A DNA stretch of 64,000 nt. It comes from Agarivorans sp. Toyoura001 (GTDB lineage Bacteria; Pseudomonadota; Gammaproteobacteria; Enterobacterales; Celerinatantimonadaceae). A model generated the notes under the pieces. It was given only the letters and a program-made list of their open reading frames with translations, was not told the origin of the DNA and ran no database searches. Each line of letters opens with the position of its first letter. Position 1 is the first letter of the stretch. This document shows, one piece after another, positions 1 through 64,000 of this stretch. The position numbers and the translations under genes are program-made. The stretch is taken from positions 496,001 to 560,000 of the forward strand of contig NZ_BJEQ01000001.1 of NCBI RefSeq assembly GCF_005405585.1. The letters run 5' to 3'.

Positions 1-21
1 TTCCTTTACTAAAACAAATTC

Positions 22-561
22 TTATTCTTGAGAAGTAATCACTTCAGAGTGATGATCGACATAAATCAACGCATCTACATCGTAACCCAAGTCTTTAGCC
101 TCATGAACCAAGTCGCTTTTCACTTGGTGAGCTAAGTCAGGCGTTCGAGCAAGCAGCCATAAATATTTTCGGTTCGGGCCGGCAACTAACGCGTATTGGT
201 AGTCTTGCTCATCCAAGGCAAACACAACATAAGCACCATAAAATGGTCTAAAAAAGGACACTTTGAGATGCCCAATGTCTGGTGAGTCAACAAACTGAGC
301 AATGCCTTCGGCTTCAAACCACTGTTGCTCCTGCTCAGAAAAGCCTTTATTTAGTACCGTTACTTTGCCGTCATCACGTAAGCTATAAGTTGCGGTCACA
401 TGGCTCATGCCACGCTCGAATGAGTGGTCTAAACGAGCAACTTCATACCAAGTTCCCAAGTATTTTTGTAGCTGAAAATTACTCACCGGCTCAATGCCTT
501 CTGGTTTGCCGCTACATGCACTTACCAACAATACCGCAATAAAAATAACTGTCTTTTTCAT
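22..561 (-). CDS. blc: Outer-membrane lipocalin (Blc-type lipoprotein)
   Basis: The 179-residue protein starts with a lipoprotein signal peptide ending in a VSAC lipobox, so the mature protein should be anchored at Cys16. The first lipocalin motif follows directly (GTWYEVARLDHSFERG, about residues 36-51), and the later KYLWLLARTP stretch matches the third conserved block of bacterial Blc proteins. The length is normal for the family. Blc binds lysophospholipids or fatty acids and is linked to membrane maintenance under stress. The next gene on the same strand, a TSUP transporter, ends only 16 bp upstream of this start, so the two may be co-transcribed. Family assignment is firm; the ligand is not visible in sequence. 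Confidence 0.93.
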   Translation of the reverse strand: MKKTVIFIAVLLVSACSGKPEGIEPVSNFQLQKYLGTWYEVARLDHSFERGMSHVTATYSLRDDGKVTVLNKGFSEQEQQWFEAEGIAQFVDSPDIGHLKVSFFRPFYGAYVVFALDEQDYQYALVAGPNRKYLWLLARTPDLAHQVKSDLVHEAKDLGYDVDALIYVDHHSEVITSQE

Positions 562-577
562 CAGTACATCCTTTCAA

Positions 578-1336
578 CTAAAACCATAAGGCGGCAACAC
601 AGCCAATCAAAGTCATAACAAACAGAAACCATTTAAGCGTATTAGTCGCCGCTTTTATAGCAAACTTCACAGCATAATGGGCACCAATAATGTAACCCAC
701 CGCTAACACTAAACCCGGCAACCACAACACTTGCCCTCTGGCAATAAACACCAGCAGAGCAATACTGGTAAAAGATAAGGTACACACTAATTTAAGCGCA
801 TTCGCTCTTACTAAATCGTAGCGCAAACTGCCGGCCAATGCTGCGATCAAAATAAACCCTACGCCGGCCTGAACAAAGCCGCCATAAAACCCTGCTAAAC
901 CTAAGCTCCACTTGGCTGAAGGCGTATCATCCATTTTGCGAGCAAGGGTGCCCGGTTCTGGCGCAACGGCACTAGGTTTAAACAGCATTAATGCCGCCAT
1001 TGCCAACATTGCCCCCAGTAACAGGTATTTGATAATCCAAGCTGGTGAATAAGAAGCAGCAACCGCTCCCATTAGTCCTCCCACCAAAGTGGGCCACAAA
1101 ATAGGTACGACATCTTCAGTATCAAGTTTGTCATGCTTCTTGAAACCCAGAACACCGGTTAAACATTGTAAAAAAATGCCCACTCGATTAGTGGCATTAG
1201 CCACTTCTGCTGGCATCCCCATAACCATTAGCGCTGGCAAGGTTAAATTGGAGCCGCCGCCTGCTAGGGTGTTAATCACACCAGCGATTAGCCCTACCAC
1301 CAGCAGTAATAAACCATGATAAATAGTAAAGTCCAT
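578..1336 (-). CDS. TSUP (TauE/SafE) family membrane permease
   Basis: The 252-residue protein is hydrophobic with about eight membrane segments. The N-terminal half carries the family signature GLIAGVINTLAGGGSNLTLPAL (split here as GLIAGVINTLAGGG and SNLTLPAL) and the C-terminal half repeats the pattern (GFYGGFVQAGVGF). TSUP proteins export or import sulfite, sulfoacetate and similar small organic anions. The substrate cannot be read here. It lies upstream of the lipocalin gene on the same strand and diverges from the L-2-hydroxyglutarate oxidase gene. The 132-bp gap between the divergent starts should hold both promoters. Confidence 0.88.
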   Translation of the reverse strand: MDFTIYHGLLLLVVGLIAGVINTLAGGGSNLTLPALMVMGMPAEVANATNRVGIFLQCLTGVLGFKKHDKLDTEDVVPILWPTLVGGLMGAVAASYSPAWIIKYLLLGAMLAMAALMLFKPSAVAPEPGTLARKMDDTPSAKWSLGLAGFYGGFVQAGVGFILIAALAGSLRYDLVRANALKLVCTLSFTSIALLVFIARGQVLWLPGLVLAVGYIIGAHYAVKFAIKAATNTLKWFLFVMTLIGCVAALWF

Positions 1337-1468
1337 TTACAGTTCTCTATAGGGCATTGATAAGTTTGACCTTATCATTGCATTAGCTGGAATTCAGCAG
1401 CAGATCGATATCTTTAGTCTAAGCTTCGAATTTTTGTGCCAAAATAACTAGGCCTAACATCTTGAGTA

Positions 1469-2707
1469 ATGAGTCAAAAGGATTATCCATTGAGTTACGA
1501 CTACATCGTAATTGGCGGCGGAATTGTGGGTTTAGCCACAGCTTGGCAGCTAAAGCAAAATCACCCCAAAGCCAAAATAGTGGTTCTAGAAAAAGAGCCT
1601 TCGTTGGCTTTTCATCAAACCGGGCATAATAGCGGAGTCATTCACGCCGGGGTTTACTACCCACCGGGCAGTTTAAAAGCGCAATTTTGTAAACAAGGTT
1701 TGAAGCAAACCATCGCGTTTTGCCAACAACACGATATTCCTTACCTTCAGTGCGGGAAACTGCTGGTTGCGACTACCCCTCTCGAATTAAGCCGTATGCA
1801 CGATTTAGCCGCTCGTTGCTTAGAAAACGAAATAGCAATAAGCCAGTTATCAGCCCAGCAACTAACTGAGCTGGAACCAAATATTGCAGGCTTAGGCGCG
1901 CTTAAGGTTAACGATACTGGTATTGTGAGTTACCCGCAAATTTGCCAAAAAATAGCTGAATTTTTTACCCAGCAAGGTGGTGAAATTAAACTTTCACATC
2001 AGGTGAGCGGGCTAACAGAGAGTGACTCTCAAATAACTGTGAATACACAACATGGCCAGTTTAGCGGCAAGTATCTCGTTAGCTGCGGTGGCCTTATGGC
2101 AGACCGTTTATGTAAGATGCTAAACATTGATATCAACTTCCAAATCATTCCCTACCGAGGCGAGTACTATCAACTGCAGCCCCGCCATAATCAGTTAATT
2201 AAACACCTCATTTACCCCATTCCTGATCCCGAATTGCCATTTTTGGGGGTGCACCTGACTAAAATGATTGATGGAACGGTAACGGTTGGACCCAACGCTG
2301 TGCAAGGCTGGTCACGAGAGGGTTATAACAAAGCCTCTTTTAACTTAGCAGATACTAAACAAATGCTGAGCTTCCTCGGTTTTTGGAAAGTGGCTAAACA
2401 GCATTTAGGCAGTGGCTTTAAGGAAACAAAGGACTCTTTGTTTAAATCAGGCTATTTACAACGAGTAAGGAAGTACTGTCCTAGTTTAAACATTCATGAT
2501 TTACGCCCCTACCCAGCAGGCATTAGGGCACAAGCGGTGCTAAAAGATGGCAGTTTAGTGCATGACTTTTTATTTGCTAATAGCCCACGCAGCCTTCATG
2601 TTTGCAACGCGCCTTCACCAGCGGCTACTTCAGCATTTCCAATTGCTCAGTATATATGTGAAAAAGTACAACAAGCTGAAGAGGCTAGCAGGTGGCGCAG
2701 AAGGTGA
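1469..2707 (+). CDS. lhgO: L-2-hydroxyglutarate oxidase (FAD-dependent)
   Basis: The 412-residue DAO-family flavoprotein opens with an FAD-binding Rossmann motif (DYIVIGGGIVGLATAWQL, residues 10-27) and the family-specific HQTGHNSGVIHAGVYYPPGSLKA block. LhgO oxidises L-2-hydroxyglutarate to 2-oxoglutarate and passes electrons to the quinone pool, repairing a metabolic side product or serving lysine/glutarate catabolism. No CsiD or other glutarate genes lie beside it, so the housekeeping role is more likely. The C-terminal end (EEASRWRRR) is basic and slightly extended. The gene diverges from the TSUP transporter and is followed by an alginate-lyase remnant. Confidence 0.93.
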   Translation: MSQKDYPLSYDYIVIGGGIVGLATAWQLKQNHPKAKIVVLEKEPSLAFHQTGHNSGVIHAGVYYPPGSLKAQFCKQGLKQTIAFCQQHDIPYLQCGKLLVATTPLELSRMHDLAARCLENEIAISQLSAQQLTELEPNIAGLGALKVNDTGIVSYPQICQKIAEFFTQQGGEIKLSHQVSGLTESDSQITVNTQHGQFSGKYLVSCGGLMADRLCKMLNIDINFQIIPYRGEYYQLQPRHNQLIKHLIYPIPDPELPFLGVHLTKMIDGTVTVGPNAVQGWSREGYNKASFNLADTKQMLSFLGFWKVAKQHLGSGFKETKDSLFKSGYLQRVRKYCPSLNIHDLRPYPAGIRAQAVLKDGSLVHDFLFANSPRSLHVCNAPSPAATSAFPIAQYICEKVQQAEEASRWRRR

Positions 2708-2752
2708 AGTATTTTATGAATAGTAGCGAAGCTTGATACAGTTTTGGCAATA

Positions 2753-2784
2753 TGACCTACTGGCGAAAACTGACAAGTAGGTCA
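2753..2784. repeat. 9-bp inverted repeat downstream of lhgO
   Basis: TGACCTACT (2753-2761) and AGTAGGTCA (2776-2784) are perfect inverted arms around a 14-nt loop. No T-run follows, so it is not a classic intrinsic terminator. It sits between lhgO and the decayed alginate lyase and could be a leftover operator or a weak transcription pause. Confidence 0.45.
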
Positions 2785-2785
2785 C

Positions 2786-3113
2786 GTAATTATTGTCAGT
2801 TCCGAACTAATAAAGATGAACTTATTCGTTTTTATTACCGCATCATGAAATGGACTCAATTTACTTTGCCCACGCTCACTTAAAGGCAACAGCCATGAGC
2901 TACCGCATCCAAGTGTAAAATACCAAGCTAATCGTCACCATTACCCTCCCAGGTAAAGCTGATTTATACCAAGAAGTCGACATGTTAGGCAGTGACCACG
3001 ACGAAGGTGGCCAGTACATGTATTTCAAATCGGGTGTGTATGCTTAGAAAAAATCCGACCAGGCAGAAGATTTTGTTCAATCTACATTTTACCGATTAAA
3101 CGTGACCCACTAA
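2786..3113 (+). pseudogene. Decayed PL7 alginate lyase (C-terminal remnant)
   Basis: Conceptual translation in shifting frames gives pieces that match the C-terminal half of polysaccharide lyase family 7. About 2797-2850 reads QFRTNKDELIRFYYR, like the family pattern QIHxxxDEPxKIYYR. From 2847 in another frame comes DSIYFAHA. From 2895 comes MSYRIQV, stop, NTKLIVTITLPGKADLY, EVDM, GGQYMYFKSGVY, stop, and DFVQSTFYRL, ending at 3113. The GQYMYFKxGVY...Q.TFY pattern is the conserved PL7 end. At least one frameshift and two in-frame stops (2916-2918 TAA, 3045-3047 TAG) make it non-functional. The N-terminal half, signal peptide and start are absent. Confidence 0.82.
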
Positions 3114-3217
3114 GCTCAAGTAAACCATTCCCCTTACTCCAGCCAAGGCTAATCTTCGCATTAACTGTGTTACTGTAAATTAACGAATATTTAGATACTT
3201 AATGTAGGTAAACTGGC

Positions 3218-4231
3218 GTGAAAATTATTGCTGATGCCGTTCCTTGCCATTTAGTCAGTGGCTTCTTGGGCTCAGGAAAAACCACCTTAATTCAGCACTT
3301 ATTGGCGAACAAACCCAAGCATGAGCGCTGGGCTGTGCTGAGCAATGAGTTTGGCGAAATAGGTTTAGATGCAGCCTTACTAGAAGCCCAACAACCGCAA
3401 CAAGATGTGTTTATAAAAGAAGTTCCCGGAGGGTGTTTATGCTGCGCTGCCGGTGTACCTTTTCTAGTCGCCTTAAACCAACTAATCAAACTGGCTAAGC
3501 CGCAACGCTTAATCATAGAGCCCACAGGTTTAGGGCACCCGGTCAATATTAAGCAACGTTTAGAACAGCTGGCTAAGCAAGGTACCATTCAATTAGGGAC
3601 AAGCTTAGCCTTAGTTGACGCGCGCGTATTAACCGATAAACGTTACACTGAACACGAGAACTTTCCGGCGCAGTTAAGCATTGCCGACGCTATTGTGGCA
3701 AGTAAAAATGACTTGTATCAAGCGCAAGACAAGCTTGCCTTAACCAATTACCTACATCACCAAGGCCTGCAAGATAAACCCCTTGTATATAGCCAACATG
3801 GTCAATTAGATATGAGTGTGTTATTGAGCCCAGTAGCTAAGCTATCCCCTCAATTAAAGTCCTGGTCGCTCACTGCAAATTCAATCGCCACACCAAGGGT
3901 TGAAGATAACCCAGAAATTGCTGGGGAACCGCAGCCCTTTGCCGTTAAGCAGCATCATCAAGATGGTGTTTATTCGCTGGGTTGGCAGCTTCCTGCTAAC
4001 ACTCGTTTTAAGCAAACTGCACTGCTCACTTGGCTCGAATCTTTAGATTTATTACGCTGTAAAGCGGTGTTACAAACGCCACAAGCCACATTACTAATTA
4101 ATCAAGTTAACGGCCAAGGTAAGTTACAAACCTTAGCGCCTAGTGAAGAAAATCGCATCGAGCTGATTGCCTCGCAAGCCCTTGATCAAACGCACCTTAG
4201 CGAGCAGTTGTTAGCCTGCTGCGAACCATAA
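3218..4231 (+). CDS. CobW/G3E-family metallochaperone GTPase
   Basis: The 337-residue protein begins at a GTG. It has a Walker A motif (GFLGSGKTTL, residues 15-24), the GGCLCC metal-binding motif (CxCC, Cys73/75/76) and a guanine-specificity motif of the NKxD type seen as SKND. The C-terminal half (from about residue 240) resembles the CobW C-terminal domain. G3E GTPases insert or traffic metals such as zinc, cobalt or nickel. Which metal is not evident, since there is no cobalamin or Zur-regulated gene cluster and no clear Zur box. A short LSNEFGEIGLD segment typical of COG0523 proteins follows the Walker A region. Confidence 0.92.
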   Translation: MKIIADAVPCHLVSGFLGSGKTTLIQHLLANKPKHERWAVLSNEFGEIGLDAALLEAQQPQQDVFIKEVPGGCLCCAAGVPFLVALNQLIKLAKPQRLIIEPTGLGHPVNIKQRLEQLAKQGTIQLGTSLALVDARVLTDKRYTEHENFPAQLSIADAIVASKNDLYQAQDKLALTNYLHHQGLQDKPLVYSQHGQLDMSVLLSPVAKLSPQLKSWSLTANSIATPRVEDNPEIAGEPQPFAVKQHHQDGVYSLGWQLPANTRFKQTALLTWLESLDLLRCKAVLQTPQATLLINQVNGQGKLQTLAPSEENRIELIASQALDQTHLSEQLLACCEP

Positions 4232-4333
4232 TATGCAGTAACTTGCGAGCAGCGCTTATTCGCTCTAGGCTAAAGCCGCGCTTAAAAGTTATTACGAATA
4301 ATACGATGTATCCAACAACACATGGAGAGCAAC

Positions 4334-4807
4334 ATGATTGAAGTAGGTCAAACCATTCCAGAAGCTAATCTTGCCGAGCTAAACCAAGAAGGTATGCAAA
4401 ACCATTCAACTCACCAGCTATTCTCAGGAAAAAAAGTAGTGTTATTTGCGGTGCCCGGTGCCTTCACGCCCACCTGCTCCGAGGCCCACCTACCTGGCTT
4501 TGTAGTGTTAGCCGACAACATTAAAGCTAAAGGCATTGATATTATCGCCTGTGTATCGGTAAACGACGCCTTTGTAATGAATGCTTGGGGCGAAGCTCAA
4601 AACGCAGAGCAAATAATGATGTTGGGCGATGGCGATGCCAGCTTCACTAAAGCCCTCGGCTTGGAAATGGATACAGCGGGTTTTGGTGGCGTTCGTTCAC
4701 AGCGTTACGCCATCATCATCGATGATTTAACCGTTAGCACTGTTAATGTTGAGCAGGCTAAGAGCTTTGAAGTAAGCAGTGCTGAGACTATTCTAAGCTT
4801 ATTATAA
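4334..4807 (+). CDS. Peroxiredoxin, Prx5 subfamily
   Basis: A thiol peroxidase of the Prx5/AhpE-like group: the peroxidatic cysteine sits in PGAFTPTCSEAHLPGF and the conserved VNDAFVMNAW block follows. It reduces hydrogen peroxide and alkyl hydroperoxides using thioredoxin or glutaredoxin. There is an earlier in-frame ATG at 4322, but the GGAGAG ribosome-binding site (4324-4329) lies just upstream of the ATG at 4334, so I chose the latter; the protein is then 157 residues with the peroxidatic Cys at 48. A strong terminator follows the stop, so it is probably a single-gene unit. Confidence 0.93.
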   Translation: MIEVGQTIPEANLAELNQEGMQNHSTHQLFSGKKVVLFAVPGAFTPTCSEAHLPGFVVLADNIKAKGIDIIACVSVNDAFVMNAWGEAQNAEQIMMLGDGDASFTKALGLEMDTAGFGGVRSQRYAIIIDDLTVSTVNVEQAKSFEVSSAETILSLL

Positions 4808-4816
4808 ACTTGTTGA

Positions 4817-4842
4817 GAAGGCGCCCTAGCGCCTTCTTATTT
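4817..4842 (+). terminator. Intrinsic terminator after the peroxiredoxin gene
   Basis: Perfect 8-bp stem GAAGGCGC / GCGCCTTC around a CCTA loop, followed by a T-rich tail. It lies between the peroxiredoxin stop and the ribosome-binding site of the nuclease gene. Confidence 0.85.
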
Positions 4843-4855
4843 TCAAGGATGTTAT

Positions 4856-5617
4856 GTGAACCGCTTAACCTTACTCTTCATTGTTACCCTCATTAGCTTA
4901 CCTAGCCATGCCTTTGGAGTGCTTGGGCATCAGCTCATTGCCTATATCGCTCAGCAACAACTAACCCCACAAGCAAACCATCAGATTGAACTGCTACTTA
5001 ATGGGCAGTCATTGGTTAACGCTTCAACCTGGGCTGACCAAGCACGCAGAACCGCTTTATGGAAGCATACTGGACCTTGGCATTACATAAACATTCCAGA
5101 AGGACAAAGCCTTCAGCAAGCTAAACGCAGCAGTAAGGGTGATGTATTAAGTCAACTTAAGTATTTTGAAAGCACTTTGCTAGATCAAACTTTAAACAAT
5201 GAAGAGCGCCAACAAGCCTTAAAGTTTTACATTCATTTTGTTGGCGATTTACACCAGCCCTTGCATGTGGCCTACGCCAAAGATCGTGGTGGGAACAGTA
5301 CAAGAGTAAAATGGTACGGGAAAACCTCTAATTTGCACCGAGTATGGGATACCCAACTGCTTGATACCAAACACGGTTCAGTAGAGCAATATGCGCAATA
5401 TTTGACGCAAAGTTATCCGCTAACAAACACTCAAGGTAGTTATGAAGACTGGCTAAAAGAAACTCGTGCCTTAGTGCCCGCAGCTTACCAGTTCTCCAGC
5501 ATCAAGCTGGCTGATGAATATGCCGAGCAACACCGCTCAAGCCTCGAGAGACAACTAATACGCGCCGGAACTAGACTCGCCAGCAAGCTTAACCAACTAC
5601 TTGCTACAACAAACTAA
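4856..5617 (+). CDS. Secreted S1/P1-type nuclease
   Basis: Starts at a GTG with AAGGA eight bases upstream; the neighbouring ATG at 4854 runs straight into TGA. A signal peptide of about 19 residues ends at SHA, leaving Phe as the mature N-terminus (FGVLGHQ). S1/P1 nucleases bind zinc through the free N-terminus plus His and Asp residues. Those ligands are visible in order: GVLGH, STWADQ, WHYI, the H-x3-D-x-H set in IHFVGDLHQPLH, and LHRVWD. Fungal enzymes have Trp at mature position 1; Phe should still provide the backbone ligands. It probably degrades single-stranded DNA/RNA outside the cytoplasm for phosphate or nucleosides. The length of 253 residues is normal. Confidence 0.9.
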   Translation: MNRLTLLFIVTLISLPSHAFGVLGHQLIAYIAQQQLTPQANHQIELLLNGQSLVNASTWADQARRTALWKHTGPWHYINIPEGQSLQQAKRSSKGDVLSQLKYFESTLLDQTLNNEERQQALKFYIHFVGDLHQPLHVAYAKDRGGNSTRVKWYGKTSNLHRVWDTQLLDTKHGSVEQYAQYLTQSYPLTNTQGSYEDWLKETRALVPAAYQFSSIKLADEYAEQHRSSLERQLIRAGTRLASKLNQLLATTN

Positions 5618-5692
5618 AAAATAATTTCACTCATAGTGATCGCAAAACACTGAGCTACGTAATACTTAATATTACTCTCAGGGGATGCCATT

Positions 5693-6649
5693 ATGAACCG
5701 ATTCTCAAGCGACAAAATTTCAGTAGGAATTAGCAGCTGCTTACTTGGCCAAGAAGTACGTTACGACGGCGGCCACAAACAATCTCGCTTTTGCAGAACC
5801 GAGTTAGCCAACTACTTTGATTTTGAACCTACCTGTCCAGAAATGGCCATTGGTATGGGCACTCCTCGTAAAACCATTCGCTTAGTTCAACATGAAGACG
5901 TGATTAGCCTTCAAGCTAGCGATGGCAGCTTTGATGTTAGCGAAAAGATGAACAACTACGCCGACCGCCGCCTACCTCAGCTTGGTCATTTAAGTGGTTA
6001 TGTGGTGGCAGCTAAGTCACCTAGCTGCGGCATGGAGCGGGTAAGTGTATATTCTCCTGCAAAAAACAACGCCAGCAAAGAGGGCGTAGGTTTGTTCACT
6101 GCCAAATTAATGGAGGCTTATCCACTGCTTCCAATAGAAGAAGATGGCCGCTTAAACGACCCAGTGCTACGCGAAAACTTCGTAAACCGAGTATTTGCTT
6201 TCCATGAGTGGAAAACCATGGAGCATGAGGGTTTAACGGTCGCTAAAGTACAAGCCTTTCACGCTAAGTTTAAGTACCTCTTAATGGCGCATCACCCTGC
6301 CAAATACCGTGAACTAGGCCCCTTGGTAGCCAGTTTAAGCAATAAAAACCAGCATGGTTTTGCTGCTTACATTGAAGGCTTTATGGGCATACTCAAACAT
6401 AACTGCAGCCGCAAAAATCACTGTAATGTATTGCAACATTTGCAAGGTTACTTCAAGCGCGACCTAAGTTCACAACAGCGTGAAGAACTGTCTGAGCGGA
6501 TCCATCAATATCGTGAAGGTTTAATGCCACTGCTGGTGCCAATCAGCCTTATTCAACACTATTTGCGTGAGCACCCAAAACACTATGTGGCAAAACAAGC
6601 CTATTTAGCCCCTCACCCTAGCGAGTTAAAGCTTCGTTATAGTCTGTAA
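5693..6649 (+). CDS. DUF523-DUF1722 two-domain protein (YbgA-like)
   Basis: The 318-residue protein joins an N-terminal DUF523 domain (VGISSCLLGQEVRYDGGHK at residues 10-28, and SPSCG near residue 110) to a C-terminal DUF1722 domain (YLLMAHHPAKYRELG..., residues 195-310). The conserved cysteines in DUF523 (SSCLLG, SPSCGM) suggest metal or thiol chemistry, but the function is not established. Homologues often sit beside photolyase genes; here no photolyase is adjacent. A strong terminator follows, so the gene seems to be transcribed alone. Confidence 0.9.
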   Translation: MNRFSSDKISVGISSCLLGQEVRYDGGHKQSRFCRTELANYFDFEPTCPEMAIGMGTPRKTIRLVQHEDVISLQASDGSFDVSEKMNNYADRRLPQLGHLSGYVVAAKSPSCGMERVSVYSPAKNNASKEGVGLFTAKLMEAYPLLPIEEDGRLNDPVLRENFVNRVFAFHEWKTMEHEGLTVAKVQAFHAKFKYLLMAHHPAKYRELGPLVASLSNKNQHGFAAYIEGFMGILKHNCSRKNHCNVLQHLQGYFKRDLSSQQREELSERIHQYREGLMPLLVPISLIQHYLREHPKHYVAKQAYLAPHPSELKLRYSL

Positions 6650-6668
6650 TTCTTAACTGCAATTGTTC

Positions 6669-6698
6669 GCCCAAACTACATGGTTTGGGCTTTTTTTT
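6669..6698 (+). terminator. Intrinsic terminator after the DUF523/DUF1722 gene
   Basis: Stem GCCCAAAC (6669-6676) / GTTTGGGC (6683-6690) with a six-base loop, followed by eight T. A textbook rho-independent terminator. Confidence 0.93.
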
Positions 6699-6852
6699 AT
6701 CTGCTATAGCTGCTCCTCCCTACACAAGATTATTTAGTTATTACTGTGTTAAAATGGCGAGAGTCGCCAACAAAACTATACTTAAAGGCGAGATAACAAA
6801 AATTAACTAGACCACGCATATTCAGATATAAACGCTAAATAGAGAATATCCA

Positions 6853-7833
6853 ATGAAAAATACTTTCAACGTATCGCTTATTGCGTCGTTAACGCTTAGT
6901 TTAATTGCCTGTGGAGGCGATGGTGGTTCAGATATTACTCCACCAAGCACTGCAATGGTGTCGTTTTCAATAGCAGATGCACCTGTGGATAGCGCTGCAG
7001 AAGTAAATGTGAGCTATACATCAATCACCTTAGAGCGCACAGGGGAAGATGATATAGAACTGCCAATCGTTGATGACAATGGCGACCCTATCACTATTAA
7101 TTTGCTGGACTACCAAAACGGGGAAAGCCTGCTTGTACTTAGTGATACAGAACTGCCAGTGGGTGATTATAGAGAATTAATCATCAATACTTTTGAATGT
7201 CCTCAAAATCAAAATGGGAGCACTGAGTTTTGTAATGTAGTGGAAGACTCCAATGCTACTTTGCCACTTAAGACACCTAGCAACAAACTGCGTCTTGGCG
7301 GTTTTACAGTGACCACCGAAGGCACTCAAGCCTATACCATTGACTTCAACTTAAGAAAATCTTTAGTCAGCACCGCCAATGGACAAAGCTATAACCTCAA
7401 ACCACATGGTGTCACTATTGTTGACAATACCACTGTCGGCGAGATTTCTGGCAGCATTGACCCAAACCTGCTTTCAGCGGGAGATTGCCAAGCCGATACC
7501 GGCAACGTTGTTTACTTATATAATCAACCGATTGATGGGTTTTCTGTGCTGGGTGATGAGTTTGACCCTGAAATTGATACCGAAGTACCCACTGACATTG
7601 TTGCGCCATATTCATCAAAAATGGTGCAACAAGACAGTGAAACCAACTTATATAGCTATAGTTTTGCTCACCTTCCCGCTGGGGACTATACGCTGGCCTT
7701 TAGTTGTAGCGCAGTAGATGATGACCCAGAACTTTATGATGCTATTGTTATTGCAGACCCACAAGACCAAGACGTTGAACTAACGGTGATTGCTGGTGAA
7801 GTGACTGAACATAACTTTGAAGAAGCTATTTAG
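6853..7833 (+). CDS. DUF4382 lipoprotein
   Basis: The 326-residue protein has a short lipoprotein signal ending LIAC-GGDGG, so it should be lipid-anchored at Cys20, followed by a flexible Gly/Ser/Pro linker. The DUF4382 domain starts with VSFSIADAPVDSAAEVNVSYTSITLE (here given as VSFSIADAPVD and NVSYTSITLE) and continues to about residue 190. The rest, rich in Asp/Glu, resembles a carboxypeptidase-regulatory-like beta sandwich. DUF4382 proteins are surface or periplasmic lipoproteins of unknown role, and the very acidic composition suits a marine exported protein. Confidence 0.85.
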   Translation: MKNTFNVSLIASLTLSLIACGGDGGSDITPPSTAMVSFSIADAPVDSAAEVNVSYTSITLERTGEDDIELPIVDDNGDPITINLLDYQNGESLLVLSDTELPVGDYRELIINTFECPQNQNGSTEFCNVVEDSNATLPLKTPSNKLRLGGFTVTTEGTQAYTIDFNLRKSLVSTANGQSYNLKPHGVTIVDNTTVGEISGSIDPNLLSAGDCQADTGNVVYLYNQPIDGFSVLGDEFDPEIDTEVPTDIVAPYSSKMVQQDSETNLYSYSFAHLPAGDYTLAFSCSAVDDDPELYDAIVIADPQDQDVELTVIAGEVTEHNFEEAI

Positions 7834-7846
7834 GGTTTAGCCTTAC

Positions 7847-7869
7847 AAAAAAGCCCGCATAAGCGGGCT
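7847..7869. terminator. Shared terminator between convergent genes
   Basis: Stem AGCCCGC (7852-7858) / GCGGGCT (7863-7869) with an ATAA loop. The six A preceding it give a T6 tract when read on the minus strand, so it works best for the CvfB-like gene and more weakly for the DUF4382 gene. Confidence 0.82.
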
Positions 7870-7892
7870 ATTAAACTCAATTTCTGCCGAAA

Positions 7893-8729
7893 TTAGTCTT
7901 TCTCGTTAAGCACAATACCGGTTTTACTAATGGTAATTAAGCCGTCTTTATATAACTTGCCAATAGCCTTTTTAAAGGTGCCTTTACTCACGCCAAAAAT
8001 CGCAGAGATTGCTTGAGGCGAGCTTTTATCGCTAAGCGCTAAATAGCCCTGCTCTTCATGTAATTTGGCAATAATGCTATCGCCAATATCAATCGCCTTT
8101 TGAATACCAATTGGCTCTAAACTGAGATCAAGCTTTTGGTCTTCACGTACTTTTTGAATATAACCAGCACACGCGTAACCAGCTCGAATACGTTTAAAGA
8201 CTTGGTCGTAATACAACACGCCCCAATGCAGGTTGTTCACCACCACTTTGTAACCAAGCTCGGTACGCCCAGCGACTAATAAGTTAACTTTTTCGCCGCG
8301 CGTATATTTGTGGTCAGATTTATCAATGAAGCGATCCAACTTATTACTGGCAGCGATGCGTTGTTCATTGTCTAAATAAACGTATACAACATAATGGCGA
8401 TCCACCTCCATTGGCTGCTGTTGTTCGCTAAATGGCAGGAACAAATCTTTATCTAAGCCCCAATCAAGGAAAATGCCTACATCGTTAATTTCTTTAACTT
8501 GTAGGTTGGCGCACTCACCCACCTGAACCAGTGGCTTTTTCAAGGTGGCTAATAAATTTCGTTCACCATCTCGATAAACAAAGACTTCTAGCTCATCACC
8601 TATACCCAGCTCAGAACTAAGCTCTCTAGTGGGCAACAGTATGTCACCAAATTCGCCACCGTCTAGGTAGGCACCTAAGTCAGCCATTTCAATCACGGCT
8701 AATTGATTAAGGCGTCCAATTTCTAGCAT
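7893..8729 (-). CDS. CvfB-like S1-domain RNA-binding protein
   Basis: Matches the CvfB/YitL family: three S1-type beta-barrels (from MLEIGRLNQLAVIEM onward) and a C-terminal winged-helix segment (AISAIFGVSKGTFKKAIGKLYKDG). CvfB of Staphylococcus affects virulence and RNA turnover; the gammaproteobacterial homologues are presumed RNA-binding regulators. An ORF extends upstream to 8798, but family members begin at MLEIG, and a purine-rich GAGAG sequence lies just upstream of the ATG at 8729, giving 278 residues. Its start lies about 90 bp downstream of the chemoreceptor stop on the same strand. Confidence 0.88.
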   Translation of the reverse strand: MLEIGRLNQLAVIEMADLGAYLDGGEFGDILLPTRELSSELGIGDELEVFVYRDGERNLLATLKKPLVQVGECANLQVKEINDVGIFLDWGLDKDLFLPFSEQQQPMEVDRHYVVYVYLDNEQRIAASNKLDRFIDKSDHKYTRGEKVNLLVAGRTELGYKVVVNNLHWGVLYYDQVFKRIRAGYACAGYIQKVREDQKLDLSLEPIGIQKAIDIGDSIIAKLHEEQGYLALSDKSSPQAISAIFGVSKGTFKKAIGKLYKDGLITISKTGIVLNEKD

Positions 8730-8818
8730 TTTCACTCTCTTTTCGCATGCAATAGGCCCCAACTGAGCCAATGTTGCAGTATAACATGCCAAGGGCAATA
8801 AGCCCTTAGCTTTATTGT

Positions 8819-10735
8819 TTACGCGGGTTTAAGGGTGTTCACAATGGTGGTGACTTGCAGGCTTACATCTGACTCAATTTTGGTGGCTAGCTTATAGGCC
8901 GATTCTACCTGCGTTTTTACGGTATTCATCTTCGAGGTAAAACTGTCGACATGCTCACTTTGCTCTCGAATATATTCGCTGGCTTGGTGAGCAACATTGG
9001 CTGAAGTTTGGGCCTGTTCACGTACTTGATGCGTGGTTTCCATCAGCTTGGATGAAATCAACTGCTGATGCTCGCTGGCTTCCTCTATGCCACCAATATT
9101 GTTTTCTAAGCTATTAGATGACTGTTTAAGTTGATTTAAGATACCGGTAATTTCTTCTAAAGAGCTTTGAGTACGCATCGATAAGGTACGTACTTCATCG
9201 GCGACTACCGCAAAGCCGCGGCCATGCTCGCCCGCTCGCGCCGATTCAATGGCAGCATTCAGTGCCAACAAATTGGTTTGCTCGGCAATGCCGCGAATCA
9301 CATCTAAAATGGCACTTACGTCGGTAACGGCGGTAACCAAAGTAGCCAGTGATTCACGCCCTTCTACCACCGAGGCCGTTGTACGTTTACTGGCGCTAAT
9401 AACTTGTTCAACGTCTTGCTGCGATTCGTTCATGGCATTTTTGGTAGCGTTGGCGTTGTCTTCAACATCACTTGATACTTGATTTAACTGCTCTGTTAGC
9501 GCGCGTAACTGTTCCATCAATTGTTGTGATTCAGCCACCTGCAGATCCGTTTGCTCTGAGGTTAAATAAACTTGGCGAACTTGTTCTGAAACTGAATCTA
9601 AGGAGCTAGAAACAACCGACAATTGTTGATTTTTAAGCTCTTCAAGATCGCCTTGTTTAGCTAAAAGTTGATTGAAAAAAGTGGCAATTTCGCCGATTTC
9701 GGTATTCTTTCGGCGTACTTGTAAGCGTTGAATACTACCGTTTTCAACCAACAAGGCAAAACCATTGCGCAGCTCGCGAAGTGGTTTAAGCACCGCTGTT
9801 TGCATGACTAGCTGCATAACAAAGGCCAGTAATACAATGAGTCCAGCCACGCTATACAGGGTTATCTCTACGCTTGCCATCACCATGTTTCTTTGTTCAA
9901 TAACGCCTTGTTCGGCCTGAGAAATTTGCTGCGTTAATTGTTCTATGTCGGCACTTAAGGCGCTGCGTAAAACCAGCCGTTGCTCAATCAGCGCGTTGGT
10001 TGATTGCAACTCTCTTGGATAACGCTGGCTCAAACTCAGTAGTTCGCCTCTTAACTCCTCAGCTAAATCACTGGCCTCTTCAGGGTCACCTAAAGCAAAT
10101 TCATCCACTTCAACTTCGCTCATCACACCCAGCAAAGGTAGGCGGTTAATAGACCTTGCATACTCACTCACTTGAATAAACGCATCATCGTAAGCCAATT
10201 TGCTCACATCGCTAGGATGAGAGAAATAGCGATTGCGCTGCATGGCTAGGCTCACTAAGGCATTCATTAATTCACTGCCATTCTGAATATAAGCAGTAGC
10301 GTCGCTTCCTGTCGCTTTTAGGCCGTAATCCACAGTGCTATCGGCCCAGCCCAACATTTCTCGCTCGGCATTAATCAATAGACCCTGTTCGTTTCCGCTC
10401 AATTTACCTAAGGCAAGATAACGCTCTTGAAGAGCGGTGAGTAACTCTTTAAGCATTACCGATAAACCACTAAGTTGCTGCTGTTTTGACTGCTCAACTA
10501 GATCCTCGAGTAAGCTTTCTGCTTCGCTTAGTTGCAAGGCATTCCCGGTGTTAAGGTAGTTATTTACCTTAGCCACTAGTTGGCTGTTAAATTGAGACTT
10601 AAGAGATTGATAGTTTTGTAATTGCTGATTTGAGACAGACAATTCAACTAATGAAAAGTACAACGCAACAATGAGCACTGCACTAACAGCCAATAACGCA
10701 AAGGCCGACAACCGAGAGAATCGAGATACGCGCAT
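8819..10735 (-). CDS. Methyl-accepting chemotaxis protein
   Basis: The 638-residue receptor has one N-terminal membrane helix (about 10-30), a helical periplasmic ligand domain of about 260 residues, a second membrane helix (about 293-318), a HAMP linker, and a cytoplasmic signalling domain. The highly conserved hairpin tip is clear ([21 protein letters not shown], roughly residues 478-498, followed by [12 protein letters not shown]). It should signal through CheW/CheA to the flagellar motor. The C-terminus ends in VNTLKPA, with no CheR-tethering NWETF pentapeptide. The ligand is not evident. No che or fla genes are nearby. Confidence 0.95.
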
Positions 10736-10917
10736 AAAAACTCCAATAGCAGTTCAGTAAATGAAATCTGCATTCTTCCCTGAGAGGAGCCTTATTAGGC
10801 TCCAAATTGGGCGAAGATTTTATGACCGTGATGTGACATAAATATGACAATAACAATTATATTAAAAAAGAATAGTAAACAACAAAAACGATAACAACAA
10901 AAAGTAAAATCTTTTAA

Positions 10918-11859
10918 CTACAAAGAGATAGGAACACAAAGTTGTAAATCAAATAATTCATCCTTATCAATAAATTGACAACGTTGGTAACGCACAAACG
11001 CCGGTATATCACCTAGCCGATAACCACTATCTGGCAGCCACTCAACATAAAACTTATGCAACATCGGTAGCAGTTCACCGTATTGTCCAGACAGATTTAA
11101 AGTGGCATGCATTCCACCTGGTATGGTTAAACAACTCACAGGCCCTCTTCGCAAAACAGGCACGTCTACCGCTAAACACGCAACATAATGACACAATGGG
11201 GCAGGTACAATATCGGGATTAGAATGGTACAAACCTAAGAGTCTATTCTGGTGCCATTCAAGGCCTTGGTTATCAGCCCACATTTGCAGCTTTTCATAAG
11301 CTTGACGAATACTGCGGCCCTAACCTTGATGCCTAACATAAGCCACAGTTTGTGGTGCTAAGCGCTGAATAGTGACCATAGGCAATGATAGGTGCTTGGC
11401 ATGTTGCATTCGCTGTTGCAACTCTTCGCTCCAGCTTTGCTGGTAATTTTTACGACTGTAATCGTCATAACCACCATCTCGCCATTGCTTAGGCGAACGG
11501 CCAAAGTGCTTTTTAAATGCTTGAGAAAAAGAGGCCGGAGATTGGAAGCCACATTGAAGTGCCGCATCCTGCACAGTAAGCCCAGGAGAAAAGATCAATA
11601 GATTAGCGCAACGCTCTAAGCGAGTACGGCGAATATAGTCGTTAACATTTTCGCCAGTGAGTTGCTTAAAACAACGGTGAAAATGGAACCTTGAATAAGC
11701 AGCAATTTGCGCCAGTTCAGTCGCATTTTGCGGCTCAGAAATAGTTTGATGGATATGATACAACACATCATTTATTCGACTTTGTCTATTTAGCTCTGTA
11801 TTCAGCGACATCGTTCTTCCTGGCACTTGTGTATCTTGGCAAGTCTCAAAAATTAGCAC
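10918..11859 (-). pseudogene. AraC-family regulator with GyrI-like domain, interrupted by TAG
   Basis: One continuous reading frame of 313 codons is cut by a single TAG (11320-11322). Before it lie about 179 residues with an AraC double helix-turn-helix (AAYSRFHFHRCFKQLTGENV and LTVQDAALQCGFQSPASFSQAFKKHFG, each shorter part visible at residues 50-115). The start of a GyrI-like effector-binding domain follows (TVAYVRHQG). After the stop, the same frame continues GRSIRQAYEKL to the end of that domain. Relatives read through this point, often with a Tyr or Pro-Tyr before Gly, so a TAC/TAT-to-TAG mutation or a base error is likely. It diverges from the aminotransferase gene, which it may once have controlled. 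Confidence 0.8.
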
Positions 11860-11960
11860 AAATGGACAAGTATTTGCACATAAATACTAAGACCTACATT
11901 TTACAAACTCGCTATTGTGTCAACTCAAATACACAGCATGCCTAACGCAACTGAGCACAC

Positions 11961-13121
11961 ATGATAGAGCCAAGTAATCGAGTAAAACACACTAAAGAGT
12001 CTTACATTCGCAATATATTAAAAGTCATTCAACAACCCGGTATGTTGTCGTTGGCAGGTGGCCTACCCGATGCTCATCGATTTCCACAATCTATACTGGC
12101 TCAAGCTGCGGCGGAATTAGCCAACCAGCCAACCATCTACCAATATGGCGCTAGCGAAGGATTAACAGAATTGCGTGAGTTTATTCTCGCCAGTAAACCC
12201 TTCGCCGAAGAGGTCATTATTACCAGCGGTTCTCAACAAGCCTTAGATTTAATTGCTCGCTGTTATCTAAACCCCGGCGACCAAGTATTGTGTGAAACGC
12301 CAAGCTATTTGGGAGCGCTACAGATTTTTGACTTAGCGGAAGCAGAAACATTAACTGTTGATAGCGAAAAAGATGGGCCGAATTTAGCCCACCTCGAACA
12401 AGTACTTGCAGCCAACAACGTTAAATTCTTTTACGCAGTGCCTGATTTTCAAAATCCCAGCGGCCGTTGTTGGAGCCTAGGTAAACGACAAGCTGTGGCG
12501 GATTTACTGGCAAAATACAAGGTCGCATTTGTGGAAGACGCGCCCTATCGTGAACTGCGTTACGAAGGAGAACCCTTAACTACGGTGACCGAATTGTGTA
12601 AAGGCGATGCTTTTTACTTAGGCTCATTTTCAAAAATAGCGACCCCGGGTATGCGTGTTGGTTACGCTATGGCATCTAAACCTCTGCTGGCTCCACTCAT
12701 AAAAGTAAAACAGGCCAGTGACCTTCACTCGGCACTGCCCATGCAAAAAATGTTGCTATCAACCATTAGTCACCCAGACTTTGGCCTGCACCTTGAACAA
12801 CTTAAATCCCATTACTGCAGCCGCCGCGATGCGCTAGTAAGCGCCTTACAAAAACACTTAAGCGACTATGTAGATTTTGCAGTACCGCAAGGAGGCATGT
12901 TTGTTTGGTGTCGTTTAAAGCAACACCAAGCCCAACACATTGCAACGGCGGCTCTAAAAGCTAAGGTAGCTATAGTCCCTGGTGATGAGTTTTGGCCTGC
13001 TCGTTCAACAGTAAACGACCAAGCTATTCGCTTGAACTTTACTGCTTTAGACAGTAAGGACTTAGAACAAGCGGTCATTCGTTTAGCCACGGTAATGCAA
13101 CAAAGCCAAGCTAGCGGCTAA
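11961..13121 (+). CDS. PLP-dependent aminotransferase, class I/II (2-aminoadipate transaminase-like)
   Basis: The 386-residue fold-type I enzyme has an N-terminal LSLAGGLPDAHRFP block and YQYGASEGLTELREF, both typical of the MocR/LysN-like aminotransferase branch. The PLP lysine is seen in GSFSKIATPGMRVGY (about residue 225). There is no GntR helix-turn-helix domain, so it is a stand-alone enzyme. Likely substrates are branched, aromatic or 2-aminoadipate-type amino acids. It is divergent from the broken AraC regulator and precedes an NhaC-type antiporter with a 117-bp gap. Confidence 0.88.
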   Translation: MIEPSNRVKHTKESYIRNILKVIQQPGMLSLAGGLPDAHRFPQSILAQAAAELANQPTIYQYGASEGLTELREFILASKPFAEEVIITSGSQQALDLIARCYLNPGDQVLCETPSYLGALQIFDLAEAETLTVDSEKDGPNLAHLEQVLAANNVKFFYAVPDFQNPSGRCWSLGKRQAVADLLAKYKVAFVEDAPYRELRYEGEPLTTVTELCKGDAFYLGSFSKIATPGMRVGYAMASKPLLAPLIKVKQASDLHSALPMQKMLLSTISHPDFGLHLEQLKSHYCSRRDALVSALQKHLSDYVDFAVPQGGMFVWCRLKQHQAQHIATAALKAKVAIVPGDEFWPARSTVNDQAIRLNFTALDSKDLEQAVIRLATVMQQSQASG

Positions 13122-13127
13122 ACAAAC

Positions 13128-13168
13128 TAAACGTCTTTAGTTCTTTCAAAAAGAGGTAAAGACGTTTA
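13128..13168. repeat. 12-bp inverted repeat between aminotransferase and antiporter genes
   Basis: TAAACGTCTTTA (13128-13139) is repeated in perfect inverse as TAAAGACGTTTA (13157-13168) around a 17-nt loop. No T-run follows. It starts 6 bp after the aminotransferase stop and about 70 bp before the antiporter start, so it may be an RNA hairpin that terminates weakly or stabilises the upstream transcript, or an operator. Confidence 0.6.
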
Positions 13169-13238
13169 GCCATCTAGATTGACAGAGCTCTGTAATTCAT
13201 TACACTAAACGCTCTTACTATTTCAGAGTGTTGTTCTA

Positions 13239-14546
13239 ATGTTACCTTCAAATTCCCAAGAAGCCCCTGCTTCAGCGCGCGCCTTACTGCCAATTATGTT
13301 GTTCTTATGCCTATTTATTGGTGTAGGTAGCTATTTGCATTGGCAAGGGGTTGAGTTTGCTTTTTATCAACTGCCCGCGCCTATTGCGATTATTCCAGCC
13401 ATTGTATTGGCGATAATACTTAGCAAGCACAATATCAACCAAGCCATAGAACAGTTTGTGGGGGGCATGTCTAACCACAATATTATCACCATGTGTTTGA
13501 TTTACTTATTAGCGGGCGCATTCAGTGCGGTAGCAAAAGCCAGTGGTGGCGCAGAAGCAGTGGTAAACCTTGCTTTAAATGGCGTACCTAGTTGGTTTTT
13601 ACTACCAGGTATATTCGTTGTAGCTGGGCTTATTGCCACCGCCATGGGCACCTCTATGGGCACCATAGCGGCTGTTGCACCAATAGCCTTGGGAATTGCC
13701 CAAACCGCTGGAATAGATCCTGTGTACATGGCCGGTGCTGTATTAGGCGGCGCTATGTTTGGTGACAATTTATCGATTATCTCTGACACCACTATTGCCG
13801 CCACTCGCACCCAAGGCTGTGCGATGAAGGATAAATTTAGGCAAAACCTAGGGATAGCTTTACCTGCTGCCTTACTAACCATCGTTCTATTGTTTGTGTT
13901 AAATGACAGTGCACAATTAGAAAACCTAGCAATAAACAACCCTTTAAGTGCTTTGCCTTATCTCGTGATCTTGCTAATGGCAGTTTTTGGGGTGAACGTA
14001 TTTGTGGTCTTGTTCAGTGGTATTGTGCTGGCTGGCGGTACTGCCACTCTGTCGGGTGATTACCCACTATTAACCTTTGGTAAAGACATTTATGCGGGCT
14101 TTAGTGGCATGCAGGAAATCTTTTTACTGTCATTGTTCATTGGCGGTTTAAGTTCGCTAATGCGCGAACAGGGTGGCTTACGCTTCATTCAACAATGGGT
14201 TGGGAAACGAGTAAACAAAGCCAAGTCGCGTTCTTTTGCCGCACAAAACGCCATTGCTTTAATTACTGCGCTCACCAACTTAGCAGTAGCTAATAACACC
14301 GTAGCCATTTTAGTGGCCGGCGATCTGACTAAACAACTAGCCAAAGAAAACCAGATTGAAGCGGCTCGTAGCGCCAGCCTAATGGATATTTTTGCTTGTG
14401 TCATTCAAGGCTTAATTCCCTATGGCGCGCAAGCACTGTTAATAGGTTCATTATTCTCGTTAAGCCCAATAGTCGTGGTAAGTGCGGCTTGGTACCCAAT
14501 GATCTTAGCCGCGGTAGCAATTGTGGTGATGCTTCGCCGTAAGTAA
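13239..14546 (+). CDS. NhaC-family Na+/H+ antiporter
   Basis: The 435-residue polytopic membrane protein has about eleven hydrophobic segments. The conserved family core includes GTSMGTIAAVAPIALG and GGAMFGDNLSIISDTTIAA (about residues 140-190), where the charged Asp residues of the transport site lie. NhaC-family proteins exchange sodium for protons; some relatives carry malate/lactate or amino acids, so the exact substrate is open. A marine sodium-rich habitat fits. It follows the aminotransferase gene and ends at a bidirectional terminator shared with the ornithine-lipid synthase. Confidence 0.88.
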   Translation: MLPSNSQEAPASARALLPIMLFLCLFIGVGSYLHWQGVEFAFYQLPAPIAIIPAIVLAIILSKHNINQAIEQFVGGMSNHNIITMCLIYLLAGAFSAVAKASGGAEAVVNLALNGVPSWFLLPGIFVVAGLIATAMGTSMGTIAAVAPIALGIAQTAGIDPVYMAGAVLGGAMFGDNLSIISDTTIAATRTQGCAMKDKFRQNLGIALPAALLTIVLLFVLNDSAQLENLAINNPLSALPYLVILLMAVFGVNVFVVLFSGIVLAGGTATLSGDYPLLTFGKDIYAGFSGMQEIFLLSLFIGGLSSLMREQGGLRFIQQWVGKRVNKAKSRSFAAQNAIALITALTNLAVANNTVAILVAGDLTKQLAKENQIEAARSASLMDIFACVIQGLIPYGAQALLIGSLFSLSPIVVVSAAWYPMILAAVAIVVMLRRK

Positions 14547-14567
14547 AGCTCACTATGGTAGATTCTA

Positions 14568-14590
14568 AAAGGCGGCTTAATGCCGCCTTT
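14568..14590. terminator. Bidirectional terminator
   Basis: Stem AAAGGCGGC (14568-14576) / GCCGCCTTT (14582-14590) with a five-base loop, located between convergent genes. The A/T flanks serve both strands. Confidence 0.88.
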
Positions 14591-14593
14591 GTT

Positions 14594-16318
14594 CTACGCG
14601 TCTTCTAAGTGGGCATCAATGTAACGGGCTTTTTTCTTTTCTTTAAGTTGGTGTAAATCCACCAATACCAAACCATCAATACACTGATTGAAATCGGGAT
14701 CTACGTTAAAATCAATAAACTGAACACCACCACGTTGGCATAGTTCAGTATATTGTTTATACAAGGTAGGCACGGCTGTGCCCATGCTAGCTAAGGCGCT
14801 TTTAAGCTGGGCAAAATCTGCTTTGTAGTCGTCACCACTAAACGACATATTGATGCTATTTTTGATTTGCTTAGCCAATTGGTAAGGCTGGCGAGACCGC
14901 GCGTAATTGTTAGTTGCGGGGAAGTAGGTCTGATAAAAATGAATCAGTAAATCTCGTCCTGCTTCTGGCATCGCCGCGCTAATACTCACCGGGCCAAATA
15001 GATAACGGTACTGCGGATTCCGTGCTAGAAATGCACCAATACCTAGCCACAAATAGTCTAAACTGCGCTTCCCCCAATACTTAGGTTGAACGAAGCTGCG
15101 GCCTAGTTCTATTCCTAATTCAAGAAAGTGACTAGTGTCTACATCATATTCAAACAAGGAATGGCTATACAGTGCATTAATGCCTTGTTCTTCAATTAAA
15201 CGCTTGGTATCTGCAAAGCGATATGCACCAGCTATCTCGAGTTGTTCAGCATCCCACAATATGAGATGCAGATAATTAGCATCATATTTGTCGGTGTCGG
15301 TGCGTCGCCCAGTTCCTTCGCCAACCGCTCTAAAAGCTAATTCACGCAAGCGCCCTAGTTCTGACAAAATCAACGGCTGGGAATTGCCATAACAAATACA
15401 AATTTGTTTCCCGTCCGGCGTTTCGCCTATCTTCTCTAACTGCTTTATGGCTTTTTTTAGCGCTAAGCGTTGCTCAGGATGAGCAATAGCGGCTTCAGTG
15501 TGAAACAGGCCTTTTTTATTATTACCAATGCGATACAAGTGCTTTTTGATTAACTGCGCCTGAGTGGAACGATCGAGACCACTTAAGCCAAAGCTTTTAA
15601 CCGGTATTTGCTCGCCAACCACCATTGAGAACACTTTGTTGCGGTGAAAAAATAGTTCTTTCACCAACAGTAGAGTCGATAAAGGACGATAGATAAAAGA
15701 ACTCAAATAAAACAGGTGACTATTTTTAGCCTTTACACAAATGGGCAGTAAAGGCGTATTGGTTTTTTTAGCGATGCTGACAAAACCTTTGGTCCATTTG
15801 CCGTCTTGAACCTTAACCCCCTTTAAACGAGAGACTTCACCAGCCGGGAAAATAATTACCGCGCCTTCTTCATCTAATAAGTCTTTAATCGCATTAAGCT
15901 GCTTACGTTGGCTATTGCGACGCATATTATCTACTGGCAGTAATAAGTCATCTAAGGGTTTAATTGCAGAGAGAATTTCATTAGCAACAATTTTTACGTC
16001 TTTACGTACTTGGCTAACTAGGTGCAGCAAAGCGAGGCCATCAATGGAACCAATAGGGTGATTAGCCACTATCACTACCCGCCCTTCACTTGGGATCCGC
16101 TCACGCTCATTTTGGCTTACTCGATAGCTTATATTGAGCTCGGTAAACACCTGGTCGATAAAAGCAACCCCTTTGAGGTGTGGATGTTTTTCCCCAAATG
16201 ATTGAAACTCATCTTCAAATAACACTTTTGAAAAAAACCACTTGGCAAGTGAATAACGTCGCGGATGCTGTGACAAACTGGGGTAATGTTGATTAAGTAC
16301 CTGCTGCGCTGAAATCAT
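14594..16318 (-). CDS. olsF: Bifunctional ornithine-lipid synthase (OlsF type)
   Basis: The 574-residue protein combines two acyltransferases. The N-terminal half is a PlsC/LPLAT lysophospholipid acyltransferase domain with the NHPIGSID catalytic block (residues 86-93, an HX5D form usual in this family) and the FPAGEVSR substrate motif. The C-terminal half is an OlsB-like GNAT N-acyltransferase (LRELAFRAVGEGTGRR, LILWDAEQLEIAGAYR). This arrangement matches OlsF, which first acylates ornithine and then the 3-hydroxyacyl chain to give phosphate-free ornithine lipids in the membrane. Vibrio and Serratia homologues do this. The lipid product here is inferred. Confidence 0.8.
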   Translation of the reverse strand: MISAQQVLNQHYPSLSQHPRRYSLAKWFFSKVLFEDEFQSFGEKHPHLKGVAFIDQVFTELNISYRVSQNERERIPSEGRVVIVANHPIGSIDGLALLHLVSQVRKDVKIVANEILSAIKPLDDLLLPVDNMRRNSQRKQLNAIKDLLDEEGAVIIFPAGEVSRLKGVKVQDGKWTKGFVSIAKKTNTPLLPICVKAKNSHLFYLSSFIYRPLSTLLLVKELFFHRNKVFSMVVGEQIPVKSFGLSGLDRSTQAQLIKKHLYRIGNNKKGLFHTEAAIAHPEQRLALKKAIKQLEKIGETPDGKQICICYGNSQPLILSELGRLRELAFRAVGEGTGRRTDTDKYDANYLHLILWDAEQLEIAGAYRFADTKRLIEEQGINALYSHSLFEYDVDTSHFLELGIELGRSFVQPKYWGKRSLDYLWLGIGAFLARNPQYRYLFGPVSISAAMPEAGRDLLIHFYQTYFPATNNYARSRQPYQLAKQIKNSINMSFSGDDYKADFAQLKSALASMGTAVPTLYKQYTELCQRGGVQFIDFNVDPDFNQCIDGLVLVDLHQLKEKKKARYIDAHLEDA

Positions 16319-16458
16319 TGCTCTCTCCCTCTATTCGCCGTTAGGCTAGAAGTAGAACGTGACAAAGAAGCAACAATTTTATGGCAGTTGTATGACAGGG
16401 AATCAGCGTAAAGCTAGAGACAAATATGCTAAAAGCTAAACACTAAAAAGGAATTTAC

Positions 16459-16920
16459 GTGATGATAGGCAGTGAACGCCCCAAGGCCGTTTTATATTTG
16501 AATTGTCAGCCCCCTCAGCTGCCGCTTAACTATCAACAATTAGCGCCAGCTCAACTAAGCCAAGAGATTTTGCAAAACAATAATAATAATTGGCGAAAAA
16601 TACTCACCATTTACGCAAAATTAACGGCACCAAATGAAGATTGGCGAAACCATTTACACACTAAGTTATTGAGCGAAAACCAGATTCACTTTGATGCTAA
16701 TTTGGTTAAAGAAGCATCAACACACATCATTGCAGGCAAAAATAACTGGTGTAGGTTTGATCATTTGAACGCTAACAAAGGTGAATTAAGTCAAAAAACA
16801 TGGCTTTTTTTACCGCCCAATATTTATCTCACTCCCTACCCTGATTACCGTCAATTCCCTAATATTTTAATCGAAGAATGTAGAACTGCACTTCACCAAA
16901 ATGGTGAGGTGCTACGCTAG
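16459..16920 (+). CDS. Conserved-looking hypothetical protein
   Basis: The 153-residue soluble protein has no signal peptide or membrane segment and is not one I can place. It has a run of five Asn (residues 40-44), a central basic/aromatic stretch, and a distinctive WLFLPPNIYLTPYPDY segment (about 115-130). GGAATTT precedes the start by eight bases. It lies between the ornithine-lipid synthase (divergent) and the luxI homologue (same strand, 191 bp downstream, but with its own lux-box-like promoter). Two adjacent starts exist (ATG ATG). The gene is likely real from its length, ribosome-binding site and codon use. Confidence 0.6.
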   Translation: MMIGSERPKAVLYLNCQPPQLPLNYQQLAPAQLSQEILQNNNNNWRKILTIYAKLTAPNEDWRNHLHTKLLSENQIHFDANLVKEASTHIIAGKNNWCRFDHLNANKGELSQKTWLFLPPNIYLTPYPDYRQFPNILIEECRTALHQNGEVLR

Positions 16921-17034
16921 CTAATTGAATTCCAATAAGTTTAATTTTTTAACGGAATGAGAAATAAAACGAGATCGCTTCAATTGATAAATTCAACAAA
17001 AACAAAGCCATAGCTGAATTTAAAGCGCTTAGCT

Positions 17035-17054
17035 AGCTGTTAGGTTTGACAGTT
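17035..17054 (+). promoter_or_regulatory. Candidate lux box upstream of the LuxI synthase gene
   Basis: AGCTGTTAGGTTTGACAGTT is a 20-bp imperfect palindrome with CTG-N10-CAG (CT-N12-AG) spacing, the hallmark of LuxR-type operators. Its centre lies about 67 bp before the chosen luxI start. TAAAAT (17055-17060) directly follows and could be a -10 element; the alternative TACTCA near 17078 would put the box at the classical activator position. LuxR-dependent autoinduction is therefore plausible. Confidence 0.6.
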
Positions 17055-17111
17055 TAAAATGTGAGCAAGCTGGATTGTACTCATAGCATCATCACCAAGG
17101 GAGAGATGCTA

Positions 17112-17663
17112 ATGGACTTTGTTAACGGCGTTGCAGAACAACTTACACCCTCAACATTCCAACACCTAAATCACTACCGTCATCAAGTATTTGTAGAAAT
17201 GCTCGGCTGGGAACTTGATACCCCAGAAGGCATAGAACAAGATCAATTTGACCGTGAAGACACGGTATATGTCATCGCTCAAAACGACCAACAGCATATT
17301 AGTGGCTGTGCAAGACTATTACCCACCACTCAACCTTACTTACTTGAAGAAGTGTTTCCTGAGCTGCTTAATGGCCTTGCATGTCCCAAAGACAATGACA
17401 CTTGGGAGCTGTCTCGCTTTGCGGCTGTCGATTTTGACAATCACAGCCAAGCACCCACTCAACTTATGTCGAGCGAAGCTTTGGCGTTACTCACCGCATC
17501 GATTGAATGCGCTAAGAAACACGGAGCAAAACGCTTAATATCGGTTTCGCCTTTAGGTATTGAGCGAATGCTGCGCAATGCAGGATTTCGCTATCACCGA
17601 GCAGGACCACCAAAAATAATAAACGGTTATGCGCTATTTGCCTGCTACATCGATATCACTTAA
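17112..17663 (+). CDS. LuxI-family acyl-homoserine-lactone synthase
   Basis: All invariant residues of AHL synthases can be read in order: YRHQVFVEMLGW (Arg, Phe, Trp), QFDREDTVYVI (two Asp), GCARLLPT (Arg) and WELSRFA (Glu, Arg). It makes N-acyl-homoserine lactones from SAM and acyl-ACP. The open frame reaches back to a GTG at 17061, but AAGGGAG at 17097-17103 sits eight bases before the ATG at 17112, giving a normal 183-residue protein. A lux-box-like palindrome lies upstream. The end overlaps by 4 bp the convergent RsaM-like gene, and a LuxR gene follows. Confidence 0.95.
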   Translation: MDFVNGVAEQLTPSTFQHLNHYRHQVFVEMLGWELDTPEGIEQDQFDREDTVYVIAQNDQQHISGCARLLPTTQPYLLEEVFPELLNGLACPKDNDTWELSRFAAVDFDNHSQAPTQLMSSEALALLTASIECAKKHGAKRLISVSPLGIERMLRNAGFRYHRAGPPKIINGYALFACYIDIT

Positions 17664-18106
17664 TAGTTGTTCATAGGTGACTCGCGGTAGCGATTTCTGA
17701 TCGCTGCTGCAGTTGTTGCCTGCCAAGAGAACTGTTCAATCGCCTGCTTTAATAATTGATCATTACGCCTTGGGCTAACGTCAAAGCCGCTTTCTTGAAG
17801 CTGTAAATTACTGCGCGGAAGATCTTTTAAGCAGCATTTCATTGCGCCATTCTTCCACACCCAATGCCAGTCCCAACCGATGGTAATAGCGCTAACGCTT
17901 TCGAATAACCATTCGGTATAGCCGGTAAACTTTGCATGTTCACTATTAAAATCATCAGCGCTAATGTTATCTAAGCCAGAGATGATATGGCTAAAATTTA
18001 GTACGCTGAGTTGTTCAATCGTAATTCTGACTAATCCGTCGTCAGAAGGAACAACCTGATATCTTTCAGAATCGATTACATTCTGTACACTTGCCTGTGT
18101 TTTCAT
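17660..18106 (-). CDS. RsaM-like quorum-sensing modulator (DUF4902 type)
   Basis: The 148-residue cytoplasmic protein is encoded antisense between luxI and luxR. The aromatic centre (AITIGWDWHWVWKNG, about residues 72-86) and the position between synthase and receptor match RsaM/AbaM proteins of Burkholderia, Pseudomonas and Acinetobacter, which dampen AHL signalling. I identify it from context and motif memory, not an alignment. Its 3' end overlaps the luxI 3' end by 4 bp, so the two transcripts would be antisense to each other. Its start faces the luxR promoter region (154-bp gap). Confidence 0.6.
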   Translation of the reverse strand: MKTQASVQNVIDSERYQVVPSDDGLVRITIEQLSVLNFSHIISGLDNISADDFNSEHAKFTGYTEWLFESVSAITIGWDWHWVWKNGAMKCCLKDLPRSNLQLQESGFDVSPRRNDQLLKQAIEQFSWQATTAAAIRNRYRESPMNNY

Positions 18107-18169
18107 AATATTTTTTGTTTATTTGTTTGAACTCTCCCTCATCAAAGCATTCTGACGGCAAGGCTTCAA

Positions 18170-18197
18170 TTGTCAACATTAACAGTTGCGCTATACT
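18170..18197 (+). promoter_or_regulatory. Likely sigma-70 promoter of the luxR homologue
   Basis: TTGTCA (18170-18175) and TATACT (18192-18197) are near-consensus -35 and -10 hexamers with a 16-bp spacer. The LuxR start is 63 bp further on, preceded by an AGGAGA ribosome-binding site. Confidence 0.55.
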
Positions 18198-18260
18198 GGT
18201 TACTCTACAACAAAATGATTATGCTCAATATATGCATAACTAGGAGATGATAGCCCGCTC

Positions 18261-18965
18261 ATGGAAGCTTGGTTAGAAGAACAATTCTGCTTGTTAGAGA
18301 CTCAAGGTTCTAGCGATGCCTTTTTTAAAGAGTTATCAAAAATTACCAATGCTTTAGGTTTTGATTTTTGTGCGTATGGCTTGCGAGTTCCTTACCCCCT
18401 ATCTGCCCCTCGTACAGAAATGCTCAATAACTACCCCACCATCTGGCAGCAGACCTACCAGGCCAAAAATTATTTAACGGTAGATCCTACTGTTCATCAT
18501 GGAATGAGCTCACAGTTGCCGATTGTATGGAGCGACCAAGTTTTTTCTCAAGCGCCTGAATTAATGGAAGATGCTCGCGCTTTTGGATTGGAGTATGGTT
18601 GGGCTCAGTCCTCTCGCCAAGCCAACGGAACCGTTGGAATGCTCACATTAGCTCGCTCCGCAGACATGCTTACCCCCGCAGAACTAGAACGTTACCGCTA
18701 TCAGTTATTATGGTTAACTCAGGTTGCCCACCATGGTCTTTCTTCACGAATTACCACTGAGAAAATAGACATGCCTGATTTAAGCATGCGCGAGTTAGAA
18801 ATGCTGAAATGGACTGCCGACGGTAAAACCGCTGAAGAAATTGCCACCATTCTTAATATCACGGCTCGCACTGTTAATTTTCATATTAGTCAGGCTATGC
18901 GAAAGCTCGATGTAGTAAATAAAACCGCTGCAACAGTAAAAGCCGCCTTAATGGGCATGATTTAA
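18261..18965 (+). CDS. LuxR-family quorum-sensing transcriptional regulator
   Basis: The 234-residue protein has an N-terminal autoinducer-binding domain (about residues 15-160) and a C-terminal LuxR/GerE helix-turn-helix (LSMRELEMLKWTADGKT to NFHISQAMRKL, about 172-225). The AHL-pocket residues typical of the family appear in order: Trp and Tyr (IWQQTYQAKNY), Asp-Pro (VDPTVHHG) and Trp (PIVWSDQ). It should bind the AHL made by the upstream synthase and act at a lux box. AGGAGA precedes the start at 18261. A stable hairpin lies just after the stop. Confidence 0.95.
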   Translation: MEAWLEEQFCLLETQGSSDAFFKELSKITNALGFDFCAYGLRVPYPLSAPRTEMLNNYPTIWQQTYQAKNYLTVDPTVHHGMSSQLPIVWSDQVFSQAPELMEDARAFGLEYGWAQSSRQANGTVGMLTLARSADMLTPAELERYRYQLLWLTQVAHHGLSSRITTEKIDMPDLSMRELEMLKWTADGKTAEEIATILNITARTVNFHISQAMRKLDVVNKTAATVKAALMGMI

Positions 18966-19017
18966 GAGAATAGCTGAACCTAGAGAGTCATCAGCTCTAA
19001 TCTAATATGCTCAAAAC

Positions 19018-19053
19018 AGCTAGGCTTCAATTGTTAAAAATCAAAGCCTAGTT
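19018..19053 (+). terminator. Hairpin downstream of luxR (weak terminator candidate)
   Basis: CTAGGCTT (19020-19027) and AAGCCTAG (19044-19051) form a perfect 8-bp stem, extendable by an A-U and a G-U pair, around a 16-nt A/T-rich loop. No long T-run follows, so termination would be weak or the hairpin stabilises the mRNA end. Confidence 0.45.
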
Positions 19054-19104
19054 GGCATTAGCTCACTATACTTTAGCGGTTTTTAACTGGCTTACGATTT
19101 CATA

Positions 19105-19770
19105 ATGACTTTAGATTTTCACTCCACACTGTATCAATTTGGCTTAATTGCGGTTTTTGTATTTGCTTTAACGGGGGCTTTAGCCGCTGCCAAACGCGAG
19201 CTAGATATATTAGCCTTTGTATTTGTTGGTATCGTCACCGGCATTGGTGGCGGCACGATTCGTGATTTACTGCTACGTACAGACCACATATTTTGGATAG
19301 CCGATCCAAGCTACTTAACTGTGTGCATTGTTGCCTCGGTAATGACTTACTTCTTTGCCCATTGGGTAATCAAAATTGACCGCATCTTGCTGTGGATGGA
19401 CGGTGCAGGCATTGCATTGTTTGCAGTATTAGGCACCAGTAAAGCCTTAAGTTATGAGGTTTCGCCTTTGGTAGCGATATTGATGGGAGTGATTAGTTCA
19501 ACCCTAGGCTCGGCCATTCGAGACTTAATGCTACAGACCAAGCTAGTGATATTTGAACCGGAAATTTATGTAACAGCCTGCCTGTTAGGCAGTGTTAGTT
19601 ATGTTGTGCTGGGGTATTTTGAAGTACCAGAGTTAACCAATATATTGCTATCGAGTGGGGCAGCCTTTTTGTTGCGCATTCTAGCCATTGAGCTGGACTT
19701 AAGGTTTCCCAGTTTTACACTATCGAAGCTGCAAAACCGGGAAATTCGTAAACAACAACACAAGCCTTAA
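19105..19770 (+). CDS. TRIC-family cation channel protein (YicG/UPF0126)
   Basis: The 221-residue protein has about seven membrane helices in two repeats. Each repeat carries the Gly-rich signature: TGIGGGTIRDLLL (about 48-60) and SSTLGSAIRDLML (about 133-145). This is the prokaryotic TRIC channel family, which forms trimeric monovalent-cation pores; the physiological role in bacteria is unsettled (osmotic or potassium balance, or glycine transport, have been suggested). It ends 4 bp inside the convergent serA gene. Confidence 0.9.
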   Translation: MTLDFHSTLYQFGLIAVFVFALTGALAAAKRELDILAFVFVGIVTGIGGGTIRDLLLRTDHIFWIADPSYLTVCIVASVMTYFFAHWVIKIDRILLWMDGAGIALFAVLGTSKALSYEVSPLVAILMGVISSTLGSAIRDLMLQTKLVIFEPEIYVTACLLGSVSYVVLGYFEVPELTNILLSSGAAFLLRILAIELDLRFPSFTLSKLQNREIRKQQHKP

Positions 19771-20945
19771 GCGTGCTCTCCAATCGCATTCACATGGAAT
19801 ACATGCTCTACGCCGGCAATGGCGTCTAACAAGCTTTGGGTGGCAGGCGTGGCAATATCCATCAAGGTATAAGCAATATCGTTACGGCTCTTGTTCAACA
19901 TATCGATAACGTTAATATCCATGTCTGAGAGCAAAGCTAATACATTGCTGAGTACTTTGGGTACATTATCGTTAGCAAAAGCGATACGGAAGCCCTCAGT
20001 GCGGCTGAGCTTAATATTAGGAAAGTTTACAGAGTTGTGAATGTTGCCATTCTCTAGGAAATCAATAAGCTGCCTAGCCGCCATCACCGCGCAGTTTTGT
20101 TCTGCTTCGTTGGTACTAGCACCTAAGTGCGGCAGCATAAGTACTTGCGGATGATTCAACAAAGCAAGGCTTGGGAAGTCCGTTACATACTGCGCTAACT
20201 GCTGTTGCGACAAAGCGGTTAATAAGGCGTCTTCATCCACAATGCTACCGCGAGCAAAATTAAGTAACACTGCGCCACGTTTTAGCGACGCTAAGTTATC
20301 ACTATTAATTAGCCCTGTTGTATTTTTGTTTGCAGGTACATGAATAGTGACGTAATCGCTCAGCGCTAATAAATCTTTTAATTCATCAGCACACTCAACA
20401 TCTGATGACAAACGCCAAGCAGCTTGAACACTAAGTGCCGGATCAAAGCCGACAACCTTCATCCCTAAAGCTAAAGCAGCATGCGCAACTTCAGCGCCAA
20501 TAGCCCCTAGGCCAATGACACCGAGGGTTTTCCCGGTTAGCTCAGAGCCCACAAAACGCTTCTTTTCACCTTCAACAGTCAGTTGCAAGGCACTGGCATC
20601 TAATTCGCTATCAAGGCTATTGATAAAACTAAGGCCCGATGCAATATTTCTAGCACTTAATAACATGCCACCCAACACCAACTCTTTAACAGCGTTAGCA
20701 TTAGCACCTGGGGTATTAAAAACAACGATGCCCTGTTCGGAGCAACGCTGAATGGGAATATTGTTAACGCCCGCTCCGCAACGCGCCAAGGCTTTAACTT
20801 CTGTTGGAAAGTCATAGTCATGTAAATTAGCGCTGCGCAGCATAATAGCGTCTGGCGCAGCTTGGCCCTCGGCCACTTGGTAGCGCTCAGTAAAACACGC
20901 CAACCCTTGTTGGTGAATATTATTAATGGTCCGAATATTCGGCAT
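19767..20945 (-). CDS. serA: D-3-phosphoglycerate dehydrogenase with ACT domain
   Basis: The 392-residue protein has a D-2-hydroxyacid dehydrogenase fold with the NAD site LGVIGLGAIGAEVAHAA (about residues 140-156), the catalytic Arg in FARGSIVDE, and the His in MLPHLGAST. The C-terminal 75 residues (NVPKVLSNVLALLSDMDINV...) form a short ACT domain for serine feedback. It oxidises 3-phosphoglycerate in the first step of serine synthesis. It is the short 390-residue type, not the 410-residue E. coli type. It sits 81 bp downstream of serC on the same strand, forming a serC-serA unit. Confidence 0.93.
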   Translation of the reverse strand: MPNIRTINNIHQQGLACFTERYQVAEGQAAPDAIMLRSANLHDYDFPTEVKALARCGAGVNNIPIQRCSEQGIVVFNTPGANANAVKELVLGGMLLSARNIASGLSFINSLDSELDASALQLTVEGEKKRFVGSELTGKTLGVIGLGAIGAEVAHAALALGMKVVGFDPALSVQAAWRLSSDVECADELKDLLALSDYVTIHVPANKNTTGLINSDNLASLKRGAVLLNFARGSIVDEDALLTALSQQQLAQYVTDFPSLALLNHPQVLMLPHLGASTNEAEQNCAVMAARQLIDFLENGNIHNSVNFPNIKLSRTEGFRIAFANDNVPKVLSNVLALLSDMDINVIDMLNKSRNDIAYTLMDIATPATQSLLDAIAGVEHVFHVNAIGEHA

Positions 20946-21026
20946 ACAGTTTCTCCCTAAACAACAAATCTTGTGTTTTCCGTGACAAACTGCAGCACGA
21001 AAATGTATTAATTTTTTACATTACGC

Positions 21027-22142
21027 TTATAAGCACACCTGCCGATAAGCCCACGCTAGCCATGGCATAAAGCGACTTAAATCTTCTTGCTCTACCGTAG
21101 CGCCACACCAAATACGCAAGCCCGCTGGCGCATCGCGATATGCCCCTATATCAAACGCCACCTGCTCTTGGTCGAGTAAAGCAATAATGCTTTTAACTTG
21201 ATCGCTACTCGCCTTCAAGGTTAGACATACACTGGTATTAGATAAGATTTCGGGTTGTTGAGCTAAAAAGCTAATCCAGTCATTTTCGGCTACAAACTGC
21301 TTTATGACTTCGAGGTTTTGTTGGGATTTTTTGATGCTGGCACTGACTCCCCCGAGCGATTCCACCCACTGGAGGGCATCGACATAGTCCGCCACACATA
21401 ACATCGACGGCGTGTTAATCGTTTCGCCTTTGAATATACCTTCAATGAGTTTCCCTCCCTGGGTTAATCGAAATACTTTTGGCATTGGCCAAGTAGGTTG
21501 ATAACTTTCTAAGCGCTCAACTGCCCTAGGGCTGAGAATAATCACTCCGTGAGCCCCCTCTCCGCCTAAGGCTTTTTGCCAGCTATAAGTTACTACATCT
21601 AACTTTTCCCATGGCAATGGCATAGCAAATACCGCTGAGGTAGCATCACAAATTGTTAAGCCACTGCGCTGCGAATTGATCCAATCACCATTAGGCACAG
21701 CCACACCCGAGGTGGTGCCATTCCATGTAAAAATGCAATCGTTGTCAGGATTCGCTTGGTTCATATCTGGCAACTGACCATAGTCACTGCTGTAGTGATT
21801 AACCTGCTCCAACTTAAGTTGCTTGGTCACGTCGGTAAACCAACCTTTGCCAAACGATTCCCAGGAAAACAAATCTACCGCTTTCTCGCCCAACAGTGAC
21901 CACATCACCATTTCCATTGCGCCAGTATCAGAACCGGGAACGATGCCTACACGGTAACCTTCTGGAAGGTCTAATAATTGATGAGTTAACTCAATGGCTT
22001 GAGCCAATTGTGCCTTACCAATCTTACTGCGGTGTGAACGCCCCAAAGCATCGTTGTTTAATTGTTCGAGCTGGTAGCCGGGTCGTTTAGCACAAGGCCC
22101 AGATGAAAAATTTGGGCAATTGGGTTTTAACTGCGGTTTCAT
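21027..22142 (-). CDS. serC: Phosphoserine aminotransferase, alpha-type
   Basis: The 371-residue class V aminotransferase contains NFSSGPCAKRPGY, LGRSHRS, GIVPGSDTGAMEM and the PLP lysine in VTYSWQKALGGEGAHG. These are the motifs of the type-2 (alphaproteobacterial/archaeal) SerC, unlike E. coli SerC. It converts 3-phosphohydroxypyruvate plus glutamate to phosphoserine. It is upstream of serA on the same strand, so the two steps are encoded together. A 292-bp spacer separates it from the divergent Nudix gene. Confidence 0.9.
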   Translation of the reverse strand: MKPQLKPNCPNFSSGPCAKRPGYQLEQLNNDALGRSHRSKIGKAQLAQAIELTHQLLDLPEGYRVGIVPGSDTGAMEMVMWSLLGEKAVDLFSWESFGKGWFTDVTKQLKLEQVNHYSSDYGQLPDMNQANPDNDCIFTWNGTTSGVAVPNGDWINSQRSGLTICDATSAVFAMPLPWEKLDVVTYSWQKALGGEGAHGVIILSPRAVERLESYQPTWPMPKVFRLTQGGKLIEGIFKGETINTPSMLCVADYVDALQWVESLGGVSASIKKSQQNLEVIKQFVAENDWISFLAQQPEILSNTSVCLTLKASSDQVKSIIALLDQEQVAFDIGAYRDAPAGLRIWCGATVEQEDLSRFMPWLAWAYRQVCL

Positions 22143-22434
22143 TGACTATCCTTGTAGGTGAATGCCAGTGGCAATAATGAAAATAAGCTAAAGGCAGTAT
22201 ATGCCAGAGTTCACGGCTAGAAAATGACCTAGCACCAGTTTTACTGTCCGTCAAAAACTTCAATACAATCAATGGAAAACCAAACAAAAATCAGAAAGTT
22301 AAACGGTAAAAACCTTCATCTCATAAACCTTCTCACTGTTTTAAACGTAAAATTCACCAGATAAAACTTATCAAATAGACAGGGCTTTTCATCGCTAATA
22401 AAGCTCGCTACTATCAATCAAATTGTCTTAGAAA

Positions 22435-22986
22435 GTGAGTATTCACCTGCCTACTCCTCGTTTTTGCCCTCAGTGTGGCCAAACTAGCTTAAAACAGCGA
22501 GATGCTAAAAAGTGGGCTTGTCAGCAGTGTCAATTTAGCTATTTTCATAATATGGCTTCCACCGCGGGAGCACTGATCATTGTTGAGCAAGAGCTATTAC
22601 TGGTAGAACGGGCGATTAATCCTAAAAAGGGATGTTGGGATTTACCGGGCGGTTTTGTTGAATACCATGAAAGCCTAGAGCAAGGTCTACAAAGAGAGCT
22701 AGAAGAAGAGCTAGGTTTACTCATTACCAGCCAACAACTGCAGTACTTTGGTTCTTATGCCAATCAATATCGCTATAACGAGGTGCTGTATCATACCTGC
22801 GATGCTTTCTTTATTTGCCAGTTAAGCCACAAACCTAATCTACACGCCAAAGACGATGTGGCCAGTTTGCAATGGCACTCTCTTAAAAAGCTGCCTTTTA
22901 ACAACATTGCTTTTAGTTCTGTTAATCAAGGACTTAATGATTTAGTTAAAAACCGTCCGCAACAGTTTACAAATAATTCACATTAA
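22435..22986 (+). CDS. Nudix hydrolase with N-terminal zinc ribbon
   Basis: The 183-residue protein starts at a GTG. Residues 12-33 hold a CxxC...CxxC zinc ribbon (FCPQCG, WACQQCQ). The Nudix box is canonical: G-x5-E-x7-REL-EEE-LGL from GGFVEYHESLEQ to EELGL (about residues 78-100). The zinc-ribbon Nudix layout occurs in NADH pyrophosphatase NudC, but this protein is shorter and lacks the NudC signature, so it is better called a general Nudix hydrolase acting on NDP-X or ADP-sugar compounds. No partner gene is obvious. Confidence 0.88.
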   Translation: MSIHLPTPRFCPQCGQTSLKQRDAKKWACQQCQFSYFHNMASTAGALIIVEQELLLVERAINPKKGCWDLPGGFVEYHESLEQGLQRELEEELGLLITSQQLQYFGSYANQYRYNEVLYHTCDAFFICQLSHKPNLHAKDDVASLQWHSLKKLPFNNIAFSSVNQGLNDLVKNRPQQFTNNSH

Positions 22987-23089
22987 ATTGATTTAGATCG
23001 CCCTCCTTTATCCATATATCTACTAAGGTTAATTTGCTTAAAAAGCAAACAACAAGAACTTCTAGCAGGAAGCCACAGAGGGTACAAAT

Positions 23090-24556
23090 ATGGACAACCA
23101 TCCCCGTAGTTCTAGTTTTATCACTGCCATTCTTACTTTGGCAGCAGCCTTGTGCTTGGTAATGTCATTTGCCACTAGCGCAGAACCTAAAGCCTTAGTG
23201 CTTAAACCATTTAAACAACTCAGTACGGAAAGCGCCGAATGTGCCGCTTGTCATAAAGAGAAAAATCCTTCCATTTACGCCCAGTGGGGGCGCTCCAAAC
23301 ACTATGGTGCTAACGTTGGCTGTTATGAATGCCACCAAGCGAGCCCTGAAGATAAAGACGCCATTACCCACGAAGGCCAAACCATTGCCGTTATTGTCTC
23401 ACCTAAAGATTGCTCAACTTGCCACAACCAAGAAGTGGATGAATTTGCCAAAAGCCATCACGCTAAGGCTGCTCAAATTATCGGCTCTTTAGATAACTTC
23501 CTCGCAGAAGTGGTAGAAGGCGCACTCACCTTTAACGGCCAATCACCAGCGGCAGTAAATGGCTGCTGGCAGTGTCATGGTTCAGAAGTAAAAGTATTAG
23601 AAAACGGTGATTTAGATCCCACCACTTGGCCAAATACAGGGATTGGTCGAATTAACCCAGATGGCTCCTTAGGGGCTTGTACGGCATGTCACCAACGCCA
23701 CGAGTTTTCCATGGAGCAAGCTCGCCGACCAGAAGCCTGTGGTAAATGTCACTTAGGCCCAGATCATCCACAAAAAGAAATCTATGAAGAATCGAAACAC
23801 GGTATTAATTTCTACGCCAATGTAAATCGAATGAACTTAGACTCGGCCAAATGGATAGTGGGTGAAGACTACGACGCAGCGCCAACCTGCGCCACTTGTC
23901 ATATGTCGGCAACCCGTGAGCTACCAGTAACTCACGATGTAGGCGATAGAATATCTTGGACACTACGCCCAGCCATTTCTGAGAAGATTGACGCCAAAGC
24001 GAAAGCTCAAGGCAAGGAAGTTAAATCTTGGGAAGCCCGTCGTGGCGACATGATGAATGTATGTGAATCTTGCCATACCAAGTCGATGGTTGATAATTTC
24101 TACCAGCAGTTCGACTCATTAGTTAACTTATATAACGACAAATTTGCTCGCCCCGGTAAAGAGTTGATGGACATACTGAAGAGCGAGAAAATGCTTACCG
24201 AAACAGCCTTTGATGAAGAGATAGAGTGGACATGGTTCTACCTATGGCACCACGAAGGTCGCCGCGCTCGCCACGGCGCAGCGATGCAAGCACCCGACTA
24301 CGTTCAATGGCACGGTATGTTTGAAGTCGCAGAGCGTTTCTATATTGAATTGGTTCCTCAGTTCCTAGAAACAGTAGAAAAAGCAGAGCACGCAGGCAAT
24401 ACCGAAGGTGCAGAAAAAGCCCGTGCAATACTGGCAGAAATTCTCGACCGACCAGAGCACGCTTGGTTTAGCGGCAATGAGCCCGAAGAGGTGAAAAAAG
24501 CGCGTAAAGAAGCGCAAGCATCCTTTAAAGCTCGCTACTTGAGTGAAAGCAAATAG
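23090..24556 (+). CDS. Octaheme hydroxylamine-oxidoreductase-like cytochrome c
   Basis: After a signal peptide (about residues 1-31) the 488-residue protein has eight CxxCH motifs: at about 51, 78, 108, 159, 197, 217, 267 and 325, followed by a heme-free helical C-terminal part (FYLWHHEGRRARHGAAMQ and DYVQWHGMFEVAERF). This number, spacing and tail match the HAO family. With the downstream NapC/NrfH-type tetraheme gene, the pair resembles HaoA-HaoC of epsilonproteobacteria, thought to work in the reductive direction (nitrite or hydroxylamine to ammonia) in the periplasm, fed by quinol. Whether a Tyr cross-links the catalytic heme, which marks oxidative HAO, needs a structural alignment. No nitrifier genes are present. 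Confidence 0.85.
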   Translation: MDNHPRSSSFITAILTLAAALCLVMSFATSAEPKALVLKPFKQLSTESAECAACHKEKNPSIYAQWGRSKHYGANVGCYECHQASPEDKDAITHEGQTIAVIVSPKDCSTCHNQEVDEFAKSHHAKAAQIIGSLDNFLAEVVEGALTFNGQSPAAVNGCWQCHGSEVKVLENGDLDPTTWPNTGIGRINPDGSLGACTACHQRHEFSMEQARRPEACGKCHLGPDHPQKEIYEESKHGINFYANVNRMNLDSAKWIVGEDYDAAPTCATCHMSATRELPVTHDVGDRISWTLRPAISEKIDAKAKAQGKEVKSWEARRGDMMNVCESCHTKSMVDNFYQQFDSLVNLYNDKFARPGKELMDILKSEKMLTETAFDEEIEWTWFYLWHHEGRRARHGAAMQAPDYVQWHGMFEVAERFYIELVPQFLETVEKAEHAGNTEGAEKARAILAEILDRPEHAWFSGNEPEEVKKARKEAQASFKARYLSESK

Positions 24557-24564
24557 CCACTAGG

Positions 24565-24582
24565 GGGAGCAGCAATGCTCCC
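24565..24582 (+). other. Intra-operon hairpin with GCAA tetraloop
   Basis: GGGAGCA (24565-24571) and TGCTCCC (24576-24582) form a perfect 7-bp stem closed by a GNRA-type GCAA loop, between the octaheme stop and the tetraheme ribosome-binding site. It lacks a T-tract. It may set unequal expression of the two genes by partial termination or mRNA protection. Confidence 0.6.
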
Positions 24583-24605
24583 GCCTTATTAAAGAGGATG
24601 CTGAT

Positions 24606-25172
24606 ATGACAAATAAACAGCAGGCAACTCGGTGGCAACGGCTTTGGGCTTGGCTCAAAAAACCACTCATTATAGGCATACCCATTGGTGTATTTGTGTT
24701 GGTACTGGGCTTAGCTTCAGTGCAAGGCAGCTTGGTCTTGTCTAGCACTAATGAGTTTTGTTTTAGCTGCCATTTAAAAATGGATACGATAGTGCAGGAG
24801 TACAAAGCATCAAGTCACTATGGGGACGGCAGCAATATCGCCGCTACTTGTGCAGATTGCCATGTACCCCACCCTTATTTTGAGATGCTCAAAGTTAAAA
24901 TTGCCGCCACCGCCGACATTTACCACATGATGGTAGGCACCATTACCAAGGAAAACTTTGAGGAGCATAGGCCAGCACTTGCTGAGACGGTATGGCGAGA
25001 TTTTCAAGCTAATGACTCAGCCAACTGCAGACATTGCCACCAGGGGGATAATTTTGATCTATCTACTCAGCCACAACGTGCTCGCTTAAACCACCAGCAA
25101 ATTGCGGCACGTGGTGAAACCTGCGTAGACTGCCACCAAGGCTTAACCCATAAGCGTATTGTTATAGAATAA
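24606..25172 (+). CDS. NapC/NrfH-family tetraheme cytochrome c (quinol dehydrogenase)
   Basis: The 188-residue protein has one N-terminal membrane anchor (about residues 19-40) and four CxxCH motifs (52, 82, 141, 173) in a periplasmic domain. NapC/NrfH proteins take electrons from the quinol pool and hand them to periplasmic multiheme reductases. It follows the octaheme gene by 49 bp with its own AGAGGA ribosome-binding site, so the two almost certainly form one complex, as in HaoC-HaoA and NrfH-NrfA. The four-heme size suits HaoC/NrfH, not the five-heme TorC branch. A terminator follows. Confidence 0.9.
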   Translation: MTNKQQATRWQRLWAWLKKPLIIGIPIGVFVLVLGLASVQGSLVLSSTNEFCFSCHLKMDTIVQEYKASSHYGDGSNIAATCADCHVPHPYFEMLKVKIAATADIYHMMVGTITKENFEEHRPALAETVWRDFQANDSANCRHCHQGDNFDLSTQPQRARLNHQQIAARGETCVDCHQGLTHKRIVIE

Positions 25173-25188
25173 CGCTATAAATATACTT

Positions 25189-25222
25189 AAGTCTTCCGAG
25201 CATCAGCTTGGAAGACTTTTCT
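25189..25222 (+). terminator. Intrinsic terminator of the multiheme cytochrome operon
   Basis: Stem AAGTCTTCC (25189-25197) / GGAAGACTT (25210-25218), extendable inward through CCGAG/CTTGG with one G-U pair, then a T-rich tail. It closes the octaheme-tetraheme unit. Confidence 0.85.
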
Positions 25223-25250
25223 TTCCCCCCCTTTACTCATCCGACCTCGT

Positions 25251-25829
25251 GTGTTAAAAATTTGTAAAAAGCAAACTAAGTACCCAATGAATCACTATTT
25301 TCGCTTGTTAAGCATGTTTATCCGCCATTGGTTTGGCAGCAAAACCCATCAAGATCCTACCGACGACTTTGTTATTTCGCTACGTGCATTGCCCTTAGAC
25401 TGTGATGCAAATATGCACCTCACTAACTCTCGCTACTTTAGCTTTGGGGACTTAGGTCGCATCGACATGATGCTCAAAACCAAGTTGGGATCAGTTGCCC
25501 TACAAAAACGTTGGCTAGGCGTGGTCAACGCGCAATCGGTCACCTATATTCGCCCAATTAAACCCATGAGCAAAATTGAGCTTCATAGCAAATTATTAGG
25601 TTGGGATGAGAAATATTGGTATTTTGAACATCGCTTTATTGCCAACAAAACCTTATATGCCAGCATACTGGTGCGCGGAGTATTTTTAAAAGGTAAAAAG
25701 CCAGTGCCAATGAGTGAATTACTCGGCTTGGTTGACTATACCGAGGCATCGCCAGAGCTGCCTTTGCGCGTGATTCACTGGAAGCAGCTGCTCTCAACTA
25801 AAAAACAAGAGTCACCCGCTTTAGCCTAA
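25251..25829 (+). CDS. Acyl-CoA thioesterase-like hotdog protein
   Basis: The 192-residue protein has the 4HBT/THEM6-type hotdog pattern: the LDCDANMHLTNSRYFSFGDLGR block (split here as LDCDANMHLTN and SRYFSFGDLGR), with Asp-x-Asn-x-His-x-x-Asn as the likely active-site region, then the long helix and beta strands through YWYFEHRFI. It probably hydrolyses an acyl-CoA or acyl-ACP thioester; the substrate is unknown. The ORF begins at a GTG (25251) without a clear ribosome-binding site. The ATG at 25287 (MNHYFRLLSM) is an equally plausible start. Confidence 0.78.
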   Translation: MLKICKKQTKYPMNHYFRLLSMFIRHWFGSKTHQDPTDDFVISLRALPLDCDANMHLTNSRYFSFGDLGRIDMMLKTKLGSVALQKRWLGVVNAQSVTYIRPIKPMSKIELHSKLLGWDEKYWYFEHRFIANKTLYASILVRGVFLKGKKPVPMSELLGLVDYTEASPELPLRVIHWKQLLSTKKQESPALA

Positions 25830-25909
25830 GAGGTTTTGCGACGCACAGAGTAAAATGAAAAAACCATCCTTTCTGCCATACTTGAGAAGGGATCGTTTTT
25901 GGATTTGCT

Positions 25910-26632
25910 ATGTTGCCACTCAATATCATTCTCACCTTAGCGTTCATTCTCAGCAGCGGCTTACTGAGTGGCACTTTACAAGCTAAAACGATTACTCTCG
26001 CCACAAGCAAATCGGTCCCACCTTACATCATTAAAAATAGCCAATCAGGCATTCAACTGGACATCATCAAACAAGCTTTTGAGTTAGCCGGGCATCAGGT
26101 CGATCAGGTTATTTTCACCTCAAATATTCGCGCCGAAAAGATGCTTAAACAACAAGCAGTTGATGCCATTGTTAACGCCCCCAATACTGTTCAACATAGT
26201 TTTCTCTCCGACCCCGTCATCTTTTATCACAACGTAGCAATTAGCCTGAGTAGCCAAGATGTAGATTTACAACAGATTAGTCAGCTTGCTAAGTACAAAC
26301 TACTGGCTTTTCAAAATGCAAAGAAGTACTTAGGCGAGCAATATGCTAACGCAGTTGCCCACGCTAAGTCTTATACAGAAGTGGCTAATCAATATGCTCA
26401 ACTAGAACGTTTATATCGCGGTCAAGTTGATGTAATCATTATGGATAAACGCATATTCTCTTACTTAAACAAGCAACGATTAAAGCAAAAAAAGCCCGTT
26501 AAAAAGGTTAGCTTTCATACTATTTTTGAACCCTCCCCTCGCTTATTAGGTTTTCATCAAGCAGCGTTACGCGACCAGTTTAATCTTGGTTTAAAACGAC
26601 TCAATGATCAGCGAGTTAAAGACTCCGAGTGA
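25910..26632 (+). CDS. Periplasmic solute-binding protein, family 3
   Basis: A signal peptide ending near LQA-KTI leads into a bilobal solute-binding domain (SBP_bac_3 type): ITLATSKSVPPYIIKNSQSG, LDIIKQAFELAGH and a hinge near RGQVDVIIMDKRI. The 240-residue length is normal. Orphan proteins of this type bind amino acids or similar small molecules. There is no ABC permease or sensor kinase next to it, so it may serve a distant transporter or a signalling system. It stands alone between the thioesterase and glgC. Confidence 0.8.
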   Translation: MLPLNIILTLAFILSSGLLSGTLQAKTITLATSKSVPPYIIKNSQSGIQLDIIKQAFELAGHQVDQVIFTSNIRAEKMLKQQAVDAIVNAPNTVQHSFLSDPVIFYHNVAISLSSQDVDLQQISQLAKYKLLAFQNAKKYLGEQYANAVAHAKSYTEVANQYAQLERLYRGQVDVIIMDKRIFSYLNKQRLKQKKPVKKVSFHTIFEPSPRLLGFHQAALRDQFNLGLKRLNDQRVKDSE

Positions 26633-26968
26633 GCGATAGCAATAGCCAAACTGGCTAAACCAGTGAAAATATCGCTTTGGTATTACAATTAGAAAAAAGC
26701 GTTTATTTTTTACAGTTTACTTGCTGATTTCCAACCTTATTGCGCATAACAAAAAATTAACAGTTTATTAATCACACAAGCTTAAACTAGCAACACCGTC
26801 TGTGTTATTAAGGCTTAAAGACATGTATCAGATCACTTTATAGAAATATCACCTTTATTTTAGTTAACTAATAAAAGAAAAGGGTCAAAACTGTCATAAA
26901 TGACAGTTACATTCAGCATGAAAACGCTATCATAGTAATTCAATCACGCCCATGAGGAAATTTTCGAT
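26633..26968. other. Intergenic region upstream of glgC
   Basis: A 336-bp A/T-rich stretch with no convincing ORF on either strand. It holds two perfect palindromic motifs: TTAGTTAACTAA (26860-26871) and AACTGTCAT-AA-ATGACAGTT (26889-26908). TATCAT near 26930 could serve as a -10 hexamer. It is best read as the glgC control region. Confidence 0.6.
26889..26908. promoter_or_regulatory. Palindromic operator candidate upstream of glgC
   Basis: AACTGTCAT and ATGACAGTT are perfect 9-bp inverted arms around AA. It lies about 60-80 bp before the glgC start, just upstream of the expected core promoter, a position fitting a dimeric regulator. I do not recognise the regulator. Confidence 0.5.
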
Positions 26969-28222
26969 ATGTCCGAAAACCGCTATTCCCATACTTCTAG
27001 TAACCGCTTAGTTCGACGTTCTGTTGCTTTGGTTCTTGCTGGAGGTAAAGGCACTCGTTTAAAAGAACTCACCAACAAAGTTGCCAAGCCAGCTGTATCT
27101 TTTGGCGGCAAGTACCGCATTATTGATTTCACCTTATCTAACTGCATCAACTCGGGAGTACGAAATATTGGAGTACTCACTCAATATATGGCTCACGACT
27201 TGATCATGCATCTTCAATCTGGTTGGCAAATTCTCAATCCTGCACTTAATGAGCGTGTATCCATTATTCCTGCTCAGCAGCGTACTGGAGAAAACTGGTA
27301 TCGCGGCACCGCCGATGCGGTATATCAAAACCTCGACATTATTGACCATGAGCACTATGACCGAGTATTGATTCTAGGCGGCGACCATATCTACAAAATG
27401 GACTACTCACGCATGATTAACTTTCATGCTGAAAACGGCGCAGATGTAACGGTGGCCTGTATTCGCAAACCACTTTCTCAAGCGTCTTCATTTGGCGTAA
27501 TGGGTCTAGATAGCGAAGGACAAATTGTTGATTTTGAGGAAAAGCCTGAAAATCCCAAATCAGACCCTCACAATCCTGAGCTGGCGCTAGTGTCTATGGG
27601 CGTTTATATCTTCAACATGGACGTATTAGACGATGAACTGCGTCAAGGCTTGCTAACCCCTGGTTACTCTCATGATTTTGGTCACAACGTTATTCCAAAC
27701 ATGATTAAGAACCGTAAAGTTTATGGTTATGTATTTGCAGATAAAGGCCACCCAGGCCGCACCGCTTACTGGCGTGATGTAGGTGATATCGACGAATACT
27801 TTGCTGCAAATATGGATTTAGTCGACCCTGATCCAGAGCTTGATTTATACGACCGCGACTGGCCAATCATCACCGATCAAAAACAGCGTCCGGGTGCAAA
27901 GTTTGTATTTAACGAAGATGATCGCCGTGGTTACGCTACAGATTCGCTATTATCGGCGGGTACCATTGTTTCTGGAGCTAAGGTAAATCGTTCGTTGCTC
28001 TCGCTAGACGTGCGAGTGGAAGAACATACCGAACTTGACCAAGTGATCGCTCTCAATGGTTGTAGCATTGGTAAAAACTGTAAAATTCGCAAAGCAATTA
28101 TTGCTGAAGACTGCGTAGTGCCAGACGGCACTGTGATTGGTTACAACGAAGAAGAAGACCGCCGCCGTTTCACCGTCTCTAAGGGCGGGGTAATACTCGT
28201 TGCTTGTGAAATGCTAAAATAA
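26969..28222 (+). CDS. glgC: Glucose-1-phosphate adenylyltransferase
   Basis: The 417-residue protein matches bacterial ADP-glucose pyrophosphorylase along its whole length. It has the nucleotide-binding LAGGKGTRLKELT (residues 23-35), KPAVSFGGKYRIIDF, the GTADAVYQN active-site segment, IVDFEEKP with the substrate-binding region, and a C-terminal left-handed beta-helix. It makes ADP-glucose for glycogen. No glgA, glgB or glgX lies in the window, so it is separate from a full glycogen operon. AGGAAA precedes the start. A palindrome upstream may be its operator; a strong bidirectional terminator follows. Confidence 0.97.
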   Translation: MSENRYSHTSSNRLVRRSVALVLAGGKGTRLKELTNKVAKPAVSFGGKYRIIDFTLSNCINSGVRNIGVLTQYMAHDLIMHLQSGWQILNPALNERVSIIPAQQRTGENWYRGTADAVYQNLDIIDHEHYDRVLILGGDHIYKMDYSRMINFHAENGADVTVACIRKPLSQASSFGVMGLDSEGQIVDFEEKPENPKSDPHNPELALVSMGVYIFNMDVLDDELRQGLLTPGYSHDFGHNVIPNMIKNRKVYGYVFADKGHPGRTAYWRDVGDIDEYFAANMDLVDPDPELDLYDRDWPIITDQKQRPGAKFVFNEDDRRGYATDSLLSAGTIVSGAKVNRSLLSLDVRVEEHTELDQVIALNGCSIGKNCKIRKAIIAEDCVVPDGTVIGYNEEEDRRRFTVSKGGVILVACEMLK

Positions 28223-28228
28223 ATTATT

Positions 28229-28267
28229 CAGCACTAGCAAACCGTTACGTTTGCTAGTGCTGTTTAT
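28229..28267. terminator. Bidirectional terminator between glgC and the EAL gene
   Basis: A 14-bp perfect stem (CAGCACTAGCAAAC / GTTTGCTAGTGCTG) with a six-base loop and a T-rich end. It overlaps the last bases before the convergent EAL gene's stop. Confidence 0.9.
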
Positions 28268-29517
28268 TCGACAAATAAAGTGTCGTCTTCTACCTTACAG
28301 TCCACCAACAGTACCACGTCATTACTTAAGTAAGTGCTAAAGGTTTTACACATTATATGGCTGCTTGAGTCTCGGTAAATTTTCGATAGTATTAACTGCT
28401 GAGGTTTTACCGCATCCAACGCAACCAAAGCATGAAAGTAAGGCCTGAAACTCCAATTAAAACCCACAAATTGCTCATCTTCAGTAATACCTTGCTGATT
28501 GACATCGAAGTTAGGCGAAATTTGGGTACCGTCGGTTTTACAAAGAAAGTACCTAAGAATACCCGCTTGCATCAATTGTGCAGCTAAGCTCACCGTAGAT
28601 TGCAATTGTTGCAGGGCGTGTTTCAAAGCTAGCACACTGGTTTTTACTTCGGCATTGTGCCTAACGGTTTCCAGCGTTTTCAGACTCTTTCGGTCTAAAT
28701 AACTCGCGAGTAAGTCTTTTACTTTGTCTTGGCTAAGATCTGGGGCTAGAAAATTAAGATCAGCTTTATGGAACAACCAACCTTGCATGTATTTAGCACC
28801 ACATTCTACGCCAAAGTGAAACTCTTGCTCAGTTTCTACGCCTTCACAAATTAGCTCACATCCAGCGCGCTGCGCCAAATCAGAAACCGACAATACCACA
28901 TCGGCGGGCAAGCCTCCTCGAGTGGCATTTTTAAACAAACGCATGTCTAATTTAATAATGTCTGGTTCTAAAGCAATAATACGGTCTAACTGTGACGCGC
29001 CGGCACCAAAGTCATCAATGGCCACTTTCAAGCCCGCTTGATGATAAGCCTTCACTACTCGCTTTAAATTATCCACGTTACCGCTAGCTTCAGTAATTTC
29101 GATCACTACGCGAGCAGGGTCAATACCTATTTCATCTATCATTGAAATAGTGGGGGTGCACAGTTTGCTACTCAGCATATCGACCCAGTCGGGCACAATG
29201 TTAATGGTGAGGAAACCGCCCTGCACCGAGTTAGCAAATTGCTCTAAGGCATTTTTTCGAATGGAGCGGTCAAGATCTCGGCGATTACTCAAGGAATACT
29301 GGCTGTTAATAAAAATCTCACCGGCACTCACTACCTTGCCATTTTTGTTATGTGTTCTGGCTAGCGCCTCGTAACCGGCAATTTTACCGGTAGGCAAAAA
29401 CACAATCGGTTGAAAATGCGGGTAGTAATGGTGCGGATTTAACAGCGGACGGTCTTCGGCTTTTATCGCCGATTTGATACTCACAACCTTATGACTAATA
29501 TTGTCCAATACCCTCAT
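28264..29517 (-). CDS. EAL-domain cyclic-di-GMP phosphodiesterase
   Basis: An EAL domain occupies about residues 30-275. The metal and catalytic residues are present: E50 in YEALAR, Asn in LTINIVPDW, Glu in VIEITEAS, the Asp pair in IDDFGAG, Lys in IIKLDM and Glu in CEGVETE, so it should hydrolyse c-di-GMP to pGpG. The C-terminal 140 residues look like a small sensor domain (GTQISPNFDVN, FVGFNWSFRPYFHAL, reminiscent of the Cache/PAS-like tail found after EAL in some proteins). There are no membrane helices, so it is cytoplasmic. The promoter lies in the gap before nasA's stop. Confidence 0.92.
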   Translation of the reverse strand: MRVLDNISHKVVSIKSAIKAEDRPLLNPHHYYPHFQPIVFLPTGKIAGYEALARTHNKNGKVVSAGEIFINSQYSLSNRRDLDRSIRKNALEQFANSVQGGFLTINIVPDWVDMLSSKLCTPTISMIDEIGIDPARVVIEITEASGNVDNLKRVVKAYHQAGLKVAIDDFGAGASQLDRIIALEPDIIKLDMRLFKNATRGGLPADVVLSVSDLAQRAGCELICEGVETEQEFHFGVECGAKYMQGWLFHKADLNFLAPDLSQDKVKDLLASYLDRKSLKTLETVRHNAEVKTSVLALKHALQQLQSTVSLAAQLMQAGILRYFLCKTDGTQISPNFDVNQQGITEDEQFVGFNWSFRPYFHALVALDAVKPQQLILSKIYRDSSSHIMCKTFSTYLSNDVVLLVDCKVEDDTLFVE

Positions 29518-29602
29518 CCTTGAAGTGTTGAGAAAAAGCTATCGCAAAAAATAAGCGCAAACCGTAGCGACAATTTGCGCTTATTTATGAATAGCTTAGT
29601 CG

Positions 29603-32284
29603 CTACTCCACGGTAACTGTTTTTATCATACGTTTGATTTCTGGTACACATGATCCACAATTAGTACCCGCCTTGCAATGGCTACCCACCTGGTCGGCGC
29701 TCTCGCAAGCATGTTCGGTAATCACATCGGCAATAGTTTGCTCGCGCACTTGATGACAAGAACAAACTATTTTACCCAAATCAGGAGCTGGACTAGTGCC
29801 CGCTAATACGCCTCGGCGAATATTGTCCGACATAGGTTGTTGTAGTAATGATTCTAACCAAGAACTGGCATTTAGCTGGCCCTTGGCAGTAACACTAAAA
29901 CTTGAGAACAGCTCACCTTCAATCACTAAGGCTGAACGGTAACGTTGTTGCTCGGTATCAGCAAAATCGAGGCTTTGCAGCTTGCTATTGGTGAGCAAAA
30001 ACTGCTTCAATTTACTGGCTAACTCCACCGCTTGGCTAGTATCGGCAATACGGTATAAATAGCCATCGCCCAAGCCTTGTTTTACCCAATAGTCTGCGGG
30101 TAAATCTTGGCATTGCTGCTTTGTTAATGGAGTTGCCGTTAGTAATACGGCTTCACTGACATAGTCCCACGAGCTTAATTTTACGGGTGTATGTTTCGAT
30201 TCAGGCTGACCAGAAATGGGGTCAACTGAGCTATCAACCACTTGGCTAACTAAGCCATCACTGGAGTATTGTGCGTTCCAATGAATAGGCATGAATAAGT
30301 GCCCAGGTTTTTGCCCTTCACTAATACTTAAACGTACTTTAAGCGCCCCCACTTGGCTGGTTAGGCTCACTACGTCACCATCACATAAACCTTGGTTAGC
30401 AGCATCTTGTGGGTGAACCTCTAACAAAGGTTCTGAAGCGTGACTGCTTAACTGCGGTGCCAAACCTGTGCGTGTCATGGTATGCCATTGATCGCGCACA
30501 CGGCCGGTATTGAGAACCAGCGGGAACGCTTGGCTCAATGGCTGCTGAGTGGTTTGGTTAGTTACCGCAATAAGTTGCGCTTTGCCAGAATCAGTCGAGA
30601 AGCGGCCGTCGCTAAACAAACTGCGGTTAGCGGCTTTTTTATATGTGGTAATAGGCCAACGTTGTGGCTCTATTTCATCAAAGGCCTGTTGATCTTTACC
30701 ACTCAAACCACTGATATTGAATTTTCGTTTACTGTCATCGGCTAATACCCCCGATAAGGCTGCATGCTCACTAAAAATGTCAGCAGAGCTTTGAAAGTCA
30801 AAAGCTTGCGCAAAGCCCATTTTTTTAGCCACTTGGCTCAGCAAATACCAATCGGGCTTAGTATCACCCTCGGTCTTAACAAACGCACGTTGGCGAGAAA
30901 TCATCCGCTCAGAATTGGTTACCGTGCCATCACGCTCCCCCCAACCTGCTGCAGGTAAAAGAACATCGGCGTAACGCGTGGTATCTGTTTCAGCAATACA
31001 ATCTGACACGACAACTAAGGGACAATTGAGTAAGGCTTCTCTCACCTTTGCCGACTCAGGCAAGCTTACCGCTGGGTTAGTCCCCATTATCCATATTGCT
31101 TTAATCTCACCACTGCCCACTTTTTCAAAGAGGTCTATCGCTTTATGACCTGGCTTTTGGCTAAGAGTATCGGTTTTCCAAAACTGCGATAACGCCGCCA
31201 AATGCTCTGGCACATAATCTAAATGCCCTGCTAATAAATTAGACAGCGCACCAACTTCGCGCCCTCCCATGGCATTGGGCTGGCCCGTAATAGAGAATGC
31301 ACTAGCACCCAACTTACCTATTTTTCCGGTTGCTAAGTGGTTGTTAATAATGGCGTTAACTTTATCTACGCCTTGGCTACTTTGATTCACCCCTTGGCTA
31401 AATACCGTTACACAGCGTTGATTGTCCGCAAACAACTGGAAAAAACGCAGCAGAGCCTCGGGCTCAACACCGCACGTTTTTGCTAGTGCGGGTAAATCAC
31501 CTGCATCTTCTACCGCACTCGCTACTGCATTTTCAAAACCCTCGGTAAACTGGCCAATGTATTCGGCATCTAGTTTTCCGTGCTCACTCAAATATGCGAG
31601 CAAACCATTAAACAAAGCGACATCAGTGCCGCCATTTAAGGGAAGGTGTAAATCGGCAATGTCACAACTGTCGGTACGACGCGGATCGATCACCACCACC
31701 TTTAAGTTGGGGTTTGCTTGCTTAGCGCGCTTTAACCGCTGATAAACGATGGGATGACACCAAGCAAGATTAGACCCCACTAAGGTCACTAATTCAGCAT
31801 GCTCTAAGTCTTCATAACTTCCTGGAACAATGTCTTCACCAAAAGCACGTTTGTGGCCAGCCACCGCTGAAGACATACATAACCGAGAGTTAGAATCGAT
31901 ATTTGAGCTACCGATAAAGCCTTTAATAAGCTTATTGGCAACATAGTAGTCTTCGGTTAACAATTGGCCGGATACATAAAAGGCCACAGATTCAGAACCA
32001 TGTTCGGCAAGAGTTTGGCTTAGGCGAGAGGCCACATAACTTAGCGCCTTATCTAGGGGCTCTTTATGACCTTTAATGTAAGCGCTTTGCAAGCGCCCTT
32101 CTTTAATCACTGTTTCGCCTAAAGCCGAGCCTTTTGAACAAAGCAAACCACTGTTTGCGGGGTGGGCTTGGTCGCCTCTCACTTCAACCGTTCCGTTATT
32201 CGCTACCTTCGCTTCTACGCCACACCCGGTGCCACAATATGGGCAGGTGGTTTTAATCCATTGTTGAGATTGCTGTTGAGACAC
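29603..32284 (-). CDS. nasA: Assimilatory nitrate reductase, large subunit
   Basis: The 893-residue molybdoenzyme starts with a [4Fe-4S] motif (CPYCGTGCGVEAKV...CSKG, residues 14-50) and continues with the bis-MGD fold of the NasA/NarB group. The last 60 residues form a BFD-like [2Fe-2S] domain (CSCHQVREQTIADV...CKAGTNCGSCVPEI), as in Klebsiella NasA. It reduces nitrate to nitrite in the cytoplasm for nitrogen assimilation. No nirBD, transporter or NasST genes are beside it. Upstream I find a good NtrC site and a GG-N10-GC sigma-54 promoter, so nitrogen limitation should induce it. Confidence 0.95.
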   Translation of the reverse strand: MSQQQSQQWIKTTCPYCGTGCGVEAKVANNGTVEVRGDQAHPANSGLLCSKGSALGETVIKEGRLQSAYIKGHKEPLDKALSYVASRLSQTLAEHGSESVAFYVSGQLLTEDYYVANKLIKGFIGSSNIDSNSRLCMSSAVAGHKRAFGEDIVPGSYEDLEHAELVTLVGSNLAWCHPIVYQRLKRAKQANPNLKVVVIDPRRTDSCDIADLHLPLNGGTDVALFNGLLAYLSEHGKLDAEYIGQFTEGFENAVASAVEDAGDLPALAKTCGVEPEALLRFFQLFADNQRCVTVFSQGVNQSSQGVDKVNAIINNHLATGKIGKLGASAFSITGQPNAMGGREVGALSNLLAGHLDYVPEHLAALSQFWKTDTLSQKPGHKAIDLFEKVGSGEIKAIWIMGTNPAVSLPESAKVREALLNCPLVVVSDCIAETDTTRYADVLLPAAGWGERDGTVTNSERMISRQRAFVKTEGDTKPDWYLLSQVAKKMGFAQAFDFQSSADIFSEHAALSGVLADDSKRKFNISGLSGKDQQAFDEIEPQRWPITTYKKAANRSLFSDGRFSTDSGKAQLIAVTNQTTQQPLSQAFPLVLNTGRVRDQWHTMTRTGLAPQLSSHASEPLLEVHPQDAANQGLCDGDVVSLTSQVGALKVRLSISEGQKPGHLFMPIHWNAQYSSDGLVSQVVDSSVDPISGQPESKHTPVKLSSWDYVSEAVLLTATPLTKQQCQDLPADYWVKQGLGDGYLYRIADTSQAVELASKLKQFLLTNSKLQSLDFADTEQQRYRSALVIEGELFSSFSVTAKGQLNASSWLESLLQQPMSDNIRRGVLAGTSPAPDLGKIVCSCHQVREQTIADVITEHACESADQVGSHCKAGTNCGSCVPEIKRMIKTVTVE

Positions 32285-32351
32285 GCTGTATACTCCTCAC
32301 CGTATTCATTCGCGAGTCGATGCTCTTCGCCCGCGTTTTATAAGGAATACA

Positions 32352-32369
32352 TAGCAAGAGATGAACCAA
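32352..32369 (-). promoter_or_regulatory. Sigma-54 promoter of nasA
   Basis: On the minus strand TTGGTTCATCTCTTGCTA has the invariant GG (-24) and GC (-12) separated by exactly ten bases, and a perfect TTGC -12 element; the -24 half is TGGTTC against consensus TGGCAC. Transcription would start near 32342, about 58 bp before the nasA ATG. Confidence 0.6.
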
Positions 32370-32460
32370 CAAAAAGCGCTAAAAAACCTATTACTTAAGG
32401 AGTAGAAAAAGCAGATATTGGCGCTAAAACCCCCTCAAAAAAACAGTCTGAGATAAACCT

Positions 32461-32477
32461 TGCACTCGATTGGTGCG
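32461..32477. promoter_or_regulatory. NtrC-binding site upstream of nasA
   Basis: TGCACTCGATTGGTGCG closely matches the enteric NtrC site TGCAC-N6-GGTGC. It lies about 127 bp upstream of the predicted sigma-54 start point, a standard enhancer distance. Confidence 0.65.
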
Positions 32478-32809
32478 AAACATCCCGAATTTGAGCCTTC
32501 TTGAATGTGCTAGCAAACCCGCTTTACCAACTAAAGATCTGTAAAATAGGCCTACATTTACGTTGCTCGGCTTTCTCGCACACCACCTCCATACTCTTGC
32601 TGCATGCCGCTTAGTGACTTCTACTCACCTTTTTGACAATTTTATTGCGACATCTGCTTGCAAATAAGCAAATGTTAAATAAGATCACCAATTAAGTTAA
32701 CGGTGGTATTTCAGCAAGTGCTGAATTTGCTGCGCCTCAGGGATGAGTCAACATAAAACGTACAAATATTAAACATTGGGTACTATCAGCCTGGTTATGC
32801 AGTTGGCTG

Positions 32810-33127
32810 TTGATTACCCTTATGCCAGTGATTAACGCGCACAGCTCTAGTGCTGGCGTTTGGCAGTCTATTTGTACTTTAGGTGGCTTTAAACTGGTTC
32901 AAGTAGAAGGTGCCAGCGACAACTCACCGCATTCCTCAAAAGGCAATCATTGTTCTTTAAGTCAGTTCAGCACTGTTGGTCATTCGGCGTTTACCCATTC
33001 GCTGTATCAACTGCTTGCTTTAGTGGCCATTACCCCAAGCTATTGGCTGGAAACCAGTAATACGCGTTACCTAGTGCAAAGCCCACGCTCACCTCCCACA
33101 ACATTCTTTACTGATACTTTTTTCTAA
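32810..33127 (+). CDS. DUF2946 small exported protein (N-terminus unclear)
   Basis: The visible start is a TTG, but the frame is open back to 32747 and encodes the rest of a signal/membrane segment (KHWVLSAWLCSWLLITLMPVINA, given in pieces: KHWVLSAWL, CSWLLITLMP). The mature part begins near AHSSS and contains ICTLGGFKLVQVEG and HCSLSQ, the pattern of DUF2946 proteins, which sit next to TonB, copper or PepSY genes. No ATG, GTG or TTG opens the full frame. An ATG at 32743 would join it if the AAAA at 32755-32758 were AAA, so a one-base frameshift or sequence error is likely. It precedes a PepSY protein on the same strand. Confidence 0.65.
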   Translation: MITLMPVINAHSSSAGVWQSICTLGGFKLVQVEGASDNSPHSSKGNHCSLSQFSTVGHSAFTHSLYQLLALVAITPSYWLETSNTRYLVQSPRSPPTTFFTDTFF

Positions 33128-33237
33128 GCCAATTTAGTCACTAATAAGTAATCTGAATAGTGTGTATTTGCGCCTTTATTTATAACAAATCGAAGGTGTA
33201 AGCAGGCTATTTAGCAGCTATGTAAAGGATAAATGTC

Positions 33238-34653
33238 ATGTTAAGCAAACCTGCTGTACAGACTGAAACACCTCTAAAAACAACAACTAAAAACCCGAAG
33301 TTATTTTATTTTGTGGCCTGGCGCTGGCATTTTTACGCCGGCCTATTTGTGGTGCCATTTCTAATTGTGCTATCGCTAACTGGGTTAGTCATGCTTTACG
33401 ACGATGCCATTGAACAAGCTGAATACTCGCAAATTATAAATATCGAACCTCAAACAACGCCGCTGGCCCCTTCTGTACAATTGGCTGCAGTAGCAGCGCA
33501 ATATCCCAATACACAAGTAAAACAATACCTCACTCCACCCGCGCCAGATAAAGCCAGCCGTTTTGCCATTTCAAACCAAAGTGATGCGGCTTTATTTATC
33601 ACCGTTAATCCCTATACCGCAGAGGTATTAGGCGAAATAAATCGAGATGAAAGCTGGTACAGCCTAGCCAACGACATTCATGGCACTTTACTCATCGGTG
33701 ATACAGGAGACAGGCTAATTGAAATAGCTGCCAGCCTAAGCATTGTATTGCTAATCACCGGCTTATATCTTTGGTGGCCAAGAGACAAAGCCAGTAAAGC
33801 GGGCTTTCTAAAAATTCGTTTCAATAGCGGGAAAAGGCTATTGTGGCGTGATTTACATGCCAACATCGGTGTTATTACAGGTGTATTTTTGCTGCTATTT
33901 TTGGTGTCTGGCTTATCTTGGGCCGGTATTTGGGGCGGCAAATTCGTAAAACCGTGGAACAGTTTTCCTGCAGAAAAGTGGGACAATGTGCCGCTATCTG
34001 AAGTCGACCACAGCAGCATGAACCACAGCCAAAGCAAAGAGGTAGCTTGGAACTTAGAGCAAACCCCAATGCCCAACTCGAAGGCGCAGCTCAATACGCT
34101 ACATGCAGCTAACTCATTGAATATCGATCAGGTGGTAAACTTTGCTTTAGCCAATGGGTTTAGCCGATTCAGAGTTAACTTTCCTAGCTCTGAGACAGGT
34201 GTTTTTACCGTTTCAGCCAATACCATGAGTGGTGATATTAGCGATGCCACCCAAGATAGAACCACCCATATAGACCAATACAGCGGTGAAGTTCTGGCTG
34301 AAGCTGCCTGGCCAGACTACAGCCTAATGGCTAAGTTTATGGCTGCTGGCATTGCGCTTCACCAAGGTGATATGGGGTTAGCAAATGTTATTGCCAACAC
34401 TTTACTATGTGTAGCCTTTGTCTTTATTGCGATATCTGGGGTGGTGATGTGGTGGTTACGCAGGCCTAAAGGGGCGTTGAATCTTGCTGCGCCACCACTG
34501 CCACAAAACCTGCCATTATGGAAATCTGCCAGCCTAGTAATGATTGCAGTATCGCTCATGTTCCCCTTAGCAGGCATCAGTTTGCTTAGCGTACTGCTGT
34601 TAGATTTTATCTTACTATCTCGTGTACCAGTGCTGAAACGGTTAACAGATTAG
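33238..34653 (+). CDS. PepSY-associated transmembrane protein (PepSY_TM)
   Basis: The 471-residue inner-membrane protein has four helices: about residues 28-50, 165-183, 210-232 and 390-410, plus a C-terminal hydrophobic pair. It has the PiuB-like signature FYFVAWRWHFYAGLFVVPF, the HGTLLIGDTGDRLIE loop and LLWRDLHANIGVI, with conserved His residues that may bind heme or metal. Relatives are iron-regulated membrane proteins thought to reduce ferric siderophores or flavins after uptake. The DUF2946 gene just upstream supports a metal-related role. No clear Fur box was found. Confidence 0.88.
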   Translation: MLSKPAVQTETPLKTTTKNPKLFYFVAWRWHFYAGLFVVPFLIVLSLTGLVMLYDDAIEQAEYSQIINIEPQTTPLAPSVQLAAVAAQYPNTQVKQYLTPPAPDKASRFAISNQSDAALFITVNPYTAEVLGEINRDESWYSLANDIHGTLLIGDTGDRLIEIAASLSIVLLITGLYLWWPRDKASKAGFLKIRFNSGKRLLWRDLHANIGVITGVFLLLFLVSGLSWAGIWGGKFVKPWNSFPAEKWDNVPLSEVDHSSMNHSQSKEVAWNLEQTPMPNSKAQLNTLHAANSLNIDQVVNFALANGFSRFRVNFPSSETGVFTVSANTMSGDISDATQDRTTHIDQYSGEVLAEAAWPDYSLMAKFMAAGIALHQGDMGLANVIANTLLCVAFVFIAISGVVMWWLRRPKGALNLAAPPLPQNLPLWKSASLVMIAVSLMFPLAGISLLSVLLLDFILLSRVPVLKRLTD

Positions 34654-34671
34654 GTAAATTAAAGACATAAA

Positions 34672-34706
34672 AAAGCCAGAGTGAACCGTTGTTCGCTCTG
34701 GCTTTT
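34672..34706 (+). terminator. Terminator between PepSY protein and convergent gene
   Basis: A 15-bp stem from AAAGCCAGAGTGAAC pairing with GTTCGCTCTGGCTTT (one G-U), CGTT loop. A flanks upstream and T downstream allow use from both sides. Confidence 0.87.
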
Positions 34707-34723
34707 AAGCTCTCATGTATCAC

Positions 34724-35083
34724 TCACTCATTAGCAGGGGTGAAGTAAGTTTTTATCCATTCATAAAAAACCGCTTCAGACAGTTCAGCGTTAGCCAAAC
34801 TTATAAACTCACCATCTGGGTCTTGGTCTTTATAAGAGAACTGATAAGACACTTGCTCGGGATCTTGGTCATGTAAAACCACAATAATTCGTTTGCCTGA
34901 TTTTAAGCAATCAATGGTCATAATATCTGCTGGCACGCCATTTTTTCGCATGTTACGGCTTATGCCAATCACCGGGTCAATATCTTTAAAATCTTGCTGA
35001 ATACGAAAATGCGCCAAGTTAGCCACATCAGAAAGACTGACTAAACGTTGCTCGCTGAGCGATTTTGCTTGCGTGTTTTCCAT
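34724..35083 (-). CDS. Hypothetical protein co-encoded with RNase HI
   Basis: The 119-residue soluble, acidic protein has no signal or membrane segment. Motifs such as RNMRKNGVPADIMTIDCLKSGKRIIVVLHDQDP (pieces: GVPADIMTIDCLKSGKR, IIVVLHDQDP) and YEWIKTYFTP suggest a compact alpha/beta fold. I do not recognise the family. Its start is only 4 bp after the RNase HI stop, so it is translated from the same mRNA and its function may relate to that gene or to housekeeping. Similar small genes occur in related marine gammaproteobacteria, in my impression. Confidence 0.7.
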   Translation of the reverse strand: MENTQAKSLSEQRLVSLSDVANLAHFRIQQDFKDIDPVIGISRNMRKNGVPADIMTIDCLKSGKRIIVVLHDQDPEQVSYQFSYKDQDPDGEFISLANAELSEAVFYEWIKTYFTPANE

Positions 35084-35087
35084 TACA

Positions 35088-35858
35088 TCACCCCGCGCGC
35101 AAAGCTAAAATAGCTTTTAAATCAATTGGCTGAGGGTAAGCGCAAAACTGCGGGTCTTTCTCGGCGATAGCATGAATTGACATACGGTCGGCCAACTCAT
35201 TCCCTTCAACCCCCACGTGACCATTAACATGTAACACCTGAATCTTGTCTTTTAGCTCTTGGTGGCGTTCAAACATTTCTTGAATAAGTGCTAAGTTCTT
35301 AATTTCACCTGAAGCTTTTTTCCATCCCTTCTTCTTCCAGCCTGCCGCCCATTGGGTGACGCACTGAATCGAATATTTAGAATCACATAAAATAGCCACT
35401 CGGTTACCATTGGCCAATTCTTGTTTGGCCATGATTAATGCTTGGTTTAAGGCATTTAACTCAGCAGTATTATTGGTCCCCATCGGGTTATACAAACCGT
35501 ACCACAGCTCAGCCACTTTATTGTTCCGATACAAAGCAATGCCCGATCCCGCTTTACCTGGGTTAGGCTCACAGCCGCCATCAGTAAATATTTTCACTTC
35601 TGCCGCCAGTTTATCTATCTCGGCTGCAGTATAGGTTTTAACGGTTTGCCCGGCGCTACGTTTTCTTGCTGGCGCAGCGGCTCCTGAGCTACCACTAGTA
35701 CTGGCTTTGCCACCAAACGCCGCTTCTGCTTCAGCTTTCGTAGGAAAGGATTTATATCTCGCGCCTGCAAACTTATCGATTTGTCGTTTACAGGTAGGCC
35801 AATCGGTAAATATGCCGGTTTCGCGACCCTGCCACACTACGTAATACTTTTTAGCCAT
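35088..35858 (-). CDS. rnhA: Ribonuclease HI with N-terminal viroplasmin-like domain
   Basis: The 256-residue protein has an N-terminal hybrid-binding domain (YYVVWQGRETGIFTDW...ARYKSFPTKAEAEAAF, residues 4-50), a low-complexity Ala/Ser linker, and an RNase H catalytic domain (from about residue 88). The four acidic catalytic residues are visible: IFTDGGCEPNPG, NTAELNAL, ILCDSKYS, and the Asp in NELADRMS. It cuts RNA in RNA-DNA hybrids. This two-domain layout resembles eukaryotic RNase H1 and some bacterial enzymes and is longer than the 155-residue E. coli RnhA. Confidence 0.93.
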   Translation of the reverse strand: MAKKYYVVWQGRETGIFTDWPTCKRQIDKFAGARYKSFPTKAEAEAAFGGKASTSGSSGAAAPARKRSAGQTVKTYTAAEIDKLAAEVKIFTDGGCEPNPGKAGSGIALYRNNKVAELWYGLYNPMGTNNTAELNALNQALIMAKQELANGNRVAILCDSKYSIQCVTQWAAGWKKKGWKKASGEIKNLALIQEMFERHQELKDKIQVLHVNGHVGVEGNELADRMSIHAIAEKDPQFCAYPQPIDLKAILALRAG

Positions 35859-36102
35859 GACGAACTCTTTTGATTATTTGCTGGCTAATATACCGAGCAA
35901 ACGCAGCGCAGGAAATGATTAAGTGACAATACACAGCTCTGCATTGCGCTATTTAGCTCACTATGCTGCTAATTTGAGCAACAAAGTGATCTGCTTAGAG
36001 TTAAACATCACAAACTCTATATTTACTTAAGCCCGTTTATAAACAAGCAGTTTCCTTAGGCTAAAGTATAAACATCTTAAGCAACCCATAGAGCAACATG
36101 CA

Positions 36103-37455
36103 GTGTTTGTAGGCTTACAAAAGAAAGCTAATTTAGTCTTTATTTTATCGTCTATTTTATTTTTTAGCGCAGCCATTGCGGGCACTCAATTCGCCACTCA
36201 ATATTTTGTGGCTCATGAATCTAAAAAAGTAGAGGCGGTGCTCAGCAAAAACTTAGCACTTGTTCGTTCAAAATTTGAAGCCAACATCTTTCAAGATACC
36301 TATTTAGCCGACAGCCTTGCCACTGTAGTTACCATAGACCCTGACCTAGCCACTAATCACTGGAAAACCATTGCCCAAAAGTTACTCAACAAAGCCAACT
36401 TTGTAAGAAATGTAGGCATTGCTCCTAACAATATTATCTCTATGGTTTACCCACTTGACGGCAACGAAGGCGCCATTGGGCTTGATTTTAGAACCAAGCC
36501 AGAACAGCTAAAAAGCGTATTAAAAGCCAAACAAATGAAGCAGGTTTATATCGCAGGTCCCCTGCCGTTGGTGCAGGGAGGAATTGGCTTAATTGCGCGC
36601 TATCCTATTTTTTCGGATTACCCAGTGAACAAACAGTACTGGGGAGGCGTGAGTGTTGTGATGGATTACCAGAAAATGATCAGTGATACCGGCTTAGACA
36701 GATTTGACGGCGCCAGTATTTCTCTGAGAAAACACACCATCGACGGCGCAGCAGGCGAGGTTTTTTATGGTGAAGAGTCAACCTTCTCACAAGCAGATGT
36801 AGAGCACATCATTCGCTTACCCTCGGGCAGTTGGTTAATGGCTGCCAAATTCAATATTGATGAGCTTAAGCACATTCAAGAAACCAAAGATCTATCCAAC
36901 GCTATTGGCGGCATTGCCACACTGCTGGTTTACTTAATGCTGGTATTGCACTTTTTGCATTATAAACAAGTTCATAAAGCCTCTTTGTTAGACGAACTCA
37001 CCCAACTGCCTAACCGGCGTTACGTGCTCAACTTACTGGACGAGCTCACTACAAAAAGCATGGTGCGCAACAACTTTGCGCTACTCAACATAGATCTAAA
37101 TGGGTTTAAGCGGGTAAACGACAGTATTGGACACCAAGCGGGTGACGAATTGTTAAAGCATGTCTCTGCTCAACTTATTGCAAATGTTCGCGGCTCGGAT
37201 ACCGTTGCACGATTTGGCGGAGATGAGTTTGTAGTTGTACTGCGTGGCATAACCAATGACGCCAGCGCGAAGAAGATCATCAGCAAAATTCAACAAGCAG
37301 TAGAAGCCAGTGACTTGCTTTGGTACGAACAGCGTATTTCACCGTCTTTAAGCGTTGGCTTTACCTTGTATCAAGGCCAAGAAACCAATGTAAAACAACT
37401 CCTATCAGACGCTGACAAAAGCATGTATCAACAAAAAAGAGGATTGAAAGAATAA
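36103..37455 (+). CDS. Membrane GGDEF diguanylate cyclase
   Basis: Starts at a GTG. Residues 10-30 and about 265-285 are membrane helices bracketing a periplasmic CHASE-like sensor domain of about 230 residues (NVGIAPNNIISMVYP, LIARYPIF, GVSVVMDY). The C-terminal GGDEF domain (from DELTQLPNRRY) has an intact RFGGDEF active site and an RxxD inhibitory site just before it (RGSD). It should make c-di-GMP under product feedback and respond to a periplasmic ligand. The neighbouring RNase HI gene is divergent. Confidence 0.93.
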   Translation: MFVGLQKKANLVFILSSILFFSAAIAGTQFATQYFVAHESKKVEAVLSKNLALVRSKFEANIFQDTYLADSLATVVTIDPDLATNHWKTIAQKLLNKANFVRNVGIAPNNIISMVYPLDGNEGAIGLDFRTKPEQLKSVLKAKQMKQVYIAGPLPLVQGGIGLIARYPIFSDYPVNKQYWGGVSVVMDYQKMISDTGLDRFDGASISLRKHTIDGAAGEVFYGEESTFSQADVEHIIRLPSGSWLMAAKFNIDELKHIQETKDLSNAIGGIATLLVYLMLVLHFLHYKQVHKASLLDELTQLPNRRYVLNLLDELTTKSMVRNNFALLNIDLNGFKRVNDSIGHQAGDELLKHVSAQLIANVRGSDTVARFGGDEFVVVLRGITNDASAKKIISKIQQAVEASDLLWYEQRISPSLSVGFTLYQGQETNVKQLLSDADKSMYQQKRGLKE

Positions 37456-37562
37456 ACCAAGGTGGGAATGTTTATCACAGCAAATAGGCCAAGGGCCGAC
37501 AGTACTTTAGGCATAACCAGCTATCAAGCTATTAAAGATACCATCGACCCACTGTTAGCTAC

Positions 37563-37802
37563 TCAGGCACTTTTCAACCGTTGGTAAAGCGCATCTTTTA
37601 ATACTGACCGGTCATGTTTTAGCTTATGCATTGCTTCATCATCAATCGGCCCACCTTGCAGCTCAAGCACTCTAATTTCTTTATCTAAGATATTGTAATG
37701 CTTAGTATCTTTAGCAAAACCAGCGTCACTTTTTACCAAAGCAGTAATCGTATCTAAAAACTCAGGGAACTCGTTCACTAAGGAATGATCTTCACCTAAC
37801 AT
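37563..37802 (-). CDS. YdcH-like DUF465 protein
   Basis: A 79-residue helical protein, MLGEDHSLVNEFPEFLDTI... to LKDALYQRLK, typical of DUF465/YdcH. Function is unknown, possibly as a small coiled-coil partner. The ORF begins at a TTG at 37817, but an AAAGGAG ribosome-binding site lies five bases before the ATG at 37802, so I chose the latter. It converges with the GGDEF gene. Confidence 0.92.
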   Translation of the reverse strand: MLGEDHSLVNEFPEFLDTITALVKSDAGFAKDTKHYNILDKEIRVLELQGGPIDDEAMHKLKHDRSVLKDALYQRLKSA

Positions 37803-37894
37803 AAAAACTCCTTTCAAATTAAGGCCACAGAAACTAAAAGCTTAGCTTAAAGCGTAAGAATCTAACAACTAGCGAAGATATAAGTTGTTAAGCC

Positions 37895-38701
37895 TTACAC
37901 CAGCTTGACAATTTGCGCTTCAATGGCCGCCAATACAGCCTCAGATTTTTGCTCGTTTAAGGCATCTGAATGAGGTGAGGCGAATTGACCTAGGTCGTTA
38001 TCAAAATACAGGCCGTGGGCATGGTTAAACTCTTCGCTTAAAGCGGCGCGGCAAAGAATATCTGCACCAATGCTTAAACTGCCACCCGCGATACCGTAAG
38101 CATCTTTCACCATTTTGCTGCCTAATAGTGATTTAGGGTTAACCGATACCATCATTGGGCCCTGCGATTTTTGCGCGAGTCCCATCAAGCGAGACCACAT
38201 AGTCAGCGCCAGCTTACTTTGCGCATAGGCTTCACCATCAGACAACTTACCCTCCCCCGCTAAAGCATTAAGGTTTACCGTGGCTTGTGCCGCCGACGAT
38301 AAGTTAACCACTCGCCCACTCGCATTCATTAAGGGCAACAACAATGTTGTGAGCAAATATGGCGCAAAAGTATTCACCACAAAACGCAGGTCTAAACCCT
38401 CTTGGGTCATGGCATTGGGAACATTAAATACACCCGCATTATTAATTAACACATCCAACTTGGAGTGATCATGACTAATCGCCTCAGCCAGTTGCTTAAC
38501 AGCCGGTAAGTTAGACAAATCGGCAACATAACCTTGTACCTTGGCACCCTCTACCGAAGCAGCCAAATTCTCCTCAACTTGCTGCAATTTAGTGGCATTG
38601 CGCCCATGTAATAAAACTTGATGCCCCTGAGCCAACAACATTTTTGCAGTTTCAAAACCAATGCCGTCGGTAGAGCCAGTAATCAATATCGTTTTTTGCA
38701 T
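37895..38701 (-). CDS. Short-chain dehydrogenase/reductase
   Basis: A 268-residue classical SDR with TGSTDGIG (NAD(P) binding, near the start), NNAG (LINNAGVF), the catalytic Ser region NLSSAAQ, and YAQSK as the Tyr-x3-Lys pair. It resembles retinol-dehydrogenase-like or WW-domain-like SDRs. The substrate is unknown. The ORF reaches 38743 through a TTG; AAGGA upstream of the ATG at 38701 (MQKTILITG) fits better. It is followed upstream by a long non-coding stretch. Confidence 0.92.
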   Translation of the reverse strand: MQKTILITGSTDGIGFETAKMLLAQGHQVLLHGRNATKLQQVEENLAASVEGAKVQGYVADLSNLPAVKQLAEAISHDHSKLDVLINNAGVFNVPNAMTQEGLDLRFVVNTFAPYLLTTLLLPLMNASGRVVNLSSAAQATVNLNALAGEGKLSDGEAYAQSKLALTMWSRLMGLAQKSQGPMMVSVNPKSLLGSKMVKDAYGIAGGSLSIGADILCRAALSEEFNHAHGLYFDNDLGQFASPHSDALNEQKSEAVLAAIEAQIVKLV

Positions 38702-38743
38702 GGATACATTCCTTAAATAAAGCTGGGAGCAATATTGCTTCAA

Positions 38744-39649
38744 TGCGCTAAAGATTAGCAGCAGTATGAGAAATTGATAATCAGGCGGTTACATTAAACA
38801 GTTTATAGAAATAGTTAATAATGTCTTTCTCCACTGCTTGTAAGGCCTGAGAACCGCAGACACGTTCTAGGTTCTCAAACAACTGTTGTTTACATCCCGT
38901 AACTCGAAATTGGACAGAAATGAGTCAGGGTATCAATTCAAACACTCTCTATTAGGATTAGTAAAAGTCCTCTACCGGCTCAATCTAGACCCGTAAGCCT
39001 ATACTAAGGTGCACACTGAGAGGTGGGATCTGAAGGGAGCAAACGGCAAAACTTGGTTGTTACGAACAGAAATCTGATAATAGACCTATATAACTTGGGC
39101 AACCAAGCCTTAGATAGAACAGCCCAGTACCTTTGCGGTAAGTTTATGCAAGTAAAACAGCCATAACCAATATGAAGATCGACGCCTTACCTCGGGATTT
39201 CTTCTAACCTGTCTCTAACGCGGGTATGTTGTAGGTGTCAACTTAGCAATACCTAAGGCCCATTTGCGCCCTGTAGCAATTTAGAGTTTTATCCTGCAAC
39301 CTGCCAATAAACAACCATAAACATCAACATTAAAACACAATACCTTAAAATATTAGTTATATATATAATTTAGTCAGTGATTTTAGTTGCTTTTAAACTA
39401 CCTGTTGTGAATAATACCGCCGATCGTATGGATGACGAATGAATAACTAGCTAATAGTGTTTAAATATCAAGCACTTATGGATAAATAAGCTAATTAAGT
39501 CGCTACAAGACTTATTTTCTAACACTTCTCATAACGTATTCATTATAAAAGAAATAATCCATTCTCATCTATGAATGGCTATTCACGATCTACCGTGTTT
39601 ATCGTCTTCATACACAATAAAAAAGCATTAATTACAAAACGGAGTTGTA
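38744..39649. other. Long weakly coding region with possible mobile-element debris
   Basis: About 900 bp without a supported gene. On the minus strand 38781-38924 is open without a start and ends ENLERVCGSQALQAVEKD...NYFYKLFNVTA, resembling the C-terminal tail of a lost protein. From about 38990 to 39260 the DNA looks like structured RNA rather than protein-coding sequence, with a perfect 8-bp stem CTTGGTTG (39052-39059) / CAACCAAG (39100-39107). A group II intron domain fragment is one possible reading. The last 300 bp are A/T-rich, the probable promoter of the next gene. Confidence 0.4.
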
Positions 39650-42409
39650 ATGTTGGCAAAACCATTACTTATTAGCCTCTGCTTAGTCAGTACCTTGGCA
39701 CATGCAGGCTTGGATTCACGCTCACCAATCTTTACCTTTGGCGGGGAAAATTTTTATGACACCATTGAGCATGAGATTGCATATTTTGGCGATGATCCCT
39801 ATGTCTTAGTCTTAGACAAAAACAGGAATACCTATGTGGGGGGAGAGACCGGGGGTGAAAATATCAACTTTTCAGCCAATGGCTCCAATCCCAATATGGT
39901 GCTGACCAATACCACCCTTCATCCTTACTATAAAGCGTATGAATCTGATGGGTTCTTGACAAAATTTAATGCCGGTGGTGTTGCTCAGTGGACATTTTTA
40001 GTCGAGGGGGAAGAAGACGTAGCAGTGCGTGCGGCGGCGACTGACAGAGACAATAATGTCTATATCATTGCTGAAGTAAGAAAAGATATTGCATTTAGTC
40101 GCTTAAATCAAGACGGCACAAAAACCCTACTTCACGAACAAACCTATGCTTTAAGCAGACAAGCTTCAGCGGTTATAAAATTATCGCCTTTAGGTAATAT
40201 TATATGGGTAAAAAATATATGGGCAAAATTACAAAACGACTCAAATAACGATCTTGATAGCGAAATTGATCCCAATACAGTAACTGTTGATGATAGCGGC
40301 CTTTATATTGCGGGGAATTTTGAAGGTGAAGTCTATTTTAATCCTGATGATAAATCTGTTGTCGGCAAAAGAGAGGATGGTGATACTTCTGATGAAGCCT
40401 TTATCTTAAAGATGAACTTTGATGGTCAATATCTTTGGAGCCGATATATTGGCTCAGATCAAACCGATACCATTATTGACATAGAAGCTGATAATGGGTT
40501 CATTTACAGTGTCAGTAAACACAAATCAACGGAAGACGGCACGAGTTTTGATGGTGCATACCAAACAATCTCCCATGCCTCAGAGCCTTCTTATGAAGTC
40601 ACAGGTTCAAAAGAAGATGAGGATTTCTGCGCTATTCAAAAATTTGATGCCGCTACTGGTGAAACTATTTGGACACAAACAGTTGAAACCGGGCCATCTG
40701 TCGAGCAACTAGGTGGTGATTGCGCACCAAGTATGATTGCTGTGGGGGATTCGCTGGTCTCCATTAATGGTAGCTATGACGGTATTCTGGACTTTGATCC
40801 TTCTGAGGCCAAGGTCGCAACCAGTGTGAGCAACGCTAACCATAACTCGTTCATTCTTGCCATTAATAAAAACAATGGACTCAAAGAATGGTATGCAACC
40901 TTCAATCACCCTGCTGCTGATGATGGCTCGACCAATTGGTCTCAGGTTTATTCACATGATTTAGCCGCCTTTGGTGATTCTATCTATTTTGGTTTTTCTC
41001 TTCGCAACCGAGGTGGCGAGACGGATCGATTACAAGTAACAGGCGATGCAAAAAATGTCCAAACATGGGCCAATGAGATCGTAACCACTTATAGCCCCAG
41101 CCCTACGACATTAATTCAAGACATTGCCATCGTTAAACTCGACAAAGAAGGCGATGCCAAATGGATACAACAATGGAACGGTGATCTTAGCTATAAAATC
41201 GTTCGTGCCTTCGCAACATCCACAACGGGTGAAGTGATTATGAGTGGTCAGTTTACCGGTTCGATGGATATTGACCCAACACCAAGAACAAACAATGTAG
41301 AGACCATTGATTATAAATTGCACAACAGTACAAACGGTAGAGATGCTTTTGTGGTTCGACTCAATGCTGACGGTAGCTATGATGAATCTGTGCCTGTTAA
41401 TAATGCACCAGTCATTGTTCATGCCGAAGAAACACTGCCACTAAACAGCCCTGATGTCACGCTTGATCTATTAGCACACGCTTCGGACGTTGACGGTGAT
41501 GAAATCTTCATTGACACGGCAGTTGCGGAGCATGGCAGTATTTCCATTGTTGATGGTGTTGTTACCTACACTCCTTTAGCCGACTTTGAAGGTGAAGATA
41601 TCATTACTTATACCGTTTATGACTCAAACGGAGAGAGTACTACAGGCACCCTTAAACTAATTATTAGCTCAAATGTTAGCAGCGAAACTATAATTTCAGG
41701 CGGCTCTACGGGGTTATTTTCCTTAACTCTACTTGGACTTTGTGGTCTCTTTCGTAATAAAAAAAAGGTGTTGCCTAAAGCTATCTTGTCACTTTTCCTT
41801 GCTGTATCTTTGCCCTCTCATGCAAAAAATGGTTTGGACAACACGACGGATCATGGCTGGTATGCCAATGCAAACCTTGGGTTAGCAACAACCCATGACC
41901 TAGATAATGTGGGCACAGCAATATCAAACAGCTATGGATCTGCTTCCAATATTGATATTGATGACAATGGTGTCAGTGGTTCTCTTTATCTTGGCTACCA
42001 AGTGACTAATCATTTTGCAGTTGAGTTTGGCTATTGGAACCTTGGCTCTCGTGAAGTCTCTTTTGAGCAAAATAGCAGTGATAGCGATAGCTATTTAGAT
42101 CAAGCACAATTTGGTTATGTTAGCTCGGGACATGGTGCTCATCTTAACCTCATTGGTAAAACTGCGTTGACTGATAAGTGGCAAGTAGCAGCAAAATTAG
42201 GCTACTTACAATGGCAAGCAGATTACGATACTAAAGTTGCAGGTGAGAAGCTAAAGCGCACTCAAACTCAGGGAGGGGATCTCACGCTAGGCTTGGGACT
42301 CGGTTATCAGGTGTTATCCAATGTTGAACTGCATCTAGACTATAACTACGTTTCACTTAAAGGTAGTGAGATCACTGAAGTGGCATTCGGAACTCGATAT
42401 CACTTCTAG
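39650..42409 (+). CDS. Secreted repeat protein with GlyGly-CTERM-like tail fused to an outer-membrane beta-barrel
   Basis: Residues 1-19 are a signal peptide. Residues about 210-580 contain several SBBP-like propeller repeats (for example SYDGILDFDPSEAKV and QFTGSMDIDPTPR). Residues about 587-680 are a cadherin-like Ig domain (DVDGDEIFIDTA, GVVTYTPLADFEGEDIITYTV, given in parts). Residues 684-706 mimic a GlyGly-CTERM sorting tail: GG, a hydrophobic helix (LFSLTLLGLCGLF), then RNKKK. Right after it V707-A725 is a complete second signal peptide (LSLFLAVSLPSHA), followed by a porin/OmpA-like barrel (740-919) ending in HF. The junction is a run of eight A (41759-41766); nine A would stop the first protein at 41776-41778. 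This may be two genes joined by slippage or error. Confidence 0.75.
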   Translation: MLAKPLLISLCLVSTLAHAGLDSRSPIFTFGGENFYDTIEHEIAYFGDDPYVLVLDKNRNTYVGGETGGENINFSANGSNPNMVLTNTTLHPYYKAYESDGFLTKFNAGGVAQWTFLVEGEEDVAVRAAATDRDNNVYIIAEVRKDIAFSRLNQDGTKTLLHEQTYALSRQASAVIKLSPLGNIIWVKNIWAKLQNDSNNDLDSEIDPNTVTVDDSGLYIAGNFEGEVYFNPDDKSVVGKREDGDTSDEAFILKMNFDGQYLWSRYIGSDQTDTIIDIEADNGFIYSVSKHKSTEDGTSFDGAYQTISHASEPSYEVTGSKEDEDFCAIQKFDAATGETIWTQTVETGPSVEQLGGDCAPSMIAVGDSLVSINGSYDGILDFDPSEAKVATSVSNANHNSFILAINKNNGLKEWYATFNHPAADDGSTNWSQVYSHDLAAFGDSIYFGFSLRNRGGETDRLQVTGDAKNVQTWANEIVTTYSPSPTTLIQDIAIVKLDKEGDAKWIQQWNGDLSYKIVRAFATSTTGEVIMSGQFTGSMDIDPTPRTNNVETIDYKLHNSTNGRDAFVVRLNADGSYDESVPVNNAPVIVHAEETLPLNSPDVTLDLLAHASDVDGDEIFIDTAVAEHGSISIVDGVVTYTPLADFEGEDIITYTVYDSNGESTTGTLKLIISSNVSSETIISGGSTGLFSLTLLGLCGLFRNKKKVLPKAILSLFLAVSLPSHAKNGLDNTTDHGWYANANLGLATTHDLDNVGTAISNSYGSASNIDIDDNGVSGSLYLGYQVTNHFAVEFGYWNLGSREVSFEQNSSDSDSYLDQAQFGYVSSGHGAHLNLIGKTALTDKWQVAAKLGYLQWQADYDTKVAGEKLKRTQTQGGDLTLGLGLGYQVLSNVELHLDYNYVSLKGSEITEVAFGTRYHF

Positions 42410-42452
42410 TTATTAACAAAATTTTAGCAAGACGTGTGTAACGCAATAAAGA

Positions 42453-42487
42453 AGTCCTGTTCATTCAGTTTGAACAGGGCTTTATTC
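42453..42487 (+). terminator. Terminator after the beta-barrel fusion gene
   Basis: Stem AGTCCTGTTCA (42453-42463) / TGAACAGGGCT (42471-42481) with one G-U pair, seven-base loop, and a T-rich tail. Confidence 0.85.
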
Positions 42488-42805
42488 TTTTACTATCAAT
42501 ACTTAATCAGCACCTATTTTTGCTGAGTACATTGACCTCGCTGGAAGATAGAACCTTTTGATTGTACGTCATAAGTATTAAGATTCAGCAAAGATGAGTT
42601 AGGTTGTGCACTTTGTATACTCACCAACTTCAAAGTAATAAAACTAAGCCAAACGAGTTATAAGATCCCACCATAATGGCGAGAAACCATCGTAAATAGA
42701 TAAGCTCTTGATCTATAAGAATTACATCCGATTGTAAAAAATCGCACTGTAAGTAAAACCTACAGACCCCCATATAATAAGTGCAAAAAAACTTGCTACC
42801 ACCCA

Positions 42806-42829
42806 ATATACGAAATATCATATATACGA
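42806..42829. promoter_or_regulatory. Repeated ATATACGA motif, possible ArsR operator
   Basis: ATATACGA occurs at 42806-42813 and 42822-42829, 16 bp centre to centre, 25-48 bp before the ATG of the ArsC-ArsR fusion. ArsR repressors typically bind A/T-rich repeats overlapping their own promoter, so autoregulation is plausible. Confidence 0.4.
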
Positions 42830-42853
42830 TTTTTCACATATTTGGTCTTATTC

Positions 42854-43648
42854 ATGTTGTCTGTGTTGTTTTTGTGTACTGCAAATGCTGCTCGCTCTCA
42901 GTTAGCAGAAGCGATAGTTAACCAGCGTTACGCTAAGCACTTTATAGCTTACAGTGCCGGTACGCACCCCAAAGGGATTGACCCGCGCACTCTTACGCTA
43001 CTAACACAACAAGGCTTGAGTGGTAAGGCTTTAAGCAGTAAAACCATTCAACAGCTAGAGAATCAACTGCAGCGGCAAAAAGGCCAACCTGTGCTGTTTA
43101 ACTTTATTATCACTTTGTGTGATAGCGCCAAACAAGAATGTGCCCTACTGCCTAATGATGCGGCAATTTTGCATTGGAATTTACCTGATCCTGCCGCAGA
43201 AAATGGCGATGCTTTATTTGAGCAAGTCTTTGTTGAATTAGAGTTGCGCCTTGCAGAGTTTGTGCGTTTTAACCACAACCCTGCAGCAGCCTTACAAATA
43301 GCCCCTATCGATGTATTTAAGCAGTTTAGTGACAATACTCGGCTACAGATTTTAATGCTGATTGAAGATGAACAACGCCTTAGCGTTAATCAGCTATGTG
43401 TGGCTCTAGAAGAAAGCCAACCTAAGGTTTCACGCCATTTGGCGCTGCTAAGAGACTGCAAATTGCTGTCTACCACTCGCAAAGGTCAACAGGTTTTTTA
43501 CCATTTAAATCCACTGCTACCAAAGTGGGTAGCACAAACGCTGTCTACCACTCGCGTGGCAAACCCCAGTTATATCAACCAGCCAATTACTCGAATTAGA
43601 GAGTTGGCTAATCCCAATTTAACCACCCCATTTGTTAATCAAGATTAA
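42854..43648 (+). CDS. Arsenate reductase (LMW-PTP type) fused to an ArsR repressor domain
   Basis: The N-terminal domain (about 135 residues) is a low-molecular-weight phosphatase-type ArsC with the CX5R loop CTANAARS (nucleophile Cys8). Cys89 and Cys96 in TLCDSAKQEC have exactly the spacing of the redox pair in thioredoxin-coupled ArsC (Staphylococcus pI258), and HWNLPDPA matches the conserved DPA segment. So all three catalytic cysteines are present. Residues about 147-225 form an ArsR winged helix (FSDNTRLQILMLI, LCVALEESQPKVSRHLALLRD), with one Cys in the usual metal box (LCVAL) rather than ELCVCDL. An upstream TTG (42842) is a less likely start. It leads the ars operon. Confidence 0.88.
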   Translation: MLSVLFLCTANAARSQLAEAIVNQRYAKHFIAYSAGTHPKGIDPRTLTLLTQQGLSGKALSSKTIQQLENQLQRQKGQPVLFNFIITLCDSAKQECALLPNDAAILHWNLPDPAAENGDALFEQVFVELELRLAEFVRFNHNPAAALQIAPIDVFKQFSDNTRLQILMLIEDEQRLSVNQLCVALEESQPKVSRHLALLRDCKLLSTTRKGQQVFYHLNPLLPKWVAQTLSTTRVANPSYINQPITRIRELANPNLTTPFVNQD

Positions 43649-43657
43649 GGTACGTTT

Positions 43658-44152
43658 ATGTCTTCACATCCTGTTTTTGCCGTTGATGTTAGCGATAGCG
43701 CTCAATTATTGTTAACCCCTTGCCCGGGTACTAAAGGTGTAGATTTATCTACTTCACTGCAGCAACTTTGCTATAAAAATAGCCCTGCACTTATCACAAT
43801 GATGACCAAGCAAGAGCTGGCAGATAACAACTTAGATGATTTACCAAAGCATGCCGTTACTTACGATATGCAGTGGTTTCATTTACCACTGGCCGACGAC
43901 ACCGTTCCCGATGCAGCCTGGGAAGAACAGCTTCAAACCTTACTGCCGCGCTTTTTACAACTGCTAAACAATGGCATGAACCTGACAATTCATTGTAAAG
44001 GCGGCAGCGGCCGCACTGGCATGTTAGCCGCGCGCATTATGTTAGCCATGGGTTTTGAACTAGACGACGCCATTGCAAAAGTTAAAGCGCAACGCCCTAA
44101 CGCCTTCACGGTTCCCGCACAACTTAGCTACATTCAGCAATTCGCCAAATAG
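43658..44152 (+). CDS. Dual-specificity (CDKN3-like) protein phosphatase
   Basis: The 164-residue cytoplasmic phosphatase has the active-site loop HCKGGSGRTGMLAARIML (HCx5R, about residues 109-126) and an upstream general-acid region (FHLPLADDTVPD). It resembles CDKN3-type tyrosine/dual-specificity phosphatases. It starts 9 bp after the ArsC-ArsR gene and ends 11 bp before the GAPDH gene, so it is inside the ars operon. Its substrate is unknown; an arsenic-linked phosphatase role is only an inference from position. Confidence 0.85.
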   Translation: MSSHPVFAVDVSDSAQLLLTPCPGTKGVDLSTSLQQLCYKNSPALITMMTKQELADNNLDDLPKHAVTYDMQWFHLPLADDTVPDAAWEEQLQTLLPRFLQLLNNGMNLTIHCKGGSGRTGMLAARIMLAMGFELDDAIAKVKAQRPNAFTVPAQLSYIQQFAK

Positions 44153-44163
44153 GACCACCTTAA

Positions 44164-45174
44164 ATGACGATTAAAGTAGGAATTAACGGCTTTGGCCGCA
44201 TTGGTCGCTTAGCGCTACGCGCCGCATACGACTGGCCAGAACTTGAGTTTGTAATGATTAACGATGTTGCGGGCAATGCCGAAACACTGGGCCATTTACT
44301 CGAGTTTGATTCAGTACAAGGGCGCTGGCACCACAGCGTTGAGCACAACGCCGAAGGCATTGTGATTAACAACAACACCATTAAATGCTACCAAGAAAAA
44401 GACTTAAGCAAAGTAGATTGGTCGGGCTGTGATGTGGTACTAGAGTCTACCGGTGTTCACCGCTCTAAAGCCAAATTAGCACCTTACCTAGCCCAGGGCG
44501 TGAAACGTGTTGTGGTATCTGCGCCGGTTAAAGAAGACGGTGTAGCCAACATTGTTGTGGGGGTGAACGACGATATTTTTGAGCCTAGCCAACACCAAAT
44601 TGTTACTGCCGCATCTTGTACCACCAACTGTTTGGCGCCAGTAATTAAGGTGATTCAACAGCACTTGGGCATTGAGTCTGGCTGCATGACCACCATCCAT
44701 GATTTAACCAATACCCAAACCATTTTGGATGCACCGCATAAAGACTTACGCCGCGCCCGCGCTTGTGGCATATCGTTAATACCTACCACTACCGGCAGCG
44801 CTAAAGCAATTTGCGACATTTTCCCAGAGTTAGACGGCAAGCTAAACGGACATGCTGTACGCGTCCCCTTAGCCAATGCGTCTCTTACCGACATGGTATT
44901 CACTCTAGAGCGTGATACTACCGCTGAAGAAGTAAACAGCTTATTTAAACAAGCAGCCGAAGGCGAGCTAAAAGGTATTTTGGGTTACGAAGAAAAGCCG
45001 CTAGTTTCTATTGACTACAAAGGTGACCAACGCTCTAGCATTGTAGATGCGCAATCCACCATGATGGTGGGCAAACGCATGCTTAAAGTGTATGCCTGGT
45101 ACGACAATGAGATGGGCTACGCAACCCGCACCAGCGAGCTTATTCGCAAAGTTGGTTTAGCAGATAAAAGCTAG
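44164..45174 (+). CDS. ArsJ-associated glyceraldehyde-3-phosphate dehydrogenase
   Basis: A complete 336-residue GAPDH: NAD motif [12 protein letters not shown] (residues 4-15), catalytic Cys in [10 protein letters not shown] and the His in the following ligand region (HDLTNTQ). It is the branch that accompanies ArsJ; with arsenate instead of phosphate it makes 1-arseno-3-phosphoglycerate, which ArsJ exports. The stop codon (TAG) lies inside the left terminal repeat of a 268-bp palindromic element, and arsJ begins 270 bp later. Confidence 0.93.
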
Positions 45175-45438
45175 GACCTGTTGAACCTTGCTGATGTTTT
45201 TTGCAGCAATTTATTAGCCATTTAGGCAAGGCAGTGAGTGTGAATTTAAGTGGGCTTAATAATCACTCGCTAACGCTGAATAAATGGCTAATAAATGCTG
45301 TCCGAAGGGTTCAGATAAGCGAACTTTACTCTTTGTTGAGCACTTCTCGCTTAGCCCACTAGGCTTCAAAGTGCTCGCCGCAATTAAAGCCCGCTTATCT
45401 CGAACAAAATTTCAACACCAAAGATCAACAGGCCCTAG
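45171..45438. repeat. 268-bp element of nested inverted repeats within the ars operon
   Basis: Ends are near-perfect terminal inverted repeats: CTAGGACCTGTTGA (45171-45184) and TCAACAGGCCCTAG (45425-45438), 13 of 14 matching. Inside are nested arms: ATTTATTAGCCATTTA (45209-45224) / TAAATGGCTAATAAAT (45281-45296), perfect 16 bp; AGATAAGCG (45313-45321) / CGCTTATCT (45392-45400); GAGCACTT (45338-45345) / AAGTGCTC (45369-45376). It encodes no protein. It looks like a MITE or a folded RNA element inserted between GAPDH and arsJ. Confidence 0.82.
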
Positions 45439-45444
45439 GCAAAC

Positions 45445-46665
45445 ATGATAAAAGCACTACCTCAACAACTTAAACAATACCTATTAGTTACTTTTAACTA
45501 TTGGAACTTCACCATTACCGACGGTGCATTGCGCATGCTGGTAGTGCTGTATTTTCACCAGCTAGGTTATTCGGCGATTGCGATTGCCATGCTGTTCTTG
45601 TTTTACGAGTTTTTTGGGGTAGTAACCAATTTAATTGGTGGCTGGTTAGGGGCGCGTATTGGCCTTAACCACACCATGAACATTGGCTTGGCCATGCAAA
45701 TTGTTGCATTGTTGGCATTGGGTTTGCCCTCTGCGTTTTTATCTATTCCCTTAGTTATGGCAGCGCAAGCCTTGTCGGGCATAGCTAAAGATCTAAATAA
45801 AATGAGCGCCAAAAGCTCCATTAAAGGCTTGGTGAGCGGCGACCAACAACATAGCCTATACAAGTGGGTGGCTATTTTAACGGGCTCAAAAAACGCCCTA
45901 AAAGGCTTTGGCTTTTTTCTAGGTGGTGCGCTGCTTAACTTAATTGGCTTTCAGCTATCGATGCTGGCCATGGCGGCGGTATTGTTTGTGGTGCTGCTAT
46001 TAAGCTTAAAGCTGCTAGAAAAAGACTTAGGCAAAGCCAAAAGCAAACCTAAGTTTTCGCAAATATTCTCTAAAAGCCCACAAATTAACATTCTGGCAGC
46101 GGCACGTTTATTTTTGTTTGCCGCTCGTGATGTATGGTTTGTCGTCGCCCTACCGGTATTTTTAAGTGCAAGCTTAGATTGGTCGCACATACAAACCGGC
46201 AGTTTTATGGCTTGCTGGGTGGTGGCCTATGGCGTGGTACAAGGTTTTGCACCACGAATTACAGGCAGTAAATCAGGTAAAGTGCCAGGTCGCTCTTCGG
46301 TTCTTAGTTGGGTACTAATACTCAGTGCAGTCACTGGTGTACTCGCTTACCTCATTCAACTAGGCTGGCAACCACAATTAACGATTATTGTTGGCTTGCT
46401 AATCTTTGGATTAGTGTTCGCGGTTAACTCGTCGCTGCACTCCTACCTAGTGGTAAGTTATGCCAGCGAAGACGGCGTATCTATGGATGTAGGTTTTTAC
46501 TACATGGCTAATGCCATGGGCCGCTTGCTTGGCACAATACTGTCTGGCGTAGTGTTTCAAATGGCCGGGTTAGCCGCTTGTTTGTGGGTGAGCTTTGGCA
46601 TGCTGGTAATAACTAGCGTGATTAGTTTAGCCTTACCCAAAAGCCATATTGAGCAGGCAATATAG
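45445..46665 (+). CDS. arsJ: ArsJ organoarsenical efflux permease
   Basis: A 406-residue MFS-type protein with about twelve helices. The opening QYLLVTFNYWNFTITDGALRMLVVLYFHQLG (in parts: YWNFTITDGALRMLVVL) and the conserved LIGGWLGARIGL, LNKMSAKSSIKGLV and MDVGFYYMANAMGRLLG blocks identify ArsJ. It exports 1-arseno-3-phosphoglycerate, which then breaks down outside to arsenate. Its only likely promoter is the one before the ArsC-ArsR gene, unless the palindromic element supplies another. Confidence 0.94.
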   Translation: MIKALPQQLKQYLLVTFNYWNFTITDGALRMLVVLYFHQLGYSAIAIAMLFLFYEFFGVVTNLIGGWLGARIGLNHTMNIGLAMQIVALLALGLPSAFLSIPLVMAAQALSGIAKDLNKMSAKSSIKGLVSGDQQHSLYKWVAILTGSKNALKGFGFFLGGALLNLIGFQLSMLAMAAVLFVVLLLSLKLLEKDLGKAKSKPKFSQIFSKSPQINILAAARLFLFAARDVWFVVALPVFLSASLDWSHIQTGSFMACWVVAYGVVQGFAPRITGSKSGKVPGRSSVLSWVLILSAVTGVLAYLIQLGWQPQLTIIVGLLIFGLVFAVNSSLHSYLVVSYASEDGVSMDVGFYYMANAMGRLLGTILSGVVFQMAGLAACLWVSFGMLVITSVISLALPKSHIEQAI

Positions 46666-46713
46666 CCTGCCCCGTTTACTTAGCTATACAAACACTCATC
46701 GCAAGGAGTACCA

Positions 46714-47079
46714 ATGGATCATCAGCAATTTAATCAGTTTTGTGGAGCTTTGGTCGCCACCACTTACGTGGTGCAATGGGGAGGGGCGCATGTATGGAAA
46801 GTGGGCGGCAAAGTGTTCGCCATTGGTTTTACCTTAAAAGAAGATAAGCCAGCATTTACCTTTAAAACATCCGATCTTAACTTCGACTATCTATCTGAAT
46901 CAGAAGGCCACCGCCCTGCCCCTTACTTTGCCAGCAGGGGTATGAAATGGATCCAACAAACCGATACATCCAGTGAGTTAGATGAAGAACTTGAATATTA
47001 TCTGTCGGAATCTTATCGGATTGTTGCCTCAGGGCTGACCAAGAAGAAACGCGCGGAGTTGGGTATTGAAAAAAAGTAG
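46714..47079 (+). CDS. MmcQ/YjbR-family DNA-binding-like protein
   Basis: The 121-residue protein has the family pattern VVQWGGAHVWKVGGKVFAIG and the later LSESYRIVASGLTKKKRAELG (in parts). The YjbR/CyaY-like fold binds DNA in some members; the role is unknown. AAGGAG precedes the start by seven bases, supporting it. It lies 48 bp downstream of arsJ, so it may be read as the last gene of the ars transcript without having an obvious arsenic function. Confidence 0.85.
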   Translation: MDHQQFNQFCGALVATTYVVQWGGAHVWKVGGKVFAIGFTLKEDKPAFTFKTSDLNFDYLSESEGHRPAPYFASRGMKWIQQTDTSSELDEELEYYLSESYRIVASGLTKKKRAELGIEKK

Positions 47080-47175
47080 ACGACCAGATTTGATGACTAT
47101 GACTTTGATTTAAACATCGACAACAACTAATCCATAGTAGCTATTGATGCCATAGTCTCTTGTTTTGTTGCTTGA

Positions 47176-47733
47176 CTACTTTTCTGCTGAATAAGGATCT
47201 TCAGCTAAAAGATACGCTCTCAAATCTGCTTTATGATCTTGAGACTTTAACCAAGAACGCATTTCTTTCAGCTTAGCGTATGTTTCATTACCAAATTTAG
47301 CTTCATAAATATCAGAGAAGTTTTGTTTTGCACTGTCTTTACGAATATTGCGCTGCCAGTTTTGTGTGACTACGGCATTTAAGCAACCAGCTAATCCCTC
47401 ACTCTTTAATAACTCCCATTCACCTTTATCTAACCACAACCCACCAACAACAGAACTGTAATCAATTTTATGTTCATTTTCAGAAGATACTCTGAATTTT
47501 CGCATTATTGTTCCTGAAGACGGACACAGAATTGCTTTTTTGGTATCTGTGATTTCTGATTCTTCAATCGAGATATCTTCAGAAAAGTTGTAGTCTTCGT
47601 TCCTTTCTTTCCAAGAAACATAATCTTCAATTAAAACCCAGTTTCCACCACAATTTGAACACGTATGTGCTCGAAACTGGCCATCAATAAAACTAGGAAA
47701 TAAAGCTCCATTATTACAACTTGTACAATTCAT
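47176..47733 (-). CDS. Zinc-ribbon (TFIIB-type) protein
   Basis: The 185-residue protein has a CxxC...CxxC zinc ribbon at its N-terminus (MNCTSCNNGAL and HTCSNCGGNW, residues 1-30), then an acidic linker and a second degenerate zinc-finger-like segment (LCPSSGTIMRKF, GGLWLDKGEW) typical of zf-TFIIB proteins of bacteria. No catalytic domain is recognised. It is notably more A/T-rich than its neighbours and flanked by an A/T-rich, non-coding stretch, which suggests recent acquisition. Confidence 0.7.
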   Translation of the reverse strand: MNCTSCNNGALFPSFIDGQFRAHTCSNCGGNWVLIEDYVSWKERNEDYNFSEDISIEESEITDTKKAILCPSSGTIMRKFRVSSENEHKIDYSSVVGGLWLDKGEWELLKSEGLAGCLNAVVTQNWQRNIRKDSAKQNFSDIYEAKFGNETYAKLKEMRSWLKSQDHKADLRAYLLAEDPYSAEK

Positions 47734-48064
47734 AACTTTCCTTAAACCTTAATATCTAATCTGAATTTTGATAACTGCATAACTGTTTATTAAGAGGAAA
47801 AATTTCTTGTTTAAACAAAGGCCCTTTCCTCTCAACACACATTTATTGGAAGTGAGATTATCATTTTTTTCTCGAATCATCAGCTACCTAAGCCAAGAAC
47901 TGACAATAAACTTAAGAAGAAATCAGATGTTTGTAGAAACAAAAATTGTAAAGTGCTGCGTCGAAAAACCAGCAAAAAATCTCATTTAAGAATAAAACTA
48001 GAAGCAACTTAGGCTATCGCTCGTACGCGTAACAGCTTTTGTTTAGCAAATTGCTAATAGCACC
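47734..48064. other. A/T-rich intergenic region
   Basis: About 330 bp. A 60-codon plus-strand ORF (47807-47989) starts at a TTG, has no ribosome-binding site and no recognisable content, so I see no gene. It probably contains the promoter of the zinc-ribbon gene and the end of the helicase transcript. Confidence 0.5.
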
Positions 48065-49324
48065 TTACCTGCGCTTATTACCCTTTTTATTTGATGACTT
48101 ACCACCGCGCCCTTTGCCCTTGCCTTGCGGCTCTGGGTCGGGTTCAAAGTTGCCATATTCGTCGTCATCTGCTGAATGTGCAATAGCTTTTGGTTTAGGA
48201 GCAAAACCTTTAACAATTTCTCCCGATAGCTTACGGCCAATTAAGGATTCAATAGCGTGTAAGCGCTTGGTTTCTTCTTCACAAAACAATGAAATGGCCA
48301 CCCCCGAGTTGCCAGCACGGCCTGTGCGACCAATGCGGTGTATGTAGTCTTCTGCCTCGTAAGGGAGATCGAAATTCACCACACAAGGCAGTTGGCTTAC
48401 ATCAATACCACGAGACGCGATATCAGTAGCCACCAGCACTTTTATACTACCGCTTTTAAAACCTTCTAATACTTGGGTTCGAGCATGTTGGGTACGATTT
48501 GCGTGAATAGAGGCAGCGCTGATTCGGGCCTTTTCTAACTGAGTAACCAGAGCGTCAGCACCCACTTTAGTGCGGCTAAAAACCAAGATTTGTCGCCACT
48601 TATTCTTTCTTATCAGGTGTATTAACAACTCACTTTTTCGTGCTTTGTCTACTGAATATAGCCTTTGTTTGATTTTATCAATGTTGCTTTGTTCGCTGGC
48701 CACTTCAATCAACTGCGGATTGTTTAACATGCCTTTGGCAAGTGATTTAATCTGTTTAGAAAAGGTGGCAGAAAACAGTAAGGTTTGGCGTTTGCTAGGT
48801 AGCAATGTTTGTATGTGGCTCATTTCGTCAATAAAGCCTAAATCTAACATGCGGTCAGCTTCGTCTAGCACCAATATTTCTAGCTGGTCAAAGCTCACTG
48901 CTTGTTGATTATAAAGGTCGATTAAGCGCCCAGGTGTGGCAACCAATACATCGGCCCCTTCTTGCAATTGGGCTTTTTGCGGTTCTATTCTCACGCCCCC
49001 AAATACAGCGGCGGCGCTAAGGTTCATGTATTGGCTGTAGTTTTTTACACTCTCCGCGACTTGAGCTGCTAGCTCGCGCGTTGGTGTTAGTATTAAGGCG
49101 CGTATATGCTTAGGCTGCGGTTGAAACCCGCCTGCTAACAGCTGTACAACCGGCAATGTAAAACCCGCAGTTTTACCCGTGCCTGTCGACGCTATTGCCA
49201 TAATATCTTGTTGCTTAAGCGCTGCCGGAATGGCTGCGGTTTGTATCGGTGATGGCTTGGTGTAACCGAGTTCGGCGACGGCTTTTAATAGTTCATCAGA
49301 CAAGCCTAAGGCACTAAATGACAT
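48065..49324 (-). CDS. DEAD-box RNA helicase (RhlE-like)
   Basis: All helicase motifs are present: Q motif (GYTKPSPIQTAAIP), Walker A ASTGTGKT, PTRELAAQV, TPGRL, DEAD (VLDEADRMLDLGF), SAT (LFSATFS), TDIASRGID and HRIGRTGRAG. The C-terminal tail is basic and Lys/Gly-rich (GKGKGRGGKSSNKKGNKRR, in parts), for RNA binding. The RhlE branch works in ribosome assembly and RNA turnover. A TTG at 49330 also opens the frame; the ATG at 49324 (MSFSALGL) is the normal family start. Confidence 0.93.
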   Translation of the reverse strand: MSFSALGLSDELLKAVAELGYTKPSPIQTAAIPAALKQQDIMAIASTGTGKTAGFTLPVVQLLAGGFQPQPKHIRALILTPTRELAAQVAESVKNYSQYMNLSAAAVFGGVRIEPQKAQLQEGADVLVATPGRLIDLYNQQAVSFDQLEILVLDEADRMLDLGFIDEMSHIQTLLPSKRQTLLFSATFSKQIKSLAKGMLNNPQLIEVASEQSNIDKIKQRLYSVDKARKSELLIHLIRKNKWRQILVFSRTKVGADALVTQLEKARISAASIHANRTQHARTQVLEGFKSGSIKVLVATDIASRGIDVSQLPCVVNFDLPYEAEDYIHRIGRTGRAGNSGVAISLFCEEETKRLHAIESLIGRKLSGEIVKGFAPKPKAIAHSADDDEYGNFEPDPEPQGKGKGRGGKSSNKKGNKRR

Positions 49325-49418
49325 AAACAACCCAGGGGTAGAAAGGAGAGAGCCTATGATACGCGCTATGTACTAAGTAGGTTGCACTATTTTCATTCGC
49401 AAGGTGGCTTATCCATCA

Positions 49419-49438
49419 AAGGCGGCCGAGGCCGCCTT
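49419..49438 (-). terminator. Terminator downstream of the Ntn-amidohydrolase gene
   Basis: Stem AAGGCGGC / GCCGCCTT (8 bp) with a CGAG loop. Read on the minus strand it follows the hydrolase stop and is followed by a short T3 run, so it is a moderate terminator. Confidence 0.65.
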
Positions 49439-49456
49439 GTTCATGTGCTTATGAAT

Positions 49457-50473
49457 TTATTTTTCTGTTAAAGACTTGGTAAAGTTAGCGTTCGGTGTTG
49501 GGTTCTCGCCCAATACCACTCGTGCAGGCTCACTTGTGTCAAACATTTCAAAGCTGTAGCTTTCTACCGCAAAGGTATGCGCGCGGTCCAACATTATGGT
49601 TTTGTTGGTACGGTCGGTGAACACGGTCCATAAGCTGGGGAAAGTAGCATTATCGGCGTAGGGGTCTTGTTCGTTATAGCCTGAGAAAATAGTTGCTTGG
49701 GTCGCCTTCATCGAGACAAGCGCTTGTTGGCTGTCGGTAACACCACGCTGGTATAAATCTTCAGTGATTAACTTGGCACGTAAACGACGGTCGGAAGCAC
49801 GAATGGTGGAATTTGGCTCTACTTGCTCTTTGTCTAAGTTTAAGTGGAAATCAAAAGCTGGGTCGTTGCTCATATAGCTGGCGCCGTGCTCGGTATACAC
49901 TTTCATTTCACCGCCAATGTACTCTACTACCGCTACATCACCTGTGGCATCCACCAGCTGGTAATGCACCGGTGGGTATAAGGCTTCATTTTCATGACCT
50001 GGAATGCCGGTAATGCCAGTAGGAATAACATCTACCGCTTTTAAGCCTTCTAGCGCTTCGGCCACGCTAGCAAAGTTATCTAATACAAAGTTAGGAACTT
50101 GGCCAGCATCTACATTTGGCGTGCCTGCAACATCTTGTTGAAACTCGGTGCCAGCAGCAGTACTTAGGTACAAAATACGCGCTTCAAGGCCTTCCTCATT
50201 GATGCCTTCTGCTACCGTTGCATCGGCGAATGATTCAATTTTAATAGCGGCGTATTTGGCTTTAGTGCTTACTCCATCGGTGTCGCTGTAGCTATGTTCC
50301 ATGCCACGCCCCTTGCCTACCACAGTGGCGTTGTCGTAGCCGTTCCAATCCATAGTGCGAACAGTAACTTGTGCTTCGCCGTTGTGATAAGCCGCAGTAG
50401 TACACGCGTTGGCTGTTTGCAAGATGCCGAAAGTTGACGCTGCGATAGTTAGTGCAATAAGTGTTTTGTTCAT
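49457..50473 (-). CDS. Choloylglycine-hydrolase-family (Ntn) linear amide hydrolase
   Basis: The signal peptide (MNKTLIALTIAASTFG..., about 21 residues) is cut to expose Cys in NACTTAAYHNG, the nucleophile of penicillin-V acylase/bile-salt hydrolase-type Ntn enzymes. RTMDW, the conserved Arg-x-Asp segment, follows. Family members cleave linear amides such as bile salts, penicillin V or acyl-homoserine lactones. An AHL acylase role is interesting because the genome makes AHL, but is not shown by the sequence. AAGGGTGA supports the ATG at 50473 over the longer frame to 50503. Confidence 0.85.
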   Translation of the reverse strand: MNKTLIALTIAASTFGILQTANACTTAAYHNGEAQVTVRTMDWNGYDNATVVGKGRGMEHSYSDTDGVSTKAKYAAIKIESFADATVAEGINEEGLEARILYLSTAAGTEFQQDVAGTPNVDAGQVPNFVLDNFASVAEALEGLKAVDVIPTGITGIPGHENEALYPPVHYQLVDATGDVAVVEYIGGEMKVYTEHGASYMSNDPAFDFHLNLDKEQVEPNSTIRASDRRLRAKLITEDLYQRGVTDSQQALVSMKATQATIFSGYNEQDPYADNATFPSLWTVFTDRTNKTIMLDRAHTFAVESYSFEMFDTSEPARVVLGENPTPNANFTKSLTEK

Positions 50474-50727
50474 CATTTCACCCTTGGTTTGTTGAGTCTG
50501 CATTTCGTTGATGGGTGTAGATTAACGAGGAATATAAGAAAGCAGAAACCCGCACCTATAAGTTTAAGTTATAGGTTGATTTGAGTGTTATAAGGAAAAA
50601 TAGCTATCTTAAGTAATTAATCAGTTAAGTTCTAAGTATTTGCTATTGTTAATAGTCTCTAATGAATCTATTGCTAGGTTTGATGTTGGAATGATGACAT
50701 TAGTAATAATGGGTAGGGATTGGGTTA

Positions 50728-53181
50728 ATGGTAATAGATGATACAGCCTTTCAAAGAGTAAAAGGATTTACTCCACAAGCGTGGTCAATAAATCTTGATA
50801 CAAACCAATTCAACTGCCCACAACAGCTTATATCAACACTGGGCTACCCAAATCAGACCATTCTCACCCTATCTCAACTATTCGCTGCCTTTGAGAAAGC
50901 ACAACTAACGCAGCTAAAAAAGCACATCAAACTGGCTTTAAAAACCGGCGAGTCAATCATTCAAACGGCGGTACTTAACGCCTATCAACATCGCTATATT
51001 GCTGAAATAGTTATTGATGGGTCAACGGCAGATAATAAAGAAGTCACCGGAACAATAGAGCTAAAACAATACTTTCTCACTAAGCAACAAGAGCTGGAGT
51101 TTCTTAAAAGCATATTCAACAAATCGAATGAAGGGTTCATGATTGCGGATGTAAACCATACCATTCTTAAAGTGAACCAAGCGATGTGTCGCAACACCGG
51201 CTACCCCGAACATGAGCTGCTAGGCCAACCCGCAGCAATAATGAAAAGCGGCCGCTATACCCAAACCTTCTATCAGAAACTTTGGCAACATGTTGACCAA
51301 CATAAGATTTGGACAGGTGAGCTACTGGCCAAAACTAAACTTGGTGAAGTGTATGCTCACGAAGCTCGAATACAGCGTATAGACTTGCCCGGCGATACCC
51401 ATGTTTACGTATCCTCTAGTCACCGTTTAGATACTGCAACAGACCTTTGGGATGAAGATGATCCCAATGGCAGTACCAAAGTACATGTGCCCGACAAAAA
51501 TGCCTTTACGAAAAAGCTCAACGCTGACTATCAACAACTCGGAAACGAAGTCACCATTATTTGCTTAGTGTTTAACGTCTCCCTCGCCCAAACCGCTAGC
51601 TCAATGACTCGCCAATGGCTTATCGCTCAGCGCTTCAGTAGCCTGGTTTCGCAAGGTCACCTTGGAATACTTAATGCCAGAATGTTTTCTGCATACTGGG
51701 TGGTACCTAAAAAAATGGAAGACATTGAAACCACTTTAAAGCAAGCAATGAAAGCCCTTGAAGGAAACAACAGCAATGAAGATATAGGCTTATCTGCCAC
51801 AGTGAACGGTGGTGTATCGGTACTGCAAATTGATGCGACTTCACCGATTCAATTGCTAAGCCATGCCACTCAGGCACTCATTGCTAACCCTCAAGATAAT
51901 GGATCGTCCTTGTATTATTTTGACCGACGCTTAGCCAAGCGTTTCGACAGAAAGTCGATTTTAGCTGCTTTACTCAAGCAAGCATTAACAGAAAATAAAA
52001 TAGAAGTTTATTATCAACCCATTGTCGCTACACCCTCGCTAAAAATAGCGAAATTTGAAGCCTTGTTTAGAATCAAGTTAGACACAAAAGTCCCTTATAA
52101 TGTGCAAGAGCTGATTGAAATTGCTGAAGAATACAGCTGGATAGACCAAGTTGACGCTGCAGTAACAAAACAAGCTTTAAACGATTTACCCATTTTACAA
52201 AAACACTACCACAGCGCTAGGCTAGGCATGTCGATCAATCGTTCAGTGGTAAATGACCGCGTTTCACACTGTTGTTTAGAAGACACCTTAACTATTTTTG
52301 AGAATAGTGGTATTGACTTGAGCCTAATCACTCTTGAGCTTACCGAGTCTGCCTATTTTGATGACTCTTACTACCACTCTGAATGGTTAGATAAGCTAAA
52401 AGCACATAATATTGCGATTGCTCTCGATGATTTTGGAACAGGATATTCTTCATTTTCCTATTTGCGGCAAATTCCGGTAAATATAGTTAAGATTGACCGC
52501 TCCTTTGTATCAGGTTTAACCGAGCAGTCGAATGAGTATTCGATGATAGATATGCTCTGTAAGCTCACCCATAAAATGGGCGGGCAAGTCATTGCAGAGG
52601 GCGTAGAGACAAAAGAGGAACTCTTTTTACTCTCTAAATTAAATGTGGATATGTTACAGGGTTATATTTTTAGTAAGCCTAGAAGCCTGCAAGATATACT
52701 GGCTGATGGTGAAGATAATATTTACCCGCAGCTGACTCAGTATGTTCACAAAGATGACATTGTTAACGCTCAAACCATAATGCAAAGAGAACTCCCCAAA
52801 GTTGGCCCTGACGACAAACTAAAAACTGCACTTGAAAAGCTTAAAAAGCATAATTCAAAGTACTTATTAGTTACCGAGAAAAGTCGATGTATTGGGGTAT
52901 TGCATCAAAGCGATGTAAACGCAGCCGTTAGTCCCTACCTAAATACTAAAGGCGAGCAGAATCGAGATTTAATGACCTTAAACAAACGGGTTCACCAAGT
53001 CATGCATAAAGATCATTTACCTGTAGACATGGATACATCTTTTGAGTTGCTACTCACACAGTTCATAAGCAAACCTAATACTGTCGTAGTGGTAGAAGGA
53101 GCGAACGGCGTCTGCTTAGGTGTTATTTTGCTAGAAGATCTATTGGTGAATCACCATCGCTTCGTTAATCGCGAACACTAA
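50728..53181 (+). CDS. PAS / degenerate GGDEF / EAL / CBS c-di-GMP regulator
   Basis: A cytoplasmic 817-residue protein. A PAS domain (about 125-235) is followed by a degenerate GGDEF domain (about 255-405), where GGDEF is replaced by ARMFSAYW-like sequence, so it is not a cyclase. An EAL domain (about 425-665) has FEALFR, LELTES, LDDFGTGYS, VKIDRS and AEGVET intact and should be an active phosphodiesterase. Two CBS motifs (about 676-815) form an adenine-nucleotide-binding module. Thus a redox or ligand signal (PAS) and an energy signal (CBS) may both tune c-di-GMP breakdown. Confidence 0.9.
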   Translation: MVIDDTAFQRVKGFTPQAWSINLDTNQFNCPQQLISTLGYPNQTILTLSQLFAAFEKAQLTQLKKHIKLALKTGESIIQTAVLNAYQHRYIAEIVIDGSTADNKEVTGTIELKQYFLTKQQELEFLKSIFNKSNEGFMIADVNHTILKVNQAMCRNTGYPEHELLGQPAAIMKSGRYTQTFYQKLWQHVDQHKIWTGELLAKTKLGEVYAHEARIQRIDLPGDTHVYVSSSHRLDTATDLWDEDDPNGSTKVHVPDKNAFTKKLNADYQQLGNEVTIICLVFNVSLAQTASSMTRQWLIAQRFSSLVSQGHLGILNARMFSAYWVVPKKMEDIETTLKQAMKALEGNNSNEDIGLSATVNGGVSVLQIDATSPIQLLSHATQALIANPQDNGSSLYYFDRRLAKRFDRKSILAALLKQALTENKIEVYYQPIVATPSLKIAKFEALFRIKLDTKVPYNVQELIEIAEEYSWIDQVDAAVTKQALNDLPILQKHYHSARLGMSINRSVVNDRVSHCCLEDTLTIFENSGIDLSLITLELTESAYFDDSYYHSEWLDKLKAHNIAIALDDFGTGYSSFSYLRQIPVNIVKIDRSFVSGLTEQSNEYSMIDMLCKLTHKMGGQVIAEGVETKEELFLLSKLNVDMLQGYIFSKPRSLQDILADGEDNIYPQLTQYVHKDDIVNAQTIMQRELPKVGPDDKLKTALEKLKKHNSKYLLVTEKSRCIGVLHQSDVNAAVSPYLNTKGEQNRDLMTLNKRVHQVMHKDHLPVDMDTSFELLLTQFISKPNTVVVVEGANGVCLGVILLEDLLVNHHRFVNREH

Positions 53182-53295
53182 GATATATCGGTACAATTCA
53201 TCATAAAAACTTTGCCGCAGAGCCCTTTTTATCCACTAAACTATTCAAAATTTGGGTACACTTACTGCATTGTCACCTTTTAAATAGTAACTGCG

Positions 53296-54066
53296 ATGGA
53301 TTATTTAGCCTTAAACAAAGCCGCTTGGGATAAACGTACCGAGCTGCATGTAGATTCTGAGTTTTACGACGCGCCTAGCTTTATCGCGGGCAATAGCTCG
53401 CTTAAATCTATCGAGCTAGATCTAATGGGCGATGTAGCGGGCAAAAAACTGCTGCACCTGCAATGTCACTTTGGTTTAGACAGCCTTTCTTGGGCACGTT
53501 TAGGCGCAGAAGTCACAGCGGTAGATTTATCCAGCGAAGCGATTAACCAAGCCAAAGAGCTCGCCCAGAAAACAAACTTAACGGCCGAGTTTATTTGTGA
53601 TGATGTTTACCACTATGGCGAGGAAACTAAGCCTATTCATGATTGGGTCTTTGTCTCTTACGGGGCGTTATGCTGGTTACCTGATATAGACCAATGGGCG
53701 CAAGTAGTGGCCAATAGCTTAAAGGCGGGCGGCAAGTTGTGTTTAGCCGAGTTTCACCCAGTACACGACTTAATTAGCGGTTATGGCTATTTTCACCGAG
53801 AAGACGCAGATTTAGACGAAGAAGGCACCTACACCGAGAACGATGATGGCGAAGTAAGCCCTATGTTAACCTGGGGTCACCCTGTATCAGACGTAGTGAA
53901 TGCATTAATAAAAGCAGGCTTGGTGATTGAGCAGCTGAATGAGTATGACTATAGCCCTTACAACTGTTTTGAGGGTTTAAAAGAACGCCAAAGCGGTGAG
54001 TTTATTTATGAGCACGAGCATTACGAATCACCTTTGGTTTATAGCATTGTTGCCAGCAAACGCTAG
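53296..54066 (+). CDS. Class I SAM-dependent methyltransferase
   Basis: A 256-residue Rossmann methyltransferase with motif I HLQCHFGLDSLSWARLGAEVTAVD (in parts: LQCHFGLDSLSWA), an acidic Asp after it, and a motif-II-like VFVSYGALCWLPD. The substrate is unknown; the methyltransf_25/11-type fold is used for small molecules. A strong bidirectional terminator follows. Confidence 0.9.
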   Translation: MDYLALNKAAWDKRTELHVDSEFYDAPSFIAGNSSLKSIELDLMGDVAGKKLLHLQCHFGLDSLSWARLGAEVTAVDLSSEAINQAKELAQKTNLTAEFICDDVYHYGEETKPIHDWVFVSYGALCWLPDIDQWAQVVANSLKAGGKLCLAEFHPVHDLISGYGYFHREDADLDEEGTYTENDDGEVSPMLTWGHPVSDVVNALIKAGLVIEQLNEYDYSPYNCFEGLKERQSGEFIYEHEHYESPLVYSIVASKR

Positions 54067-54089
54067 GCCTTGTTAAAGCAATTCAAACA

Positions 54090-54119
54090 AAAGGCGAGCT
54101 GATTAGCTCGCCTTTTTTT
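54090..54119. terminator. Bidirectional terminator
   Basis: Stem AAAGGCGAGCT (54090-54100) / AGCTCGCCTTT (54105-54115), GATT loop, seven T following. It serves the methyltransferase gene and, on the opposite strand, the nuclease gene. Confidence 0.92.
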
Positions 54120-54137
54120 ATTGGCTACATCTAGCGT

Positions 54138-57122
54138 TTAATCGTTATCTTTAATGGTGACCCAAGTACTAGTTATATTGCCTAGTGCCGTTGGGTAAGC
54201 ACCGAATAACAGTACCTTAAAGCGCTCCTCAGCTTCGCTGCGGCGATCATCAACGATGCGAGCTTGAACGTTTTTAGCACCGCTTTCACCTTCATTCCAA
54301 GTAACTCGTTGAATAAACGGTGCGCGGTAATCACGCCAGCTAGCAGAAGACGGCAGGACTAATACCCAAGCACTGGTCTTGCTAGTGGCTTCACCATTAA
54401 GCACCACTGGAATATTTATGCTGCCAGCGGCTTCGTCTACTTCTATTTGCGCTTGCGCCATAGACACTGTTAACGCGGTAGCGTCGTCAATCAACAGCTC
54501 TACTTGTGATACGGCCAATTTAGCAGAGCCCTGTTCAATACTTAGCATTAGGTAGGCCGTTTCTTGGCCCTCTGCCAATTCATCGGCATAGGCAGCAAGG
54601 CTAAGCGTTTGGCTGCTCATGTCGTCTGCCCCCCAAACAAGCTCCCCGCTTACTAGCGCTAAATCGCTAGCATCGGCATTGCCTGCAACAACTTGGTAAT
54701 TCACCACTACTTCACCAAAATCACCCTCTAGGCGCTCAAATACTAATGAGCTTGTGATTCCTTCAACCAAGTTGGTTTGAGCCGCAACACTAATGGTACC
54801 TGCGCTGCGCATATCTAGACTAATCACCACAGGATCATGGTCTGATGCGCGGTAAGCATTTGGGGCGTAAAAATTAGCCAATTGCGCATCTGATTTGTAT
54901 TCAGTGTTGTAATCCAGGCCTGTAGGTTCGTCGGCATTAATGTGCCAATCGGTGGCATCTAATACCCGCGCCGTTAAGGCCGCATCGGCTAAAGCATGGT
55001 CTAAGCTGCCGGCTTCTTCATCGTAATAGTATGAATAGCTGTTGGCTTCAAACATTGGAACTAGGTTGTTAAAGCCTGCAGCTTCAAAGGCTAACATGGG
55101 GTCTTCTTTGGCGTAGGCGTTAAAGTCTCCTAAAAGCAGTACATTTTGTTTTTCGCTAAAGAACTGGCTTAGAGTTTGCGCAGCTAAGGTTCGTTGGCCG
55201 TTACAGTTACCTTGCCCATCGCCCATGTCTGGATCACCTAAAGCGTTACAATTGCTGCCTTTAGACTTAAAGTGGTTTACCGCAACGTAAAAGCTTTCGC
55301 CGCCATCTACCATGCTAAATTGTTGCACCAATGGAACGCGATGTTTAGCTGTATCAGCATCAAATGGGTAAGCGCGAATTAGCTCTGCATCGCCATTGGC
55401 TTGCACCGCTTCTGGTTGGTAAATGATGCCCACTGCAATCATATCGTTACCGATACGATCAACTTGGGGTTTAACTGCAACATAATGCTGTGCTTCTGGC
55501 AATTGCGCATTCACGGCGTCAATCAGGTTTTGAATCGCACTGTCTGCTGCAAAGCCATTGTTTTGAATTTCCATCAAACCCACAACGTTGGCATTCATGG
55601 CAACCATGGCCGACACTATTTTAGCTCGCTGACGCTCGAACTCTTCTGCGGTATCTGCACCACGAAAATCCGTCGCATTATCAATGTCCAAATCGGTGAA
55701 GAAGTTAAGCACGTTAAAACTGGCAACACTAAGGTTACCGAGTTCATCAAGCTCTGGAATCGCCGTTCTTGGGTTAGCATCAATCACAGTTGGAAGCGCT
55801 GTTGGCTGCACACGGAACTGACCAAAGCTGTAATTAATCACCCCTTCTACGCCCGTCATCTGTGAGCCTGCGCGTAAGCTGTTCAAAGCAGAAAAGTTAG
55901 GAAAGTAGCTGATCTCGTCTGGGTTTTGCGAGCTTAAACCATCGTCTAATACCAATCGGTTAAGCATGTTAGCGTCAGCCAAGGCTGCCGCTTCAGGCGT
56001 ATTTGCTGGGTATACTTGTGTTGATTTAAAGCGTTTACCTAACGACAACACCGACTCACCATAACGGTTAAAGGTGTAAGCAGGGGTAACGTGCAAGGTT
56101 TGCGGCAGGCTGACACGCATGCCTTCTAAGTGATATAAGTCTTGGTCTACTAAGGGTAACGTTAGTGTTGTTGCGCTAGGCAAATCCTCATTGCCACACA
56201 CCAATAAAGCCGCCACATCTTTAAGCTGATTGCCACCGCTATACTCAGCCACGGTAGCTTGTACTCTAACGCGTTGGCCCACGGTAACGGGGTCATTAAA
56301 GTGGTAGACAAAAATACCTTCTGAGGTTTGAGCGTCAGCATCCCAGTTAGCATTGGCATGTTGAACAAAAAAACCAGACAATTGGTTATCCGTTCCATTC
56401 CCTTGGAAATCACCCACCACCACCGCTTCTACAACAATCTCTTGACCTAATATGTTGCCAGAACGAATGCTGTGAATAGCCGTACTAGGGTCACCACATT
56501 GACCGATGTCTGAAACCGGCGGGTCAATTGGACCGCCAGTGTCGTCACAAGCTTGTTGGCCAATACAACCTAAGCCGTTAACGGTGTCTTTAGCGTAGTT
56601 AAACCAGCGTGAGGAAATCACGAACTCTTGGCTATTATTGTTGTCTGGCGTGCTTTCGTCTAAACGGCGTAAGGTTTGGTCTTTAGTAGACGCACCACCA
56701 TCACTCCAAGTTTCTCGCACGCCAATTTGGCCAACACGATCCACTAATACATCGTTGGCATACAAACCAAGCGCATCGTCGCCATTAAAGTTAACCACGC
56801 TTGATTCAATACCTACGCCTACAGGAATTAAAGCATTGTCATTATTGCCAATAACTGCATTGCTATTTACATATACCAAGGTGTCGCCAGGTGCTAAAAC
56901 ACCGCTTAAATCTTGGGTGTTGGTAGCACTAGTGGCACCATTTGAGAACAAACGAAGCTGGTAATTAGCACTGGCTAAATCCACCGCTTGGTCGCCGTAG
57001 TTGGCAATTTCAATCGCTTTGTTAAAACTACTTCCTTCAATGTATTCACTAATCAATACATCGGCTTGTGAGCTAGCACTTAGCGCACATAGGCCTACTA
57101 ACATTATTTTATTGGGGTTCAT
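54138..57122 (-). CDS. ExeM/NucH-family extracellular endonuclease
   Basis: A signal peptide (MNPNKIMLVGLCALSASSQA) leads into a lamin-tail domain (LISEYIEGSSFNKAIEIAN), then an ExeM-type OB-fold domain (about 210-450). A metal-dependent endonuclease/exonuclease/phosphatase domain follows (LSVASFNVLNFF, GLMEIQNNGF, LLGDFNAYAKED, DHDPVVISL), then two Calx-beta/Ig-like repeats. Shewanella ExeM degrades extracellular DNA for nutrition and biofilm dispersal. Many homologues end in a GlyGly-CTERM tail; this one ends STWVTIKDND with no such tail. AGGGACGAG supports the ATG at 57122 over the longer frame to 57155. Confidence 0.9.
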   Translation of the reverse strand: MNPNKIMLVGLCALSASSQADVLISEYIEGSSFNKAIEIANYGDQAVDLASANYQLRLFSNGATSATNTQDLSGVLAPGDTLVYVNSNAVIGNNDNALIPVGVGIESSVVNFNGDDALGLYANDVLVDRVGQIGVRETWSDGGASTKDQTLRRLDESTPDNNNSQEFVISSRWFNYAKDTVNGLGCIGQQACDDTGGPIDPPVSDIGQCGDPSTAIHSIRSGNILGQEIVVEAVVVGDFQGNGTDNQLSGFFVQHANANWDADAQTSEGIFVYHFNDPVTVGQRVRVQATVAEYSGGNQLKDVAALLVCGNEDLPSATTLTLPLVDQDLYHLEGMRVSLPQTLHVTPAYTFNRYGESVLSLGKRFKSTQVYPANTPEAAALADANMLNRLVLDDGLSSQNPDEISYFPNFSALNSLRAGSQMTGVEGVINYSFGQFRVQPTALPTVIDANPRTAIPELDELGNLSVASFNVLNFFTDLDIDNATDFRGADTAEEFERQRAKIVSAMVAMNANVVGLMEIQNNGFAADSAIQNLIDAVNAQLPEAQHYVAVKPQVDRIGNDMIAVGIIYQPEAVQANGDAELIRAYPFDADTAKHRVPLVQQFSMVDGGESFYVAVNHFKSKGSNCNALGDPDMGDGQGNCNGQRTLAAQTLSQFFSEKQNVLLLGDFNAYAKEDPMLAFEAAGFNNLVPMFEANSYSYYYDEEAGSLDHALADAALTARVLDATDWHINADEPTGLDYNTEYKSDAQLANFYAPNAYRASDHDPVVISLDMRSAGTISVAAQTNLVEGITSSLVFERLEGDFGEVVVNYQVVAGNADASDLALVSGELVWGADDMSSQTLSLAAYADELAEGQETAYLMLSIEQGSAKLAVSQVELLIDDATALTVSMAQAQIEVDEAAGSINIPVVLNGEATSKTSAWVLVLPSSASWRDYRAPFIQRVTWNEGESGAKNVQARIVDDRRSEAEERFKVLLFGAYPTALGNITSTWVTIKDND

Positions 57123-57377
57123 AATACTCGTCCCTGAGAAAACAAAAAATGCCACAACGAAGTGGCGCCATTAACTGGTCTAGCCTGACGAGAATTGATG
57201 ACAGAAAAACACAATAACTGCGAACAAAATGTGACATTTTGTTGACAAAAAACAATAAATACAAAGAGATAAGCAAGAAAAAGCCATTTAGTGGAGAGTT
57301 AAATAGCCTTATTGATGAGCAGGTAGCAGTGTGATTAGGCGGCGTACTTTAGCCAAATTACCAGTTACAAACATGAC

Positions 57378-58589
57378 TTACGGATTAGCTGGATGAAGCT
57401 GGTCTGTCGGTTTTTCTAAGATGAAATAAGCCAATAATGTTACACCAAGCAACGCACTAACATTAAACGCCACAATACCCTGCCAGCCCCAAGCACTATA
57501 AAATGGTTGCATTAACACACCGCCACCAGCAGCCCCCACATAATAACTAATCGTATATAAAGCCGACGCGCTGGCCTTGGCTTTAGTGGCGTGTTGATTC
57601 ACCCAAGCGCTGGCCTGTGCATGGCTAAAGAAAAAACCCATAGAAGACACCACCATCGCCAGCAAGATCATCCAAAGTGGCTCAAATAAACTCAATGCAC
57701 TAGCAACGGCCATAACTAACAAGCCCAGCAAAATACATAACTTGCTGCCGTAACGCTGAGCAATTCGCCCAGCTGAAGATGCGGTAAATGTACCGCCTAA
57801 ATAACTTAAAAATAATAAAGAGGTTAAGCTTGCAGGTAGCGAATACGGTGCGTCGGCCAAAATAAAAGTCAGGTAAGAAAATTGATTAATGAATACGCCA
57901 AAGGCAACCCCTCCCACTAAGTAAGCACATACTAACTGGGGATTCCTTAGGTGACGTTTATAGTTCGCCAGGCTGCTACATAAGCGCCAAGTTTGGCGAG
58001 TATGGGCTGACTCTTGTGGCAGCAATACAAACACCAACACCACCATTAATAAACTCAGTAGCGCCACCACGATAAAGGCCATTTGCCATGAACCGAGTAA
58101 GTCGGCACTCCAACCGCCCAATAAGCGCCCGCCAATGCCGCCTAATGAGTTAGCCGCAATAAAAATACCCACCGCTTTAATCAACGCGCGTGAGTCTAAC
58201 TGTTCGGCTAAGTAAGCAATTGCTACCGCAGGAACACCGGCTAAACATACGCCCTGTAAAAAACGTAGCGCAATAATGGCATAAAAAGACTGGGGATGAG
58301 CCAAGCCAATAAACAGGCTTAAACACGGAACAACAGCAATCGATACCAATAGAATTTTGCGTCGACCTACGGCATCTGACAGCGAGGCCAAGAATAATAA
58401 CCCCAAGGCCATACCCAACATAGCGGCCGACAACATGGCGCTAGCGGCTAAAGGTGAAATAGCGTAGTTCTGAGCAAAAATAGGCAATAGAGGCTGAACA
58501 AGGTAAAGATTGAAGAAGGTAACTAAAGAGGCCGTAGACACCGCAGCGGTAACTTGCCAAAAACCTTTACTGTTTTGCTGATACTTCAT
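57378..58589 (-). CDS. MFS efflux transporter (YnfM/arabinose-efflux-like)
   Basis: A twelve-helix major-facilitator protein with the family motif DAVGRRK (motif A), a drug:H+ style loop, and an N-terminus VSTASLVTFFNLYLVQPLLP typical of YnfM-like permeases. The exported substrate is unknown. The ORF runs to 58619; ATG at 58589 (MKYQQNSKGF) or 58619 could be the start. It diverges from a LysR gene, whose binding sites are likely in the shared 85-115-bp region. A terminator was not obvious. Confidence 0.88.
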   Translation of the reverse strand: MKYQQNSKGFWQVTAAVSTASLVTFFNLYLVQPLLPIFAQNYAISPLAASAMLSAAMLGMALGLLFLASLSDAVGRRKILLVSIAVVPCLSLFIGLAHPQSFYAIIALRFLQGVCLAGVPAVAIAYLAEQLDSRALIKAVGIFIAANSLGGIGGRLLGGWSADLLGSWQMAFIVVALLSLLMVVLVFVLLPQESAHTRQTWRLCSSLANYKRHLRNPQLVCAYLVGGVAFGVFINQFSYLTFILADAPYSLPASLTSLLFLSYLGGTFTASSAGRIAQRYGSKLCILLGLLVMAVASALSLFEPLWMILLAMVVSSMGFFFSHAQASAWVNQHATKAKASASALYTISYYVGAAGGGVLMQPFYSAWGWQGIVAFNVSALLGVTLLAYFILEKPTDQLHPANP

Positions 58590-58628
58590 TAGCACACTCT
58601 TAAATAGCACGTTCTTCACGCTCTGATG

Positions 58629-58673
58629 TACTAATGCTATGCCTCCGCTTTGAATAAATAAAATATATTAGTA
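58629..58673. promoter_or_regulatory. Divergent promoter with a TACTAAT inverted repeat
   Basis: TACTAAT (58629-58635) and ATTAGTA (58667-58673) are inverted arms 31 bp apart in the short region between the MFS and LysR genes. LysR proteins often bind two such sites and loop the DNA, so this is a candidate operator for the LysR gene and the divergent transporter. Confidence 0.4.
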
Positions 58674-58704
58674 TTATCGAAGCTATAACTTTTACTTATG
58701 AGCA

Positions 58705-59598
58705 ATGATTGTGGAATTAAGACAATTACGCCAGTTTGTCAGTGTGGTGCAACTGGGTAGCTTTACTGCAGCGGCTAAACAGTTGGGCGTTGCCCAGCCA
58801 GCGATTAGCGCCACAATCAAAAAACTCGAGCAACAACTATCGATACAACTGCTACAACGTAACGAGCGAAATGTCAGCTTAAGTACTGAAGGAAAAGTAC
58901 TATACCAACACGCCATTCAACTGCTTAAACAAGCTGAAGACGCCGAGCAAGCGATGCAGTCTCTAAAGGGGCTGGACAGCGGTACCGTAACCATTGGGAT
59001 CCCTAGCATGATGGGCTCTTATTTCTTTCCACCCTTGCTCATGGGTTTTAAAAGTCTCTACCCACAACTCAACCTTTCTGTGATTGATGCAGGTACCGAG
59101 TTAGTTAGGAAAAAATTGCTTAGCGGTGAACTCGATTTAGGCATTGTTGTCACTCAAGATGTGCCGCCAGAACTGCACTGTGAACCTATTTACAAAGGTG
59201 AACTACTGGCTTGTTGCAGCCAAGATAATCCGTTAAGCGTACAAAGCAGCATTAGCCACCGCGAATTTCTAAACCATGAATTGGTGCTGTTTCGCGAGGG
59301 GTACTTTCACCATAAGGTGATTGAACAGATCAGTCGTGAACAGCAACAGGTGCCACAAGTCTCTTTTCAAACCAACCTGATCCCGCTCATTAAGTCGATT
59401 GTTGCCAGAGATTTTGGCATAACTACCCTACTTAGCATGGTAGTTCAACCGGGTGACTCTCTGCATTCGCTAAGCTTTGATCCGCCGTTTCACTTAGAGC
59501 TAGGGCTGGCTTGGCGACGCGATGCGTATATGTCGCGCGCCAATCAGAGGTTTAAGGATTTTGTGTTGGAGAATTGCACTCTAAACGAGGGCAGCTAG
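58705..59598 (+). CDS. LysR-family transcriptional regulator
   Basis: The 297-residue protein has an N-terminal winged helix-turn-helix (LRQLRQFVSVVQLGSFTAAAKQLGVAQPAISATIKKLE, in parts, residues 5-43) and a periplasmic-binding-like effector domain (about 90-290). It is divergent from the MFS gene, which it probably controls. Its last 18 bp overlap the convergent azoR gene. Confidence 0.95.
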   Translation: MIVELRQLRQFVSVVQLGSFTAAAKQLGVAQPAISATIKKLEQQLSIQLLQRNERNVSLSTEGKVLYQHAIQLLKQAEDAEQAMQSLKGLDSGTVTIGIPSMMGSYFFPPLLMGFKSLYPQLNLSVIDAGTELVRKKLLSGELDLGIVVTQDVPPELHCEPIYKGELLACCSQDNPLSVQSSISHREFLNHELVLFREGYFHHKVIEQISREQQQVPQVSFQTNLIPLIKSIVARDFGITTLLSMVVQPGDSLHSLSFDPPFHLELGLAWRRDAYMSRANQRFKDFVLENCTLNEGS

Positions 59599-60171
59599 TT
59601 GCTCTTGTGCGGCATCCATTTGCTGCTTGGCGGTTTCATCACCCATACTCAAAGCTTCGGCATAAACCACTTCAACATCAGTGATGCCTAAAAATCCTAG
59701 CACTACCATTAAGTGAGGAATTTGAGTGTCGGTAGCAGCGTGTTTATGAATCCCGCCTCGTGTCGTGACCACAATCGCTTTCGTATCCTTTATCAAACCA
59801 ACTGGGCCTTGTTCGCTATATTGAAAAGTAAGTCCAGCTCGCACCACTAAATCTAGCCAATTCTTTAACTGTGTAGGAATCGAAAAGTTATACATTGGCG
59901 CAGCAATCACCACCACATCGGCGGCTTTAAGCTCATCCACTAAACTGTTTGATAAAGCGAATACTTTCCGCTGTTGTTCGCTTAGTTCATCCCCACCTTG
60001 CAGTGCCGAGATTACTTCAGCACTCAACACCGGCAGAGGCTCTGCGGCTAAATCTCGACTCACCACCTTTGCATGTTGCGCAATGTAACGATTACTCAGT
60101 TGGTCAATCAGTGCCGATGAGCTTGAGTGCTCTCCCAAAATACTTGATTTAAGCGTTAATACTGATGTCAT
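59581..60171 (-). CDS. azoR: FMN-dependent NADH:azoreductase
   Basis: A 196-residue flavodoxin-fold protein with the AzoR patterns LKSSILGEHSSSSAL (FMN phosphate loop), PMYNFSIPTQLKNWLDLVVRAG and VTTRGGIHK. AzoR reduces azo dyes and quinones, likely for quinone detoxification. The 3' end overlaps the LysR gene end by 18 bp. The start ATG at 60171 is preceded by a long A/T-rich region. Confidence 0.93.
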   Translation of the reverse strand: MTSVLTLKSSILGEHSSSSALIDQLSNRYIAQHAKVVSRDLAAEPLPVLSAEVISALQGGDELSEQQRKVFALSNSLVDELKAADVVVIAAPMYNFSIPTQLKNWLDLVVRAGLTFQYSEQGPVGLIKDTKAIVVTTRGGIHKHAATDTQIPHLMVVLGFLGITDVEVVYAEALSMGDETAKQQMDAAQEQLAALV

Positions 60172-60368
60172 AGTTGTGTCTCACTTGATGCCATAATTTT
60201 AGATGCGCTACTGTATCAATATAAAAATGGAACAAAAAACACAAATATTAGCCACAAGCATTCGGCTAAATAGACAGGATAGATATTTAGCGGGAGTTTA
60301 GCGACTCACTTCAAATTCAAACATTTATCGATATACTTAGCCTATTAAAACCTTCAAGGATGAACTCT

Positions 60369-61202
60369 GTGTCTAGTGAACCCACTACCCAAAGCCCTAT
60401 GCAAAAACGGCTTTACGATATAATTTTTGGCTACAATACCCCAGCCGGAAAGCGCTTTGATTTACTGCTAGTAAGCGCCATTATCAGCAGTGTCATCGTG
60501 GTAATTATCGATTCAGTGAGTGAGTTTGAACAGCTCTACCACACCTGGTTTATCGCCATTGAAGTGGTATTTACGGTGTTTTTCACCCTCGAGTATATCG
60601 CCCGTTTATACTGCTCGCCGCAACCTAAAGAATATGCCAAGAGTTTTTATGGTGTGGTCGATTTGCTGGCAATTTTGCCCACTTATTTAGCCCTGCTCTA
60701 CCCCGCTGCGCAGGTAATGCTGCTATTTCGCTTATTGCGGATCCTACGGATACTTCGCGTATTAAAACTAGTGCGTTATATGAGTGAAGCCAACGTGCTA
60801 TTGCGAGCACTGATGCTGGCTCGTCGTAAGATTTTAGTATTCTTATTTTGTATTTGTTTAACCACCACTATTTATGGTGCCTTAATGTATGCCATTGAAG
60901 GGCCAGAAAATGGCTTCACTAGCATTCCTCGCAGTATTTATTGGGCCATTGTCACCATTACTACTGTAGGTTATGGCGATATTTCTCCTGCCACACCTCT
61001 AGGCCAAGCACTGGCAGCCTTGGTCATGATTACCGGTTTTTCGATTATTACCGTGCCTACCGGCATTGTAGGTGCAGAGCTAGTTAATGAGATGCGCCGT
61101 GAGCAAAGTGAACACCGTTGTGTGCACTGTGAACGCGCTGGTCACGACCACGACGCTGATTACTGTAAACATTGTGGAGCCGATTTGTTAAATGTGTCAT
61201 AA
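60369..61202 (+). CDS. Voltage-gated potassium channel with a zinc-ribbon tail
   Basis: A six-helix Kv-type subunit: S4 is basic (RLLRILRILRVLKLVRYM) and the pore has TITTVGYGD. The last 35 residues hold a CxxC...CxxC zinc ribbon (RCVHCERAG and YCKHCGADLL), an unusual cytoplasmic sensor or assembly module. The ATG at 60360 is the formal ORF start, but AAGGA overlaps it; the same AAGGA is eight bases before the GTG at 60369 (MSSEPTTQSP after initiation), which I prefer. The protein is about 277 residues long. Confidence 0.88.
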   Translation: MSSEPTTQSPMQKRLYDIIFGYNTPAGKRFDLLLVSAIISSVIVVIIDSVSEFEQLYHTWFIAIEVVFTVFFTLEYIARLYCSPQPKEYAKSFYGVVDLLAILPTYLALLYPAAQVMLLFRLLRILRILRVLKLVRYMSEANVLLRALMLARRKILVFLFCICLTTTIYGALMYAIEGPENGFTSIPRSIYWAIVTITTVGYGDISPATPLGQALAALVMITGFSIITVPTGIVGAELVNEMRREQSEHRCVHCERAGHDHDADYCKHCGADLLNVS

Positions 61203-61284
61203 AAATGTATAACTGCCTGCTTACATTACCCAGCTACACTAAAATGATTGATGGCATGCGCCTGAGAACCAAAGAGGAATTAGC

Positions 61285-62010
61285 ATGGCAGTTATTGCAG
61301 GACACCGTGGCGTAGCAGGCAGCTCCCCGGAAAACACCCTCGCGGGCTTAGACCGCGCCGCAGAGTTAGGCCTAGAATGGGTCGAGTTTGATACCTTTTT
61401 AACCAAAGACCACCAGCCTATTGTGTTTCACGACGAGCATTTAGAACGTTGCACCAATGGCAGCGGCAAAGCCACCGAATACACCTTAGCGCAACTACAT
61501 TCGCTAGACGCTGGCGCTTGGTTTTCTCCTTCGTTTTCCGGCCAAGCCTTACCAAGCTTACGCCAGTACCTCATCCATGCCAAAAAGCTGGGCTTAAAGC
61601 TCAACTTAGAGATGAAGTATCACAACCAACCGCGTCAACAATTGGTTGAAGCTGTAGTCGCCGAAATAGCCCATTGTGATTTTCCACTCGACCGTTTGCT
61701 TATTTCTAGCTTCGATCACCAATTGTTACTGTTTATGCATCGCCATGCTAGCCAATTTGACTTAGCCCAGCTCTATGAAGAAATCCCCGAGAATTGGCAG
61801 CAACAACTTCAAGACATTAATGCGCTAGCCTGCCATTGCGACTATAAGACCTTGAGCGTTGCCCAGGCCAAACAAATCAAACTGGCGGGTTATCGTTTGT
61901 CTACATACACTGTAAATGAGCCCACCGAAATCACCGCATTGTTACCATGGCTAGATATGGTTATCAGTGACTTTCCTGAGCGATTTAACGAGCCCATGAG
62001 CACAAGCTAA
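61285..62010 (+). CDS. Glycerophosphodiester phosphodiesterase
   Basis: A 241-residue GDPD TIM-barrel: GHRGVAGSSPENTLAG (residues 6-21), EFDTFLTKD and VFHDEHLERCTNG supply the metal and catalytic residues (His, Glu, Asp). It hydrolyses glycerophosphodiesters to glycerol-3-phosphate and an alcohol, cytoplasmic since no signal is visible, as in UgpQ. A TetR-like gene follows 29 bp downstream, so the two are probably co-transcribed. Confidence 0.92.
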   Translation: MAVIAGHRGVAGSSPENTLAGLDRAAELGLEWVEFDTFLTKDHQPIVFHDEHLERCTNGSGKATEYTLAQLHSLDAGAWFSPSFSGQALPSLRQYLIHAKKLGLKLNLEMKYHNQPRQQLVEAVVAEIAHCDFPLDRLLISSFDHQLLLFMHRHASQFDLAQLYEEIPENWQQQLQDINALACHCDYKTLSVAQAKQIKLAGYRLSTYTVNEPTEITALLPWLDMVISDFPERFNEPMSTS

Positions 62011-62039
62011 CACTTGGGCTCTTTCGCAGGAAGCGAATC

Positions 62040-62543
62040 ATGTCCCCAGTCAGCTTGTCGCCACAGCAACAACTTAAGGAACGGATCCTTGATCAGGTAT
62101 TGGCATTTTTGCTTGAAGGCGATTGGCAACAAATAGAAATGGGCAACATTGCTAGGCAGTGTGGCATTAGCCAAGCAGAACTCAATGAGTGCTTCCCTAC
62201 CCTGCAATCTATTACTTCTGCGGTAAATAGCCGTTTAACTCAAAACTTTATCCAACATTTGGATTTAAGTTCACGCGAGAGTTTGCGGCTGACTTGGCTC
62301 GACAGTTTAGAGTCCCCTCGGTTTCGCGCCATTGTGCATTTGTTTATTGATGCTTCGCAGCAAAAAAGCGTTGCCTGGCGCTTAGCCAATGTAGGTTGGA
62401 GCCAATTTACCAACCATGTTGCTAGTCACTTAGGTTACCAAGCGGTAAACCAAGACTTACCGTGGCTATTGGGCAAATCGATGCTGAAGTTTATTAACCA
62501 ACGCAGCCGCAGTAGCAGCACCTTAAAAAGTATCGACAATTAG
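62040..62543 (+). CDS. TetR-like regulator
   Basis: A 167-residue helical protein. The N-terminal helices (ILDQVLAFLLEGDWQQIEMGNIARQCGISQAELNECFPTLQSIT, in parts) follow the TetR helix-turn-helix pattern, with ISQAELNECF in the position of the recognition helix. The C-terminal 100 residues would bind a ligand, shorter than usual. It follows the GDPD gene closely and may regulate it or fatty-acid/phospholipid genes. The assignment is moderate. Confidence 0.65.
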   Translation: MSPVSLSPQQQLKERILDQVLAFLLEGDWQQIEMGNIARQCGISQAELNECFPTLQSITSAVNSRLTQNFIQHLDLSSRESLRLTWLDSLESPRFRAIVHLFIDASQQKSVAWRLANVGWSQFTNHVASHLGYQAVNQDLPWLLGKSMLKFINQRSRSSSTLKSIDN

Positions 62544-62544
62544 C

Positions 62545-63090
62545 TTATTGCGGCGCGGCCAAGTCATCGGCGATCAATGAATAAATCGCTGCGTGGCAGG
62601 GTTGGCCAAAATCAATAACTCGTGACCTAGCTAAGCTTTCGTAATGTGCGCCGGCTTTTTCAGCCACTCGACGGCTGGCAATGTTTTGCTCGGCAATCAC
62701 TAATTCTAAGCGATTTAGCTGCAAGCCATTAAAAGCGTAATCGGCCATTAAACGCACCGCTTCGGTAGCAATACCTTTACCACTGGCACTGTCTCTTACC
62801 CAATAGCCCAAATTAGCTGCGCGGTAATTCCACTCAATGCGGTTAATAGCAATAGCACCTAAAAACTGTCCACCTTGATTGGCAAAAATCCCCATATCAA
62901 AAGCAATGTTTTTAGCTATCGCCGCTTGGCTCAGTGCTAGCCAAGATCGACTCTCTTCTTCTGGGTAATCTTCTTCCATCCAATCTAACCAGCGGTGCCC
63001 GCCAGCAGCGGTTTCACGCACGGCCTCAGCATGAGCAATGGCATCTTCTGGTAGGTAAGGTCTAATGAGTATTTGCTGGCCACGCATCAT
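62545..63090 (-). CDS. GNAT N-acetyltransferase, RimJ/RimL type
   Basis: A 181-residue GNAT fold with RimL features: LIRPYLPEDAIAHAEAVRE at the start, NLGYWVRDSASGKGIATEAVRLM (acetyl-CoA site, in parts), and ASRRVAEKAGAHYE. It probably acetylates the N-terminus of a protein such as ribosomal L7/L12 or another amine. It starts 6 bp after the DUF2956 stop and reads on the minus strand, so the two are likely co-transcribed. Confidence 0.9.
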   Translation of the reverse strand: MMRGQQILIRPYLPEDAIAHAEAVRETAAGGHRWLDWMEEDYPEEESRSWLALSQAAIAKNIAFDMGIFANQGGQFLGAIAINRIEWNYRAANLGYWVRDSASGKGIATEAVRLMADYAFNGLQLNRLELVIAEQNIASRRVAEKAGAHYESLARSRVIDFGQPCHAAIYSLIADDLAAPQ

Positions 63091-63096
63091 GCTCTC

Positions 63097-63441
63097 CTAG
63101 CTTGGCGAATAACTATAAACATAGGCAGCAAAACCTAACCATGACAAGCCCAGTAACACCCAAGGCAATATAGATGGCTTAGTATTATCTTTAGCTTCTG
63201 CTAAGTGATCAGCACCAGCGCATTGCTCCGCGTTTTTACTCGATTGCTTTTTACGCTGTTTGTCGGCTTCGCGCATTTTGGCTTTGTGTTGCTTTTTATA
63301 CTGCTCAATGCCTTTTTGAATACCCGCCGAGATTAATTTGTTTTGCTCTTTAGTTTGGCCAGGGCGTTGGTTCGCCTTGGTTAAGGCGTCTGCCGTTGCC
63401 ACCACTTCATCAGAGACTTTATTCTTGTTTGCTTTAGCCAC
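63097..63441 (-). CDS. DUF2956 membrane protein
   Basis: A 114-residue protein with a long basic, Lys/Gln-rich N-terminal helix (QTKEQNKLISAGIQKGIEQYKKQHK, in parts) and a single C-terminal membrane segment (ILPWVLLGLSWLGFAAYVYSY). DUF2956 is typical of Vibrio, Shewanella and related marine genera, with unknown function; the layout suggests a tail-anchored inner-membrane protein with a cytoplasmic coil. Confidence 0.9.
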   Translation of the reverse strand: MAKANKNKVSDEVVATADALTKANQRPGQTKEQNKLISAGIQKGIEQYKKQHKAKMREADKQRKKQSSKNAEQCAGADHLAEAKDNTKPSILPWVLLGLSWLGFAAYVYSYSPS

Positions 63442-63613
63442 ATTACCTCCTAAGGTTTTCGATTACTTTGAACCAAACCGCTACATAAGTCTAAAAGATC
63501 GCGCAACTATAATAAAACAAAGACTTTTTTCTAGACTAAGCACCTTGATCATTTTTTTATCACGCCCTTCGGCTTACACTAGATGAATTTTTTTGTTCAG
63601 GGAGACAAAACGG

Positions 63614-64000
63614 ATGAACACCCCACTACTTGGTGCGCAAATGCTACTGGTTGCATTTGGTGCTACTACCTTGGTACCACTACTAACAGGCATTAGCCCT
63701 AACCTCGCCTTATTGGGTGCAGGTATAGGTACGCTAATCTTTCAGTTTTGTACGCGTCGCCAAATTCCTATTTTTCTGGGCAGCTCATTCGCCTTTATCG
63801 GACCAATTATTTTAGGTATTCAGCAGTTTGGTTTACCCGCGACCTTAAGTGGCCTAATGGCTGCAGGCCTTATGTTCATTATTATTAGTGCCATTGTAAA
63901 AGTACGCGGTGTTAAGGTTATTGAGCGCTTTTTACCGCCGGTAGTGGTTGGCCCAGTGATTATGGTCATTGGTTTAGGCTTAGCCCCGGTTGCTGTAAAT
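63614..64000 (+). CDS. uraA: Uracil permease, N-terminal part (window ends in gene)
   Basis: The first 129 codons are present and the gene runs past position 64000. The start ATG follows GGGAGAC. The sequence QMLLVAFGATTLVPLLTG, GAGIGTLIFQFCTRRQIPIFLGSSFAFI (in parts) and PPVVVGPVIMVIGLGLAPVA matches the NCS2 nucleobase:cation symporter family, UraA branch, which imports uracil with protons. The rest of the transporter is outside the window. Confidence 0.9.
   Translation, partial: MNTPLLGAQMLLVAFGATTLVPLLTGISPNLALLGAGIGTLIFQFCTRRQIPIFLGSSFAFIGPIILGIQQFGLPATLSGLMAAGLMFIIISAIVKVRGVKVIERFLPPVVVGPVIMVIGLGLAPVAVN

Follow-up and report, generated by a model that had tools for sequence, protein, structure and literature searches.

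A GlyGly-CTERM-like tail followed in frame by a second signal peptide and an OmpA-like barrel in Agarivorans sp. Toyoura001: a probable polyprotein precursor

The window analyzed here, a stretch of 64,000 nucleotides from Agarivorans sp. Toyoura001 (contig NZ_BJEQ01000001.1, positions 496,001 to 560,000), contains on its forward strand a single frame, 39650-42409, that is open over 919 codons. The initial annotation had described this frame as one ORF for a GlyGly-CTERM-like protein, a further complete signal peptide and an outer-membrane barrel, joined at a run of eight A, and the Pfam and TIGR03501 matches agree with this description. The parts are as follows, in window coordinates:

39650-42409, + strand: whole fused ORF, stop included, 919 aa
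39650-39706, + strand: first signal peptide, residues 1-19, cleavage site placed by eye
39707-41398, + strand: passenger, with weak propeller-like matches only (SBBP, DUF5122 and PQQ_2, all below cut-off)
41399-41656, + strand: Ig-like domain (Big_9 / Cadherin_5), residues 584-669 (Big_9 57.4 bits, cut-off 23.6)
41696-41767, + strand: GlyGly-CTERM tail, with GG at residues 684-685, a hydrophobic helix and RNKKK at 702-706 (TIGR03501)
41759-41766, + strand: A8 run in the Lys codons of the basic cluster, from the sequence
41761-41767, + strand: heptamer A AAA AAG, in phase for a -1 shift, from the sequence
41768-41824, + strand: second signal peptide, residues 707-725, ending in SHA (by eye; near-invariant Ala column in the alignment)
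41776-41778, + strand: TAA in the -1 frame, the stop of the first protein after a -1 slip, from the sequence
41825-42406, + strand: OmpA-like barrel, residues 726-919 (PF01389, PF13505, predicted model and PDB match)

TIGR03501 (GlyGly_CTERM) matches residues 683-703 of the window protein with 20.8 bits (cut-off 15.5), and the C-terminal part is covered by PF01389 (residues 734-909, 67.4 bits) and PF13505 (residues 712-919, 46.5 bits). The frame ends in RYHF, and the barrel thus closes on an aromatic residue. The predicted structure has a mean pLDDT of 70.8, with most blocks of the barrel above 80 and the two helices at the joint of low confidence (mostly pLDDT <50). The best PDB fold match of the barrel is OmpA (9fzc, E 6.9e-11), and the barrel is very likely of the OmpA type. 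Although the barrel has many relatives, a search for the passenger in the 393 other genomes of the order sample gave no match at E ≤ 1e-5; comparison with the PDB gave one weak lectin match (E 0.0011), which was disregarded. When compared by eye, the two signal peptides are both 19 residues long, share 7 residues at equal positions and both end in HA.

The genome encodes further tails of this kind: TIGR03501 matches six proteins at E ≤ 1, the window protein included, and five of the six score above the cut-off. As a short model it also gives false matches, and one of 14 control genomes has a match over the cut-off. From the start of the tail to the stop there are 22-30 residues in the five other tails of the genome, whereas 237 are found in the window protein, the tail of which therefore lies inside the protein and not at the extreme C-terminus that defines GlyGly-CTERM.

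The one-frame layout recurs in other bacteria. A first search, which covered the genome of the window and 98 others, revealed tail and barrel in one frame without a stop in five of the 98 (G016, 2548 codons; G040, 3435; G065, 4669; G079, 2737; G085, 2091), and the longest homopolymers at these five joints are T5 and G5. Wider searches, with barrel and joint as the query, covered the order (394 genomes), the Shewanella family (146) and the class (369). The query alignment consisted of six fused and two separate barrels, tail included, and the best-scoring loci were fetched, so that the fused share is biased upward. With this query, which favors the fused form, and with a limited number of first-look candidates scored per genome, such that absences are not proof, the order sample yielded 45 barrel matches of at least 115 bits in 38 genomes, and 33 of the 45 are fused, in 30 genomes of ten families. 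Fused loci also make up 8 of the 29 other loci fetched from the class sample (L097-L100 and L102-L105), all from other orders. The complete chromosome 1 of Shewanella sp. ANA-3 carries a fused joint, in a frame of 3556 codons for which Pfam lists Ig-like domains and, near the end, OmpA_membrane.

A reduced set of 125 distinct barrels (at least 80 bits), taken from the loci fetched (the best 30 per search plus chosen stretches), was sorted by judgement into fused, pair, alone and direct forms. Ninety-one are fused and carry the complete joint (tail, helix, basic residues, second signal peptide), a share that is biased toward the fused form and in which Shewanellaceae (146 genomes) are over-represented; 18 lie behind a separate GlyGly-like gene, the tail of which was judged by eye and not scored with TIGR03501; 12 are without such a neighbor or have an unrelated upstream part; three are joined to an Ig-like domain without helices, and one has a single helix. 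L108 and L111 were classed as alone despite long upstream frames, and L155 was classed as a pair, though a stricter look showed no tail near its start. The finding that, according to the initial annotation, would reduce the locus to an ordinary gene pair plus an error, namely orthologs encoded by two distinct genes that lack a homopolymer, holds for some relatives, while others are fused. A loose rule for the joint (GG, helix, basic residues, helix, AxA) is passed by 87 of the 91 fused members, compared with 87 of 1820 joints after shuffling; L161, L188, L152 and L105, the four members that do not pass, look similar by eye and are still counted as misses.

Other ways of joining the two parts exist within the barrel family. 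In L101, L106 and L110, barrels of the same family are joined directly to an Ig-like passenger, with neither GlyGly tail nor second signal peptide; the existence of this third layout suggests that passenger and barrel act at the same place. In the fused L153 (G109:C95), the barrel is immediately preceded by GG, one helix and AQA, and here the tail and the second signal peptide seem to be merged into one segment. Given the helix-free and single-helix joins, two cuts are not universal in the barrel family. Some genomes harbor two or three fused-gene or gene-pair copies, namely G421:C1 (326132, 1525070 and 3647085), G096:C1 (164558 and 172948) and G414:C1 (2883980 and 3008766). Choice-of-anchor U domains, which are typical of surface-anchored proteins, score over the cut-off in fused Shewanella and Rheinheimera proteins (L132, residues 3028-3137; L136, residues 1786-1894).

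Both sorting signals are conserved at the fused joints. Across an alignment of 25 fused members with <80% identity, G8 is invariant, and conservation reaches at least 90% at G7, at the Arg after the helix (R25) and at A48, the Ala predicted to occupy position -1 of the cleavage site in the second signal peptide. At E ≤ 0.01, Pfam OMP_b-brl matches all 25 members and OmpA_membrane 21 of them; TIGR03501 matches 13 of the 25 at E ≤ 0.1, hence many of the tails are GlyGly-like rather than scored members. In Shewanella (17 sequences compared in 31 pairs, with 29 pairs for the tail median), the pooled dN/dS amounts to 0.168 for tail plus second signal peptide, 0.068 for the barrel and 0.058 for the last 100 codons of the passenger, and the joint is thus under purifying selection there, looser than that on the folded parts.

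The machinery for GlyGly-CTERM processing accompanies the barrel. The search for a rhombosortase gene that the initial annotation had recommended was successful in the genome of the window (G000:C22, 129 bits, cut-off 84). Rhombosortase is over the cut-off in all eight genomes checked, i.e., this one and seven others, vs none of 14 controls, and GspD in all eight vs two of the 14. Of the 38 genomes of the order sample in which a barrel reaches at least 115 bits, whether fused, paired or alone, 36 have a rhombosortase at E ≤ 1e-20, compared with 197 of the 356 others (one-sided Fisher 2.8e-7, uncorrected for relatedness). The two with a barrel but no rhombosortase at this threshold are G109 and G166, and the latter is 80% complete.

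Taken together, it appears reasonably probable that the gene encodes a polyprotein precursor, from which rhombosortase and signal peptidase would release a surface protein and its outer-membrane partner; for the window locus itself, the eight A are taken as real here. The first signal peptide would lead the passenger through Sec, and the GG-helix-basic tail would then halt in the inner membrane, its basic residues facing the cytoplasm as they would in other GlyGly-CTERM proteins, a topology that follows from the order of the parts in the sequence. The same basic residues would make up the n-region of the second signal peptide, or contribute to it, whereby export of the barrel would restart. 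Rhombosortase is predicted to cleave at GG and to free and modify the passenger, cleavage of GlyGly-CTERM substrates being one that exposes the second Gly for modification, while the cut after the second AxA would be made by signal peptidase I and would free the barrel. The passenger could then be lipid-modified and carried to the surface by the type II system, while the barrel would reach the outer membrane in a number equal to that of the passenger and would probably act as its partner or anchor. Its recurrence in other bacteria makes it probable that the layout reflects a real precursor and not a slip in sequencing, and since it is both recurrent and constrained in other genomes, an in-frame joint needs neither error nor slippage.

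At the window itself, the fused state could have a more local origin. The locus might be an ordinary overlapping gene pair, in which one A was lost through a mistake in sequencing or assembly, or through a strain-specific one-base deletion, with the fused family elsewhere being real; we consider this rather unlikely, yet it is the part of the indel-or-error proposal in the initial annotation that retains some weight, since the nearest barrels are mostly separate genes. As a general account of the fusion the proposal is not needed, because the constrained fused layout recurs elsewhere, nearly always without a comparable A-run. One extra A would end the first protein at 41776-41778, as noted in the initial annotation: the -1 frame reads ...KKGVA and then a stop, in which case the end of the tail would closely resemble that of the five others in the genome, and the second signal peptide, read from its own GTG at 41768, is complete. 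However, all 18 pairs start with ATG (the first ATG was chosen where present) and 12 of them have a Shine-Dalgarno-like site ahead of it, whereas the joint in the window has neither, being without an in-frame ATG for a separate barrel gene; a separate barrel would have to start at GTG 41768 or at a TTG, without a spaced Shine-Dalgarno-like site. In 15 of the 18 pairs, the stop of the upstream gene falls within a range from 27 bases before to 7 bases after the chosen ATG, with a four-base overlap in six; in the L114 and L118 pairs it lies 58 bases after and 82 bases before the ATG, respectively. An independent start of the barrel was also considered as a general explanation and was rejected, as the in-frame ATG, GTG or TTG codons at 45 fused joints share no common position. 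A Shine-Dalgarno-like site precedes some in-frame start codon at 11 of these 45 joints (some rows being anchored on a later GG), where extra internal starts are possible.

The tree of the barrels, a quick one built without bootstrap from the 104 of 125 rows left after a 90% identity cut, bears on the same question. The fused label changes 13 times on it (shuffled mean 28.3, with 0 of 500 shuffles as low), at least four of these changes being forced by starred branches, and seven changes are counted when fused is compared with pair alone. The label is thus clustered but has changed several times. The barrel of the window groups with L051 (fused), L003 (alone) and L065, L186 and L189 (pairs), with an SH-aLRT of 94 on an unstarred branch; as most of these neighbors are separate genes, the fusion at the window locus may be an artefact or of recent date, and this grouping is the main evidence against an old fusion in the window. 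No barrel match was found in any of the six other genomes of the genus. The viability of the layout, as shown by the fused relatives, and the behavior of other A8 runs speak against a missing A. Of the first 30 A8 runs on contig 1, nine, including that of the window, lie at least 20 codons inside open frames of at least 200 codons, a weak sign that such runs generally do not break frames.

It is improbable that the protein remains uncut, either with the two helices forming an inner-membrane hairpin or with the barrel serving as a covalent C-terminal anchor of the passenger. Passenger-barrel fusions without helices do occur in this family, as in L101, L106 and L110 described above, but a hairpin would need neither the GG tail nor the AxA-like site that nearly all fused members keep under the loose rule, and an outer-membrane barrel would not be expected to stay joined to two helices in the inner membrane.

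The window contains two A/T runs of at least eight, the A8 at the joint and that at 6691-6698, and the 4.65 Mb genome holds 208 exact A8 runs on both strands, so the A8 by itself is unremarkable. Genes with a programmed -1 frameshift of the dnaX type have a slippery heptamer in phase, a stimulatory downstream structure and a heptamer that is common to relatives. The switch envisaged in the initial annotation, in which RNA polymerase or the ribosome would slip on A8 or A AAA AAG to give a short GlyGly-CTERM protein besides the fusion, is very unlikely: the heptamer is in phase for a -1 shift and a stop follows soon in that frame, but the RNA downstream of A8 is not unusually structured over 83 nt (z -0.27, 73 of 200 shuffles being as stable), and the heptamer is not common to relatives, a run of 8 occurring at 2 of 45 fused joints, that of the window and that of L056, where it sits in an ordinary in-frame Arg-Lys-Lys-Arg stretch. 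The eight A are probably real, and not regulatory.

If the window gene does encode a precursor that is cut twice, several consequences follow. Both the definition of GlyGly-CTERM and the searches for it presuppose a C-terminal signal, and surface proteins with a functional internal tail would have been missed or misnamed. Rhombosortase would act on precursors that run on into another exported protein, and the fused barrels would name a candidate outer-membrane partner for GlyGly-CTERM surface proteins. The layout is present in Shewanella with finished genomes and is therefore directly testable. More tentatively, the family might represent a wide bacterial polyprotein strategy, whereby a single chain yields a surface adhesin and its outer-membrane partner in a 1:1 ratio, with rhombosortase and signal peptidase I, two different proteases, cleaving at back-to-back signals; pair and polyprotein might interconvert by small indels at the joint, the A-run in the Lys codons could even switch between these two states here, and the whole might form a TraAB-like contact system of gammaproteobacteria.

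Among known systems, the fbcH precursor of cytochrome b/c1 in Bradyrhizobium reportedly encodes two envelope proteins in one ORF that are split at an internal signal peptide. The likeness to the window gene lies in the single ORF for two envelope proteins, whereas fbcH is said to concern inner-membrane respiratory subunits and no sorting tag. The founding description of GlyGly-CTERM, in the text available, places the tail at the extreme C-terminus and reports that 219 non-redundant proteins have no further transmembrane segment between signal peptide and tail (PMC3237569). Word counts in that text gave no words beginning with internal, fusion, fused, barrel, OmpA or polyprotein (PMC3237569). 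With GlyGly-CTERM proteins such as VesB, as far as the accessible parts of these sources describe them, the window protein shares the signal peptide (by eye here), GG, helix and basic cluster, as well as rhombosortase and T2SS in the genome, but its tail is internal and is followed by a second signal peptide and a barrel (PMC3237569, PMC6219818). The window family can hence be regarded as a GlyGly-CTERM variant, which departs from one defining feature, the C-terminal position.

The TraA/TraB system of Myxococcus, according to the portion of the report available, pairs a sorting-tag protein with an OmpA-domain partner, encoded by ORFs that overlap by four bases and yield like mutant phenotypes (PMC3325183). 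The same overlap is seen in 6 of the 18 pairs here, and PF00691 follows the barrel, as in TraB, in all four members that were scanned on account of their long C-terminal extension (three fused, one paired); in contrast, TraA/TraB are two genes with a different tag (PMC3325183). The PA14 domain of TraA is unlisted in the Pfam scans of the window protein and of the ANA-3 fused frame. The closest known case in the open-licence literature, as far as its text was available, is MXAN_5598 of Myxococcus xanthus, in which an adhesin-like N-terminal part, an internal MYXO-CTERM and an outer-membrane barrel with OmpA domains are encoded by one gene; its authors suggested a fusion of two genes, proposed that the N-terminal part is processed and anchored, and likened the arrangement to the overlapping traAB (PMC11980579). 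The order of adhesin-like part, internal tag and barrel in a single gene is thus common to both, but MXAN_5598 is described as one atypical case with MYXO-CTERM and myxosortase, and the text available makes no mention of a second signal peptide (PMC11980579). The window family combines GlyGly-CTERM and rhombosortase with such a peptide and occurs in many genomes.
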